64,000 nucleotides of DNA, taken from assembly GCA_963575745.1 (NCBI GenBank), contig CAUYUJ010021059.1, forward strand, positions 708,584 through 772,583, written 5' to 3'. The notes below the pieces were generated by a model. That model saw nothing but the letters and a program-made list of their open reading frames with translations, did not search any database and was not told the origin of the DNA. Source of the stretch: Prorocentrum cordatum. Lineage: Eukaryota > Sar > Dinophyceae > Prorocentrales > Prorocentraceae. Shown here piece by piece: positions 1-64,000 of the stretch; position 1 is the stretch's first letter, and the number at the start of each line of letters is the position of its first letter. A program made the position numbers and the translations under genes.

Positions 1-26
1 GGTGCCCTGTAGGTCTCAACGAGAGC

Positions 27-545
27 TTGAGCCCGAATAGAGGCTGCACTGCTGCAAAGGAGGGTCATCCACCGTTGGTTCCTATGACCCAGGCTGAGAT
101 CGACGAGATCAACCGTCGTCTCGGAACCACGGCTCACCGGAGCCCTATGGCCGAGGAGGTTCAGCCTCCGAGAGGACTTGTGCCTATTACCCAGGAAGAG
201 AAAGATGCGCTCAATCGTCTTCCTGGAATGCGGGGAAACCCGCCTGACGTCTCCAGTCAGGCCCAACAGCCAGAGATGATGGATGACGATGAACAGAAGG
301 TTCAGCGAGCCGCAGCAGATACGGAGCGCAGGCGAGTAGCAGACGAACGCGCCCGCGAGGCAACCCGCAGCATTCCTGCTGGAGTCACAAAAGATCTATA
401 TGAAGGGGGCAAGGAAGCCCCCACTCCAACCGAAGGCCAAGAGCGAAACACGTGCACCCAGGACGCCTTCGGGGGAAAGACAGAAAACGTCGGCCCGCTC
501 AGAGGAACTCGGGTTCGATGTGCAGATGGAGAGGCCCCGTTCTGA
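27..545 (+). pseudogene. Gag-like N-terminal fragment of the copia element
   Basis: Open frame that seems to be the most 5' part of the polyprotein visible here. It contains two related short blocks, PMTQAEIDEINRRL and PITQEEKDALNRLP, then an RGNPP hairpin codon run at 230-243, then a charged Glu/Arg-rich stretch that looks helical. From about 400 the coding sense passes to the next frame (400-2541), so this is probably one polyprotein split by a frameshift between 400 and 545. The start codon at 27 is only the first ATG available and the true start may be upstream of the window. I assign no biochemical function. Confidence 0.5.
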
Positions 546-2541
546 AATGCCGAAGTCACCGACTCGAGCAACTCCTGCGCAGAGACCTGACCCCAGGCAA
601 CAACCTCAGGACTCCTCGGAGGTCCGCAGACGACAGCCTAGCCGTAGCGGCTCTATCGCCAGCAAGGCCAAGGCTTTCGAGCGCACAGGGTTTACCCCTA
701 CGCCGGCCTCGCCTGTGGCGACACGCTCCAAGAGGTCTGAGGAAGGTGCTCCATCTAGGGGTACCTGGGTGCCTGAGATCAGGGGCAGCGCCAGCCGAGA
801 AACACCGCGGGGAAACCCGCCAGGCGCTGCAGCTGCAGCATCCTCCTCCTCAGGAGCCGCAGCCTCTTCGGCGACAGGGGCTCCTTTGCGGGGAAACCCG
901 CCTGAGGATAAGCTGCATCACCCAGGGGATACTTCCTTTACCAGCGGGAGTCAGGCGTTAATCAATGATCGACGTGCCCTGCGGAATCTTCCACCGATGC
1001 GCTCGGCGGACGAAGCGTTCATGGGGAGCTGCAGGCAGAAAGGTCTTGTTCCGAGAAGCAATCATACACTCAAGCAGCTTAGTAAATGCCTCAACAGGAT
1101 CTGCAGACACGCGCCTGATAGACCACACAATGCAGCGTGGAGCCTTGAGACGCTCGACGATCGCGATGGATGGATCAATCTCGATGAGCTCGCACGCGAG
1201 TTTCCGCGGCACAACGGACGTACGAGACAGGACGGGTACAACCCGAGAATGGATGAGGCCAAGATCATCGCCGAGACCTTCTACGATAGAACGGTTGACC
1301 AGATGGCTGCCATCATGATGGCGATCGCCCACGTTCGCGAGACGGGCGGTGAAGAGAAGCAGCGTCTGCAGTTCAAGGTCCTGGTGCGAGATTCTGGCAA
1401 ATCCGATATATTCATCCGTGCCTCGCAAGGGCACTCGTGGACGCTCAAGGTCCCTTGGTCGTTGTACAAGTACATTGTACTGCACGACAATCCTGCCGGG
1501 AGACCGGCCCCATGCCCCGAGGTTGCCACGCACGGCACACGGTGGATAGCCTTTGAGGGCATCATGTGGCATGGCCTTTCTTGCCGTAAAGAACACAACA
1601 CCAAGCAGAGAGGGACTGGCCGATCACGCATCCACTTTGTTCCGACGCTTCGTCGTCGCGGCGTGCAGAGTGGATGGGACCCCGACTCCGAAATCGCTAT
1701 CTTTGTGGACTGGCACCAAGCCCTGAAGGACGGGATCGAATTTTGCTGGCCCGACAATGGGGTTCTCCGATCAGAAGGAAAAGACGGCATTATTGAGCCG
1801 TATTATATTACACACGTGGAAGAACTCCCCACAGGAAATCAATGGCGGAACCCAGAATATCTGGGCAGTCGCCATGCACGCGTCTCCACTGCCATAATGA
1901 CGGCCCCGAACAGGTGGAACACTGTGGGCAGTGCTAGTATCAAGCACAGATGGTCTCTTGACCGAGAGGCTAATGAGCCTCATACGGTTCATGGTCAAAG
2001 ACAGGTGGGGGACCATTACAGCCCAACAGTGCTGGGAAACCAGCCCGAAATCCACCAGATCTTCATGATCAACGAGAGCGAGGCAGGAAGCGCGGCTCCA
2101 AGCCGTGCTCCAAGCCAAGGGCCTAGTGCCATATCTTGGCAGGTCCTCAGCACCTCGGATCTGGATCAGATCGCGGCTGCTTTAGATCCTGAGCAGGTGG
2201 AACAGCTAGCGGACAGACTGTGCCAGCAAGATCCCTGGGCCGCAGGTCAGGGAGCTATGTCCGCCATGGTGACACGTGACCGCCAGGCCACGCAGGGAAA
2301 CCGGCCCGTTAATGGACTCAGAAACGACATGCCCGAACCGCAGGGAGACCCGCAAACGTTCGGCCGCATCTTCGGAGAGCCTGCTCGATTCGAGCAGATG
2401 CTAGGGAGCCCCTCGCATAGCATGCACACCGAGGGGCATGGCCCCAGTGGCGACACCACCAGCGCAGTCTCCGTTTGGGACTCCTGGTCGGTCTGCCACG
2501 AATGGCACTCTCATGGAGCGGATCGCCGCGGCCAGAGCTGA
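400..2541 (+). CDS. Retroelement polyprotein segment with a KptA/Tpt1-like RNA 2'-phosphotransferase domain
   Basis: A 713-residue uninterrupted frame. Residues 1-220 are proline/serine/alanine-rich with RGNPP runs. Residues about 222-485 match the KptA/Tpt1 fold: an LSK..L....CRH helix motif (Arg236, His237), DDRDGWINLDEL, IRASQGHS (Arg340), HGT (378-380) followed by W..F.GI...GL, and RSRIHF (Arg408 or 410), ending with DGI.F...NGV. These are the positions of the Arg-His-Arg-Arg active site known in this family. Known members transfer an RNA internal 2'-phosphate to NAD+, for example at spliced tRNA junctions. That this copy is active, and on which RNA, is inference. The C-terminal 220 residues are low complexity. 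The frame survives although downstream domains are broken. Confidence 0.8.
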   Translation: MKGARKPPLQPKAKSETRAPRTPSGERQKTSARSEELGFDVQMERPRSEMPKSPTRATPAQRPDPRQQPQDSSEVRRRQPSRSGSIASKAKAFERTGFTPTPASPVATRSKRSEEGAPSRGTWVPEIRGSASRETPRGNPPGAAAAASSSSGAAASSATGAPLRGNPPEDKLHHPGDTSFTSGSQALINDRRALRNLPPMRSADEAFMGSCRQKGLVPRSNHTLKQLSKCLNRICRHAPDRPHNAAWSLETLDDRDGWINLDELAREFPRHNGRTRQDGYNPRMDEAKIIAETFYDRTVDQMAAIMMAIAHVRETGGEEKQRLQFKVLVRDSGKSDIFIRASQGHSWTLKVPWSLYKYIVLHDNPAGRPAPCPEVATHGTRWIAFEGIMWHGLSCRKEHNTKQRGTGRSRIHFVPTLRRRGVQSGWDPDSEIAIFVDWHQALKDGIEFCWPDNGVLRSEGKDGIIEPYYITHVEELPTGNQWRNPEYLGSRHARVSTAIMTAPNRWNTVGSASIKHRWSLDREANEPHTVHGQRQVGDHYSPTVLGNQPEIHQIFMINESEAGSAAPSRAPSQGPSAISWQVLSTSDLDQIAAALDPEQVEQLADRLCQQDPWAAGQGAMSAMVTRDRQATQGNRPVNGLRNDMPEPQGDPQTFGRIFGEPARFEQMLGSPSHSMHTEGHGPSGDTTSAVSVWDSWSVCHEWHSHGADRRGQS

Positions 2542-3457
2542 GCATGGCACAGCTCTTTTGAGCCTGATGCCACCGGGCACTCCAACGAGTCTGCAGGGAA
2601 ACTTGCCCGGCACTCCAGTACACAACCGACCTTTTGCTGGCCAAACTATTGCTGCTGGAGTGCCTGATGACTACCGCGCAAGGGTGGCAGCTGCGGTGCA
2701 ACAGGTGCCGAGTCACAACCTGCCCCACCCGAGCGGTCAGAGGTGGAGGCCAGCCTGGTCCTGGGAGCCAGAGGGTCCGAATCCACGTGACCCTGCTCGG
2801 CAGCGAGCCTTTATCCCGGCCTTCAATGCTCATCCGAGCATGGCTCAGGGCCAGAGGCCAGCGCCAGCACCAATGGATCCGCCACTGTACCCAGACGGGT
2901 CTAGAGTCCCGAACAGATTTGTTCGCGAGACGGCGGATCAGTTTCATAGCCTTACGAATGTGCGCTGCAGTGACCAGCCCATGTATCCGCACGTGGATTT
3001 CATGCCTGCACCGACAACGCCAGAGGTGGCCGTCCAGCCTACTGCCCATTCGATATCACCAGGCAGTCGGGGAGTACCAGGCTACATCAGGCAGACGTAC
3101 CACACTCAACAGGCGTGTTTTAGGCGCAGGCAGGTAGTACAGAGTGTACGTGACCAAGCACGTGCAGCCGCACTTGAGGTCGTGAGGAACAGAGGCTCAC
3201 CCATGCGAGGAAACTCGCCAGCCGTGTCGCCCGCAGCCTCCACTACGGCAGCTCCTCCAGCAGTGGTTGCCGCAGCGCCGGAGGCACTGGCTCCCGCAGG
3301 AGATCCTCCAGCTGCTTTCCTGGGCTCCGAAACAGTCCTGGAGCGGCGGCGGCGGGTGTGCCCTAGGGCGGCAGACGTGGAAATCTATACTGGATGGAAG
3401 ACACCTGCGCGGTATGCCTCGAAGAGTTTCTGCCGAGGGAGAACATCTACCGCTTGA
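2438..3457 (+). pseudogene. Proline-rich linker region of the copia polyprotein
   Basis: A 339-residue open frame overlapping the end of the Tpt1-containing frame by about 100 bases, in the next frame; a frameshift near 2440-2540 probably separates them. It is rich in Pro, Arg and Gln, contains QGNLP (hairpin at 2593) and MRGNSP (hairpin at 3205), and has no recognisable catalytic motif. It leads directly into the RING finger in another frame at 3394, so a second frameshift lies near 3390-3450. It most likely corresponds to the disordered inter-domain part of the polyprotein. Confidence 0.5.
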
Positions 3458-3762
3458 GGTGCAACCATCTGTTCCACGAGGAGTGCTGGAACTCGAATGT
3501 GGTGGGCCATGTTGCGAACCAGCGAGAAGGAGATCCTCGGCAACCAGTATGTGCTATCTGCCGAGCGCCAGGTATCATAGCGCCATCGTTTCCATGGACC
3601 GGCTCCGTCACTCAGGCTCCCGAACAGGCAGCGAGGGAGCTGCGGGAGTCGAGGAGCATGGTGGAGGAAATGAAGGCCAGTACGCTGGACAGGCAGACAG
3701 CACAGTCCCAACAGCGGGGAGACCCGCCGGAGGAGGTGAGGACGCCGATGGAGACGGGGTAA
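3394..3762 (+). CDS. RING-H2 zinc finger segment of the copia polyprotein
   Basis: A 122-residue frame beginning MEDTCAVCLEEF. The ligands follow the C3H2C3 RING-H2 pattern: Cys5, Cys8, Cys23, His25, His28, Cys31, Cys53, Cys56. RING-H2 domains of this form normally recruit ubiquitin-conjugating enzymes, so an E3 ubiquitin ligase activity is the family expectation; its target here is unknown. After the finger comes a short helical, Glu-rich segment and a GDPP run from the hairpin at 3714. The ATG at 3394 is convenient, but the domain is probably internal to a larger polyprotein whose upstream part is in another frame. All eight zinc ligands are intact. Confidence 0.75.
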   Translation: MEDTCAVCLEEFLPRENIYRLRCNHLFHEECWNSNVVGHVANQREGDPRQPVCAICRAPGIIAPSFPWTGSVTQAPEQAARELRESRSMVEEMKASTLDRQTAQSQQRGDPPEEVRTPMETG

Positions 3763-3780
3763 TTCGACCAGCTGATCCCG

Positions 3781-4575
3781 ATGACGGCGCCACAGCAGGG
3801 AAACCTGCCTAATACCCCACCTGCGCCGATTCTGCCAACTCATTACGAGCCTGGAGTCGGGCAGGTGGCTCCTCCGATGTCACCCCAAGGTGGGGGTGGG
3901 ACCGAGTTGCCACTAGACCCTGAACAGCTGCGAGAACTGCGTGTTCGCCACTTCCAGACCCAGATGGACAACGCACACACCACGTTCATGCTGGACGCCG
4001 ACAATCCTGAGAGCGAGTCGTTTGACCTCTCAGACTCTTCAGTGGCGACAGCGGCAACAGCAGTCAGGGCCGTCGAGCTCTCAGCTACGAACAATGAGTT
4101 CGACGAGTGGTTGCAATGCAGGGACCACCTTACGAATGAAGGATTACAGGACATCGCCCTTCATACGTATTTGACGCTGACGCGACGCACTACCCGCGAA
4201 CAGTACACGAGCATACGTGATGAGTATGCCAATTGGTGGGAGGAACAGGGCACTCAAGTCCAGAACGTGTCGTACTTCCAGTACATCGACCTGACACGTA
4301 TGGCCGCAGGAAGGCCAGGTGCCAGCACGATGCGGGGAGACCCGCCAAGAAGCACGACCGAGATGCGGGGAAACCCGCCAGACAGTGCAGCCGGCACGTC
4401 AGAGACAGTGCACATCAAGCAGCCGAGTAAGACATTTCTCGAGGATGGTGGAAATTCAATCCTCATAGACGTGGGCTCGAAGATTAACGTCATGGGAAAA
4501 ATACGAGCCGCAAGTTCTTCCAGGCTGCTGAGGCACATAAACGTCTTTGTACGTTTGAACTTCGTTCTCGATTGA
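3781..4575 (+). pseudogene. Gag-like region and N-terminal half of the retropepsin
   Basis: A 264-residue frame. Residues about 35-180 are acidic then helical, with a conserved-looking FDEWLQCRDHLTNEGLQDIA block and an NWWEEQG motif, as expected of a structural or linker domain. Two MRGDPP/MRGNPP runs come from hairpins at 4332 and 4365. Near the end is DGGNSILIDVGSKINVMG, matching the Asp-Thr/Val-Gly-Ser active-site loop of retroviral-type aspartic proteases. The frame is lost near 4500-4575 and the rest of the protease continues in another frame (4572-5357). Function by family: cleavage of the polyprotein. The broken frame makes this copy unlikely to work. Confidence 0.6.
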
Positions 4576-5357
4576 ATATCAACGGGGTAGGCGAGGGGTC
4601 GGCCCCAGCTGATGCCGCGGGCACTTTCAGCATTGCCTGCGAGTGCCAGGGCTCGACCCAGCTCGACTCGTACAAGACTATTGTGTCAGGCTGTGGCAAG
4701 GACCTGCCAGCTATCCTGGGCCCCAACAGTATGCGGGACAAGCGCGCTATCATTGTGCTCGAACGAGGCCAGGAGAAGCTGATATTCCCTTGGAAGGGAC
4801 AGGTCAAGATGGAACTTCCCGAGGGCTCCAAGATCATGTCGACAACGAAGTTGCCATCAGGACATCTGTCAGTCAGGTGTGATCGATTTGGAGCCGCGGG
4901 GCAACCCGCCTCGGGTACAAGTACAACATCGTTCCAGACGGTGCTGACAGGCGAGCCGTCCCCTGCGCAAGAGCGCCAACAATTGCAGGGAAACCTGCCT
5001 CAGGGGTTGCTCGCGATACTCGCCAAGGCGACGATGAGAGGCGACAGCGTCGATGATCTGGAGACGTTCGATTGCTTCGTAGCCAGGACACTGGCCCAGC
5101 ATTGCGGACTTGTACCCATGGATGCTGGACGGTCCCGCCGGAAGATAGTGATGGGATACACGAGCCATGAGCTGCAGACGGTCAACGACGCAAGGTCGAA
5201 AGGCTTATTGAAGCAGCTGGTGGATAATCCATCCATGCTGGCCACGTTTGCGGCGCAATCCGCCTCTGAGGCTACCGCGCGCTGCAGTGCTGAGCTCCAG
5301 CATCTGAGGGAAGCCCAGATGCTGGCAGATGTTGCAGGCGCATCTTCTTTATCTTGA
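4572..5357 (+). pseudogene. C-terminal half of retropepsin plus conserved downstream segment
   Basis: A 261-residue frame. Residues about 45-80 read DLPAILGPNSMRDKRAIIVL followed by KLIFPW, the pattern seen after the active-site loop in copia-type proteases (a loop Ile-Leu-Gly, then a strand pair). It complements the DVGS motif about 300 bases upstream in another frame. The remaining residues hold two hairpin runs (4896, 4985), a LETFDCFVARTLAQHCGL block and a final helical region, none of which I can assign. It ends at a stop at 5355-5357, and the following 60 bases have no long frame. Confidence 0.55.
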
Positions 5358-5415
5358 AGATGGCAGGGCGACGCTGCCCCCTCGTCGCCTTGCCTGATAG
5401 CCGAAAGGCCAGGGG

Positions 5416-6368
5416 GTGACAAGGACAGCGGGGCAACCTGCCATAGTAAAAGAGCTTTCGTCATCGAAGATACGAGAAAGGCTTGCGCTGACCTCCGCAC
5501 CCGAGGTTAGTTATGTCTGTGATCGCATCTCCCACAATGAGATCATGGCGACTGTGGGCACAGATTACCTGGGTGCGGTGATCAGTGGGGACTATACACT
5601 AATATGGGTTAGTACCCTAGGTGACTGGTACGTACGAACCCCAGGAAAAGAGAGTAGCCCCACACTGGTCGCGCATTCAAAACCTTCTGACAGAAGCTAA
5701 GAAGCTCCGCGAGAAAATTATAGTGTTAGGCCCCCCAGGATACGTTTGGAAGTTATCTCCAATACGTGATACTCTGGAAGATCTTAATTAAGTTGACGGT
5801 AGTGCGGATGCGGTTATGTCATTTCGGTATTCGGTTTAATCTGCAAGACAATCCACCGAGTGGTACCTATATGCAGGTAGCCACATCGATACCGACTAGC
5901 TCTAAGTTGTGGGCATGTACGTGCAAACTGGCGATACCACAACATGTGTTGGATTGGTACGGCCAAACGGTACGACATGCTGAATGGCGAGCCCAGACAC
6001 GCATCACACTTATCCGTCACCTCAACGACAAAATCCTGGGAAGCAGCACTACGCACGGGAACGTGCCGATATACTTGAACACCTATACACGTACGGATCA
6101 CAACATACATCACTATGTGGCGACCAATAAAGGGGGACCGAAATTGTCTGATGTCATCCGACGTGTAACGATCAACCTGGACGCCAACGCGATTATTCAG
6201 GATATCGCAGTAGCCGATCAACCAACAGGATATGATTGGGCATGCACCACTACCTACAGGGGTTGCCAACATCAGTACACGGATGTACTGGCAGCCCGAG
6301 GAACCTGTCATGTTCGGGAACGAGCCTACTCAATCACCACAGAAACCCAGACGCGTCATCATAGATGA
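5416..6368 (+). pseudogene. Unidentified decayed coding stretch of the copia element
   Basis: Two open frames, 5416-5700 (94 residues) and 5766-6368 (200 residues), in different frames. The second contains GTYMQVATSIPTSSKLWACT and a long polar region with Thr-Ile-Asn-Leu segments. I recognise no domain. Position between protease and the methyltransferase-like domain, and a codon feel like that of the flanking frames, suggest remains of the same polyprotein. The hairpin at 6053-6066 (stem GCACG/CGTGC, loop GGAA) is inside it, and another (5428, wobble) is at the start. The second frame overlaps the next one by about 135 bases. Confidence 0.4.
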
Positions 6369-7764
6369 CTGTCCTTCTCCCCTCCCGACTCTGGCGATTG
6401 ACGCAGGTACCTACTCATCAACGACGATGGGCACGCAGACCGGTGGACAAGACGAGCAAGTCTTACTTACGGAGTCGCGTATCAAACAGAAGGAAAGGCT
6501 CAAAGCCGAAAAGGAGGCAGGCATCAAGCCTCGCCGCATCAAAAAGCACGTTGAAGATGGAAACGATGATTGCGGTGCCGACTTGTCAGGGCTCGGACAG
6601 GATCTTATGGCGGCCTGGAGCATTGACGTCCCTGTCGAGCTGATTAGCTCAGATGAGGAAGATGACCTGTTCCTTACCCTCCCCACATCTATGCCCGACA
6701 CACACGCGGACATATATATCATAGTGGCTACTCTATGTTATGGTCACAACAACTGCGTGGATATGTTGGAGCTTTGCGGAGGAGAGGGTCGCATTTCAGA
6801 GCTTGCCTTCTCAAGGGGTCTCTCCTCAGGAGGCAACTTAGACAAGACCACGTGTGTCGACCTGGGAGATCCCTCGGTGCAGCGAGCTGTAGAGCACTAC
6901 TTCGCAGTATGCCACGTACGAGTAGCCATGCTACAGCCCAGCTGCCGCACCACAGGACCACCATCCTACTACAACTACAAAGCCAACTATAACACTTGGG
7001 AACAGCATCATAAATAATATGTGCCACGCATAACTTACTGTGGTAAAACAGATGCTACTCAAGATAATGCACGGAGGTGGTTTACACGCGAACAACCCAC
7101 AGGAACATGGGTGGATGATATTTCCCCATGGAAAGAACTTGCCGACCGATCGCATATCACAACCGCACGCATCGACCAATGTGCGACGGGACTTAAAGAT
7201 ACGGCTGGTGACTATATCAAGAAGCCGACAAATATCACCAGCAACGACGAGACAATTCTTAAACCCTTTGAGCGACTCAAGTGCAACGGTAAGCATGCGC
7301 ACGCACAACCGTGCAACAGGGAGCTTTCACTGGCACAAAAATACACTCGAAGACTGCAGTCTGCCTTTGTGGAAGCCGTCTATCTGGCGAAAGCCATCGA
7401 CACCACGCGCGGAGAAGCGCCTACACGAACTGCGCATGCTTAACCTGCCGACCTTCCTGATCAAGCTGAACCAGGAGAGGGTATGAGACGCATCGGCGAT
7501 CGCATCATCCCAAAAGTGGCTACATGCCCAGCATGCATCGACAATGTCCGAAAGGGCAGTCCCAGCCACAACAGAGATCCTACACAATGTAAGCATCATG
7601 ACTCTATCTCTGTATACTGGCCATGTCCTGCATGCCAAAGGGACCTTGCGAGAAGCAAGGGTGTTAAGAACCACCTCGACACTGAGCCCGGCAAATGCCG
7701 TTTTGCTGAGCCGTTCAAACTCCCAGATGATCATGATCCCGAGGGCCGCAATGCGCCAGCTTGA
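6232..7764 (+). pseudogene. Methyltransferase-like domain, conserved copia domain and Cys/His cluster
   Basis: One reading frame interrupted by stops at 7015-7017 and 7441-7443 and ending at 7762-7764. After a Lys/Glu-rich linker comes VDMLELCGGEGRISELAF, which looks like motif I of a Rossmann SAM-dependent methyltransferase, then a CVDLGDP acidic strand and AMLQPSCRTTG where a methyltransferase would have its catalytic loop; the Pro-Cys-Gln of true cytosine-5 enzymes is not seen. Then follow REQPTGTWVDDISPW and ITSNDETILKPFERL, a block I associate with dinoflagellate copia polyproteins. The last 90 residues have CPAC...C and CPACQRDL...H...C clusters, probably zinc binding. Enzymatic activity is doubtful. 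Confidence 0.55.
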
Positions 7765-9966
7765 TGGAAACCCTTACCCAAGCCTGGGGAGGGCCACGCT
7801 TCGGCATCGGGTGGCCGTCAGGGCGCTCGCGCCAGACCACCACGACCACGAGCCTTTGGGAACGCTGATCCTACATCTGGCGCCAGCAGTTACGACATGC
7901 TGCGAGACGCGCCCGAGCGTGGAAACACGCCCTCCGCGTCTTCAGGCGAGCCGCCACAAGTAGCGGCCCGCCGTGGTCGCCTGCAAGGCGTACCTCCACC
8001 ACCAGATGCAGTTGACGAGGGGGGCCGACTGCGGAGAGCCACGAGGAACCCTCTTGCCTCAACCGGCTCGGGGGCTCCACGACTGCCCGACTGGACGAGA
8101 TTTGACATCCAACGCAGTCTGCAAAACCTCCGTAGTCACGAACCTCACGTAGTCAAAAAGGAACTCCGTAAACTGCACCTACGGTGGCATCATGCGAAGG
8201 AACCCGAGATGAGGCGGATCCTAGACAAAGTGGGACTGGATAACGTGCGATTAAATATGACCAAAGAAATCTGTGACACATGTCGGGAATGTAGAGCATG
8301 GGAACGTCCAGGTAATTCTACGCTACCTTCCGTAAGCCTTCCTGGAAATTGGCTTGACGAAGGCGAAGTAGATCTCATGTTTTACAAGAAACGAACCATA
8401 TTTCATATTATGGACCGATGCATCCGCCTGGCAGCAGGTCGAGAGATTGCTGATCGAGAACGTGACACTATACTCGACGCCTACCACTATTGCTGGATTG
8501 CCGATCATGGACCCAAAGTCTTGTATTCAGATGGAGAAGGCGCCCTCAACAATGACACTGCCAAGGCCATGATGGCGAACAAGGGTGCGACACTTCGTAT
8601 CCGAGCACCTGGCCAACACGCGACCTCGATCGAGTCACGTAACGGCATCCTTAGGGGTACTCTCCATATGATTGAGGAAGAGCTGAACAGACACAACATC
8701 CCCGTTGTATTTACTAGAGCATTGGCTGAAGGCATCTTTGTCACCAACGCTTTCACGTTTTACAACGGAGTATCGCCGTACCAAGCACACACTGGGCGAC
8801 AGCCCTCTTTTCTTCCTGACCTCGACACCCTTGACTTCCCTAGGGGGCCCGAGACGTCAGGCCACGAACGAGAACGCCGTGTGAGGGAAGTTAGCCTGGA
8901 AGCAATAACTCAAGCCACGGGTGTAGCTAAGACACATCGTGCTCTCAGGGCTAAGACGGCCCCAGATGGTGCTCGCCTTTACTCAGCAGGGGACTTGGTC
9001 GACTATCACCGACCTACAGCCACTAAGGACGACCATGGAGGCTGGAATGGCCTGTTTCCTGTGATCCGTAACGTGCCTGAACGAGGACACGTTGTCGTCA
9101 AGGCAGGATCGCGTGAGGTAATTGTAATGTACCCTGATGCTCGCCACACGCTATACATTGAATGCCTTCTTACCAGGGAACTTGGCATGGACAACATGGC
9201 CATGCAGACCGTCCTTACATATGTGGCACACCTTGGTGCAGGGAAACCTGCCGAAGTCTTTGGCTATATTTCAGACTACAAGGGGAATCTCAATCTTTCG
9301 GACGACAGCAAGTTCCACCCGCGCGTACACCTTGCACTGCAGTATCTCGTGCGAAATTATTTCCGGGCTGAACGTGTAATAGCCGTGAGATTGGCCAAGA
9401 ACGTGTCAAATCTACCTGCAGTAAAGTACGCCACCGGGTCTGCACTCATCCACTACGACAATGATGTTAACCCAGCCTTCCACTATTATGAGTGTGTGGG
9501 CACCGGCCTGAACATCTCTCAAATCACTGGTAGCACTCACTCCAGACTCATCCAGTGCCTGACGTCACAAGTTCCTTCCCTAGGATTTCATGATGACCTT
9601 GCCAAGTATCAGCACTTGGGCACAACGTCTGGAGAACACGACCAGCCTGGAGACAGGCCTCCACCAGACACCCCAGGTGCTTCATCACCAAGTGAAAGTC
9701 GCCTGTCTACAATCTACGAAGAAAGCGAGGGACATGACATCGAGGCTATGATGATGGAGGAGTGGTACGATGAGTTGCGTATGGACCTTCATCCCACAAC
9801 GGTTATCGACGACCATCTCTACTGCGTCCCAACAACTATGCTGCCCGACCAATGTGTCTTGGTCTCAGCATTCGTGGACGAGGAAGATACCGTAGTGTCG
9901 GAGATGCTCGGAGACGAGCCTGAACTACAAGAGCCCTGTCTTATCTCTATGCTCGACTGCACCTGA
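7765..9966 (+). pseudogene. Copia integrase (zinc HHCC and DDE core) segment
   Basis: The same frame as the preceding segment, restarting after a TGA at 7762; an ATG at 7897 opens 689 residues. The zinc part is LHLRWHHAKE...CDTCREC. The catalytic triad appears as Asp in VDLMF (8371), Asp in YSDGEG (8530) and Glu in SIESRNG (8632), giving the DDE arrangement of retroviral-type integrases, which join element cDNA to target DNA. A beta-rich C-terminal segment (GDLVDYHR, GLFPVIRN, VVVKAG) resembles the usual integrase tail. The hairpin at 7917 lies near the start and the one at 9238 near the middle. The final 200 residues are acidic and lead toward the reverse transcriptase. The core residues are intact. 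Confidence 0.8.
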
Positions 9967-11147
9967 CGAGGGCTATTCTCTTGACAGTGATGAACATGGT
10001 CCTTATGTTGAGCTATGTTTCACACCAGAAATGTCAAAGGTAGTGTTGGATCAGACCCAACTTGCACAGCTTGAAACTGACATGGTCGCAACGATGAGAG
10101 TATATGTATAATCGGCTGCTAAACGTGCTGTGGTAGTCAAGGAAGCTGACCTACTCACCAAAGCCGATATAGCAGCACACCCTAAATAGGTTAGTGAAGC
10201 TTTGTACACCGAACTCAAGATCTGGCTTGACAACCGGTGCTTTGAGATGTTTGACCAACATCATGACATCCAGATATGTATACAAGTGGAAGTTTGTGAA
10301 GGTAGGCACCGAGAACGTTAAAACCATCTGTCTCAGACTTGTCCTTGCCGGATTCATGGACGCGGAGGCGTTCGATGTAGAAACCTTTTCAGGAATTGCT
10401 CGAAGGCAGTCCCAGAGGCTCCTGGCAAGTGAGGCGGCATGTCATCCAGAATGGAGCTTAGTATCTATGGATATCGACAAAGCGTTCCTCAAAGGTCTGA
10501 CCTATGAGGAACTTGCTCATGCCACCGGCGAGGAAACTCGCATGGTTTGCTTCACTCTTCCACCAGGAAGTGCCCAGGTGCTTCGTGCACTACCAGGCTT
10601 CTCTTCTTACGATGAAAGCCGACACTGCCTCAGGTGCCTCAAGCCAGGAACGGGTACAAAGGACGCCCCAAGAGCGTCCTCCCTCAAGCTTCGTACGACT
10701 ACACGAGCTATAGGCCTCATACCAGCAAGTTACGACCCTGAGTTTGAATTCAGTCAGGATCTGTTAACGGCAAAACATGTCGACGATATCAATATGACAG
10801 GCCTAGAGAAAAACGTAGATGACTATGTACAACGTGTCGAAAAGGTGTTTGGTAAATGCAAGCTCAACAAACATTCTTATACGAACTGCGCCGTTCGCTA
10901 CACTAAGAATGAACAAGGGGATGTGATCATGGATCAGGACGAGTACATTAAACAATTACGTCCTATCACACACCCTGAACTTACGGGAGCGGCGGCAGAC
11001 GCCAAAGCTACCAAACTCATCACCGACATGTTCGTTAGCCTGCGAGGAGCTCTCGCCTATGCCCTTCTTAGTCAAGTCTGGCTTATGGTGTATGTGGTCT
11101 CTCCCAGAAGATCCAAGAGCCCGCCAACTTACAAGTCAGACGACTGA
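9959..11147 (+). pseudogene. Copia reverse transcriptase
   Basis: Coding sense leaves the integrase frame near 9959, runs with two stops (near 10109 and 10185) to about 10250, then moves to the frame 10194-11147. Recognisable motifs: ELKIWLDN.CFEMF, SRYVYKWKFVK, MDIDKAFLKG (motif A, 10467 on), KPGTGTKDAPRA, and AKHVDDINM (HVDD, the copia form of the catalytic YVDD box, 10779-10787), followed by KCKLNKH and QDEYIKQL. This enzyme copies element RNA to cDNA. The hairpin at 10528 encodes GEETR inside the domain. The frame breaks again around 11100, where RNase H takes over in another frame. Confidence 0.85.
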
Positions 11148-11152
11148 ATGCT

Positions 11153-11848
11153 GTGGCGCGAAAGCTGATCAGCAGGCCGAAACGCATCACCTTCCCTCGG
11201 ATGAAACCGACGAATGAAGTAGACGTACACAGTGATTCGGGGTATCGGAAGCTCACCGGGGAGGAGGACGATGAAACCAAGGGCTACGGTATTCGTGGGG
11301 CTATCGTACGGCGAGGAAACTCGCCTCAAGGCAAGTCCGTCATTCACCTTTGCGACGGACTATGTAAATCACACCGACTGCAGGTGAGGTCCAGCTATGC
11401 CGCTGAGGCGCTTGCAGCTGCACACAATCTTGATGAATGTTATCCCACGCTCATCACTCTCCACGAGCTCAAGGCAGGGGCACTTACTCCACGACAACTA
11501 CGAGATATGCGTGAAGTTGGAGGCCTAGCTATCAAAGTATCCCTTACTATAGACGCTGAGTCTGTATACAAGTCGCTATCCAGCAAAGATCTTAATATAC
11601 CGACGGAACGGACTTTGTTGGGACATATCAGCTGGATACGTGAGCTCATGGATATAGGCATAGTGCATAACGTACAGTGGTGTGATACTAGAGACATGAC
11701 CGCAGATGGGCAGACAAAGGGGAGTATCGATCGGGAGCTGCTTTTGGAAGTGATGTCAGGCACTCAGTCATTTAAGTATGACGTGAAGCAGTTTGTTCCC
11801 TTTCGTGGCCCTAAGGACAGCAGTCAGCCTAAGTCGAATCAGTTTTAG
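11153..11848 (+). pseudogene. Copia RNase H domain
   Basis: A 231-residue frame. Catalytic carboxylates are visible as Asp in VHSDSGY, Glu in SSYAAEALA, Asp in TIDAESVYK and Asp in DMTADGQTKG, the arrangement of Ty1/copia RNase H, which degrades the RNA strand of the RNA-DNA hybrid. RGNSP near residue 58 is produced by the hairpin at 11311. The domain itself looks intact, but it is out of frame with the reverse transcriptase by a shift near 11100-11150. It ends with TAG at 11846-11848, followed immediately by the hairpin-rich block. Confidence 0.85.
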
Positions 11849-12330
11849 TCAGTCCTTGTTGCCCCCGCGGTCCAGTTTGCCAGCACGGGCGCCTAATACA
11901 GAGGCGCCCTCCTAGCCGCTCGGAAGCGAGCCCTACTTTTCACGCTTGGCAGCGAGCCTGTTCAGATTGGTTCAGGCTCTTTGCTTTAATACCTTTTTGC
12001 CTGGAGAGGAATAGCCTGTTTGGCTTACCTCTAGCTGGGCCGATAGCCCTTTGATATCCAAGGGGCTATCCTGCGTATGCGTGAAAATGTTTTGCGAGGA
12101 AACTCGCCGGCGAATAATCTCGCCCTACAGTCTGGTGTTAGGCCAGACTGTGCGTACTGTTTTTCTTGCAAACAGTTGTGCGCGCGGCCTTTCTAGAGCC
12201 TAACGGCTGCGCGGCTATACTCTCCGTCTCCTCCCCTCCCGACTTTAAGGGTGGCTCTTTGGGAGATGTTATAGAGGATCGGGAGTATAGCCTGCGCGCC
12301 CTTGCTTTTGGCTCAAGGCACGCGCGCCCT
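11849..12330 (+). other. Hairpin-rich non-coding 3' region of the copia element
   Basis: At least eight inverted repeats lie end to end: 11887-11893/11903-11909 (GGGCGCC), 11918-11922/11927-11931 (GCTCG), 11954-11960/11973-11979 (GAGCCTG), 12005-12009/12028-12032 with inner AATAGCC/GGCTT, 12042-12053/12059-12070 (12 bp with one wobble), 12094-12107 (GNRA hairpin), 12128-12135/12143-12150 (CAGTCTGG), 12156-12162/12170-12176 (ACTGTTT), and a larger pair 12209-12222/12283-12297 with one bulge. No long frame is convincing. It may be an LTR or 3' UTR with packaging, priming or RNA-stability structures. Confidence 0.7.
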
Positions 12331-13435
12331 AGTTGCCCGGACACTGCTGGTGTTCGCTATGTGATGGGAAGATCATTACATCGATCTTATCTTATTTCAT
12401 CCATCCACTCCCCATACTGAACTGACACAGCATGGAATTGGATGCTATTTGACTTACCATAGTAATTCCAGACTGAGGGGGAGGAGGAGGAGGAGCAGCA
12501 GGAGCAGGAGCAGGAGCAGGAGGATGAGGAAAAGGAGGAGGAGGAGGAGGAGCGAGGAAGATGACTGAGTAGGACGAGCGAGGAAGGAGAGGCGACGAAA
12601 CAAGGACGATGGGAAGGAAAACGACCGAGGAGGAAACGGACAGGGGATGACGAGGAGGAGGAGGAGGAGGAGGAGGAGCCGGAAGGAGGAGGAGGAGGAG
12701 GAGGAGGAAGTGGGAGGTGGCAAGAAGGAGGGTTGGGATGATGAGCGGAAATGAGTTATTACCGAGGTGGTGCCGAGATGTTACATCACACCCACCCCTA
12801 AGCCAATCATTAAGGCTTGCCCCGTCATATTGCCTCGTCTTCTGGGGCTTTCCCTCCTACTGACGACCGTGCAATAAGTGAGCGTTTCCATCTGTCGGTG
12901 CGCAATGCAGTGTAAGTTGACGAACTCCTGCGTGCCGATAGGGGACGCCGTTGATGGAGACTTCCGCGTGCGCCTGTTTCGTGCGGTACCCTGTATGAAC
13001 TGATGCAAGGCGCGCTGCATGGTGCGCGAGAGCCCCGCGCGGCAGGACCTCGTGGCATCAAGTAGCTTGTTCATGATAGTACATGTGTGTGGAATTTATG
13101 TAGAACGACATGCGCCTATTTGCCATGCACAGGTGTGTATGTGCATGTGTATGTACGGATACGTAAACGATGAAGCGGTCTTATGGTATACCTCACGTAT
13201 ATGATAATGTACGTCGTGTAAGTGCATAATGATTCACATCTCATTGTACACATATACGTCATATGAGTGTGTAGATCTACACAAGACTGCGTTGGCGTTT
13301 CGCGCCATGCATCTTGGTCGCCCAACCAGCCCATCCAGAAATGATGCCCAGGGGAGTTGAGGTGATCAGGTAAGTGGGGGAACATGCAGAAGAACAAAGG
13401 GTATGGAGTCGTCATATACCCTAAGAGGGAGAGGA
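12331..13435. repeat. Purine-rich GGA tract and unassigned spacer
   Basis: Bases about 12476-12725 are an impure GGA/GAG trinucleotide tract. The flanks hold no convincing exon. Bases 13080-13270 are rich in TGTATG/ACATAC-type alternating sequence leading into the SINE-like copy at 13256. Confidence 0.8.
13256..13325 (+). repeat. SINE-like family Y, copy 1
   Basis: Shares the core ACAAGACTGCGTTGGCG, then a CGCGCCATGCATCTTGGTC-like stretch, with four other loci (22845, 31185, 57890, 59155). The core folds as TGGCG (13293-13297) with CGCCA (13303-13307). Copies are preceded or followed by TATA/ACATAC-rich DNA. Confidence 0.6.
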
Positions 13436-13439
13436 TCGA

Positions 13440-13487
<48 letters not shown>

Positions 13488-13560
13488 TGAGGAGGAGGAG
13501 GAGGAGGAGGATGTGGAGTAGGACGAGGACGAGGAGGACGAGAAGGAGGAAAAGGAGGAG
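13436..13560. repeat. TCG/GTC microsatellite followed by GGA tract
   Basis: A nearly perfect run of about 16 TCG units at 13437-13486, then GAGGAG repeats and GGACGA variants to 13560. Both strands give spurious Arg-, Ser- or Asp-rich frames. Confidence 0.95.
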
Positions 13561-13579
13561 AGGGAGGGAGAGTTGGGTA

Positions 13580-13935
13580 CCTCGGGGATCCTCTTGAGGC
13601 CTCGTATGGGATCTCTTTGGAGCCTCTTGAAGGCCTCTTGGGGCCGTCTGGGCGCCTCTTGGGGCCCTCTTGGGGCGCTCTTTGGAGCTTCAGAGACGCT
13701 CTTGGGGCTACCTTGGAGGACGTCGATGAAAAAAGAGTGGAGCTTCAAGTAGCCTCCCCCCTCGGGAGCACCGAATGTCATCTCCTGGACCCCTCTTGGA
13801 ACGCTCTTGGGGCGCTCTTGGGCGCTCTTGGGGCAGTCTTGGGGCTCTATTGGGCCGGCCTTTCCTGGGGCTCTCTTGGACCGTATATTCGGATCCACGG
13901 GACCCTCTGGGGCATCCTCCGATCCGCCCACGGAC
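13580..13935. repeat. CCAAGAGG-type array 1 (CTTGGGG orientation)
   Basis: Degenerate 12-16 bp units of the form CTCTTGGGGC/GCCTCTTGGGG. Similar arrays lie at 21060, 27530, 30165, 58080 and 61660, in either orientation. Each includes a short AT-richer spacer; here it is about 14010-14060. Confidence 0.8.
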
Positions 13936-14439
13936 TTGAGGACCCTCGATACAGTGCCTCGCGGCACAGTGCTGGATTTGCCAGGGGAAGGAAGGACTCG
14001 GGCCACATTGGGTTTCTCCATTGTGAGATAAGATTTGCGGGTAAGAATGCGCGCGATGTACACTGCATGTATTATTTTTCTGAGAACGTGCCTGGGAACG
14101 GATCGGGGCTGGTCCCGCAGGACATGGACAGCGGTTATTCCATTGTGTCATAGTTACAAGAGAGATGACGATGGAGGCAGCGGGGTTAATGAAGATAAGG
14201 TGGGATGAGGACTCGTGGCATGATGAGTAGCAATCGAAGGATACGACAGCACTAATTAAGAAAACGGGGATGGTGTAAGAGGTGGAGCCAGAGGGACAGG
14301 ATGGAGGAACGAGGAAGGACTAGGGAGGATGGGCAGGCAGGGAGAATGCGAAAGCGACGTTGGGGCGAGGCTGGGACGGGCGGTGCCTCCTAACGTCGGG
14401 CGCCCCTGCGGCGGACGTGACGAGACCCGCCCCCCTTCG

Positions 14440-14538
14440 CGCGGGCGGGGGTCCAGCCGAGCTCTCGGGGGGGCGCCCGCCTTCGACGTGGTGGTCATGG
14501 TGAACGAGACGGAGGGGCTCCTGAACAGCCTCCTCCAG
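14440..14538 (+). CDS. Extended-synaptotagmin-like gene, candidate exon entering the SMP domain
   Basis: Reads ...AFDVVVMVNETEGLLNSLLQ and then breaks into a purine tract. The peptide NETEGLLNSLLQ fits the helix that opens the SMP lipid-binding domain of extended synaptotagmins (usually ..EWLN..L...WP) and joins in phase 0 to EMWPQLGNFIEG of the exon at 19347. The last base is put at 14538 (CAG), giving a GA-type donor (CAG then GAGAGG), which dinoflagellates tolerate. The 5' boundary is not determined; an upstream exon should encode the membrane anchor, and I did not find it. Tryptophan of the usual EWLN is replaced by Leu. The assignment depends on the reconstructed junction. Confidence 0.55.
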
Positions 14539-16598
14539 GAGAGGAGCAGCAGCAGCAGGAGGAGGCGAGGGCGAGGGCGAGGAGGATGAGGAGGAGGAGC
14601 GGGAGGGTGGCGAGGAGGGGGGCCGAGGCGAGGTTGGGGCGGCCGATGGGGAGGATGGGAGGGAGAAGGGCGAGAGCGAGGATGAGACGGACGAGTACGA
14701 GCGGCGGCGGCGGCGCTCCATGGAGTCCGTTCGCGCCCGACGCCCAGCGCGGTGCCGAGCACACGGGTATGAGGGCTTTCCCCCAATATTCTCCATTGTT
14801 CGGCCCGCCCTTGCGGGCCGTGCAGGTGCCCTTCACTCTCAGGGTCGAGCTGGGTCCGCCGGCGAGCAGCAACGGCGCGGAACAAGGCGCTTGGCCGACA
14901 TTGTGTTGCCCCAGCCCGCCCGGAGGACGAATCCAGGCAGCGATGGGCCGCGCCCGAAGGGTAGCGGGAGAGGCTATAAGGCCGCCGCGGACGGAAGGGC
15001 GTGGGAGCTGGGAGGGACGCGACGACACGCGCGACGGCAAGCTGGGCCATACAACTGCGAAAGAAGGGGGCAGGATTGCCCGGGCTCGCACAGCGACAGC
15101 GAGGCGGCACAATGTCCGCCAGCAACACTTGGACTAGGCTGGACACCACCACGCTTGTGAAACGCACTGCCACTCACGATGTCGCTCACTAAGATCATAT
15201 CTCCCTCCGCCGTCCTCCATCGCCTCCACCATCCCCTCACCCTGGTAGTTCTCGCTGAACTTCCATGGCCCTCTCCTCACCCGTTTACAAAACGGTGTCC
15301 TACTTCCCCAGAGCTTTCATGATCTACGAGCCACACGCAGGCACAACCGGTCGACGAAGACGTGGGGGCGCGGCCTAGGCATAGATAGACCAGTTGAATG
15401 AACACACATACACATCAAGCAAGATTGGCTGCACCAGCAATGCACTAAGGTCGTGCCCAGTGGCAGAGCGGCGTCTCCCATTCGATCACAATCGTTGCTG
15501 CATGTCCCCAAATACATGCCCGAAGAGTGCGGCCAGCAAAAGCACAAGACGTTCTGGGGATCGTACCACGATTGCACCATTTGAGACATTGGGGCTCTAA
15601 TTCAGTGCTGTGTGTTTGCAGCTTCAGCTTTTCTTGCACGGCAGGATTAGTCAGCGCCGCGTATATTTTCTTATGCTCTGGAGTGGTCGCCGTCTTCAGA
15701 CACCATTTACCTTGTAAAGCTCGCCGCATCCTTCACGCCCTCCATGCACTGAAGCTCCGTCTTTCCTCGGGGCACAGTGACCACCTCTGCTAGCATCGCC
15801 CCCTCCACCGTGCTCTTGAAGATGACCTCCCTTTACTTTTCCACTCGCCACGTCAGACCAACAACTTCCAAATACTGCATATGACTTCTGATCCCACTAA
15901 ACTCGATGATCGCAATCAGGTTTTCAACTGCCTTGGAAATGGATCAGGGCTCCAAGATATGTCGCTCCCCTTCCTCACCGTCCCCGCCATTTGATTTCTA
16001 TTCCTGTACAAGCGTCTCATACCATAAAGTATTACCGTTATTTTTAAAAGGATCGGAGAAGTCAGCTGGTCACCACTCAGTAAAGCACCAATTTAGTGCG
16101 AGAGCGGCACTGGGTGCCATCGTCCATTTCAGGCGCACGATCTACGACCAACATCATCCGAGAAGTTGAAAGTATATCAAGACAGTTCTAGGCAATTGAG
16201 TTCAGAATCTGTCTGTTTTCCTCACCTTTTGCTCGTCGTGCAGTGTCTTGGTAGACAAATCACCGTAGCATTAGAATCACGAAACCTACAAAGCGGTCAA
16301 TTGTCAGATCCTAGAAACCAAGGACATGCAACCGTACAGTCTGGACGAGTCCTGTGCCCAATCCCGGCCACCGGTTCGCCGTCTGTGCACTCGATACCTA
16401 CACGTGCGCGCCTGGCTATTTGTCCAAGCAAGTCGGCCCCAAACCCGTCACAGTGCCCCGAGACAGAAGCATACAGTATACCCTGGCACACGCTGTGTAA
16501 TTCGTTCGTGGCATCTTACAGGGCTGTGGCCTTGCCCATCTTGTTGCCGTGGAGACGGGCAGTGCACATACATGGCGTCTGATTTGCTTCCTCCTCGG

Positions 16599-16815
16599 AT
16601 GCAACCCCTGGGAGGTCAAATTATGACTTTGCCCTGGTCCGAGATCCGGCTGGGTCCGGCTTGATTTCGTTTAATCTGGCTCAATCCCGCTTAATTTCAT
16701 TTATTCCCGCTAAATCCGCGGCGTAATCCGGCGTAGCAGCCCCTCAATTGGGGCTCAATCCTCCTGGATCCTTCCGACGAAGACTTTCCGCCGGTTGCCT
16801 CCTAATTCCTCCTTC
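16599..16815 (+). repeat. Dispersed repeat family X, copy 1
   Basis: Starts GATGCAACCCCTGGGAGGT and ends near TTGCCTCCTAATTCCTCC. The same start and end blocks occur at 23139-23375 and 55139-55390, and the start at 54014. The middle has TAATCCCGCTTGA-like and TAATCCGGCGTAG-like words shared with copies 3 and 4. Confidence 0.65.
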
Positions 16816-18499
16816 CGCCCAAGCAGATTCCCAAACGCGCACAAGCGCTCATCCTGCACAGTGAGGATCGGGTATGCGTTCCAGGTGTAGCCAAAGCATC
16901 TGGCCCTTGCATTCGCCTGGCGAAGACGCCTGGCCCTGATGCCTTGGAGAGGCGCCTCCCGATGGTGGCGCACAGAAGTACAGATCCACCGCAAGCATCG
17001 GGTGGTGCTTGGGAAATGCCAGGCAGGTATTAGTTCAAAGTGTAGCGGGGGTCCAGATGAGCGTGTATATGTATGTCTATATATATACACATCCGTTCGG
17101 TCACATTATGGGACACCACGCTCCGAATGGCAAGCTTCAGTAGGGCGGCGCTCGTCTCAAGTTGGCTCTCATCATCCGTGCCCTCACCGCGGCATACCTC
17201 GCGCCGTGTACTGGTTGCTTCGCGACAATGCCGAGTATGCGTCAACAAATCTTGCCACGATGTTCTAGCCGCGCCCGTGGGGCACAACACGTATCTGTTT
17301 GGCGTTGAGGCATGTTTGGCGATCAGGCCAAAGAGTTTCCAGCAGCGCGCGCAGCTTTTCCGTCTTTCCTCGTCAGAGCAATTTCATTAGCATGTGCATG
17401 CATCAGCACGCGCAGCTGGTGTCTATAGCCTATACGCTGCTTCAGAGCGTGCATCGTGCCGGTTGGCCTCGGGCCGACCTTGGGTTGCCTTTTCCAGCGT
17501 TCACTAGCCTGCGCGTCCACCGCGCTGCGCACGACGTCATACACCGCGCACGCTCCATGGGGACAATCCTTGGATGTCAGGCGCAATTTGTTCCAGGCAA
17601 TTCTCCCACCGCCGACTGAAACTCATATTTTCCTTACCCGTATCGGAAGCAGCGAGGAATGCAGTGAGGCATACCGGCATGTGTGCGGGCTTGCTCTTTC
17701 AACTCAAGGCATGGGCCGACAGCGAAGCGCTGCACTCGGGGAACGCGCTTACCCCCCTCACCCGCGTTCGTATATCAAAGATTTGCAGCCGATCCCCCGC
17801 CCTCTCACCAGCCTCCAAATTCGCAAGGGCACAGGCTAATGCACAAACGTAAGCAACATTATATGCGTGCAGGCCAGAGCCGTCATACTCAGTTGGCCTT
17901 GTATTCGAAACCTGCTCATAACTCCCAAGTGGTGGTGTCCAAGTGTTTCTTTCATGTTCTTGCAGCTTACCGACGATCTTAGAACGTCTTTTGTTGAAGC
18001 TGTTTGCATGTTGTTTCCTAGTCCCGATAATTCGTGGTGGGACCATGGGGTTCGACAGGAGCGTGTTCCACCACGAACGTGATGTCAATGGGTTGACCTT
18101 TACACTTCACTGCACCTCGTTCACCTTCGAATCCCCTTTGTGTCGAAGCGACATGGTGTATCATGTGTCCCTGCACTAGCTTGTCATGCACGAGCCGTCG
18201 TGCTTTTGTTAGACGTCTCTCAGATTTGGAGCCCGAGGCCAGCGACGCCGATGAAAGCGAGCAGCACGAGTTCGCGCGAGGCCGAGCGTTCAGTACTTCG
18301 AAGCCCCACCGCAGGGCCCGACATCAACTGCTGCGTGATGTCCTCTCGGTCGCCTTCCTGCCGCAGAGGCCGCACGATGCAAGTAGGCACCGAAGCGACG
18401 CACGGCGTGGCTGCGCAAAGGTGAGCACTTTGGAGGTGTCGGAAGCGCGGAGGTGGCGGCGTAGCGAGGGCACTTGGACTAGCAGGGTTTTCAATTGAG

Positions 18500-18612
18500 C
18501 ACGAGGAGGAGGAGGCGGAGGAGGCAGAAGAGGGCGAGGAGGAGGAGGAGGAGGAGGGCGAGGAGGATGACGAGGAAGATGAGGACGAGGAGGAAGACAA
18601 GGAGAAGGAGTG
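18500..18612. repeat. GGA-rich tract in intron 1
   Basis: Impure GAGGAGG/GGACGA repeats on the plus strand. About 40 bases later the sequence flips to pyrimidine-rich CCTTCT/CTCCTC DNA that continues to the exon at 19347. Confidence 0.85.
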
Positions 18613-19346
18613 GAGGCTGGAGCTCCTAGGCTCCAGAACTTCCTTCTGCATTTGACGTGTGCCTGTCAGTCTTGTTGCCGTCGCTGTCCTCATCCCTTCT
18701 CGTTGTCCCCCTTCTTCTACACCTCCACCTATCGTAGTCCTGCTCCTGTCTCGTCTCCTTTCCCCTGCTCCTCATTGCGCATTCTGGCTTCTCTTTTCTC
18801 CTCGTCCTCTTCGTCCCTCCCCCCCCTCATTGTCCTTCCCCTCCTCCTTCCCTCCTCATCCTCGTCATCCTGATTTCCCCCCTCGTTCTCGCCCTCACTC
18901 CCTTCAGTGTCTATCAGTCTTATATTTCCGTTCTCGCTTCTCCTCCTCCTCATCCTTCCCTCCGGTTCCAGTATCACCCCGCTTCCGGTTTTCCTCCCCA
19001 TTTTTCCTTTTATGGTCCTTCCTCCGCTTCCGCATGGTTTCTCGTCCTGACAGAGGAGTGCCTCAGCGCGTCCCATCCTGCCTGTTCCTGATCACTCCTG
19101 CTGCCTCCCGCATCGGTGCCAATTCGCCTTTTCGCACCCTGATGGAGGCTTCCGACTTGTGCGATCGCCGAGTCCGCAGTTCACATTGGGCATTGTTCTT
19201 TTTTATCTTTCATCTTGGTTCCTACGTTCTCCACCTTCAATTTCCTCTCATCCGTTCTCTATGTTGCCGCCTGCCCCCATCAGCCCTTATCTGGTTATCT
19301 GTCTCATACCTCCTTACCATGTCTCTGTTTCGCCATCTTCCTCGAG

Positions 19347-19417
19347 GAAATGTGGCCGCAGCTCGGAAACTTCATCGAGGGGATCTTGAAGACGACAGTT
19401 CAGACGGCGATCCAGAG
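19347..19417 (+). CDS. Extended-synaptotagmin-like gene, SMP-domain exon
   Basis: A 71-bp exon reading EMWPQLGNFIEGILKTTVQT and then AIQ, the conserved MWP...F.E..LK helix at the start of SMP domains. SMP domains form lipid-carrying tubes at membrane contact sites between the endoplasmic reticulum and the plasma membrane. Upstream is a long pyrimidine tract ending CTCGAG (AG at 19345-19346). The donor is AG followed by GTTCGTT at 19418. It ends in phase 2 and joins GCGTCTG at 23903 to give AIQRRLPPSLKSLGFGDL, in register with the SMP family. Small size and the match on both sides make this the best-supported of the small exons. Confidence 0.7.
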
Positions 19418-21059
19418 GTTCGTTCTTCTTAATCCTGCTCCTACTCCGACTCCTCCTCTCCCTCATCATCAATGCTCCTCTTACCTTCTGGTATTCCTCC
19501 TGATCATCCTTCCCCACTTCGTTTTCCGTCCGTTTCCCTTCACATTCTCTCCTCCATTCCTCCTCCAAATTCTGCTCTTACTCTGCTTTCTCTACGCACT
19601 TCTACATCTTCTCCGTCCACTTACTACGTCCTCCTCCCCCTCGTCTTCCTTGCCCGTCCAAGTTCTACACCCCTCCTTCCCTCCTCTTCCTTGCACGTTT
19701 ACCGTTTAATTTCTGCACCCCCGCCTCCTCGTCCTCTTCTCCATCACCTTTCCAGGCCAAGCCCACAGCAGCTGGCGCGCTTACCAGAAGAGCTGGCGCT
19801 GGCCCGCCCACCTTCGCGGCAGCCGAAGCTAACACGGTGTTTTCTTGGGCCAGGGCCGTGGTGCCAAAAGCACGGATGGCACGACGTCTCGCGCAGGTCT
19901 CCCGCAACGGACGCCTGCCCGGTGTGCAGCTGGCCCCGTGCCAAAACGAGGGGCGCGACTGCACTGGGAACTTGCCGGAGTGGAGAGACGCACTGTGAGA
20001 GGTTCCTCCATTGCCGCACGCGCAGAGCGAAGCTCTCGGGGTCAGGCCTATGTTTGTGCGACTCGAACCCGGACACCTGAAGGGACGACGCGACCGTGCG
20101 AGTATGACATGGACACATTTGCGAATCTAAACTTCTCTTATCTGCGTGGGCTGCCCTGTGTATCTGAAGCCAGGGTGGGGCCACGAAGCGAATCTTCTGA
20201 TGGACACGAATGCAGACACTAATGTCAGCGGCAATGTGCCAGCACAGCGCTTACCGTCGGCAAAAGGTTTTGCTTTGTCGAGCGTGTATTTGGGCATGCC
20301 GCTCGCTGCACACAGGCAAACATGCAAACCAACCCCTCGGCCGAAATGACTACATATGTGTACGATCACTACTGCCCGCTGGCCCTGATATTCGACGCGG
20401 GCACGAGCCCTTTTGTCCGTCATTACGCTTCCCAACCATTTGCCTCCTTCTCCTCCGGCTCTCTCACTCCTTTCCTCGTCGTTCACGTCCTCTTCCTCCC
20501 CGAATTCCTTCCCACCGTCGTAACGATGCCATGCTCAAGTATTATGTTTGTGTTCTGTCCTCATCCTTAGTTCTTCTTCTCGTCCCCATCTCCTTCTCCT
20601 CTCCATCCTCATCCTTCCCCTCCACCTACCTTCCCCCTAGTGTCCTCGTTTTTTCCCACCCTCTTTTCCTTATCTCCTCCTCCGCTTCTTCCGCATGTTT
20701 GTTGGTAGCCTCCCTTCTCAGATCCATCTTCCTATTCATCCCTACGCCCTCATAGTTTTCTTCCTCTCACCTGCTCGCTTCTCCTGCTCCTCCCCTCCAT
20801 TCCCCTTCCCTTTCACTCCTCCTCCTCCTCCTCGTATGATCCCTCAACCGAGGCCTCTTCGCTTGTCTTCAGTATAACGGTGTGCTGTCCTCTTCTCCTT
20901 CTCCTCCGTCTCCCCATCCTTCTCCTCCTCTCCATCCCGAGGAACCGAGGTGCTGGCGTAAAATCCAAGCGTTGGAAGTGACTTCACGTGGGACCGCATA
21001 CGTTACACATGGTCGACTTCATATAATATATAAAGAAAAACCGCCCCCCCCCAGCCCTG

Positions 21060-22530
21060 GGTGCCACACCTCCCGCCACATCTCGGGGACGCTCCCGGTA
21101 CCGCTCCCCCGGGCGTTCCGGGGAGCCTCCACAGCGCTCCAGGAGGGCGCAAGACACTCCCAGGAGCGCCCAGAATGCGAAAGGATGGTCCAAGGCGCTC
21201 CCAAGCAGCCCAAGTTAGCCTTCCGACGGCTCTCGAGGCTCCCAGGTAACCTCCAAGAGACCCTCAAGAGAGGTCCGAGAGGCGTCCCAGGACAGCCCGA
21301 AGACGCCAAAATCGTAGATTTTCATGGTTAATTGTTATGTTTTTTTGCTTCTCACCTTTTCGAGCTTCCAATGGTCCAAGAGCGCCGAAGAGGCTCCCAA
21401 GACCGCCCTAAGACCACCCAAGAGACTTTCAGGACGGCCCCGAGACGGGCCAAGAAGGCTCCAAGACTGCCGAAGAGGCGCCCAGGACAGCCCCAGACCA
21501 CCCCAGAAGAGGCCCAATATGGGCCCAAGAGCGGGAGCAGGAGGCTTCCACAGACCTCCGAGAGGCCTCCGGGACCCCCCAGAGGTCCCCCAAACACCCC
21601 CGATCCTTGAGAGGCCCCAAAAAGACCCCGACGAGGCTCGAAGAACAGCCCAAGAGAGCTGCGAGAGCCGTCCCGAGAGAGCCCAAAGAGGGTAAAATCG
21701 TTGATTTCCCCAGGTTTTTTTCTAATGTTTTTCGCCTTCTCACGTTTTCCTACTTCCAACCCTCGAAGATCGAGGATTTTGAAAGAAAAGGAATTCCCAG
21801 AATTCCCTTTTTTTTCAAAGTGGGACTCCCACTCGGGGGTCCTACACATCCCCTGACATCTGGCCGGTACCGCGCCTCCCGGCTTCCCGGCGGGAGACCC
21901 CAAGACGCCGAAGGACAGCCCATGACGACCCCAAGGAACCCCCAGAACGTAAAGAACGGCCCAACACGCTCCCGCGCAGCCCGAGACACCCTTCCGACGG
22001 CTCTCCAGGCCTCCAGGAGGCCTCCAGAAGGCCCCAAGAGAGGTCCGAGAGGCGTCCCGGGAAAGCCCGAAGAGGATGAAATCGTCGATTTGGATTGTTT
22101 CTGTTCCTACGTTTTTGGCCTTCTCGCGTTTTCGAGTTTCCAACGGTCCAAGACCGCCCCAAGACCGCCCAAAAGACTCCCAGGACGGGTCCAAGACGGG
22201 CCAAGAAACCCCCGAAATTGCAGAAGAGGCGCCCAGTACCGCGCCCCCTTTTTTCCCTCAAAGTGGACCCCTATTCGGAGATCCCATACATCCCCTGACA
22301 TCTGGCCGGTACCGCGCCTCCCGGCTTCCCGGGGGGCCCCAAGACGCCTAAGGACAGCCCAAGACGACCCCAAGGAGCCCCCAGAACGTAAAGAACGGCC
22401 CAACACGCTCCAGGGCAGCCCGAGACACCCTTCCGACGGCTCTCTAGGCCTCCAGGAGGCATCCAGAATCCCCAGGGGGTCTGGAAGATCCCACATCCCT
22501 GAGGGGCCCAGCTAACACAAACCGCGAGGC
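21060..22530. repeat. CCAAGAGG-type array 2 with a 390-440 bp higher-order period
   Basis: Units such as GCCCAAGAGGCGCCC. A longer unit recurs: the block CCCTGACATCTGGCCGGTAC occurs from about 21850 and again about 442 bases later, and the spacer AAATCGT.GATTT...CCTTCTC.CGTTTTC recurs near 21310, 21693 and 22080. Both strands are open for long stretches because of composition; I do not regard these frames as genes. Confidence 0.85.
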
Positions 22531-22844
22531 ACAAACAAAAAACGGCGCCGAGGAATTGGAAAAGATGGGAATCCTACAATTCCTTTTTTTTTCTTTCCAA
22601 GTTTGGCCCACGGTCTACTCTTGCACAACAGACCACAATTCAGACCCCCCTCACCTCCCAAAAAAGAACCCAGGAAGCCTTTGAGGACCCCAAACCGTTG
22701 AATATCTACAGTGGAGATTAATGGTTTCTGCGTTTTCGCACTTCCCCTTCTATACGATTCCGAGGCTTGCGCAGGGCCTCCAAGGGAGTCCCTGGACGCA
22801 AGAAGCGACCAACATGCTATTACATGAGTTAGCCTATCAAACCT

Positions 22845-22920
22845 AGCTAGAACTTGAGCGCGCGCGAAGCGCGCGATGGTTCTAGTACATATAGACATAT
22901 ACATGTATGGATTCCTTTCT
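22845..22920 (+). repeat. SINE-like family Y, copy 2 (partial)
   Basis: CGCGCGC (22859-22865), loop GAA, GCGCGCG (22869-22875), then ATGGTTCTAGTACATATAG. The same hairpin plus TGGTTCTAGCACAT is at 59166. TATA-rich DNA follows. Confidence 0.6.
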
Positions 22921-23138
22921 TGTTGGTGGCCTCCCATGCCTTGCCGCCATGCGTCCCCCTGTGCTCTTTTTCGTTTTCCGTTTCCTCCGCTCCCGTATTT
23001 TCTGCCTTCCCCCCTCGCTTGTGTTTCTCTTCCCTCCCTTGGTCTCCCCCTCTGGCTTCCGCCCTCCGCTCGCCCATTATTGTTCTCCTTCCCCCCCTGC
23101 CTCCCTCCCCCCACCCTCCCTCACAGGACCGCCCACTT

Positions 23139-23375
23139 AGGATGCAATTCCTGGGAGTGGGAGGTTCAGCTCAGCATCGGCGCTGCTATATCCGTGGTCG
23201 AAAACAGGCCCAACCTGGCAAAGTTCCGCCCAATTCTCCACAATCCGACTTACTCCTGGGCATATGTTGGTCTATTGCGGCCCAAATGGCGTCTTCATCT
23301 GGTTCAGTAGCCCTTGATCGTTCTTCCGAAGACCTCCCAGGAGTTGCCTCCCAACTCCCCCCTCTTCCCTTCCTG
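23139..23375 (+). repeat. Dispersed repeat family X, copy 2
   Basis: GATGCAATTCCTGGGAG at the start, CAGCATCGGCGCTG at 23172, and GAGTTGCCTCCCAACTCCCC at the end, followed by pyrimidine-rich DNA. It lies in intron 2 of the synaptotagmin-like gene. Confidence 0.65.
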
Positions 23376-23902
23376 CTCCAGCCCCCGTCTTGTCTGGCTG
23401 ACGCTCTGGGAGGGCATGTGCTCAGGGGAGGTTGCAGCACCGCTCAACGATGTGCTGCCAACCAAACCAGCAGGGTGGCCCCTGCCAATTTTTCTGTGCA
23501 CTTCAGCTCTGGTTTCGGCTTCAGCCGTGGGTGCGGCGTGAAGCGCCTTCGGGCCAGCTCACCCGAGTCGGTTTTCCCCTCACACGGGCGACCCCCCCCC
23601 TTCTCACATCGTCGAGGATAAGAGAAACACCCCAAGCCCTAACTACAACATTACACAGTGAAGACGTGGCCTCACTTAGGCCCCCGTCTCTGCCTTAGGG
23701 CTAAGAAGTCTGGGCGGTCTGGTTTGATGCATCTGCAGGAAAGACCCCAGGTCCCTCGTGCCTCTGGCCTTCCTACATGTGGCCCGATCCCAGGAAGGGT
23801 CAGGGGTCCTCTCGCTGCGAATCGTCACGCTCCGCCCCCGTCCCCGCTGGGCTCCCTCGCTGGGCCCCCCCCCCCGGGGGGAAGACCGCGTGAGGGTGAG
23901 AG

Positions 23903-24397
23903 GCGTCTGCCCCCGTCGCTGAAGAGCCTCGGGTTCGGCGACCTCTCGTTCGGGGAGACGGCCATCGAGATCGAGAACTCCGTCGTGCAGAGGGTGAAGC
24001 GGCAGACCTACGAGGGCGAGAGGACGGACCTGAAGGTGACGTTCGGCCTCAGCTGGGACGCCGACACGGACATAACGCTGAAGGCCTTTGCGGTCGGCCT
24101 GGTGGCCACTCACGTGAAGATGTCCGGGTCGTTTGCGCTGTACTTTGTCAAGTGCTTGCCCAGGCTCCCCTTTTTCAGCGGCGTGCGGCTGTATTTTACA
24201 GATCGCCCTGCGATTTCACTCCAGCTGGAGGGCAAGACCTTTGGGAAGCGAGTCAACCTTGGCTGGCTGAACCACATGCTATCTGACGTCATCCAGGATC
24301 AGCTTGAGCGCAGGATGGTGATCCCCAATGTGATCGGCATACAGTTCCAGCGCAGTGACCCGCACGCCTGGTTCCAGATCAGGACGGCCTGGCCCAG
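23903..24397 (+). CDS. Extended-synaptotagmin-like gene, main SMP-domain exon
   Basis: About 165 codons: LPPSLKSLGFGDLSFGETAI opens the beta part of the SMP domain; LKVTFGLSWDADTDITLKAF and a later segment with RLPFFSGVRLYFTDRP, then NLGWLNHMLSDVIQDQLERR and VIPNVIGIQF are in the order expected of synaptotagmin-like SMP domains (hydrophobic strands lining a lipid tunnel). The acceptor AG is at 23901-23902. The end is ambiguous: either AG at 24397 (followed by GGTGTCC) or TG at 24391 with a GC donor; both keep the frame into RILPEGI at 24562. Upstream open sequence back to 23658 is intron. Confidence 0.75.
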
Positions 24398-24561
24398 GGT
24401 GTCCCCACCCTCCTCCTCTTCCTCCTGCCCTCCCCCTCGCCCTCCTTGCCACGGACTTGCCGATGCGCAGATAACGGCGTTCTCAGCGAGGGAGGGGGCT
24501 TAGGAAATGATAGATGGACTCTGAGGGACGCTCCGCCTCCTGCCCTCTCCCCCCCATGCAG
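24398..24561 (+). other. Intron 3 of the synaptotagmin-like gene
   Basis: About 164 bp, pyrimidine-rich (CCTCCTCTTCCTCCTG), ending CCATGCAG at 24561. The donor is either G/GTGTCC at 24398 or GC at 24392; the AGG repeat at both ends makes the exact cut ambiguous, as is common in dinoflagellate introns. Confidence 0.65.
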
Positions 24562-25597
24562 GAGAATACTGCCCGAGGGTATCCTTACCCTCCGCGTCCT
24601 TGGTGCCCGCGACCTGGCTCCGAAGGACTTCGGCATTCAGCTACCGTTCGGGGTCAACCTGGGCCACTCCACCTCGGACCCATACTTTGAGGTGGCCCTC
24701 GGGGGCGTGCGCTGGACATCTACCACGAAAATGCAGACGCTGCATCCGACCTGGGAGGAGGACGAGGGGACTAGAGACTTCCTCGTGCACTCGCTGGACG
24801 AGCAGCAGCTGCAGCTCCGGATCTTCGACGCGGACAACCTCTCGCAGGACGACTTCATCGGCGAGAAAAAGCTGGCGGTGAGAAGCCTGGTGCGCGGCCA
24901 AGGCGGCTCCTACGAGCTGGAGGCGGCCGGGGAGGACGGCCCGCAGGGCACGGTGCAGGTCGAGGCGTCCTACGCCCGGCTGCGCCTGGATCCGGAGCAC
25001 CTCCGAATCATGGTCAGTGATCCGGCGCGCGCTCAGGCCATCGGTGCGCGCTTCGTACTCTTCGTCGGCGTGGACAAGCTGCACCACCGTGACCCAGTCC
25101 CGGACACCGGGCTCTTTGGGTCCTTTGTTTGCGAGGTCGACGCGGCCGGGGGCTTCGAGGACGGCCCGAGGATAGTGCGCAGCCGCCGCGTTCAGCAGGG
25201 CACCCCCCCGCGCCGGGTGGAGCTGCCTGCGCCTGGCAACCGGACGCGAGGCCGGCAGGACGCCGCTACGCCGCTCGGTGAGTCCATCTTCCAGAACGTG
25301 CTGACCGAGGTGTTCCAGAGCCCGCTTCCAGAGGTGGTCCGCTTCACGGTCACCAGGGGGCCTCGCGAGGGCCGCGAGCCAGAGGTTCTGGGTCGGGGGG
25401 AGTACAGCTTAGCGCGCCTCCTTGACGCGCAGGCCAGCACAGAGGAGGCCACGCTGAGGCTGGACGGGCAGGACGGCGGCAGCCTGGACGTGCTCTTGCA
25501 GCTGCGGCTGGCGTTACCGCACGACGGGGAGCACGGCCACGAGGCATCTGCTGTGGGGAGCCATACCTGGCAGTTGTGGCGGCCTTGGTGGAGATAG
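24562..25597 (+). CDS. Extended-synaptotagmin-like gene, C2-domain exon and stop
   Basis: About 345 codons ending at TAG 25595-25597. The first C2 domain is clear: EGILTLRVLGARDLAPKDFG, STSDPYFEVALGG, LHPTWEED, LRIFDADNLSQDDFIGE, with Asp residues at the usual calcium-loop positions (SDPY, DADN...DD). C2 domains dock the protein on acidic, often calcium-dependent, membranes. The rest (EHLRIMVSDPARAQ onward to RLALPHDGEHG) has beta-rich spacing and could be a second, divergent C2 domain lacking the Asp set; this is weaker. With the upstream SMP exons this gives the SMP-C2 order of extended synaptotagmins and tricalbins, which move lipid between the endoplasmic reticulum and plasma membrane. 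Confidence 0.8.
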
Positions 25598-25934
25598 TTG
25601 ACGCGGCAATGCGTCCGTCCAGCAGGCCGAGGAGGCTCACTGGTCGAGCTGAGATGATTGTCGCGACCAGCCCTCCACCCTGGGATGGGGCGTCACCCGC
25701 AGCCTTGCCAGATGTAACGTTATACTTTGTGATCTCTGATCTCCTTCATAAAGGTTTGCTCAAGCCCCGGAATGCATCAGCCCACACAGCTTCGGGTAAT
25801 GAGGAGTGGTGTCTACGATGCTGAAACAAAAAATGCGTCGGGCTTGGAGGGGGCTCGCTGCTCCTTGGGTCTCTCCGTGGTTGTTCCCATCGTGTGGCAT
25901 GGATCGGGGAACTACCCCCTGCGTTCCCCCTGCA
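25598..25934 (+). other. Presumed 3' UTR and downstream spacer of the synaptotagmin-like gene
   Basis: No frame of interest and no clear polyadenylation signal; dinoflagellates usually lack AATAAA, so its absence says little. Confidence 0.4.
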
Positions 25935-26130
25935 GGTGTCAAAGAAATGCCACGCTTGCCGCGCCCTGTCAGCGTGGCACGGTTGCCTGAACCAACCCTT
26001 GCGCACTCACTTTGGCGCCGAGGACGTGCAATGCCTGCCAGGCCCTGCGAGCTTGACACGAATGCCCGAACCACCCCTTGCGCAACCCCTTCTGGTGTCG
26101 AGGAAATGCCACGCCTACGAGGCTCCTGAC
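25935..26130 (+). repeat. 79-bp tandem repeat, about 2.5 units
   Basis: Words GTGTCAAAGAAATGCCACGC (25937), GCGCCGAGGACGTGCAATGC (26014) and GTGTCGAGGAAATGCCACGC (26096) recur at about 77-82 bp, each followed by GAACCAACCCTTGCGCA or a variant of it. Confidence 0.75.
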
Positions 26131-27529
26131 ATGCTCCTGAGAGGGTCCTGCGAGTGTGTCTGCCAGACAGATCAGGCAAGAGGGTGCGTGTCTGCGTGCT
26201 GGTCGAGCGCGTGCTGCACGGACCGGTCCATCATCACCGCCTGGGGGATCGATTTTCGGTGACCTTGGCAGGCGATCGATATGGATATATACGGGCACTC
26301 TGCCCGCTGATGTCCCAGGGTGTTGGGTCCCCAGGCGGTGGATATGGATAGATCTCCGCTTCGCAGGAGGTAAGAGACAGTTGAGGCGGAGGAGGCGCGG
26401 GTGCGACGCGGCTGGACAAGAAAGCCAGAGCCCCACCCAGCACGTGGGGAGTAACCGCGCTCTCGTCACGGAGCAGGGCTCTCTCCACGGAGACAGTTTC
26501 ACAATATTCACTCTGGGAACGCGTTCTCGCCCAACGGCAACTATCCCATCAAAGCACACCCTAATAGTAGCGAAGAGGCGGGTCGTGGAGTAGAAGTTCG
26601 AGACACGGCCATGTGCACCTTCGTCTATTTCTTAGTGGGTCCTGGCCGTTTGGACAATAAATGCAGCCGCCTCTGAGCCGAGAGCACGGTCCCTGAATAA
26701 ATGGTTCGGAGGTCTCAAGCGGAACGGTTGCCGGACCGGGCGAACTAGGGCTTCCCGTCACCTTTGTGAGACTCTTCTGTGGCCCTTCTAACTTATACGA
26801 TCAAGTTCCCGCAGAGCATGGCGATCTGGGGACAAGGGCTGCCTCTCGAGGGCGTCTCTTCCCTGAAGCTGTCGCAATCTCAATTCCCTGACCCTTGGAA
26901 ATCCTACCAGGGACTCCCTCGCTCGTCTCTCCTCCTCTCCTCCCTCCCCCTCTTCCTCCAGTACTCTCGTCCTCCCTTCTTTTTTCTCTCGCTCCTCCCT
27001 CTTCCCGAGCGTGATTCAGCCCCGACGCGGCTCGCCCGCCCGGGTTGAGGTCCGCCTGCCCGGATCGACTAAGTTCACCCATCCCTGCATTGAGAAGGAT
27101 CCCCTGCAGACGGGGCCCAGGGCACGATCGAAGACGAAGTTGGCTGGAGTCGAGGGCTTGGGGCGTACCTTGCTGAATGGCGCACGAGCAGGTTAGAACG
27201 AGCTGTCTTGAAACAGTTGTTGCTGTAGCCAGGGGGGCCCATGCAGTTTGGCGCACAATGCCGTGCTTGACGCCGGAAAGAGGGTACGAGCGTGGTGTGG
27301 CTTCGTTGGGTTGAGAGATCCAAGTGCACCGGTGAGGGGCATCAACACTTACACTATTCAGATTCTATAGGCGTACGCCACATCCGCCGACCCCTATATC
27401 AGGTACTGCGCCTCCAGGACTGCATTTCACGAGGCTTGTCCGAATCATGACACGGCGCTCGACATCGTTCCTGTTGCTTCGTTGCTGTTATCGTACCTCT
27501 TGGTGCTCTTTTGTGACCTCTTGGTGGCA
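26131..27529. other. Spacer without recognisable gene
   Basis: Mixed sequence with a pyrimidine-rich stretch at 26925-27010 and a GGATATGGATA repeat pair flanking 26278-26350. I see no exon. Confidence 0.6.
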
Positions 27530-28195
27530 TCTTGGCCTGTCTGCAGGCCATATCCGGCCGCCTCGAGGCATTTTGGGCCAAGTTTTGGGGCCTCTTTGGG
27601 GCTTCCTGGGGGCTTCTTGGAGGCCTTTGAGGTTCTTTTGGGGGTCCCTCAGGGCCTCTTGGGCTGTTCTTGGGGCAGGCTGGGGGCGTCTTGGGGCCGA
27701 AGGCTCGAACAGGTGTCGTCTTGGGGCCGTCTGGGGGCCCTCTTAGGCTGTCTTGGGGGCTTCGGGGGCTGCTGTTGGACCCTCTTCGACCCTTCTTGGG
27801 GGCCCCTTTGGCCGTCTGGGGGCGATATTGAAGTGGGACGTTGTGAAAACCGAATCGGCGAGCATGCGAACAATGCTTATTTTTCGAGGGGAATGGGACG
27901 ATTTCTGTTTCTTGGGACCCTTTTGGGGCGCATGTTGCGGGCCTTTTGGGGCGTCTTGGCAGCTTCGGAGGCCGCCTGGAGGCCATCGTGGTCGTCCAGG
28001 GTCATATTTCGGCGAAGCGTGGCCCCCTGGGACCGTCTGGGGAGCGTTCTGGTGCCTTCATGGCCAGTTTTGGAACCCTCCGCTCCCCCGTGACGCGTTC
28101 GGTCCGGGGTCGCCCGGGGCCGGGGGGGGGGGTCAAATCTCCGGTTTGGGGTCCCTTGGGGGGTTCTGGGGGGGGGAACCATCTCACACGCCTAG
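27530..28195. repeat. CCAAGAGG-type array 3 (CTTGGGG orientation)
   Basis: Units CTTGGGGCCTC and TTGGGGGTC, with an AT-richer spacer (27826-27900, GTGAAAACCGAATCGG...AATGCTTATTTTTCGAGGGG). A G-run and C-rich tail close it near 28190. Confidence 0.8.
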
Positions 28196-28389
28196 AGACC
28201 CACAAGGGGTCGGCGGACTTGGCAGGTCAGTGCTATTACCTTCCTGCTCCATGGCTATCATGCTTCCAATTGTTCATCATAATACCATCTCCCATTCATG
28301 TCGTATTATGCCCAGGGGGGTCAACGCCTCATACCACCTCTTCTGATACACATTGCCATCTTCGGCTCAGCCGGCACGCGGGCGTCGCA

Positions 28390-28925
28390 ATCGGTCCAGA
28401 GCCTTTTGGAGAGGCCGCAGAGCCGCCAGGAGAGACTCCAGAGCCGCTGGGAGAAGCCTACGAGCCTTTGGGGAGGCCTCATGACCTCTCGGGAGAGCCC
28501 TTGGGAGAGGTCTCAGGGCCTCTGGGAGAGGCGCCTCTAGCAGAGGCATCTCCTGGAGAAGCCTCGGAGCTTGCGGGAGAGGCTTTGGGGGTTTTGGGAG
28601 AACCCTCGTGGCCTTTGGGATAAGTCTCCGAGCCAGCGGGAGAGGCCTGAAGGCCACTTGGGACTCATGTTGGGGCCACCTCGTGAGGGCCAGCTCCAAG
28701 GGGCCGACCCTATCGGTCTTCAGCGATGGGTCGCGATGCCGCTGTCGGGGGCAGGCTTCAGGCCTCCGCAGAGGGCCGACCCTATAGGTCTTCAAGCCAG
28801 CTGGGGGGGTCTCAAAACTCTTAGGGCGGTGCCAGGACCCATGGGAGAGGCATCGGAGCTCTTGGTTCCTGGGGGAATATCAGGGCTTATGGGGGAGGCC
28901 CCCGAGCTTGCGGAAGAGGCCTGAC
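28390..28925. repeat. GGGAGAGGCCTC minisatellite
   Basis: About 24-27 bp degenerate units of the form CCTTTGGGAGAGGCCTCGGAG. Bases 28699-28715 and 28769-28785 also share GGGCCGACCCTAT. The repeat gives open frames on both strands. Confidence 0.8.
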
Positions 28926-30081
28926 ATGAGGCCTCGCGGCCTTTCCAAGATGGGAGCCCCCCCGGCAACTGGCGCCCAAGAGGGAGCAACATACCCGAGA
29001 AGAAGGAGTTCTCGTTCGGAGCGTTATTCTTAGGGTCGGCTGGTTTCGGCGCGCCCTCCAAACGTGCGAGCGTACCGCGTTCGCAAAACCGATAGCCAGC
29101 GCCCAGGCGGCAGAGCCAGGGCCCATTACGGGGCATCCAACAATACTTTACTACCCAAGAACTATCATTGGTAAGCCCTTATTCAGCTACGCACTCCAGG
29201 ACTATTGAAAGATCGCTCCCTCTGCGAGGCCTTTTCCACGCACCGCTTCTACGTTCTCGTGAACCCACCTTCTTGCTCGAACAATGTACCCCTGTACAGG
29301 ATGCTGTCCGCATGAGGTCTGGCCTCTACGCAATATTCCACACTGTCAGCGGTGGTGGTGTGCATTCGAGCGGTGCCCACGACGTTCGCGTTCTTTTCTT
29401 AATTTGTTGCGACGCAGGGCTGAATAATAGAGTAATTAAGATCTAGAGTTTGTTGTGCGCCAGCGCTCTGGGAGTAATGTTACCTACAACACGTTCTCCA
29501 TTAGTGCATAGTTATTTTCCGCTTGTGCTCATGCCCACGCTCCGCCTGGCGTGGCGTGTCAGTCGGCCAGTCTGTTTGCTTGATCGTCGCATCGGCTGTC
29601 ACTCTGTATAGCCGTCGGCCCGTGGAAAAAAATGTGAGACCTTCCCCTTCCCTCACTCGGATGGCGGTTTGTTAGACGTGTAGTGTTGCGAGGCTGCCTT
29701 TGGAGAGCCCCAATCATCATGTGGAATGGCCCAAGGAACTTTGTTATGGCAAGTGATGGGCCACGCATGGTTGCCGCAAGCATCGTGCGATCTACTCGGC
29801 GACGGTTGTTGCAACCTACAATTTGCAACCATGTACTCTCTGTCTCTCTCTTGTTCTCCCTCTCCCAGACATGTTTTCGCACTTGTTGGCGCAATCCTGC
29901 ACGACGTAATGTACACTCGGATGTCCCAGCCACGCTAAACAGCTCATGACAACGAGCACTTTCACACGAGCGGCCACATGTGCTATGCGACATGCTGCTC
30001 TTACTCACCGTACAATGTCCACATCTAAGTTGGAGCATGCGTTGTTCCATCTGCGCAGCAAGGCGTGCAGCGTGACGCATA

Positions 30082-30113
<32 letters not shown>

Positions 30114-30164
30114 GATACACAGATTATGATTCCTATTTTTGTATTACCCGTACCCCCACCCCCA
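28926..30164. other. Spacer with a TA microsatellite
   Basis: No gene recognised. Bases 30083-30115 are about 16 TA units (CTATATATA...TATAGATACACAG). Confidence 0.6.
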
Positions 30165-30790
30165 CCCCTAAATCGGACCCCCCCAGGGACGCCCCAGACG
30201 CCCTTTCGGACGTCTCGGCGGCCCCCTGGACGCCCTTGGAAATGGTCAGCTCGCCCTTCCCGGCCTCCCAGGGCGCACTGCCGCACCTTGCGAGCAGACT
30301 CAAAGTGATCAGAAGGGTCATCGGAAAGGCTCACGAGAGACCCAAGACAGCACAAGAGCGCTCCAAGAGGAACCTCGACTGAAGACGGCCGAAGAGGCAC
30401 CCAAGACGCCTCAAGAGGGCGTTAAGAGAGCCCCGAAGGAGCAAACATCGTCCCATCCCCGCAGGAAAATGTAGATTTTCAGCATATCCGCTTTGGGGGT
30501 CTTCGCAGCGTCCAACACTGCCCGATGGGCCCCCGATATCGCCCCAAGACGGCCTAAGAGGCTCCCCAGAGAGTTTGAAGACGGCCCAAGAGGGCCCCAA
30601 GACTACCCCAGATAGCCCCGAGACTGGCCACAAGAAGCCCAAGATGCCCCCAGAAGGCTCCCAAAAGAGACCCGCGAGCCCTAGATGGCTTCAGAAGACC
30701 TCTGGAGGGCCCCAGCTCCCCAAGACGGCCCAAGAGGGCCCTAGGATGGCCCAAGTGGGCCCCAGGATGGCCCAGAAGAGCCCCCAAAAC
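30165..30790. repeat. CCAAGAGG-type array 4
   Basis: GCCCAAGAGGGCCCCAAGAC-like units with a spacer at about 30468-30520 (AAAATGTAGATTTTCAGCAT), comparable with the spacers of arrays 2 and 5. Confidence 0.8.
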
Positions 30791-31184
30791 ATCCGAACGG
30801 CGTTCTCCTACGAAGTAGATCGAGTTGACCCGAAGATCCTTGTTCCACGCTTGAGGCTCCTGGTTTAAATTCCCCGATCGAGAGAGACAGGTCTCCCCCC
30901 CTCCCCCCTTCCGCCTCCTCAGCCCCCCTTTCATCCCTGCTCCCTTCCCGTTCCCCGTTCATGGACAAGCGCCACCGGAACAGTTTGATTCTTCGTCGTT
31001 TGCCAGCACGTTCGCGCGTGAAAAATCATCATGCCTTCCCCACTCCTGCGCACAAGCGTGCAAGCGCATCGGGCGCACGCGATGTCAGCAGGCACCAGGG
31101 ATGCCAGAAGAATGAGCTGGTCGCCCGTCCAGGCCTCGAGGGCCCCCCTGCTGAAGCAAGCGATGATTTATTGCTTTACCCGAG

Positions 31185-31285
31185 AATCGTCCAGAACAAG
31201 GCGCATGGCGCGAAGCGCCAATGCAGTCTTGTATATACGTATATAAGTACATATATAGATATACACGTATATGTATGTACAGACA
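31185..31285 (-). repeat. SINE-like family Y, copy 3
   Basis: On the minus strand: TATATACAAGACTGCATTGG, a CGCTTCGCGCC core, then ATGCGCCTTGTTCTGG. The hairpin is TGGCGC (31206-31211), loop GAA, GCGCCA (31215-31220) on the plus strand. TATA-rich DNA lies on the 5' side of the minus-strand copy. Confidence 0.65.
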
Positions 31286-31514
31286 CATATGTTTTGCAAT
31301 ACTGGGCAGGCACCAGCGCAGTGTAACATTATGCGCATGGCATGTTCGAAAGTGCCTCGGTTCCAAGCTGAATTTTTGTTATACGCGCTCGAATTTGGCA
31401 GGCGCCGGAGCGCCATGGAAATCACAGAGTGCGGCTCGCGGCCAGCTGCGCCCGCTTGCCCCCTGGCGTATGGCGCAGCCAGCGCTTGACGGAAGCACTC
31501 TATCCCCTGACCCC

Positions 31515-31690
31515 TCTCGGGGATATCCCTGATCCGCTTTTCGACGCGGCTCCAGCCGTGGCGACGAGAAGCGTCCAAGAGGCTCAATTGGATCGAACAG
31601 CGCCTGGCAGGGCCACCGTTGTTTTAGTGGCCCTCCCCGACTTTCCCTCCCGCCCACCCACCCGACATCAGCGGGACAGGCTTGGATCTC
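31515..31690 (+). repeat. Dispersed repeat family Z, copy 1
   Basis: Core CAGCCGTGGCGACGAGAAGC at 31553, then GGCAGGGCCACCGTTGT and a GGCCCTCCCCGACTTTCCCT end. Closely similar sequence is at 41395-41560 and 49270-49440. Confidence 0.7.
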
Positions 31691-31939
31691 CCGAGGCTGC
31701 GGGTTGCTCGACGTGGGATTTGGTGTAGCGGCTTTCGCGGGCCCTGCGAAGGAAGGGGGGCGGCGCGCGGGCTGTCCCCGCCCCAGGAACATATGCTGAA
31801 GTGAGAGGGGGATGTGTCCTCCGCCGTCGTCCGCGTCAAAACCAACAAGAAGCCCGCACCCCCCCCCCCTCAGAGACACTAGGACCACCACCTGGCTTCC
31901 CCTAGTTCAAAGCCTCCCCCTTGCGGTGGGGCGTGCGTG

Positions 31940-32090
31940 GAAGACTGCGCCCAGCACACCCTGGAGCATTCCTTATCTGATGAGGGCGGCATTGATGTCC
32001 ATGGCCAGGCCTCAATTGGTGTTCCACCGGATTCCAGGCTCTGGGTTTCTTCTTTAAGGGCTCTTTGTCCAACACGGTCACCATATCCCT
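31940..32090 (+). repeat. Dispersed repeat family W, copy 1
   Basis: GATGAGGGCGGCATTGATGT, CCATGGCCAGGCCTCAATTG and CAGGCTCTGGGTTTCTTCTT match, with substitutions, the stretch at 34265-34415. Confidence 0.65.
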
Positions 32091-32639
32091 TCCCCTTGTC
32101 TCCTTCCCTTGTCAGCCCTCCCCTCCTTCTCCCTCCCTCCCTCCACCCTCTTCTTCCTCTTCGCGCGGTCGCCGGCTGGGCGCCAAGGCGCCGCTGCGGG
32201 AGCTGCGCCTCGCGCGCGGGCGCTCGCGCGCGCAAGCGCGCGCGAGGATGTTCGAGAGTTTCATCATAGACGGCGGCAAGGGACAGGATCCGGGGGGCCC
32301 AGAAATTCTGGCGGAGTCCAACCCACATTCCGGACGATATCCGTAAGGGCTTCGCCCTCTGCCGCCGCCCTTCCCTATCATAACGGAACATGCAAGAGTT
32401 ATGTTGGGATGCTTGTGCGCCGTCGTGAAGCAGTATCGAAACCTCGCGCGAGGACGGTTGGTAATCTTCAAGGCAAATTGAGATCCAGATATTGTTGTTC
32501 TCGGTGTAGTTGTTGCTTCGGATTTCCCTAATGCTGTGTATCGGAGGCACTATTGGAACGACTGTGGGCTGCTTGAGGTTACGTTTGACAAAATCGCGCG
32601 GCTTGGACGGTCTTCAGGTTCCTCGGCATCTTTTCAAGG

Positions 32640-33605
32640 GGCCGTGTTTGCTGGGACGCGAACTTGGCGCAATTCATTTGGACTCGTTGCCTCGGGGGCG
32701 AAAGCACAGCGTAATTCACTCGATATTCTGGTCTCGGCGCGAACGTTGCATAATTTTCTAAGGATCGTGGCCTCGGGGACGCGAATATGGCGTAGTGTAC
32801 GAAGGATCGCCGTCTCGGGGACGCGGATATTTAATTATTGACGAGGGATCGCGGCCTCGGAGACGCAAAGTTGGCGCAATGTATTGCGAGTCGTAGCCTC
32901 GGGGACGCGAAGTTCGTGCAACTTGCTAAGGACCGTTGCCTTGGTGTCACGAACGTTGAATACATTTACACCAGGTCGCAACCTCGGGGGCGCGAATGAG
33001 GCGTCATTTGCGAGGGATCGTGGCCGTGGGGACGCGAATGCGGCGCGATCTGCGAGGGACGTTGCGTAACTTACGAGGGGGATCGTGGCCTCGAGAACGC
33101 GAACATGGTTCAATTTGCGATCGGTCCCGACCTCGGGGGCACAGCAGCTGCATTTTCCGAGGGAGCGTGGCCTCGGGGACGCGAACCTGGTACAATTCAC
33201 GGGGGATCGCGGCCTCGGGGACGCGAACATTGGATGCTTTACAACTGATGGTGGCCTCGGGGACGCGAGTCATTTACAAGGGATTGTGTCCACAGGGGCT
33301 CGAACATAGCGTAAAGTACGAGGGATTGTGGCTTCGGGAAAGCGGCTACGGTGCAATTTGCAAGGGATCGTTACTTCGGAAACGCAATCATCGCGTGAGT
33401 CATTTAGGATCGTGGCCCAGGGGGCGCGAAGCTTACGTTTGCGAGGGATCGCAGCCTATGGGGCGCGAGCGTTGCATAATTTACTCGGGACTGCTGCCTC
33501 GGAAATGCGAATCTCATACAATGTATGAAGTGTCGCTGTCTCGGGGGCGCGAACATCGCGTAATTTACGAGGGTTCGTGGTCGCCGCGTGGGCGCGAATC
33601 TCATG
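32640..33605. repeat. 42-bp tandem array, about 22 units
   Basis: Unit consensus CCTCGGGGACGCGAACATGG followed by CGCAATTTACGAGGGATCGTGG with 20-30 percent divergence. Because 42 is a multiple of three, one frame (32996-33691) stays open and repeats the peptide ASGTRT; I treat it as repeat-derived, not as a gene. Confidence 0.9.
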
Positions 33606-34885
33606 TTTTTTTTGCGTGTCCCACGGCTCCGCTGGAATACAGCACGCGATTTTGGGGATGCTGGCCAGGACGGTTTTCGCGCAGTCAGTAACACTTTGCA
33701 ATAGGAGGTAGAAAGTAGGACTATCACATGGGAGACTTCAAACTGAAACTGGAGCAGGAAGTAGCAAGCCTAACCCACGCAGTCTGATGGCCCCACAGAG
33801 GGGCCCCGCTTTGTTGTTGTTCATTCCTGGCGTTTTTGATTCTCGATTTCGGCAACGGCAGGGCCCGTGATCCGGGGCGAATTGCAGCCGTGGAAGGGAT
33901 GGAGACTCGTGGGCCCCTTTCAACAAACAGTAGAAACGTGTCGCTCCGCAGCAGCTCATAGAAGCCTTGTATATCCTCGACGCTCCGTCGTTGTAGTACA
34001 CTCACGTGCGCTAGCGTCTGGCAGTCGATGAGAAGCGCCAGTTTCGCGTGGATTGGGGTCGGTTTAGCGACGGCTTAGCGTCGATGAGCGTTGGTTCGCG
34101 CAGCGTTGACTCCCAACAGCCAGCAAGATAACATGAGAGGCCCCCCTTTGCGTTGCCGCAGCAGGAGCTTCGGATGATGTCTGGGAACGGTGCACCGACG
34201 CCGGGCGTGGCCAGGCCAGCCCCCGTGCGCCCAGGATCGGAGCACGGTGGGGGCGTTCGTTCGGGAATGTGCCCAGGAGGCCTCGGACCCTGGATGACTC
34301 CTTGTCCAATAGGGGCGGCGGTGCTGTCCACGGCCAGGCCGCAGTTGGCGCTCCACTGGCTCTCAGACCCTGGGTTCCTTATTCCAAGGATTCCTCATCC
34401 AACGTTTTTCTGGCTCAGGCCTGGAGTGCGCATGCCTTTCCGATTCGGGGCCGCGGATTGGCCTAGCCAGGATCGGTGGCACCGTATACCGGAAACAGAC
34501 AGAAACCCCACCTTGCCAAGTCGATCAGCGAATCTGGTCCTGAGTCGTTTTGATTAAAGGCCATTTGGCTAAAGGGGGCATTTCCATGCCGGGGTGCAGT
34601 TGCTTTCCTCCTTCATTCGTCAGTGAGGTCAACATCCTCGAACTCCACCTCCCAGGAAAAGGCGAGGACCACGTAAATGTCCTTTTGCCTTGGGCTTCGA
34701 CGGCTTTCCCCCAGTAGGGGAGAGGATGTGGGGGAGGTGGCGGCAGGGGTGGGGACATGGGGAAGGGTGGAGAATTGGGGATCCCTCCTCCCTGTTTCAT
34801 CCTCCCTCCCTGCCGCCTCCACCCATCTTCCTCGGTCTTTTCTCAGGACTCTTTCCTCCTCCCGTCTCCGTTCTCGCTTCGCCAG
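33606..34885. other. Spacer with family W copy 2
   Basis: No gene recognised. Bases 34265-34415 are family W. GGCCATTTGGCTAAAG at 34559 resembles a worn spliced-leader relic but could be chance. Confidence 0.5.
34265..34415 (+). repeat. Dispersed repeat family W, copy 2
   Basis: AATAGGGGCGGCGGTGCTGT, CCACGGCCAGGCCGCAGTTG and CAGACCCTGGGTTCCTTATT align with copy 1 at 31940. Confidence 0.65.
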
Positions 34886-34907
34886 TCCGTAGCCATTTTG
34901 GCTCAAG
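34886..34907 (+). other. Complete 22-nt dinoflagellate spliced leader at the 5' end of LINE 1
   Basis: The sequence reads T, CCGTAGCC, ATTTTGGCTCAAG in one run, identical to the known DinoSL. It is not an SL RNA gene, since the next bases are TCCGTAG rather than a GT donor. It lies 182 bases upstream of the LINE ORF1 start, so it marks the 5' end of a trans-spliced mRNA that was reverse-transcribed. The bases just after it (TCCGTAGTG, TTTCGCTCAGG) look like a second, decayed leader. Confidence 0.9.
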
Positions 34908-35089
34908 TCCGTAGTGTTTCGCTCAGGGTTTGAGATTCTGGCGTGGGGGAGGTGCGGCCCCCGATCGCTCTCGCGTCTCCCGAGTGGCCTGCCCAGGCCT
35001 GCAAGCGCTGCTGCATACCGTGTGCTGTACGCGGGTTTCCCGCCTGAGCACAGCACGATTTCTTTTTCATTCTCGAGTACGGAAGGCCC

Positions 35090-36169
35090 ATGGCGCCCTC
35101 TCATGCTTCTCAAGGCGGTGCGCCGCCCTCAGGTCACAAGCAGAGGCGCCGGGCGTGGGCCAAGCCATGGTATTGCAAGCACTGCTGGTCGCATCAGATT
35201 GGCGATAGGTGGTGGAACAAAGCGGATCTCGATCACTGTTCGCTATGCAAGCAGCCCAAGGCGTCAGCCTTTGCAGGGATCAAGAAGCCAGCCACTCCCT
35301 CTGTGTCGGCGCTTAAGGCCCCTGCGCAGCCCGACCCCAAGCTCACTGCCGAGCTCAAGAGGTTGCGCGATGAACTCACACAGCTACGGAAGAAGGAGGT
35401 TGCAACAAAACCCGACGGCGACATTATGGATGTCGACGAGGGCAAGGACAGCGACGCAGACTTACGCAAGGAGCTCGGGGCAGTCACCGAGAAGGTGCAG
35501 AAAGTTGCAGATGTGGAAGGCCCAGAGTTCGATGAATTGCGGGAGAAGTTGCGAGCGCGTCAGACCACTTTGCGAGGTCAGATCACTCGCGGCAAGTCTC
35601 TGGACACGCGGCTCAAAGAGATGTCTTTTCAGCATGCGAAGTTAGCCAAAAAGCGGGAGCGCCAGTCCGAAGTGGTCGAGGAGCTCAAGCAGGTTGCGGC
35701 AGACGCGCAGAAGGCTGTGGAGGACGCGGCCAAGGCGCTTCAGGCCACAGTCACGGAAACCACGGAGTTGGACAAGCAGTGCCAGTTGGTGGCTGGCGCG
35801 CCACGGGCCCCTGAGAAGCGCATTAACGACGGCGCACAGGGCTCAAGCAGCTCCTTGCCAGCAACCTCACGGTCGAGAAGTGTGGCGAGTTGCTCGAGGG
35901 TTCTGGTGGCAAGCCAGCTTTGGCGTAGAATGTGTTCGAGTGCTTGGCCGAGGCGAAGGCGGCGGAGGAACATCACAGTGCTCAGCAGCGCCGCGCCGCC
36001 GAGGAGGCGAGGCAGCGGCGGCAGCAGCAGCAGGAGGCCGAGCAGGCCGCTCAGGCTGCTGCAGCTGCGTCGGCTGAGCACTGGCAGCGTTGGGAGCAAG
36101 CCATCCTGTCGGAGGCGGACGATCCAGAGGCGCTGCGAGCCGCTCGGTCGAGCAGCAGGTGCCAGATGA
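35090..36169 (+). pseudogene. LINE 1 ORF1: zinc finger and coiled-coil protein
   Basis: Opens MAPSHASQGGAPPSGHK. Residues about 27-60 have WYCKHCWSH...DHCSLCKQ, a C-x2-C...C-x2-C zinc ribbon likely to bind nucleic acid. Residues about 80-245 are heptad-rich Lys/Glu/Leu sequence (LTAELKRLRDELTQLRKKE and later), a coiled coil likely to give trimers or dimers, as in other LINE ORF1 proteins. The coding sense is lost near 35820; an Ala/Gln-rich coiled-coil piece (AEAKAAEEHHSAQQRRAAEE) continues in the frame 35932-36525. Role by family: RNA binding and chaperoning for retrotransposition. Confidence 0.7.
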
Positions 36170-36401
36170 TGGAGTTGAACTGCGTGAAGCAGCCAACAGG
36201 ACGGGCCCAATGTCGTTGTCGTTCGCGAAGCGGCACAAGGCGGCGTCGTTGGCAGTTGGCGTTGGTTGGTATGTATGTGTGCTTGTTCTCTTTTGTCGGC
36301 GTCATGACGCGCATTGCTACTGCCAACACTACGTCGTTCAACCCGCCTGCTGAGATGTTCGAGGCCGATGCTCCTGTGCTCGGAGATGAGCAGCCTACCA
36401 T

Positions 36402-37085
36402 GTGCGCACAGGAGCATCACGTCACGGCTGCGAGGATCACACGAGCGCGGTCGGCTATCACGGCGCGTGGGCCCCAGCCAAGGAGACTGGCCACGGGCAT
36501 GGCACAAGCGGTGGCGTGGCGGTGATTGCGCCGAAGAAGGTGCAGGTGACGGCTGGGCCGTTGCTGGCAGACACCCAAGGTGTGTTGCTGGACAAGAGAA
36601 TTGTTGCGGCCCTAGTGCACAACTGGTTCAACGGAGGCTTCGTGGCAGCGTCAGCTCATGTCCACGAGAGCGAAGAGATGGGGCAGAAGAGTATGACATC
36701 GCTCACGATGTTGGCTCCGTATCTGATCAGAGTGCGAGCGCTTGGGTATGAGTGGATTGTTGCAGCTGGCTACAACGTGGACCTCGCTCTGACGCAGCCA
36801 TGGGCGGCTTCTATAGGAGGAGTTCTGGTGGCGCCGTCTGCGCCCACATGTGTTCAGAGTACACCAGGTACGACGATTGATTACTTCATCATGTCTGAGG
36901 GGTTCGCCATCCGTATTTGGATGATTGAAGTGGTGGACACCGCGACGATCTGGCCACATAGGCCTGTGCTGATGCAAGTTCGCGCCAAAGACGCAGTCTT
37001 GTGGTGCCGAATTGCTGATCAACCAAAATCTCTTCCTGCGCTGGGCAAGCCAGGTTGTGAGCGGCTTTCATGTGATTGGGAGTAG
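36402..37085 (+). pseudogene. LINE 1 endonuclease (EEP family)
   Basis: Frame reads TSAVGYHGAWAPAKETGHGH, then GTSGGVAVIAPKK, AAGYNVDLA (where the family has GDFN), TTIDYFIMS (the DYF strand) and WPHRPVLMQV (in place of SDHRPV). This matches exonuclease-endonuclease-phosphatase domains that nick target DNA in LINEs. The Asp-Asn of GDFN is present as YNVD, and the final Ser-Asp-His is Trp-Pro-His, so catalysis is doubtful. The first residues of the domain are in another frame upstream of 36402. Sense passes to other frames after about 37050. Confidence 0.65.
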
Positions 37086-37124
37086 CTTCGTGATGATATT
37101 CAACATGCCACGACAGCTGATCAG

Positions 37125-37917
37125 TTGGCAGTTTTCTGGGACTTCACGATTCAGGCTGTCGGGGCTGAGCTTCTGGGCCGGCATGATGTCGTTGGACCCC
37201 GTCGCCACAGTTACGGAGGCAGGGCTGGAGAGCACCAAGTTCGTTGGAAGAAGCTCCGCGCAGTCCCGCAGCGCCGACAGCCTCGACCCTCGTGCGAGTA
37301 TGCAGCGTGGAGCGCAGCGGCCAGGTGGGCCAGGCATCTGCGTAGTGCGCGCATCGTGCTGGAGTCGTACATCCCCAACCTTGACGCGGACTTGGACGAG
37401 CAGCCGGGGAGGCTGAAGCGCGTTGCCAAGGTTCTGATCGGCACCGAGGCCATCCCTGGCAGGATCCAGAGAGTCGACTGGGCGTTCGCCCACCCCGACG
37501 TGCTGACGGCAAGGTTTTTCAGGTCTGGAGTGGATGTGATAGGTGATCCGTCTACGCCCGATTTGATTGAGTGAGTTCTGCCCCTGGCCAAGGAAAAGGG
37601 CCGTGTTTTTGGCAAGCAAAGAGGGAGCCTGGAAGTCCTGGGTCATGGAGGCGTTTATCGACGAGGCCAAAGTTACCCATCGTTTTACCAGGGTCCGTGG
37701 AATCCAAGACGTGCTGACCGAGCACCTTCGGGTCCAACCTTTCGAGCTTGCCGACGATGCGCGCCGCGAGTTGTCCCTTATTTGGACCATTCATTGTCGC
37801 GACGATTTGGAGTTGCCGAGCGATTCGAAGGATTGGGCGAGCCTGCCGCCGCCCGGGGTCGACTTTGAGGAGAGCGATTGCGCGATTTCCCCTGAAGACG
37901 GCGGTCGGCTGTTGTAA
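37125..37917 (+). pseudogene. LINE 1 linker between endonuclease and reverse transcriptase
   Basis: Two frames, 37125-37574 and 37567-37917. The second contains PWPRKRAVFLASKEGAWKSW, EAFIDEAKVTHRFTR and DSKDWASLPPPG, typical of the helical region before the fingers of a LINE reverse transcriptase. I see no catalytic motif. It connects to PKPDGGHS at about 38060. Confidence 0.5.
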
Positions 37918-37967
37918 GATCCATCATCGCGCGGTCAAGTACTTTTCTGATGCGATGCTAGCCGCGC

Positions 37968-38811
37968 TTGCGTCGCTACTTATGCATTGTGAAAAGGGCA
38001 CTCGTCTGGCCATGCAAGCGCTTGGCGAGCAAGCGCTTGGCGAGCAGGCTTGTCAGGGTGCCGAAACCCGACGGCGGCCACAGCCTTATCGCTATTCTAG
38101 ACACGATTCTGCGAGTCTGGAAACGCATTCGGCGTTCTGTTATCGATGAGTGGGAGGCGGGTGGTCGTGCAAATTTTGGAAGCGCGTCGGACTCCGCGTT
38201 CGATGTGAACCTTCCGGCCGAGGTAGCCAGAGCCAGAGGCTGTCACTCGGTGGCCCTCTTGCTAGACATGATTAAATGCCACTCTCGATCCTGTTGCAGA
38301 TTTTTAGACAGGTCGGTTCCCGCTCCGCCTTGGTTGGATGACCATCCAGGCCTAGGTTGCCCCTCGGAGGATGGATGATTTCGGCTCGCTCTCGGAGCCA
38401 TTCGTTTTTTCCCCCCAAGGGAGTTCAGCTGGATGCTCGGCGGCTACCTCTATTATGATGGCCGCGCTGCTGCAACCAGTTAAATTTGCGATTGAGAGAT
38501 TTCCCGTTCAGGCGAGAATTTTGATGGGCGATGTCTCTCTGCGCTGGTCAGGTCCCGACCCTGAGCGAGGTGAGGTGGTCCTCGCTGCGACGAGGGAGTT
38601 ATGTCATTTTGTGCGCCCTATTGGCCTTCTGTTACAACCCAATATGTCGGGGCTTGCAGCCGCCAGCTTGGCCGCTCCCAAGCATGTGGCAATGTCGGCC
38701 AAGTTGATCGGAATGCGGGGATCTGATCACATGCGAAACCTTGGTCATGATTTGTTTAGAAGGCGTGCTCTCCGAAAAGGTGGACACCAAGAGGCGAGTT
38801 GCGCTGGTTAG
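37968..38811 (+). pseudogene. LINE 1 reverse transcriptase
   Basis: Fragments in two frames. In 37968-38378: VPKPDGGHSLIAILDTILRV (fingers) and VALLLDMIKCH (motif A aspartate). In 38371-38811: SSAGCSAATSIMM (motif B) and RILMGDVSLRW where motif C should carry two aspartates (YVDD type); here Met-Gly-Asp replaces it, so the polymerase site is lost. The family copies element RNA into cDNA at nicked target DNA. The frame breaks again near 38740. Confidence 0.75.
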
Positions 38812-39412
38812 GAGGAAGCGCCGTATCCAGGTGCTTAAGAAGTATGCGGGCACCAAGGTTGCTGGCTTATGGCGCGCAGGCCTCAGGCCCAGCGGAGGCC
38901 ACGAGGCCTCGGTATCAGGAGTGGCCAATGACACGCTCCGAACTCTCTGTGCCTTAGCTGGGGGCCTCATGGGGGCGGGTGATGCTTCTCACGTCACTGG
39001 CTTCTTGTACACCCACAAGGATCCCAGCTTTGACCCCGTAGTCGATGCCACGATGCCGCTAGTGTCCAGATATTGTTGCTGGGCCTGGGATCGGAAAGCG
39101 CCCGACTCTGACCTGCGAGATGACTGCTCGGCGGCTCGAGCCCGTTTGTGTGATCGCCCTCGCCTGGATCGCGTTCAGGGGCCTATGGGGGCGGTCATTT
39201 TATCGTTGCGGCGAGCTGGGTGGGATTTTTTGTTTCGCACCGCCAATTCAGGACGGACCAGGGTGATAGGATTTCTCTGTTCGCCGCTTGTCCCTGGGAT
39301 GTCAATCAGCGTTTGCGCGAGGGCATCAGCCGCGCCCGAGCGCGGCAGATGTTGGAGGCGATTCCCGAGGCTTGCGGTGATGGGCCTGTCTGGGGGCGCG
39401 CGCTCAGATTAG
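38741..39412 (+). pseudogene. LINE 1 region downstream of the reverse transcriptase
   Basis: Frame with KVDTKRRVALVRRKRRIQVL, LWRAGLRPSGGHEASVSGVA and LYTHKDPSFDPVVDATMPLV, a helical thumb-like region. No catalytic motif recognised. It overlaps the next frame at 39220. Confidence 0.5.
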
Positions 39413-40335
39413 TGGCATTGGTTGTTAAGGGCCCTCCTCGGCAAGCGGCCCTGAGAGGCCTGGCCAGCGGGAAACTTTGGCCGCCAGCCAAGAAGCATCA
39501 GCCTGGCAACGTAGCCAGCCCCAAGTGCGAATTCGGTTGCGAGGCTCCTGGCATTTTCGCTTACCAGTGGTATGAGTGCAAACGGGTTTGGGAACCCAGT
39601 GATGACCCAGCCGAGGCATCCCTGTTCCCAGGCGGCGTGGTTGAGCATATGAATTCGCTGCGGGACAAAGCGAAGGGACCCCCCCCCCCTCCCCCCGACT
39701 TCGACACTCTGGAGTTGGCGCGCGCCCCCCCCCCCCCCCTCAGCGTTGCTCCTGCCCCAGCCAAGTCTTCTCCCCAGTGCTGGGGTGCCACGAACGTGCC
39801 GTGGGGCTTTCAACTTTTTGCCAGCGGATCTGGGCTTTCGAGCGGTCTACCCGAAGCTTGTTGCTGCGGGTGGACCGTGGTCGAGCTCAGTCCTGGGGGC
39901 TGGCCCATTCGGGCGCGGCTTGGGCCCCGTCCAGGGGCCGTCCAGACCGCCCCCAGGGCCGAAAGGCATGCGTTGCTGCAGGCGGTCCGCCTCGGCCCGA
40001 GACGAGTTAAGATTATCAGTGGCCACCTCTCTGCGATGCAAGAGGCATCGAGCTGGTCTGCCGAGCTGGCTACAGGTTGTCACAAGCGCGCGTGCATCTG
40101 GCGAGAGTTGGTTCAGTTGTGTCCAGCAGGAGCTCCGCCCAGTGAGAGGCCCCGGGTCCGCTGGACCCCAGACCACGGAGACCTCGACTCCCTCTTGTTT
40201 GGCCAGTGCGCTTCGAGCCTGGATCGAACCGTGGACACTGCGGTTTCGATTGTTTGGGCAACGTGTGGGCCGATTTCTTTGCTAAGCTGGGCGCGAAGCA
40301 GCGTGCCATTGCTGACATCGCCACCGCCACTTTAA
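39220..40335 (+). pseudogene. LINE 1 RNase H domain with Cys cluster
   Basis: Residues about 100-125 carry CEFGCEAPG...YECKRVW, a Cys cluster. After a Pro-rich spacer (39680-39740 are runs of C) comes FASGSGLSSG, where the family has TDGSG; the first catalytic Asp is Ser here. GWTVVEL and QTAPRAERHALLQAVRLG match the next strand and the Glu-bearing helix of RNase H, and TPDHGDLD the later acidic site. It would remove RNA from the hybrid, but this copy has lost an active-site residue. Confidence 0.65.
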
Positions 40336-40374
40336 AGCGCATTTGAAGGACGTTAAACATACAGGTCGCTCAGT

Positions 40375-41016
40375 TTGTCGCGTCTCAGGCGGGTTCCTCT
40401 TCCATGTCTGCGAGGCCCTGCTGTAACCCATAGGTGGTGCTCAGCTTTCCCTACTTTCTCACGACCTGGAGGTGGCGGAGAGTGTGGGGGGGGGAGGTGC
40501 ACGTGGTGCCACTGCTCAGGCAAGACTTCGCTCTCTCGAGCAAAGATTGAGCAACCTGGCAATAAGTGTGAGCCCGCGCGGCTCCACTTGTATCTCGCAG
40601 CTGTCAGAGCCGAGCGTCACAATGGCCTCCTCCCTCGGGCGCGTAGTGATGCTGTCTTGAACGCCTGTCGTGAGCTGGGGCTCACTTATGATGGCCTGCA
40701 CGTGCAGGCTTTGGAAACTTCCGAGTATCGGGGCCATTGCGTGCAAGCCACAGGCAAGTTAGTGATGTGCCGCCGCTGCGGCGCCCGTGCCTCCATCGAG
40801 GCCCCGGTGTGGAGGGGCCTTTTGGCGGACTGCAGAGGCCCTGCTAAGAGGGCCTCGGTGCAGTCCTGGCGCATTGATGCTGCTCTAGCGGGTCGCGAGG
40901 TCCGCTGGGTGATGCAGGCCATGGTGGCAGCCAGCGGCTGGTGCCGTCGTGCTGTTTGCCACCACGGCCTGTGCCCTAGTGGCCTTCGGCCTGTGCGGAG
41001 GGCTGCGGGACCGTGA
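40375..41016 (+). pseudogene. LINE 1 C-terminal fragment
   Basis: Contains SRAKIEQPGNKCEPARLHLY and VMCRRCGARA...LLADCRGPAKRA, a C-x2-C...C motif placed like the terminal zinc motif of dinoflagellate RNase H-bearing LINEs. Ends at 41016; the sequence beyond is pyrimidine-rich and non-coding. Confidence 0.5.
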
Positions 41017-43136
41017 CACACGGGAATCCCGCGCCCTCCACTTTTCCCCCTTGCGCGCCAGCCCTCATCCGAATCGGATGCTGCGCCTCGGCCTGATCCC
41101 AGATCCTTTTTCGCTTCGCCCTCCTCGCTCCACTTCCTCCCTCTTCCTCCCCCCTTTTCTTTTTATTTTCGTCATATTCTTCCTCCAATTTTATATCTCC
41201 TCCTCCGACCTGCTTCATTCCCTCTCGTTCCTCCTCCTCCTGCTCAACCTCCTCTTCCTCCTCCTCCTCCTCCTCCTCCTCCTCCTCCTCTTCTCTTCCT
41301 CTTCATCCCGCATCCCACATCCTTCTTGTCAGAGGAAAGCCAGTGGAGACAACGGCGGTTCTTCCGCTGTGCCCAGATTCGCTCAAAATCTGCCCCATGA
41401 CCTGTCTGTACATCCTGACTTGTTTTTGATTCGGATACAGCCGTGGAGACGAGAAGCGACCAGGAGACCCAAGAGGGGCGAACACCGCCAGGCAGGGCCA
41501 GTGTTGTCTCGACTGGTCTTCCTCCGACCGTCCCTCTTGCCCCCCTCACTCACTCGCCGAGGGGGCGCGTTAATGGAGTCTCCTCCTCCTCCTCCTCCTC
41601 CTCCTCCTCCTCCTCTTCCTCTTCTCCCCTTCTCCAGCGGGGGTCAGCCCGCAGGTAATGGACTTCAGCGCAAAACGCGGCCCATCTAGAGCGCCGAATC
41701 CTGCGGGATCCTGCAACGCCGGACTTGGGCTGGGCCGGGGTTGGGAGCCGCTCGCGGCCGGAGGTGGCTTTACACATTGGCCGAGCTGTGTGTCTGGGGA
41801 TCCCCCCCATCAGATTTGTCTGTCGCCTGGCGATATCGGGCGTGACCAGGGGGGGAGGGCGGGGGGGAAGGAGGCCAGTCACGTCTCACGACTCGCGCCG
41901 GCGCCGCAAGGGAATGCCCAAGCATGACTCATTGCCAGACGGCGCCGTCGCGATTCGTGACGTGATCAGGGCGGGCCCAGTCGCGGGCGTTACGTGATCG
42001 CGAATCATAACAAAAACGGGTTTCAAAATTGCAGCGCCGTGGTTTCTCCGTGGGCTGAGTCGGACCTGCGCTGAGCTGGGTGCGTCCGCGCCCGAGGGGG
42101 GCCAGGGGCGGGCCGGCCGAGGAGACGTTCGCAGCCGCGCTCGAGCTGTGCCGAGGCGCCCTGGGGCAGCTGGCGGGCGGTAGGATCGGCCGGCCGTCGT
42201 CGTTGATAGCCGTCGTCGAGATCGTCGTCGCTCGTCATTCCAAGGCCCCCTCGAGTCGTGAAAAAATCGGAGCGGACGGTTTTTCGCTATTTTCAGCCTC
42301 TGGCGGCACTTCACGAGCTTTGGGGCCGTCAAAAACGAGTCGGGATGGAAACCCGGTTCTGGGGAATGGGTCGAGACCTTTGGGGGCTGACGTTGTGACA
42401 AAATCGTGAAGTCCTGGGTTTTCAGCGCAGTCGCCGTTTTAGTATTCTGGGCCCGTCGAGTAAGAGACCAGCCGGCCAGCAGGCGCCCCGGTGGACATAT
42501 CTCTTATCCTCCCGGGGGCCGTGGGGAGTCACGTGGGACACCTGACGTCCCAGGAAGTCGGAAGATCGGCAGCACGTGTGCCCCTCATAGGCTTCTCCTA
42601 GCACGGCTTACCGTGTGTATATCTGTCGTATGTCTAAAAACCCAGGCCGCCCAGACGGAGTCGGAACGGATGGGGTCGGAGGATCGTGCCGCATCGCCGA
42701 TGCATCGGCCATGCGGCTCGATGTGGAGCCAGGTCTTCGCCACGACGACGTCGCCGATGCATCGCGACGTCGCGGGCATCGCCGATGCATTAGATATGCG
42801 GCTCGATCCGCCGATCCCATCTACTTCGAACCCGGTAGGGCTGCCTCCATAGTCGTCGTCTCGATCGTAGTCGCCGATGTAACCGTCGTCGGATCGGACG
42901 GAGGATGTCGGATCGGAAGGATCGGCGGGCCCAGCGACGTGGCCAGGTGGCCCGCCCCCTGATCCTCTTCCTCCTTCTCCTCCTCGTCCTCCTCTTCCAT
43001 TCCTTTTCCTTATAAATAACTTCTCCCAGTCGCACCCCGAGGCCAGTTTTTAGGGCGGGCCGGGCGTTTCGCCTGAGACGCCCTCACCATTTATGACGCT
43101 GAAGCTTAAAAAGTAGCCACTGATTTTCACAGATGG
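41017..43136. other. Low-complexity spacer with family Z copy 2
   Basis: CCT tracts at 41215-41300 and 41578-41640, family Z at 41395-41560, a G-rich stretch at 41845-41875, and a pair of 31-bp direct repeats containing CGATGCAT at 42690-42720 and 42776-42806. The frame at 42080-42409 is mostly GC composition; I do not call a gene. Confidence 0.55.
41395..41560 (+). repeat. Dispersed repeat family Z, copy 2
   Basis: ATACAGCCGTGGAGACGAGA, CCAGGCAGGGCCAGTGTTGT and CTCGACTGGTCTTCCTCCGA align with copies at 31515 and 49270. Confidence 0.7.
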
Positions 43137-43550
43137 AGGGCGGGTGGTTTTCAACATGTTGCTCTCGCCTTAGCGCCCGCACATTCGTTGTAAAACTTTG
43201 CAAGAGTTTCGCGGTTTTCAGGCGGGCCGTTTTCAAAATGTGGTTTTCGCCTCAGCTCGGCGCACATTCGCTTTAAAGTTTGCAAGAGTTACACGGGTTG
43301 AGGGCGGGTCGTTTTCAAAATGTGGTTCTCGCCTTAGCTCGGCGCACATTCGTTTTTAAACATTTGCAAAAGGTTCACGGTTTGAGGGCGGGTCGTTTTC
43401 AAAATGTGGTTCTCGCCTTCGTTCGGCGCACATTCGTTTTAAGCAAGTGCAAGAGTTTCACATATTGAGGACGGTTCCTTTTCAAAATGTGGCTCTCGCC
43501 TCAGCGCGGCGCACAGTCGTTTTCAACATTTGCAGGAGGTTCACGATTCC
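43137..43550 (+). repeat. 83-bp satellite, five units
   Basis: GGCGGGTCGTTTTCAAAATG or a near variant recurs at about 43140, 43221, 43304, 43387 and 43466, followed each time by TGGTTCTCGCCTTAGCTCGG and GCACATTCGTTTTAAA. Units three and four are the most alike. Confidence 0.9.
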
Positions 43551-43868
43551 AATGATCATCTTACCAGAAATAGTGCGTTGGAAGGATTCAGGATTATGCA
43601 GGTGCAACAGTTATGCTGATTCGCGGTGTTGAAGTCCCAGAATTGGCATTCTGGTACGGTTCCAGATCGCCACGACGCAGCAGTCAGGTTGATCCGTGGC
43701 GTTGAAATCCCGAGAACAATGCCTTGGCATGCTTCAGGGCCTTCAAACGGTCGTCTTTCAACGAGGCAGTTCCCTCAATGGAAATGAACCGTTGTATGGG
43801 GCCTATGAAGGGGGAGCTTGGAGGCAGGGTAAATTCCAACATCGTTGATGACGATTGGATTTACATTG

Positions 43869-43906
43869 GTCCTCCTCCTCCTCCTCCTCCTCCTCCTCCT
43901 CCTCCC
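43869..43906. repeat. CCT microsatellite
   Basis: About twelve perfect CTC units; reads as Pro or Ser runs. Confidence 0.95.
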
Positions 43907-44067
43907 CCTTCAGAGTCAGAGGAGGAAGACGCAGAGGAAGAGGAAGAACTGCTTTGCTGCTGACTAAAATTCAGATCAGCTCCCGACTGGGCCACAGGGG
44001 GCCCGATCCCCAAGTCGGGAATATCATTATAAATCTCTACAAAACTAGACGGTGGCAGGGCTGGCTC

Positions 44068-45243
44068 CTAGATGAAGCCGTCACTGGAGGTGTCCGTCGC
44101 GACCTGGATGAGCTTGTTGGCGTCGTCGATGCTGATCCCCCACTCCTGGAGGTTGTCTATGTGTGGCTGGATGCTGTACTGGTTGTCGCTCTCCTCAATC
44201 GTTTGGAAGAGCACCCAGTGGTCGTCCATGCTGGTGTCGATTATGCAGAACTCGCCGCGAGCTCCGTTGACCCCGAGCTTGTTGGAGTCGGGCGTCCACT
44301 TTCCTATGATCTGAAGCTTGCTGAGGACGTGGGGCCATAGACGAGACAGCGTTCGCTGTCGAAGCCGTGCTTGAAGTGGCATATCTGGCCGAACGCGGAG
44401 AGGTACCATTCTTTTTGTGCGAGGATCGAACCATCCAGGTAGGTGTTCACCGGCCCAGACGCGCAAGTTCTTTGCGTGCTGGTCATTCTCGCAATGGATG
44501 CTGTATGACATGGATACTTTGTGAAACTTTGCGGATAGCTCCGTGCCAAGGGTCGGCTCGGTCTCCGCGATCTTCTGCTTGACTGCCTCGAAGTGGTTGC
44601 GACGATGACTCTCTAGAATAGCACGTGGGAATCCCCCGACCCATATTCGACAAGGGTCGATCTCGTCATGACTCGCATTTTGCGGAGGGGGACCTGCCTC
44701 TGTGCGCCTCATCTTAACTCTTGAGGCTGATGAAGATGCTGTGGAAATAGTAGACGCTGGACGAGAGAGGGAGTTGAGTTGATTCTGGAGCGAAGCAACC
44801 TTCCCATCGATCATGGCCTGAACCCTGCTGAACTTCTCGGGGTCCTCCATCTGCTCGTCGGAATATTCATGATGTGTGCGATTTTCCTCTATGCGCTGCT
44901 CGAGGCCATGGAATCGAGTCTCCCATGAAGTGCTGATATTCGTGATCATGGACTGCATGTCCTCGTAAGTCTTGGTCTGCGCTTCGCTCAAGACCCCGAT
45001 GGATGTCTCCATTGCCGCAGCTCGATTCTGGTATGTGTCGATCGCGGCGCGCATGGTGGATAACTCAGATGACAACTGCGCCGACTGGTTGTGTACGGCT
45101 GCCGTGAGCGCCTGTAGCGCAGTAGCGTCTGCCATGGCGAGAGAGACAGTGGAAGTTTTCTGATTCAGAGGGCAAAATGCTCGCGAGAATCCTTCCTCCA
45201 CCCTGGGCAGGGCCACTGAACGGAGGGAACCCAATGTGGTCAA
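44068..45243 (-). CDS. LINE 2 ORF1: coiled coil plus RRM-like RNA-binding protein
   Basis: A 391-residue intact frame. The first ATG is at 45243; a second in-frame start (MADATALQALTAAVHNQ) at about 45135 is also plausible. Residues about 40-175 are a heptad-rich helix with MSSEL/MRAAID and LEQRIEENRTHHEYS. Residues about 195-330 look like an RRM-type fold: RIWVGGFPRA (RNP2-like strand), a helix, KVSMSYSIHC and later strands, with RLWPHVLSKLQIIG at the end. This is the coiled-coil plus RRM layout of LINE ORF1 nucleic-acid chaperones. It lies antisense to ORF2. I see no premature stop, so the copy is young or under constraint. Confidence 0.7.
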   Translation of the reverse strand: MTTLGSLRSVALPRVEEGFSRAFCPLNQKTSTVSLAMADATALQALTAAVHNQSAQLSSELSTMRAAIDTYQNRAAAMETSIGVLSEAQTKTYEDMQSMITNISTSWETRFHGLEQRIEENRTHHEYSDEQMEDPEKFSRVQAMIDGKVASLQNQLNSLSRPASTISTASSSASRVKMRRTEAGPPPQNASHDEIDPCRIWVGGFPRAILESHRRNHFEAVKQKIAETEPTLGTELSAKFHKVSMSYSIHCENDQHAKNLRVWAGEHLPGWFDPRTKRMVPLRVRPDMPLQARLRQRTLSRLWPHVLSKLQIIGKWTPDSNKLGVNGARGEFCIIDTSMDDHWVLFQTIEESDNQYSIQPHIDNLQEWGISIDDANKLIQVATDTSSDGFI

Positions 45244-45270
45244 CTTGGACCAACCTCGAGAGATGTATTA

Positions 45271-45305
45271 CTTGAGCCAAAATGGCTTGAGCCAAAATGG
45301 CTTGA
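45271..45305 (-). other. Tandem spliced-leader relics upstream of LINE 2 ORF1
   Basis: On the minus strand the 15-nt 3' part of the dinoflagellate spliced leader, CCATTTTGGCTCAAG, occurs twice head to tail (45300-45286 and 45285-45271). A further five matching bases (TCAAG) precede them at 45305-45301. Such relics arise when a trans-spliced mRNA is reverse-transcribed, re-inserted, expressed and trans-spliced again inside the old leader. They mark the 5' end of the ORF1 transcript and the junction with the plus-strand ORF2. Confidence 0.85.
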
Positions 45306-47102
45306 TTACTTGACCCCACCAGTCTCCCTCTCCTCTCTGGGCTCTATGGATCCTCAGGCCTCAAGGCCACTACTTGGAATTCGCAAGGGCTCTTTGGGTC
45401 CACGCATGGGCATCATGAAACTACTGCTGGTAAGCACTCTCGTCGCCACTCGCTTTGTGCATCTCCTGGTATTGTTGGGATCCAAGAAACTCATGGGCAC
45501 GAAGGGGACCTCGTCGCCATTAAAAATGAGATACCGCATCATGGGATCTACGGCTCATTCGACCCCCACTCGCACATTCGGGCGGGAATGCTCCTGGTCA
45601 TCCATCCCGTCACCCTGGCCAAACTTCGGGACATTCGACCCTTCGAGGTCGCTCCTGGTCGCTGCCACGGAATTCGTGCGCAGGCGGAGTCTGGAGAGGT
45701 TTGCTTCATCAATATCGACATAGGTCCCAAGTTGAGCAGAGCTGAGAAGCGTCAGCTACTTCTGAGGATCCGTCAGGCGACACCTACACCAGCGCAGGCT
45801 CAGACGTTTCTGCTGGGCGACTTCAACTTCTCGGCTCCAGGCGAGGGCATTCAGTATGTGAGTGGCGAGATCCACCAGATGGCCATCGACGGCCTCGCGC
45901 GCTTCTTTGAAGTTCAGTTCCCCGACATGCTAGAGGTAGAGCAGCTCTCCCCCTCCCAGAGGATCACTACCGAAAACAATGGCATCCGGACCGTCAAAGC
46001 GTTAACCCGCATCGACAGAATCTTTACAAACTCATACACAGCCGACATGTGTGACTATCATTCACAAACAGGTACAGTCTGGGATGTATGTGATCTTCGG
46101 GCCCCTAGTGATCACTGCCCTGTTTTCCTTTCCCTGAGGCTCTCTGGACCTTCTTCACATCCTACTGTTCCCTCTTGGATCTCTAAGCGTCGTTGGTACC
46201 CTGCTGCTCTTCAACATATTATCGCTGATGCCGATTTCTCCGAGGACCCCCCTACCAGAGTTAAAGAAATTAAAGAGTGTATATATCTTGCAGCCACTCG
46301 CATTCGTCAGCAGACTAAGCATTTTCCTCCTGAGACTGCCGCCCAGCATTTGTCATGGCTATTTACAATCAACCGCGCCATGCACAGCAGGCGCGAGCAC
46401 GTGATCAAGCCAGCCTTTAAGATATTGCCGAAGCTCGCCTCGTTCATAGATAGGGACACCTGCACGTGGATCGATCGGCATGGGCTTCATCAACACATGG
46501 GGGAGGTGGCTAGAGGAGGTCTTGAGGAAGAGAGGAAGGAGTTGATGCAGGATTTTGTTCCCGATCGTTTTCGAGATGCTCGGCTGGCCAAGATTCAAAG
46601 ACTAGTCCAATCCTGGGCCCCGCGGAATCGAAAGATGGCCCTCGCTGGAATCCGCGCGCCTGATGGGTCTCACTTCCCTTCGCTTGAAGTAGGCGCGGAT
46701 GCGCTTCGCCACCGCTGGGCCAGAGTGCATAGCGCTGATGGAGCCTCTCACGAGGTCGCCGCCGAGCCTGCCCCGTTCATCCAGCCCGTCCACCCTGCAG
46801 TCGAATGGCAGCTCTCTCGGGATCGTTTCCACCACGTGATCAGCCACTTTCGGGATTGTGCCTCTGGCCCAGACGGGCTGTGCTACTCTGCTTGGAAGTA
46901 CGGAGGTGAATTTGTTATTGACGCTTTATATGATTTCTACTGTTACTCCCAGACAGGTGCCCCACTCGCCGAGGACTTCAACAAAGGTTTGATGGTATTT
47001 ATCCCGAAAGGCTCCCACCAAGAAGATGTGAACAGCTTCTGGCGTGCCCCCGATGATGTTCGCCCGATAACATTTAGTAACACGGACGCAAAAAGGTCTT
47101 AG
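45306..47102 (+). pseudogene. LINE 2 ORF2, part 1: endonuclease and fingers of reverse transcriptase
   Basis: Frame open from 45306 (after TGA 45303-45305). TTWNSQGLFG is the first strand of an EEP endonuclease; GIQETHGHEG carries the catalytic Glu (45480), LLGDFNF the Asp-Asn pair (about 45815), LTRIDRIFTN and APSDHCPVFLSL the Asp-His pair (about 46107). The residues needed for metal-dependent DNA nicking look intact. A helical region follows, then CASGPDGLCYSAWK, FNKGLMVFIPKG and DDVRPITFSNTDAK of the reverse transcriptase. The frame ends at 47102 just after an AAAAA run at 47091-47095, a likely one-base indel, and resumes in another frame. Confidence 0.8.
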
Positions 47103-48184
47103 GCTCGGCGCTGAACAAGGCCCCCTCCGACCAGCGCGAATTAGGCGCCAGTGAGGCCCAGAACGGCTTCGTCTGCACGCGCCATATGTCTGACAACATT
47201 TTGAAGCTCGGGTGCAACGTGCTGCGATATGGCATCTTGCAGTGTATCAAGAGCGCCGGCTCCGTCCTCCTGGATGCGAAGGCGGCCTTCCCGAGTCTAC
47301 TGCACTTCTGGATCAAGTTCGTGTTGGCTAGCATGGGGTTTCCAGACTTTTTCTTGAATTCGGTCAAGGCTCTCTATAGCAAAATCCCCGTGGACATGCT
47401 CCTGGGAGGCCGCCGGTTTCCTGGATTCGAGATCGGCCGTGGGGTTCACCAGAGACGCCCGATGTCAGGAAGTATTTTCGTCCTTTGTCTCGATCCAGTG
47501 CTGCGCCAGATTCAGAGCAGACTACCGAGCCCTCAGCACTCGCTGAGCGCGTTTGCCGACGACGTGGCCTTCTTCTCTCAGGATTTGCACAGAGCCCTGC
47601 CAGTGCTGATGCGTATTCTGATGAGAGCATCACTGGTCACAGGCCTCGTGATGAACCTTGCCAAGTGTGTCATAGTCTTCGATTGGCAGGAGATCGACCG
47701 TGAGGAGGAGTTGAGGAGATTCCAGGACCAGGGAATTCGCGCTCGAAAGTTTGCTATTCAGAACTGGGGCAAGTATTTAGGCATTCATCTGGGCCACAGA
47801 AGTATCGTGCTCTCCTGGACTAGTCTGATCGCCAAGTATCTCGAGCGCTGCCGTTTCATCCGCTCTCTCGCTGGAGGCCTCCATCAGGCTATTATGTCTT
47901 ATAGTTCCATCGCCATCTCCGTCCTCATGTTCGTCGCCTCTTCCTTTGCCTTCCCAAAAGAAGCTACTGACGCCGAGAGGGACGGCCTCCAGATCTTGAC
48001 AGCATGTCCAAGATATGCTATCCCGAATGCGGTCCTGTTCCAGTTTAAGAATATCTTCAGCAACAGCTGGAGTGCTCGCTCCTTGTTGCACGAAGGACGA
48101 GCTGCACTCTACAGGAATGCCGCAAGGTCTCCGATCTTTTGGGACTGTAAATCGGAGCTGGAGGAGGTACTGGAAGGGGGATGA
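47103..48184 (+). pseudogene. LINE 2 ORF2, part 2: reverse transcriptase palm and thumb
   Basis: Sense continues through SALNKAPSDQRELGASEAQN, then SVLLDAKAAFPSL (motif A Asp), GVHQRRPMSGSIFVLC (motif B; the usual Gln-Gly is Gln-Arg) and LSAFADDVAFFS (motif C, the FADD box, near 47557). Then GLVMNLAKCVIV and NWGKYLGIHLG follow as in LINE thumb regions. The catalytic aspartates are present, so apart from the upstream frameshift and the stop at 48182-48184 this domain looks recent. Confidence 0.8.
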
Positions 48185-48892
48185 CCTGATCCTGGGGTGG
48201 AGGTTCAACAAGTTTTATCAACACTCCCCCTGAAGCAGATGGTTGGTTTATACAATTATGTCTGGAGTCCCCCTCGGAATATCCAGAATCGCCCTTGGGA
48301 AGATGGTGTTCTCGAGTGTCCGAAGCTCCAGAGAGAGCTCAAAACATGTCTTCACGGTCTCTTCCCGTTTGAATCCCTGCAGGAGAAGATCGGTGCCCGT
48401 CTCAGGTACTGGAACGTGCACATCACGCCTGACCAGATATCTGTGGCTGTTCTACGTTTGTGCATGCTGGGTCACGAATACCCCTGCTTTATTGGTCTAA
48501 GTATCCTCAGATGTATGTGCAATGCTATGAATACTTCTCGTCGTTATCGGCAAGCGTGCGAAGGTTGTCGCTTCGGATGTAGTGGTGCTGCTGATATCCT
48601 ACATAACTTTTCGTGCCCTCATGTAGTTCCTGTAGTGAAGCGTCTCTTCCCCTCTCTTCCTGACTGGTGGGGTAATTGTGACCCTAGGGCGTGCTTTGAT
48701 ATGTACTCTAGAGAGTATTCTTGCACGGACGAATTTCATGCCACTGCCGTCACTGCTGACCTTGCGCTCACTAGTTTCAATAATTTACGCGCTCGCGATT
48801 TATTTTCTCACCCTCGGGGGGTCAAATTCCTGGAGGGTCGGTTGCGCCTGTCGGCGACGAGGTGTGCTGGAGTGAGGGCTTTGACACACTGA
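48185..48892 (+). pseudogene. LINE 2 ORF2, part 3: C-terminal Cys/His region
   Basis: Same frame as part 2 after the TGA at 48182-48184; the first internal ATG is at 48197. Contains MVGLYNYVWSPPRNIQ, RYWNVHITPDQISVAV and the cluster CEGCRFGCSGAADILHNFSC with PH after it, a zinc-binding pattern like that downstream of many LINE reverse transcriptases. It ends RALTH with TGA at 48890-48892. A CCT tract begins 65 bases later; no poly(A) tail is seen. Confidence 0.65.
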
Positions 48893-48957
48893 CGAAGGGT
48901 GGCTGGGCTGATCGCCTGGCTGGCGGACGAACTCGGCGCGCCTCAGGGAGCGCGTCT

Positions 48958-49078
48958 CTCCTCCTCCTCCCCCTCCTCCTCCTCCTCCTCCTCCTCCTCC
49001 TCCTCCTCCTCCTCCTCCCCCTCCTCCTCCCTCCTCCTCCTCCTCCTCCTCCTCCTCCTCCTCCTCCTCCTCCTCCTC

Positions 49079-49111
<33 letters not shown>

Positions 49112-49120
49112 AGGGCTTGC
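48958..49120. repeat. Long CTC/CCT microsatellite with terminal C run
   Basis: About 150 bases of CTC units with few interruptions, ending in ten Cs at 49103-49112. Reads as Leu, Ser or Pro runs. Confidence 0.95.
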
Positions 49121-49269
49121 CAAGCAGAACTGTCCCGAGCCCGGCGGGTGGAGAAGCGGACCGCCCAAGCGGAGAAGGGATGAGGAGATGGGGAGGGAAG
49201 GGGGAGAGGTGACGTAATTAATCAAAAGGGCAAGGGGGAGATGTCAACCTGGACGTCCTTCCACTTCCG

Positions 49270-49440
49270 CCCCCACCTTTCTGACCCGTTTTCCCAACCA
49301 GATCCAGCTGTGGCGACGAGGAACCTCCATGAGGCCCAACAAGGACGAACAGCAGTGCCTGGGAGGGCCACCGCTGTCTCGACTGGCCCTCCGACTGGCG
49401 GCGGCGGCGACGACCTGCAACGACGACGACGACGACCCCA
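49270..49440 (+). repeat. Dispersed repeat family Z, copy 3
   Basis: CCAGCTGTGGCGACGAGGAA, CTGGGAGGGCCACCGCTGTC and CGACTGGCCCTCCGACTGG align with copies 1 and 2. Confidence 0.7.
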
Positions 49441-50837
49441 CTGGCCAGTGGCAGGCGGCGATGTGTTCAGCTGGCTCGCGGCCGAGTCGAAGCGCGCAGG
49501 CGGCGGGTTGCGCGGGGTGTTTCCGTGGGCCTACGGGCCGCCGCCTGGTGGGCGCCGAGCGGCGCGCAGGGGGGGGGGCTTGGCGCGAGGTGGGCGGCCT
49601 TCTGCTGCAGTCCCGGCGCTGAGATAATGACCGCTCTGGGCCCAGCAGGGGCTACGGTTTCGGGCTCGTTGCTTCGGTCTCGGTCGCGGGAGCCCTTCGT
49701 TGACGAGGTTCGCCGTGGCCAGACAAGCTCTTTCGTGGCTCATTCGGTGCTTCTTTTTGGCGTAGCGCGATCGCTGTAAGCAGGGCGGGGGCGCTTCTCG
49801 GGAAGAGCCCCGCCCTGCAAGACGCCCCCCTTGCCTTTGAGCAGGCTGCCCCTCCTCCCTCCCCCCTCCCAATCGTGCGCGCCGCCCGGGTGGGGGAGCA
49901 ACCTCGTCGCCAGGGCCGAGGGGGGGGCCTGCCAGGTGAGGCGGTTCAGACAGGTCGTCGCCTTCGAGGGTCGAAACAGTTGCCATTTGTTCCTCGGCGG
50001 AAGGCGGCGGAAGGGCGGCGGAAGAATGCAGCCGAAAGTAAAGCTGGAGGAAAAGAAACGGCAGAATCATGAACTTTTGGAGGTCCGCGCGGATTTCTTG
50101 GATTAGAACCCCCTCCCTGGCGCGCGAAGCGCGCCAGGGGCGCCGCCAGAGTCGCCGCCAGGGGGCCCCAGCGCGGATCCAAGAACTCCACGCGGACCGT
50201 CGACAGTTTATGCTTATGCAGTTGCTTGTTCTTCGAAAAACCTGCACCTCCCAGAGATGCCAACCTTCTCATATTCAGGGCTCCCGGAGCCCGCCATGTC
50301 GCGCAGACGGCGCAGCACTGCCCCAGCGCTCGAGCGGCAGGGGCATCTGGGAGGCCTTTCTCCGGGCCCGGGGGCGGCCGCAGGGGAAGGGGGGCCGTCT
50401 GTGCCCCTGCGTGGTTTGGGGCCTCGTTGCCTCCTCGGTCGGTCCCTCCTCGGAAGGTGGGGCGTGTGCATTGCCAGCGGCGGGCTGTTTTTCAATCTCA
50501 GGACTTGAGGGTCGGAGACGGTGTCGGGGTGGTGTGGTGTACACTTTTGTTAACCGCTTCCTGGGGACGCAACGACAAATGTTCACCAGGGTCCCGTATA
50601 CGCCAGGACCCGCTTTCCTATACAGATTTCCGAACAGGGCCAGGAAAGACGTCGGTGTACAGAATTTGGTTTTTTACCTCCGCACGTGGTCTTTCGCTGG
50701 CCCTCGCTTCGCTTCGCTTTTTAGGGCCTCGTCGGCCTTCCGTCGGCCTTGCGGCTGTTTCGCCTGGGAGCTGGCGCTTTACTCTAGCCCACGCTCGGAT
50801 AAGAACAGCTAGGAAACGGGGCGTCGGGGGCCCCCAG

Positions 50838-50900
50838 CCCGTACGGTGTCCACACCGTGTGGTGAGCCAGTGGGGACTCGGGCAAGGCTCATGGGGGGCA
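50838..50900 (+). repeat. Introner-like family I, short copy A
   Basis: CCGTACGGTGTCCACACCGT, then GTGGTGAGCCAGTGGGGACT. CGGTGT/ACACCG forms a small inverted repeat before the GTGAGCCAG word. The rest of the family sequence is missing. Confidence 0.55.
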
Positions 50901-51002
50901 CGCAGGAAGAAGAGCTTCGATGTTCTGGTTTTTCAGACGTATTCGCCGGTTCTCTCCGGTTTTTTTCAGCGTCGGGATGCCTTATACCGGGGGTGCCCGG
51001 GT

Positions 51003-51200
51003 CGTGTGGTGAGTCAGTGGGGATTCGGGGTGACCGCACGGTTTTGGGTTTTGGGCTGTTCTCCGAGGATGCCTCGGGTTGTTGGGACCTCCAGGGTCTC
51101 AAAGTGGTTCGGCGACGGACCGTGCGGTGAGGTCTTGGGAATTGAGAGGTCACGGCACGGTTTTTTCACCACACGGCTTTGGGACTCCCAGGAAATTGGG
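51003..51200 (+). repeat. Introner-like family I, copy B
   Basis: GTGTGGTGAGTCAGTGGGGA, CCGCACGGTTTTGGG, TTCTCCGAGGATGCCTCGGG, GACCTCCAGGGTCTC, CGGACCGTGCGGTGAGG and CGGCTTTGGGACTCCCA, in the same order as copy C (54728) and, up to the CGGACCGTG block, copy D (63272). Confidence 0.7.
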
Positions 51201-52625
51201 CGGGGCGCGAAGTCCACACGAAGATCGCGGTGGAGGGCACCGAAAGGTTGCAGTCATCATAGTGCCATCATGCGGAACTCGGAGCAAGGAGCGGAGGGGA
51301 TTCGTCCGGCCACAGCAGGCCTCTGCCACGAAGAGGCTCCCCGACCTGGCTCAGGATCCGCCCTGGAAGCCAGAGCCCCTCCTGCGCCGGAAGTGGTCCT
51401 TGTTTCAGCGTTCTGACTGTGTCGCGGCGGCCTCCCACGACCAAACCTTCACATGAAAGTATGGCATTATCCAACAGCAATGTTTTTATTTGATTTATGT
51501 TGTTTTGTTCTCTGGGTTTTTGCTGTTGCAGTTTAGGGTTTTTTGATCAGAAATGATGTGGTGCATATTGCTGCTTGTCTTGCGGCGTGCGCTTCGCAGA
51601 TGTCCCAAGGTCCGATGCGGTGCCGTAGCGCATTGCGAATGACATATACGAGCGCTGTGCGGGTGGTGCTCACGTTCACAGCGGCGTCAGAGAAGCGTTC
51701 GGGCCGCGTTTCGCCCGAGACACCATCTCGCTCCCGTCCGAGGTATGGAGCTGCATGGGCATGGTCTGCCCGCCATTGCGCTTGAGCAAGCTCGGTTGAG
51801 TAGCTCTCTGTGAAATCGCACGATGCCACTTATGCGACACCATCACCAGGTTCACGCGGTATCACGCGCCATGTTCGCTCTCCTGAGTGTTGCCAGAACG
51901 TTGCTTCTGGGTGGGTGGGATGTTGGCTCAAGCAGGGGAGGTGGCCTCCCTTCATCCCACGCCCCTCTTTCGCCCACCGCCCCCCGCTCCATTTCTGAAT
52001 CGCCTGCCCGTTTGAATGTTGCTGCCCCGATCCCCCGCAGTCCGCGTTCGGTGGCTTTTTCCCCGTCACTCGATCCCCAACCCGCTTAATGGATCGTTCG
52101 GGAATGTTTTCATCACTCGGCTCGCAAATTGAACGGCGCGCGCGCGAGTTAACAGACTAGACAGCCTGTCCCGCGGGGGATAGCTTCCCCGAAGGGTGGA
52201 GAAGGGGGTCAGCAACACGAGCTCGGTAGACCATTGGCGCCCAGAAGGCTGGCGGGATTTCGACACCGTTTGCAGCGTTGCTGGATGTGTCACGCGGTTG
52301 TCTTGCCCATGCCAATCCGCATCATTCTCAGCGAATCCTTGTCTTGCTTTACCCGTATGTTCTTCTTATTCTGAGCTGTTTCTGCGCTACCGCTCCATTG
52401 CCATCACGAGAACGGCCTGGGTGTTCTGGACTGCGTGCGTGATCGCACGAATTGTTTCTTTGATGTCACTGCGGCATATGATCCCGTTGCTGCTGAACGT
52501 TCAGGAGGGAACAAACACATAGACACGATCAATCGTCGATTCCCCAGAAGATATAGGAAAATATGGGAAGTGTGGGGGGGGGAAGACGAATACACAGAAA
52601 ACATGGAAAATCATAGGGAATCCAG

Positions 52626-53466
52626 TTATTTGTATCTTTTTAGTTGTGTGTCCCAGGGCCCCTTCAAACATGTCTTTGTTATCGCAACCGCATTCGGCCC
52701 ATGTGGATATGGGGCCCTGCCAGGCAAGGACGTCCCTGGGGACTTCGAAGAGAGTCTCGGCCTGTGCTGAATCCCATCATAGGGCGCATTGGGGAAACTA
52801 TTCATTGCTTTGGCGCCGTCCTTCGACGCCCTCTGCTTCGCGAGGCCATCGCTGTTGTGCAATGCCAGCATCGCCTCCAGATCGGCGGCGGCGAAACCGC
52901 AATTCTGGATGCGGCCCGCGTCGTCCGAGCCGCCCTGCGCGCCGTGGAAACGACGGGCGCTGAGGTCGACGAGCCGCCGCGCGATGTCCACCATCTCTTC
53001 CATGACCTGGGCGGACATTTCCAACCTTTCATTCGCCGCCATGTGATGCCAAGTCGCCCTCTGCTCTGGCGCAAGCTTGTCCCAGAAGGCGGCCGCAGTC
53101 CTTAAGACCCCGCGCATGAATTCTTTCCCGGCGCTATCCGAGGGGGCGGTCGTCGACTTCATTTCTTCTATCAAGCAGTGGACTGCATGTGCCATCCCCG
53201 ACTTTGTTAGGATTATTTCTCGTTGCCTTTGGCGATCTCAGCCAAGTGGGAAGGATGCTTCTGTCCGTGGTTTTGGGAAAAAGTGGCGGGGCCAATCGCG
53301 GGAATGCGTGCTTCACCAGAGCGTCCTTGACGTATTGCTTGCGCTGCTCATGAACAATGGCCAATACCGCGCGTGGTTGCTCGGTGAGGGTCAAGGTCCA
53401 AGCGATCTCAGACATCAGCCCGACGAGTTCGACATTGCAAGCCCGCGTAAAGAGGCCAGTGCGCAA
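52626..53466 (-). pseudogene. Unidentified coding-like region
   Basis: Two minus-strand frames overlap by 62 bases: 53466-53134 (SEIAWTLTLTEQPRAVLAIV, HEQRKQYVKDALVKHAFPRL) and 53195-52626 (GVLRTAAAFWDKLAPEQRAT, WHHMAANERLEMSAQVMEEM, VDIARRLVDLSARRF). Amphipathic helices and balanced composition look like real protein, unlike neighbouring frames. The segment FWDKLAPEQRATWHHMAANE loosely recalls an HMG-box helix pair, but I cannot claim the family. The frame change suggests a pseudogene or two exons. No neighbouring gene helps to interpret it. Confidence 0.4.
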
Positions 53467-54013
53467 TATGAGCTTGATCCGCGTTGGCCTCGGTCATGGG
53501 GGAGTCATCCTAGGGCTTGAGTTGCATTCGAGCCGCCGCACAAGATGCGCCACGCGCGGTGAATCAGGAAACCGCCATCTTGGTCGGCACACCGCCCTCT
53601 CTGACAACCCCCCCTCCCCGCTGCACCCAATCCCCGGCCAGGAGGTGGGGGAGGGGAAGCCTTGTCCCCTCCTCCTCTCGCCCGCCCCCCCCTCATTTCC
53701 CTTCTGTCCTCGCACGGCGGCCCGGCACTATCGCTGGAAGGTTTATTTCGGCAGAACTTAGAAAATATGGTTGATTCTGCCATATTATCGCGGCCCCATC
53801 GTCTCTGGCTCAAGCTTATCCGCATTCGCCAGCACTTGGTCGAAAAAGTGTCATTGCCAGTCAGACCCGTGTTCCGACGATTCCAAACAAACTGTTTGTT
53901 GCATGCGCGAAAAATACGAGATTCCAAATTCTGCAAGAAAAATCGAGAACACATTCAATCAATGTCGATGATAGTGCTGGCCCGCCATGAGTTGTTCCCG
54001 ACGGCGCGTTGGG

Positions 54014-54180
54014 ATGCAACGCCTGGGAGGGTAAGGTCAGCATCGGCGCTGGCATGTCCGTAGGTGACAACCGACCTAATTCGGCATGATCCCGCTTGAT
54101 CCGATCGGATCCCTTTAAACTTGGCTCGATATTCGGCCTGATCATGTTGAGTCCTGCCTAATCCGGCGTAGTGGCCATGC
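54014..54180 (+). repeat. Dispersed repeat family X, copy 3 (truncated)
   Basis: GATGCAACGCCTGGGAGGGT, GGTCAGCATCGGCGCTGG, TGATCCCGCTTGATCCG and CCTAATCCGGCGTAGTGG. The pyrimidine-rich end of copies 1, 2 and 4 is absent. Confidence 0.65.
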
Positions 54181-54727
54181 AGTAGGCCATAGTAGCCGTT
54201 ATTTTTCGTTCTCACGAAGACCGCCCAGACGCTGTTTCCTGAGAGGCGCCCGCGCCAGACCCGCAAGCCTGGAGCCTCGGCTTGCTTCTGGAGCGTACGG
54301 CGACCAACCATCCGCCCTTGATCGGAACTCTTCCCCCCCCCTGCCCATGACCGGGCTGCGGGCTGTCTTCCTGGGGCGATGCAGGGCTGACAAATAGGGT
54401 AGCTGCGGGCCAAGTGGGCGAACCCTCAGGCGATTTCTTCGAGGAGCAGAATCTCTCCCGGTCTCGGCGCTCGGCGGCTTTTGTGTCGTGCGACCCATCA
54501 CGCCTTCGACGCCCCGCGCCGAGTTCTGCACTTCCGTGCCCAATTCTCCGGGGCGTGCCCGAACGTCGCGCAGTTTGGCCACCAGTTCCTCGGCAACGTT
54601 CGGGCGTGTGCACTCTTTTCTTGGCGAGGACCATCGAAGCATTTTGCCATCAATGAGCGCGCGAAGCCGAAACATGCACGGGCAATGTACGTCTGAACGA
54701 TGGCGAGGTTCGGGGGCATCCACATGG

Positions 54728-54945
54728 TGCGGTGACCACACCGCTTGGTGAGTCAGTCGGGGTTCGGGGTCACCGTACGGCTTTGGGATTCGGGTCGTTA
54801 TCCGAGGATGTCTCGGGTGACTGGGGCCTCCAGGGTTCCACAACGGTGCGGTGATGGACCGTGCGGTGAGGCCTTTGGGGATTTCGATGTCTCCGCGCTG
54901 TCTGTCACAAAGCGGTTTTGGGACCCCAAAGTCATTGCTCGAAGT
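54728..54945 (+). repeat. Introner-like family I, copy C
   Basis: Begins GCGGTG ACCA CACCGC (inverted pair), then TTGGTGAGTCAGTCGGGG, TATCCGAGGATGTCTCGGGT, GGGGCCTCCAGGGTTCC, GATGGACCGTGCGGTGAGG and AGCGGTTTTGGGACCCC. The longest copy of the family here. Confidence 0.7.
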
Positions 54946-55138
54946 CGTGGACGACAGGCGAATTTGCGCTAATCGAGGCAAAGTTGGCGTTCGAGGCGTA
55001 CTTTTTGCGGCGCACCTGTTGTCCACCAGACCGCCTGCAGAATTCATACCCGGTTGCCTCTCAGATCATTCTCTCCCCACCCTCGTTTCACCATTCTTGC
55101 CTCGAACTCCATTCCTGCCATTCTCTCCGACGCTTTGC

Positions 55139-55390
55139 GATGCAACTCTTCGGAGGTTTAAAGTCAGCATCGGCGCTAGTATAGTCGTGGTCGAAGGGGG
55201 CTGACTCTTGGTCCACTATCGATTTCAGTCCGGACTAATCCCGCTTGACCTGGTCTACTTCGGCGTCGGCTCAATCCCCCGCTCCATCCAGCCCAGTCGG
55301 CTTAATGACCTTCACTCGGGCTCAAGAGCCCTTAATCTGTCTGACGAAAGCGTCCCAGGAGCTGCCTCCCAACACGTTCCCCTCTTCCCG
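55139..55390 (+). repeat. Dispersed repeat family X, copy 4
   Basis: GATGCAACTCTTCGGAGGTT, AGTCAGCATCGGCGCTAGT, ACTAATCCCGCTTGACC and CAGGAGCTGCCTCCCAACAC, passing into a long pyrimidine tract. Confidence 0.65.
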
Positions 55391-55643
55391 CCCCGTCGCT
55401 CCCACCCTATCCTCCATCCCTCTCTTTTGCCTCCCTATCATCCCTCCCTCTCTTCCCGCTGCCGCTCTCCCGCTCCCATTCCCTGACTACTCTCCCCTCG
55501 TCCCTCCCTCCCTCCCGCTCCCTCCTGCTCCCTCCCCTCTCTCTCTCTCTCTGCACTTGCCTTCCACCATCTTCTCTCCCTCGTTTTTCCGCTCCACGTG
55601 CCCCCCTCGCCCATGCCTTTCTTCCCTCCCCGAGGCGGCGCAG

Positions 55644-55698
55644 GAATCGCGGAGCCCAAGGCCCAGAGCTTGTTCAAGCAGATGCTCCGGGCGGCGTG
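55644..55698 (+). CDS. Candidate small exon
   Basis: A 280-base pyrimidine tract ends GGCGGCGCAG at 55643. The following 55 bases read IAEPKAQSLFKQMLRAAW, an amphipathic helix with balanced composition, and are followed by GTGCCC. This resembles the acceptor-exon-donor set-up of the exon at 19347. No partner exon was found and the gene is unknown. It could equally be chance in GC-rich DNA. Confidence 0.25.
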
Positions 55699-56519
55699 GT
55701 GCCCAGCAGAACCCATCTCCCCATTACGCCCTCCTCCATCGTCTCCACCACGCCCCCTTGCCCCGTCGCTTCCCCTCCCCCCCTCATCCTCTCTCTGATC
55801 CACCTCTTCCCCCATCCCTTCATCTACCCACCACTCCTACTCCTCCTGTCCCAATGTGCATACGAGGAAGGTGGGCCAGGAGGAGGCCGACGAGGAACGA
55901 GGAAGAGGAGGGGTGGAGGGAGGGGGAGGGAGTGGGAGGGAGGGATGGCCTGTTTGGCCTGGTCGTGCGGTCGGGCCGCGGTTGGAAACACGCTGCACTG
56001 TCTGGGCCTGTGCTGATGAGCGGACCGTGCTACCGTCTCATGCAAACTCTACGGCGAGAGCCGCATTTTGAAAACTACCGCACGTTCAGGTTGTGGAATG
56101 ACGACAGTGTGTGGGACGAGAGCGCGCGGCGTTAGGGCAAGACCAACATTTGACACCACCCGCCCTGCACCTACGCAATCATCGGAAGCGGTTGCGATCG
56201 CGGCGCTTGGGTGGTAGTCACATGTTGAAAACGATTCGTCCTCCATCCGTGCAGCTGGAGGACATTTCAAGCTTCACGAAAGTAAGCTGTCAGGAAGTAT
56301 GGAGCGACCCGCCCTGCCTGCCCGTGTGTCTTGGCGGAGTTGGTAATTTATAAGACAAGTACCCAGGAAGAGGCGAAGGTTCTGGCTATTGTGGTTGATC
56401 TGTCGGAAGGCGGTCGGATCCGCTGACTGTGATTAGCGTTCAGGGAAGACTGAAACGGATAACGACGAACAGGATGGGGCAGGAAATGGAAAGGGAGGGG
56501 AGATACGGAGAGGAATGAA

Positions 56520-56670
56520 TGAGAGGAGGAGGAGGTGGAGGAGGAGGAGAAGGAGAAGGATAATGAGGAGGAGGAGGAGAAGGACAGCATTCCCTCCCTC
56601 CTTCAGGAGCACATGAGGAAGAGGAGGAGGAGGAGGAGGAGGAGGAGGAGGAGGAGGAGGAGGAGGAGGA
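56520..56670. repeat. GGA/GAG microsatellite
   Basis: Nearly pure from 56616 to 56672 (GAGGAGGAGG units), impure upstream. Confidence 0.95.
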
Positions 56671-57889
56671 GAGAGGACGACAAGGAAGGAAGGGCGAGCA
56701 GGAGCAGGGAGGAAGGACAAGGACGAGGTCCAACGTCGACTGGAACGCAGGAGACGCACACGGCTTCTTCTCTGACCCGAAAGAATTGGCGAGGAGCAGG
56801 GAGGAACAGGAGGAGCAGGAGGGGAGAGGAGGAGCAGGAGGCGACATGAGAGAGGACCACAAGGAGCATGAGGAGGAGGAAGGGGGACGGCGACACCAGC
56901 GACGGGGGGGGGGGGGCAGGAGAACGAGGACGAGGAGAAGGAGGAGGCAGCCTGCGAAAGGAGGCAGCCTGAGAAAGGAGGCAGAAGAGGGAGGACCATG
57001 GAAGGACAGACGTGGGCAGCGGCGCCGAGGTCCGGTACATCCACGGCATGGCCAGCCCCCCCCCGCTCCCGCGCGACTTGCCTCTCTCCGCGCTCGTCCG
57101 CCTGCCTCCGCGCGTGCCCGCGCCCCCTCGACCTCCGCCTTCCCCGCCCTCGCCTCGTCCTCCTCGTCCTCCTCGTCTCTGACCCCCCCCTCCCTGCCCC
57201 ACCCTCCAGCTTCTACTCGCCCCCTCCCCCCATCTTCCGCACTCACCTCCTCGTCTCCTCGCCTCCGCCCTCTCCGCCCCCCTGGAGACCTCCGCGCGGA
57301 GGGCGCCGCCGCACGCGCTTGCCGCGGCGGCCGCCGCCGCGCGGCGCCTGCCGCGCGGAAGGGTCTGAAGGAGGGCGGCTGCGGGCTCCAGTGGCGCCTC
57401 GGGCGTCGCCCCTGGCGCGCTCCGAGGGGCTGGGTGTCCAGCGCCGAGCCGAGAGATCCGCGCGGGCAGTCGAAGTTTTCTTACGCTCTTGCACGTCTGT
57501 CTTGCTCTTCTTTCCTCGCGCTCGTTTGGGATGCCTCCTTTCAGGCGGTTCGTCCGCGTCGGCTGGCTCAACCTCGAGTCGTTTCGGCTCCATGGGGTCG
57601 GATGCCCTTTCTCCCCATGCGTAGTCTGCACAGCGTTCAAACGTTAGCATAATCGAGTGCGTAAATGATTCAGCAGATCGGGCGAAGCACCGTGAGATCA
57701 GAGCCATCATCGTGGACATCACATTGCTAAGGCGGCGTTGAGAATATTGTTTAAGAGGGACTGACACGATTCTTCGATGATCTGGCTCCTAGCGATGACG
57801 ATTCCGTTGAGATTCGCTGTTCCTGAAAGCGCAAGGCATGCTTGCTTGCTGGACCGAGAAGAGCCATGTCGGCGCAACGCGCTGACGGG

Positions 57890-57965
57890 CGCGTAAGGTT
57901 TGTATGTACATACATACGCATGCACGAGACTGCATTGCTGGTAGGCGCCATGCACCTTTGTAATT
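57890..57965 (+). repeat. SINE-like family Y, copy 4
   Basis: TGTATGTACATACATACGCA, then GACTGCATTGCTGGTAGGCG and CCATGCACCTTTGTAATTC. The core hairpin is imperfect here. Confidence 0.5.
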
Positions 57966-58079
57966 CAATTTTTGCTTGCGGGCGGAGTGAGAGAAATAAA
58001 CAGAAGTAGACACACATGCTCATATCTATATATATATATACACCTATGAATGGGGAGGGGGTCCTGGGGGTCCCGGAGT

Positions 58080-58735
58080 GCACTGATTTGTCTTCTGGCC
58101 GTTTTGGGCCCGGCGGGGGTGCCAGAACGCGTCAAAGAGGGGGAAGGGGGGCGACGAGAGGGCCCAATACCGCACAAGAGCGTTTCAAAATTGGTCCGAC
58201 ACGGTTTGAAAACAGCCCAAGAGGGCTTCAAGACGGCCAAGATGCCTTCAAAAGGACTCCCACGAGGCACTCAGGAGGCGAAACCAGTATGTTTTTGTTC
58301 GAGGGTTTTTGAAGGCTTTTCGTGTTCTCGCTGTTTCGTGCTTCCGACGGTCCAAGACAGCCCACGAGGCCCCGGAAATCAGAACAAGACGGCCCCAAAG
58401 GCACCCAAAGAGGGCGCCACAACGGCGCAAGAGAGTCCCAGGACAACCCAACAGTGCCCCAAGACGGCCCAAGAGGCGCCCAAGATCGCCAAAGAGGGCC
58501 CCAAGACGGCCCCAAGAGGGGCCCAAGTGAGGGAACACGAACCGACAATTCGAGCCTTCCACCCCAAGTGGCCCCAAGAGGCCCCCAACAGAGCCCAAGA
58601 GGCCCCCCAGAGGCCCCCTTGCAGGCCCCACGAGGCCCCAAAGAGGCCCAAAATGACGCCCCAAGAGGACCCCAAGCGGCCCCCAAGAGGCCTCCCAAAC
58701 TGCCTTCAAGAGGCTTTCAAAGTTGCTTCCCAAAT
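58080..58735. repeat. CCAAGAGG-type array 5
   Basis: GCCCAAGAGGCCCCC-like units with a spacer at 58280-58345 (GTATGTTTTTGTTCGAGGG, TTTTCGTGTTCTCGCTG) similar to the spacers of array 2. A TATA tract at 58026-58042 lies just before it. Confidence 0.8.
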
Positions 58736-59154
58736 GTGACATAGCATTGCGGTGCATTGTATAGCCTGGCATGCCAAGTCTGTGCATATCATGTAACGCG
58801 GTAGCATCGCTCTTCATCGAATACGTAGCATGATATGGTTCAGCGTATCCTCCCATCTATCATCACAGCATTTCACAGCACAGCATGGCATGACATACAA
58901 TGCGCATTGTAGAGTCTATCATGTTATTGCATTGAAAGCGTAGCATGATGTGTCACGGCATCCCATAGCATAGTGCAACATGGCGCTGAAGCGCTGCATT
59001 GTTCTTGGCCCATAGCTTGGCGACATATCACCGGTCGACTGGTCGATGAGAGCAGAGGAGGAGAAATGAGGAAGAGGCAGGAGGAAGCAGAGAATGTTGA
59101 CCACATGATTAATGTCCGCCTTGTTGCTCTCAATGCGGTCAGCACTTGAGCAGC
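58736..59154. repeat. AGCATG-rich simple sequence
   Basis: TAGCAT, GGCATG and ACAGCAT words recur many times between 58740 and 58990. No longer period is obvious and there is no gene. Confidence 0.6.
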
Positions 59155-59250
59155 TAGAACCTTTTCGCGCGCGAAGCGCGCGTGGTTCTAGCACATCTAT
59201 ACAGATGCAAGGCTTCGTTGGCCTTTCGCGCCACGCACCTTGGTCCTTCA
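59155..59250 (+). repeat. SINE-like family Y, copy 5
   Basis: Hairpin CGCGCGC (59166-59172), GAA, GCGCGCG (59176-59182), then TGGTTCTAGCACATCTATAC, TTGGCCTTTCGCGCCACGCA and CCTTGGTCC. It joins the two half-patterns seen in copies 1 and 2. Confidence 0.65.
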
Positions 59251-60084
59251 ACATTTGAATATGTTGGCACTTGGCGTCGTCCTCTTTGGTTTTTGAAATT
59301 TGTCCGTTTCACTTGAAGTCCCTGTACCCGTTCCTTGTTTGCTTTCGTCCTCGATGTACACGTTCGTGCGCCACCAGAAATTGTCTTGGGGTGTGTCGTG
59401 ATTCGAATTCCGTGGCGGACCCGATGACGTGGCGACGAGAACTCTTCCTGAAGGCTTTGAAACAAGTTTGACCAAAACCGCGTGCCCTCTTCGCTGGATG
59501 CTGCGGCGGCAAGTGTGGTAACGGCCTGCGCGTCGTTGGCGCTGCTTGGGTCGTTCAGCCGTGAACAACTGCGCATTCCCGTTCAACACCGGCCGATTCC
59601 TGACCACTGGCCGCGTTCATTCCGAACGCCCGCGTCGGTGTCGCCTCTGCGTCGACACGACGTAAACCTACCATTATGGAGGAACAGTTGTTTATTGGGG
59701 GTCGCCTTCTCCACTCCAGGATCGTTTTTCAGGCCCTCTGGGTTGCAGCGGCTTCCCGAGGCCGACGTCGAAACCAAACCTCCGACACTGACACGCATTC
59801 CAGGAAGCCTGGCGGCTTCCAGCGGCTCCCAACGGCATTATAACAATAAGTCTATGAGATCGTAGACCGTGAAGAGTGAGGTGTTGAACTCTGGCGGTGG
59901 AAGTACTTCGGCTTAAAATACGTAGTGTGAACGATGTTGTGGCAGCCGTGGGGTGTGAACTATGCGGTGGAAGCTCTTCGGTGTTAGCTATGTGGTGGTA
60001 GCTATGTTGTGTAAAGCACTCTGCTGGACTTGAAGTCGTCATCTCCACTGCTCGCGCAACCATCCCACCCACCCACCCGCAACT
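59251..60084. other. Spacer without recognisable gene
   Basis: Short GTGTGAAC.ATG and GGTGGAAG words recur at 59885-60010. No exon seen. Confidence 0.5.
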
Positions 60085-60690
60085 TGGTTTGCAAAACCTG
60101 TTAAGACCGACTGCGACGACACCGACGACAACGACTAGGACGACACCGACGACGTCCCCGTCGACTTCGACGACGACAACGACGCCGACGACGACGAAGA
60201 CGACGACGACGACGCCAACGACGACGACGACGCCAACGACGACGACGACGCCAACGAAGGCGACGACGAGGGAGGAGGAAGGACGACGACGGCGACACCG
60301 ACGACAACGACGACAACGACGAGGGAGGAGGGAGGACGGCGACGACGCGAACGACGACCAAGGAGGAAGGACGGCGACGCCGACGACGACAACGACGAGG
60401 GAGGAGGGAAGACGACGACGACAACGACGACGACGACGACGACGGCGACGAAATAGGGGGGACGACGACGAGACGCCGACGACGGACGACGACGACGACG
60501 ACATGGGAGGAGGAGGAGGAAGGACGACCACGGCGACAACGACGACGGAAACGACCACGACGCCAAAGAGGACGACGACGACGACGAACACGAGAAAAGA
60601 CAGAGGACGAGGTAGGCGACGACGACGACGACGACGCGGGAGGAGGGAGGACGGCGACGACGACGACGACGACGACGCAAGAGCGCGCGC
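60085..60690. repeat. Degenerate GAC/CGA trinucleotide array (about 600 bp)
   Basis: ACGACGACG with ACACCG, GGAGGA and GCGACG variants. Three frames on each strand stay open and give Thr-, Arg- or Val/Ser-rich strings; these are composition, not genes. Confidence 0.9.
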
Positions 60691-60699
60691 GCACGCTTT

Positions 60700-61160
60700 T
60701 GTTGAAAATCCGTGTTGCGAAACCTCGGGTTTTTGTATGTTTTTTGGACGCACGATTTTGAAATCCTTCCGAAACCGATGGGTTTTGAAGGTTTTTGGCA
60801 TGCGCCCGCGACGACGCGCGCGTCTGCACTTCGTCAAATGTTTTGCAAAGGATTCTCGCGACGGCACACGCGCAAGGGCGTTCGACAGATTTCGACATGC
60901 GCGCGCGCGAAGCCCGTTTGGTAGCATGTCGTGAAAGTTTTGAAAAAACTATGGTTTCCCTAAGATTTCGCAAGAGCTCGCGCGGAAACTGTTTTAGCAA
61001 ATCAGTGTTGCGAAACCATGTGTTTTTGTATGTGTTTTGGAAACTCGATTGCGAAATCCTTCCGGCACCGAAGGTTTTTGACGGATTTCGCCATGCGCGC
61101 GCGACGACGCGAGCGTGTGCACTTCGTCATATTTGTTGCAAGGTATTCGCGAGAAAGTGT
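60700..61160 (+). repeat. Tandem duplication with 293-bp period
   Basis: GTGTTGCGAAACC at 60712 and at 61005, then in both TTTTTGTATGT...TTTGGA, GAAATCCTTCCG, TTTTTGGCATGCGC or TTTCGCCATGCGC, CGCGACGACGCG and TGCACTTCGTCA. Confidence 0.8.
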
Positions 61161-61659
61161 TATGTTAGAACAAAAAATGACACGGCATAGTTGTTTTACC
61201 CGGGAACCTCAGAGGGGGGGGAACCCGGCCTGGCCGGGATGGTACGATTTCATATTTAGGATGGACGAGTGTGCGGAATATATATATATATATAAATATA
61301 TGTATATCTATGTATGCATATATACATATACATATGTATACACATATGTGTGTGTGTGACACTATACTATCCCAGGGGGAAGCGATAAGTCCAGGGGGGG
61401 AGTCTATTCTCTTTTTAGAAAGGAAAATCTATGTAATGTGAGCGATGTAGTGGTATCTACGGGATGCAAACCAAAGTGTGCAGGACACGTGGTATGAACA
61501 AAAACGGTGGGAACAGCGTTGTGGCAGTTATGCGAAGAGAGAACAGTGTAAAGTATGTGGCGTGGACATCACGAGCGCGCACGATGCAGCCTGGGCGGGC
61601 ACGTCTTTTGCGGAGGTTCCTCGTTCCAGATCTTTTTTTCTTTGCGGGCCTCACGAATC
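61161..61659. other. Spacer with TA-rich tract
   Basis: TATATA/ATATGTATA alternating sequence at 61279-61350. The rest is unassigned. Confidence 0.6.
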
Positions 61660-62300
61660 CTTCTCAAGGGGTTTGGAGGACCTCCAGGGGCCTCCTGGGC
61701 GGCTCCAGGCCGTTGTGGGGGTCCTTTTGAAGCCCGCCTGGGCCGTCTTGGGTCCCTCTTGGGCCGTGCTCGGGCCTTCTTGGAGAATTTAGGCCCTCTA
61801 TACGGGCTGTCTTGGGGTAATCTTAGGCCCTCCTGGGGACCTATGGCCCTCGTGGGTCTCTCTTGGGAGCCTTTGGGGGCCTCGTGAGTTTCTCGTGGGC
61901 CGTCCTGGGGCAGTCTTTGGGCCCTCGTGGACTCTCTTAAAGCCCTCTGGGGCCCTTTTGGGGCGATTTCGGAGGCCCCTTGGGCGGTGTCGTGAGCGCT
62001 GCTACGACACATCAAGCGACACTTATGAAAATGCGCATTTTCCCAAGAATTGTAAAATGCTTGCCTCTTGGGGACTTTCCTGGAGGCCTCATGGGGCGTC
62101 TTGGGGGCCTCTTGGGCCGTTTCGGGGGTTTCTTGGGCCGTCTTGAGCCCGTCTTACGCCGTCTTCGGGCTCTCCTGCGCCTCTTCGACCACGTCTCTGA
62201 TCGCTGTGGGTATGCTGGGCAAGTTCCCGCCAGGCGTCCTGGGAGGCGCGGCGTGCCTGGGTGACCTCTTCAAGGGCTTCCAGGGGTCCCCCGCCCTGGA
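61660..62300. repeat. CCAAGAGG-type array 6 (CTTGGGG orientation)
   Basis: CTCTTGGGCCGT and CTTGGGGGCCTC units with an AT-richer spacer at 62010-62060 (ATGAAAATGCGCATTTTCCC). It ends near 62290. Confidence 0.8.
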
Positions 62301-62631
62301 TCCTGGGGAGTCGAGTTTTTTCCCTTCCTCCCCAGCTTGTAACAATATAGAGAGGAAGATATCGATGTACGTATAACTTCTAGTTGCCGCGGTCGTCGTC
62401 GCCATGATAAAATGCTGTTCGTTCCCCTTCCCTCACATGAGCGTTTCCCCGTCCTCGCCCTATTCTGCGAAATCATCCCCGTCCTACTCTGCATTTTTCT
62501 GCGAAGCATTTGAGACCATCTTGGGCGCATCACAAAACCTTTTGAGGGGCTCGTGGGGCCTTCAAGAGGCCTCCATGGAAGCACCAGTGCTGCATAGCAT
62601 GAAAGCAGGTGTTTGGCCATCGTGCCCGCAA

Positions 62632-62645
62632 CCATTTGGCTCGAG
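62632..62645 (+). other. Possible worn spliced-leader relic
   Basis: CCATTTGGCTCGAG differs from the leader's CCATTTTGGCTCAAG by one missing T and one A-to-G. It lies 63 bases upstream of the transporter ATG, where a relic would be expected, but two changes in 15 bases leave room for chance. Confidence 0.35.
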
Positions 62646-62708
62646 TCTGCCCCCTAGTCTATAGACTGCGGCACGTCTGCGCCCGCCGTCGGACGCGCCG
62701 CCGCAGCC

Positions 62709-62840
62709 ATGAGGGCGCGGGACCTCCAGGTCTGCCTGGTCTGCTTGTCCCGGCTCTTCGGCCAGTCTTGCCGGCTCAGCCTTGGCGGCCTGATGCCGAT
62801 GGTGGCCGAAGAGCTTGACCTAGGCCCTGAGGGGGGAAGG
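62709..62840 (+). CDS. SLC17-like major facilitator transporter, exon 1
   Basis: MRARDLQVCLVCLSRLFGQS, then RLSLGGLMPMVAEELDLGPE and GGR: a first membrane segment and the short loop before the second, as in sialin/vesicular-glutamate/phosphate-type carriers (SLC17, anion:cation symporters). The ATG is in a fair context (GCAGCCATGA). The exon ends AGG at 62840 followed by GTGCTG; joining at 63017 gives GGRCASLLSAF, in frame and in register with the family. Substrate cannot be told from this part. The upstream sequence is mainly CCAAGAGG array 6. Confidence 0.65.
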
Positions 62841-63016
62841 GTGCTGGTGCCGCTGCCCTTGCCTCTTTTTGGATTTCCTGGGCCTCCCAGGAGGCCCCCG
62901 TCGCCACGGCTGCGGCTGGATTCGCTTGGCAATTCTGGTCACGACACACCCTTGGGATCGGTCCAGGGAGCAGCGATTTCTGTGTACTTCTTGGCTCCTC
63001 CACAGGCCCCGTGCAG
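62841..63016 (+). other. Intron 1 of the transporter gene
   Basis: 176 bp, GT-AG (GTGCTG ... CCCGTGCAG). An earlier AG at 63004-63005 (CTCCTCCACAG) is possible but would need a different donor phase. Confidence 0.6.
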
Positions 63017-63268
63017 TGCGCCTCCTTGCTCTCCGCCTTCCCCCTCGGGTATATGCTGATGCAGGTGCCAGGCGGCACCGCCGCGGACGTGTTCGGGGCC
63101 CGGGTCGTCATGGCAGCCGTGATGGTGAGCACCGCGGGAGGGACCGTTCTGTTCGCGCAGCTCGCGAGTTTTCCTGCGATGTGGCTGGCCGTATTCGGCA
63201 TGGGCCTGATGCAGGGGCCTTTGTTCCCCGTCACGGGCGTGGTCCTCTCCCGGTGGGTGCCAGGATCC
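63017..63268 (+). CDS. SLC17-like major facilitator transporter, exon 2 (gene continues past the window)
   Basis: CASLLSAFPLGYMLMQVPGG is the second membrane helix with the family Gln-x-Pro-Gly-Gly; GTAADVFGARVVM is the conserved loop between helices 2 and 3 (G..AD..G.R); VVMAAVMVSTAGGTVLFAQ and MWLAVFGMGLMQGPLFPVTG are helices 3 and 4; VVLSRWVPGSARA is the loop after helix 4. These fit a plasma- or vesicle-membrane organic-anion or phosphate carrier. The exon end is uncertain, about 63262-63272, where the match stops and repeat family I begins. The remaining helices should lie beyond 64000. Confidence 0.75.
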
Positions 63269-63271
63269 GCA

Positions 63272-63450
63272 AGGGCCCAACGGCGGTGTCGTGGCGTGGC
63301 CGCACTGTCGGGTGAGTCAGTGGAGGTTCTCGGAGTGGCCGTCTGGCCGCGCGGTTTTGGGACTCGGGTCTTTCTCCGAGGATGTCTCGGGCCGATTGGG
63401 GCCTCCAGGGTCCAAAAACCGTGTGCAGACGGACCGTGTGTCAGCATCGC
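63272..63450 (+). repeat. Introner-like family I, copy D, in the transporter gene
   Basis: CGGGTGAGTCAGTGGAGG, CTCCGAGGATGTCTCGGGCC, GGGGCCTCCAGGGTCC and GACGGACCGTGTG in the order of copies B and C. It begins where transporter coding similarity stops and holds GTGAGTCAG as a candidate donor at 63312. Confidence 0.65.
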
Positions 63451-63659
63451 CTGCCTGATGCCCATCCCCATTGGACCATGGCATCTCAGCCCCACCGGGA
63501 TACGTGAGCCCTGCGAGACACGAAGGGAGTAGCACAGATCCCCACGCAAAAGGGTTGAATCGGCCAGTTGAGCCCAGGCCAAGCCAGTGGGGATGCGGGG
63601 ATGGGTTTAAAATTAGCCTGGCGAAGGACCCAACCATACCGCAGTTGTGGGTAACATCT

Positions 63660-64000
63660 TCGGTGAATCCTCCGATGTGGTCACGAAACGTTTGAGGGAT
63701 GTGCCAAAGTGACCCGTCGGCGGCAGGCGGCCTTTTCCACTGGGGCTTTCGGTGGAGCTCCTTATGGAGCCACGAAGCGTGCGAGGGGTGTGCAGAAATG
63801 GGGCGGCACCGACATGCGGACCCTGCCGCTGCGGCCTCTGGTGGTGTCGGCTCAGGCCGCGAAACGTGCGAGGGGTGCGCCAGAATGTGGGATGGAAGCG
63901 CATGCGGGCGGTGCCACTGGGGCCTCAGGTGGAGCACCCTGTGGGGCCACGGACCGCGTGAAGGGTTTGTCGAAATGGGGGGGTGGAGCCGCATGCAAAC
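63660..64000 (+). repeat. 89-bp tandem repeat, nearly four units to the window end
   Basis: CACGAAACGTTTGAGGGATG (63681), CACGAAGCGTGCGAGGGGTG (63771), CGCGAAACGTGCGAGGGGTG (63858) and CACGGACCGCGTGAAGGGTT (63948) recur at about 87-90 bp, with GGGGC..CAGGTGGAGC between. Confidence 0.85.

Follow-up and report, generated by a model that had tools for sequence, protein, structure and literature searches.

Short stem-loops dispersed through the RNA of single-stranded RNA viruses have recently been proposed as packaging signals; they are short and degenerate (PMC6475782). In the models of MS2 and satellite tobacco necrosis virus, as in the DNA described here, many short stem-loops lie across coding RNA; the possible reader of the viral ones is a capsid-type protein, a part that a protein of the element would play here. 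The proposal is debated because the signals are degenerate, whereas the present motif is nearly invariant, plain by count and carried by an LTR retrotransposon.

The retroviral packaging signal Psi consists of a few tetraloop hairpins in the 5' leader only (HIV SL3, the GACG loops of MLV), read by the zinc knuckles of nucleocapsid. The present element likewise combines tetraloop hairpins in retroelement RNA with a CCHC Gag, but has 38 shared sites over the whole RNA and GNRA or GNCA loops. The Lambda/P22 boxB hairpin occurs in few copies and carries a pentaloop; its reader is the arginine-rich N peptide. BoxB is similar in its 5-bp GC-rich stem, GNRA-like fold and proposed arginine-rich reader, while the array here has dozens of copies and no excess of 5-nt loops (38 against 418 tetraloops among hairpins with an outer GC in 178 kb). 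GC clusters and double-hairpin elements of organelles also give many near-identical small hairpins per genome, but they insert as units; here the hairpins lie on one strand and clean insertions were not seen.

The carrier element

The stretch analysed, here called the window, is 64,000 nucleotides long and comes from a dinoflagellate, probably Prorocentrum cordatum. The hairpins are carried by a copia-type LTR retroelement of about 16 kb, whose 5' LTR starts 3.6 kb before the window (L129:6378) and whose 3' LTR is represented by a part at 12241-12451 (+), placed by alignment to the LTR of copy L130. In five of six copies examined the LTRs are direct repeats of 235-273 bp with 89-97% identity; the sixth (L144/L145) has a match of 59 bp only.

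All listed reading frames are on the + strand. The first (400-2541) encodes an RNA 2'-phosphotransferase domain (KptA/Tpt1; PF01885, E 3.3e-19). It is followed by an ORF at 2438-3457, from the stretch preceding the RING region, for which Pfam calls a RING-H2 domain in the homologue of L130 and not in the window. The ORF at 7897-9966, which precedes the reverse transcriptase, is akin to integrase-region proteins; Pfam makes no call in it, but finds PF00665 in one homologue. The copia-type (RVT_2) reverse transcriptase lies at 10194-11147 (PF07727, E 1.3e-07; E 4.2e-09 in L131). A Gag-like ORF with a CCHC zinc knuckle matches PF00098 in L130 just under the cut-off (E 0.0014, sub-threshold), and its arginine-rich stretch was seen by eye in three clades, one member being inspected in each. 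When the KptA-RING ORF served as query, none of the 8,000 candidates scored reached E <= 0.001. Fourteen metagenome proteins are related to the element, and no viral contigs were found as relatives by protein pattern. Viral stretches totalling 1.02 Mb, each chosen for one exact hairpin copy, hold GC-outer GNRA hairpins about equally on both strands (65 and 73), with at most three per locus.

The hairpin array

The window holds 20 perfect hairpins of the form GCNNG-GNRA-CNNGC between 230 and 12107, all on the + (sense) strand; the sequence-only reading had counted 17, and was right in placing them on one strand. GCGGG-GAAA-CCCGC is found at 230-243, 807-820, 888-901 and 4365-4378, with GAGA in the loop at 3714-3727 and 4332-4345 and GCAA at 4896-4909. 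GCAGG-GAAA-CCTGC occurs at 3795-3808, 4985-4998 and 9238-9251, and GCGAG-GAAA-CTCGC at 3205-3218, 10528-10541 (in the reverse transcriptase region), 11311-11324 and 12094-12107, the last between the final ORF and the 3' LTR. Single forms are GCCGG-GAGA-CCGGC (1495-1508, within the KptA/Tpt1 match), GCTGG-GAAA-CCAGC (2031-2044), GCACG-GGAA-CGTGC (6053-6066), GCGTG-GAAA-CACGC (7917-7930), GCCTG-GAGA-CAGGC (9645-9658) and GCTCG-GAGA-CGAGC (9906-9919). The stem changes are paired, as had been claimed, although the earlier list lacked GCCGG, GCCTG and GCTCG. Eight further perfect hairpins stand upstream (L129:6828-9548), so that the array begins outside the window.

Near-perfect copies, all on the + strand, include GCGAG-GCAA-CCCGC (355-368), GCAGG-GAAA-CCGGC (2292-2305), GCAGG-GAGA-CCCGC (2340-2353), GCAGG-GAAA-CTTGC with one G-U pair (2593-2606), GCGGC-GCAA-TCCGC (5250-5263), GCGGG-GCAA-CCTGC with one G-U pair between listed ORFs (5428-5441), GTTCG-GGAA-CGAGC (6312-6325) and GCGCG-GAGA-AGCGC (7407-7420). 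Perfect + strand stems with other loops occur at 2795-2808 (GCAG), at 5082-5095 (GCCAG-GACA-CTGGC, a GNCA loop) and 3' of the last ORF at 11918-11931 (GAAG).

Chance or base composition is ruled out as the source by 300 dinucleotide shuffles of positions 1-12460, where the GCNNG form averages 0.013 (maximum 1) against the 20 observed. Any 5-bp GNRA hairpin averages 0.50 (maximum 4) in these shuffles. The - strand of 1-12460 has one GNRA hairpin and positions 12601-64000 have two (+) and six (-), none of the GCNNG form; the predicted absence from the other strand, from shuffles and from unrelated sequence held in all those examined. The excess is limited to tetraloops: beside the 418 GC-outer hairpins with four-base loops in the 178-kb element set, those with loops of 3, 5, 6, 7 and 8 nt number 13, 38, 46, 26 and 33. 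A known RNA family is ruled out as the identity of the hairpins, with no Rfam match above the gathering score in the window, L130, L131, L185 or L183.

When folding is predicted with the surrounding sequence, 27 of the 28 hairpins in the window and its upstream part have a stem pairing probability above 0.5, as do 30 of the 32 in L130/L131. The stem could be extended in only 1/28 and 2/32 of these, and position +15 is C in 25/28 and 28/32, respectively. L130/L131 have 36 hairpins with G..A loops at a mean spacing of 431 nt.

Conservation and covariation

Ten copies of the element were compared, chosen by exact matches at sites 807 and 888. They have 38 hairpin sites in common, at which a perfect hairpin is found in 338 of 377 site-copies, against about 36% expected under drift. 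Identity among copies is 0.962-0.982 in the stems, 0.904-0.963 in the loop and 0.843 in the flanks. The loop is GNRA in 355 of 378 aligned site-copies (GAAA 225, GCAA 68, GAGA 45, GTAA 10, GGAA 6 and GGGA 1), and a different loop or a gap is found in the remaining 23.

Most of the imperfect hairpins of the window are perfect elsewhere: GCGAG/CTCGC at 355 in 8/10 copies, site 2292 in 7/10, 2593 in 8/10, GCGGA/TCCGC at 5250 in 7/10, GCTCG-GAAA-CGAGC at 6312 in 8/10 and GCGCG/CGCGC at 7407 in 9/10, while the loop is GCAA at 2795 in 8/10 and GAAA at 11918 in 8/9. Site 2340 is outside the 38 shared sites. Compensated differences are seen at the window positions 230 (GCGAG/CTCGC in 6/10 copies) and 3714 (GCAGG/CCTGC in 6/10), and the comparison lists compensated sites at -3118, -1408, 231 and 3612. 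The alignment of element copies thus bears out that stem changes are compensated between copies. Measured against the commonest pair, 12 cells are double Watson-Crick changes, 12 are G-U and 26 are broken; within sites, the excess of broken cells over double changes counts against the explanation proposed below. Across the 68 distinct 14-mers, 92.9% of cells pair against 72.4% in shuffles (0/500), and the covariation score is 0.530 against 0.142, with slid partners giving 24-46%.

Selection acting at the RNA level apparently maintains the hairpins, as the sequence-only reading had supposed; the empty other strand and shuffles and the compensation across element copies point the same way. The inner pair CC is missing from main-clade stems, a gap that stability alone leaves unexplained and that counts against the explanation proposed below.

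Related clades

Several related families bear the array. In the C1 clade the stem is kept and the loops are mostly GNCA: the ratio of purine to pyrimidine at the third loop base is 33:3 in L130/L131, while C1-clade hairpins give 4:20 (Fisher p 3e-9), or 3:18 when three hairpins in a GCC repeat are dropped (p 5e-9). Few sites are demonstrably common to both clades. One is 9238, where the C1 clade, at about 64% nucleotide identity, has GCGGG-GAAA-CCCGC; the metagenome relatives whose alignment covers this site do not, as judged by eye, have AGKPA there. In the linker that matches 9906, as placed by eye from translations, L001 of the C1 clade has GCGGG-GTCA-CCCGC.

Proposed function and alternatives

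Among the three functions offered earlier, protein docking or packaging would fit these sequence data best. We tentatively propose, at somewhat less than even confidence, that a protein of the element, most likely Gag-like, docks at the selected sense-RNA hairpins, which it would use as repeated sites to mark and package the RNA. The sequences themselves show the strand bias, conservation, covariation, codon independence, predicted local folding and clade-specific loops. The unit is a GC-anchored 5-bp stem with a GNNA tetraloop (mostly GNRA in the clade of the window, mostly GNCA in its sister clade), usually with an unpaired C directly 3' of the stem. The Gag-like protein, with its arginine-rich stretch and CCHC zinc knuckle, would recognise the GNNA-capped hairpin, and the 30-odd sites, one per about 430 nt, might mark, condense and package the RNA of about 16 kb and let the reader tell it from other RNAs. 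New sites arise by point substitution; the C1 clade gains them through local in-frame tandem duplication as well. Against the proposal stands the fact that a single packaging signal is enough in known retroviruses, and an RNA-binding protein of the host might serve as reader just as well.

It is unlikely, though worth weighing, that a host protein instead binds the hairpins (a factor of export, stability, translation or localisation) and that the element exploits it, Gag not being the reader. The occurrence of the array in several related families, and in both coding and 3' non-coding RNA, is compatible with a host factor, and any binder encoded by the element is putative. A single host reader would, however, predict one loop type, whereas loop type differs by clade within one host. 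Outside the elements, three such hairpins were counted on both strands together in 72.5 kb of DNA, which samples the host genome thinly.

Action without protein, with receptor docking of the GNRA loops serving to fold the long RNA or to join it into dimers, is improbable. GNRA loops do dock in helices, and stable local folding is predicted, but the C1 clade has mostly GNCA loops. The docking to tetraloop receptors suggested earlier found no backing in a simple string search for the classical motif, without shuffle control: classical GAAA receptors were not enriched, a receptor-like pair was met once in seven pieces, and the classical 11-nt receptor was rejected because its CCTAAG half occurs 0-2 times per piece in six pieces.

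Very improbable is a mobile or self-copying hairpin that spreads within elements without benefit to them, parallel to the GC clusters and double-hairpin elements of mitochondria. Units in the C1 clade are near-identical and duplicated locally in frame, and copies differ in how many tandem units with hairpins, 18, 24 and 30 nt in length, they contain (judged by eye from the positions). On the other hand, the hairpins keep to one strand, and their stems diverge with compensation and more slowly than the flanks. Sites -3064, -761, -1735 and 10528 were gained or lost by substitution at constant hairpin length, as in L001, which has no hairpin at 10528 and unchanged length. None of these four homologous sites showed clean presence or absence of a unit, and because clean insertions were not seen, the hairpin parasite of the earlier reading is disfavoured, tandem duplication in the C1 clade notwithstanding.

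Highly improbable is selection for the peptides xGNxP and AGxPA (as linkers or processing sites, for example), with the hairpin a by-product of repeated codons. The hairpins are lost when synonymous codons are shuffled: 17 are observed against summed means of 1.0 in the window ORFs, 32 against 1.5 in L130/L131, and 13 against 0.55 in the first ORF of L185, to which that shuffle was confined, leaving out L185:3572-5999. In the same ORF all 12 AGxPA peptides are coded GCG GGG NCA CCC/T, and the third base varies in the last Ala codon. The main clade and the C1-clade copy L186 share an RRGNPR peptide before the zinc knuckle, and only the main-clade codons form a hairpin there, so repetition of one peptide is ruled out by L186 and the shuffles together. 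Hairpins also occur in other frames (GEETR, AGKPA) and past the last ORF, and loop base 2, which changes the amino acid, varies between C1-clade copies in a search pattern that fixed the other positions. Each clade nevertheless prefers a frame (frame 2 in 22/32 for L130/L131, frame 0 in 13/13 for the L185 ORF), and therefore the peptide may matter too.

Least credible is a structure at the DNA level, such as hairpins of single-stranded cDNA or the chromosome serving integration or recombination, since the hairpins run throughout the element and do not cluster at its ends, even though GNNA loops are stable in DNA as well.

To return to docking by a Gag-like reader, a more specific form of it is possible but somewhat doubtful: that retroelement clades within one nucleus each write a repeated RNA identity tag throughout their coding sequence, with a common stem frame and a clade-specific tetraloop (GNRA or GNCA), which their own Gag reads. 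If this were so, RNA packaging would rest on a self/non-self code in the array, under codon-independent selection and co-diverging with its reader. The array suggests that RNA structure can shape the whole coding sequence of a retroelement. With a packaging signal that would be explicit and number thousands, the question of dispersed stem-loop packaging becomes directly testable, and the clade variants of the loop and the copies that have lost single sites are natural material for this. The natural hairpin variants are also a ready set for work on tetraloop recognition by RNA-binding proteins.

In the genome, a UUCG loop on the GCGGG stem is at background level (36 against 63 in the control) and was rejected as a variant. 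The GCGGG-GAAA hairpin, the commonest GAAA form, has 4,051 copies where the reversed control has 22, and GCGGG-GNCA has 16,925 against 995.

The hairpin array and its carrier element

The window holds 20 perfect hairpins of the form GCNNG-GNRA-CNNGC, all on the plus strand between positions 230 and 12107; this form is absent from the minus strand and from the other 51.4 kb. The hairpins are carried by an LTR element roughly 16 kb long which, by alignment to its copy L130, starts 3,622 bases upstream of the window (L129:6378) and has its 3' LTR near 12241-12451. Dinucleotide shuffles of the element give a mean of 0.013 such hairpins, and a comparison of loop lengths in the element set shows the excess to be confined to tetraloops. 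The sequence-only reading had placed seventeen perfect hairpins in one retroelement; the placement is confirmed and survives the shuffled and opposite-strand checks, and the count is corrected to 20. The ORFs of the element encode Gag-like, KptA/Tpt1, RING finger, integrase-region and RVT_2 reverse transcriptase proteins, the zinc knuckle of the Gag-like protein being a sub-threshold profile match.

Conservation and covariation among copies

Nine further copies, picked as genome-listed with a hairpin pair at sites 807/888 and read as two pieces each, carry 31-39 hairpins with G-C outer pairs and GNRA loops on the sense strand and none on the opposite strand. Forty hairpin clusters merge into 38 sites, each aligned in nine or all ten of the ten copies. 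The stem is perfect and the loop G..A in 338 of 377 site-copies, as against about 36% expected from a simple star model in which perfect stems drift like their flanks. Pairwise identity is 0.982 at the outer pairs, 0.962 at the inner pairs, 0.972 at the closing pair, 0.904-0.963 in the loop, 0.895 at base +15 and 0.843 in the flanks, in a set of sites that leans towards conserved ones because its definition needed at least one perfect copy. In the copy with 39 hairpins (contig C558) a block of sites appears by eye to be repeated (L146:6161-7860 and L146:8437 to L147:110), probably through duplication within the element.

Fully compensated changes between copies are found at four stem pairs, at sites -3118 (GC/AT), -1408 (GC/CG), 231 (AT/GC) and 3612 (AT/GC), negative numbers lying before the window. 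Cells departing from the commonest pair comprise 12 double Watson-Crick changes, 12 G-U pairs and 26 broken pairs; within sites, therefore, single departures that break pairing are commoner than rescues. Counting all 68 distinct 14-mers, even those with broken stems, pairing holds in 92.9% of cells; the figure is 72.4% in shuffles, none of 500 reaching the observed value, and 24-46% when partners are slid. All four Watson-Crick types occur at both inner pairs. The compensated stem changes proposed from the sequence are thus upheld. No main-clade stem has both inner pairs A-T, as a stability requirement would give, and none has inner CC, for which stability gives no explanation.

Related clades and genome-wide counts

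Eighteen further genome-listed hairpin places, read at 1 kb each, fall into the main clade (3), a copia clade of about 64% nucleotide identity (11) and a third family (4). The second of these, represented on contig C1 by L186, L185, L001 and L184, has its own array, mainly GCGGG-GNCA-CCCGC. It shows 24 G..A-loop hairpins in 10.0 kb, three of them within a GCC-repeat stretch, with 3 on the minus strand, and another 5 kb adds 11, with 1 on the minus strand. At the third loop position R:Y is 33:3 in the main-clade pieces L130/L131 versus 4:20 in the C1 clade. One C1-clade ORF is matched by a protein assigned to Prorocentrum cordatum at 97% identity over 9% of its length, and this species is the likely host.

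The third family (L182, L164, L183 and 19 other aligned copies) resembles the others by eye in its Gag and RING signs and has mixed loops, with nine hairpins on the plus strand and none on the minus strand in 8 kb. Hairpins at its shared sites are decaying, at least one perfect G..A-loop hairpin being kept in 15 of 20 aligned copies. An old repeat family (L153:1-600, L166-L181), with 74-84% identity to L153 in the 40 scored among 803 first-look candidates, shows by eye roughly five hairpin sites in decay, besides an RS-rich stretch.

The genome of P. cordatum is given in a review (PMC11453091) as 4,750 Mbp, with an assembled rate of 87.37% and a GC content of 59.7%. In the 4.13-Gb assembly, with the reversed pattern as control, GCGGGGAAACCCGCC has 4,051 matches versus 22, GCNNGGAAACNNGCC 24,693 versus 1,663, GCGGGGNCACCCGC 16,925 versus 995 and a UUCG loop pattern 36 versus 63. 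Among the first 100 listed matches to GCNNGGAAACNNGCC, most of them in element copies, NN is fully paired in 82, where chance would give 1 in 16.

Folding and a proposed reader

Local folding predicts the hairpin in its context for 27 of 28 examples in the window and upstream and for 30 of 32 in L130/L131, with a median firmness of 0.99 and 0.98 versus 0.77 in 31 control hairpins with other loops. A C directly follows the stem in 25 of the 28 and 28 of the 32, yet the base 5' of the stem seldom pairs with it; the unit is a hairpin of fixed length plus C. Selection on structure as such, at the level of RNA or DNA, is very probable.

Sites lie about 430 nt apart, and their spacing does not depart measurably from random (KS p 0.17). 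Together with the restriction to the sense strand and with loop flavours that vary from clade to clade within one nucleus, this spacing points to a protein reader owned by the element. KptA was considered as a candidate for this role. Arginine-rich peptides and zinc knuckles read GNRA-like or tetraloop hairpins elsewhere (boxB/N, retroviral NC), and docking by Gag is proposed because in the Gag-like ORF an arginine-rich stretch adjoins the CCHC knuckle, an arrangement similar by eye in L130, L182 and L186. The Gag-like protein would grip the dispersed hairpins on the sense RNA, and its docking there would package or compact the element RNA; by analogy we advance this tentatively, at slightly less than an even chance. 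No array of this kind was found described in the titles and abstract openings listed from non-subscription literature. Hydrophobic stretches at about residues 165-190 of the L130 Gag-like ORF (L130:653-4216), close to its start, resemble membrane segments by eye.

Gain and loss of sites

At sites -761 and -3064 the copies L130, L138 and L140 are hairpin-less through substitutions, with indels near the hairpin and none inside it, and in L001 the RT-region site 10528 likewise lacks the hairpin, at unchanged length. Such absence through substitution suggests that point changes create and remove sites. In the C1 clade, rows of hairpins spaced 30 nt apart hold two units on C1 (2048963-2049006), three on C2 (1702410-1702483), three on C83 and at least four on C159 (9266-9369), homology of the last being judged by eye; rows of 24 and 18 nt also differ in unit number. 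Local in-frame duplication is thus a second route to new sites in this clade. A mobile hairpin parasite, one of the origins first suggested, is disfavoured by these substitutions without change of hairpin length and by the lack of any clean 14-15-nt insertion at the sites examined.

Coding sequence

Codon shuffles that preserve the protein sequence leave 1.0 hairpins versus 17 observed in seven window ORFs, 1.5 versus 32 in six ORFs of L130/L131 and 0.55 versus 13 in the first ORF of L185. In the latter, all 12 AGxPA motifs are coded GCG GGG NCA followed by CCC (11) or CCT (1), whereas every one of the four letters is seen at the third position of the final Ala codon, which falls outside the hairpin. 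Five of nine listed main-clade copies code the peptide RRGNPR, which precedes the zinc knuckle, as AGG CGG GGA AAC CCG CGA; three more differ silently and still form a GNRA hairpin, and L132 has RRGSPR with a GAAG loop. L186, the single C1-clade copy read, codes RRGNPR as CGC AGG GGC AAC CCT AGG and forms no hairpin. The shuffles and this copy reject the hairpins as a by-product of the protein. As first noticed, frames differ and not every hairpin is coding: all three frames are used, unequally, and two sites lie downstream of the last ORF.

KptA cargo and spliced-leader sequences

The KptA/Tpt1 RNA 2'-phosphotransferase domain (PF01885) is encoded at 400-2541, and in L130 a RING-H2 finger shares its ORF (L130:5322-7991). 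KptA/Tpt1 and RING cargo is not known from other retroelements, and the titles and abstract openings listed from literature on KptA and retrotransposons revealed none. In P. cordatum the gene model P0017, annotated as a protein-tyrosine-phosphatase, includes, as judged partly by eye, parts of the element that resemble KptA and a protease; it is either exonised or mis-annotated element sequence.

Motif matches give a full dinoflagellate spliced-leader-like sequence, CCGTAGCCATTTTGGCTCAAG, at 34887-34907 on the plus strand and a tandem CCATTTTGGCTCAAG pair at 45271-45300 on the minus strand, both of them spliced-leader relics. Such relics are typical of retroposed dinoflagellate mRNAs. A spliced-leader-like CCATTTTGGCTC(AAG) lies within the Gag region of four copies, at L130:2557, at L144:2576 and at the corresponding sense position in L136 and L142, and TTTTGGCTCAAG is found at 12306-12317, inside the 3' LTR of the window's element.
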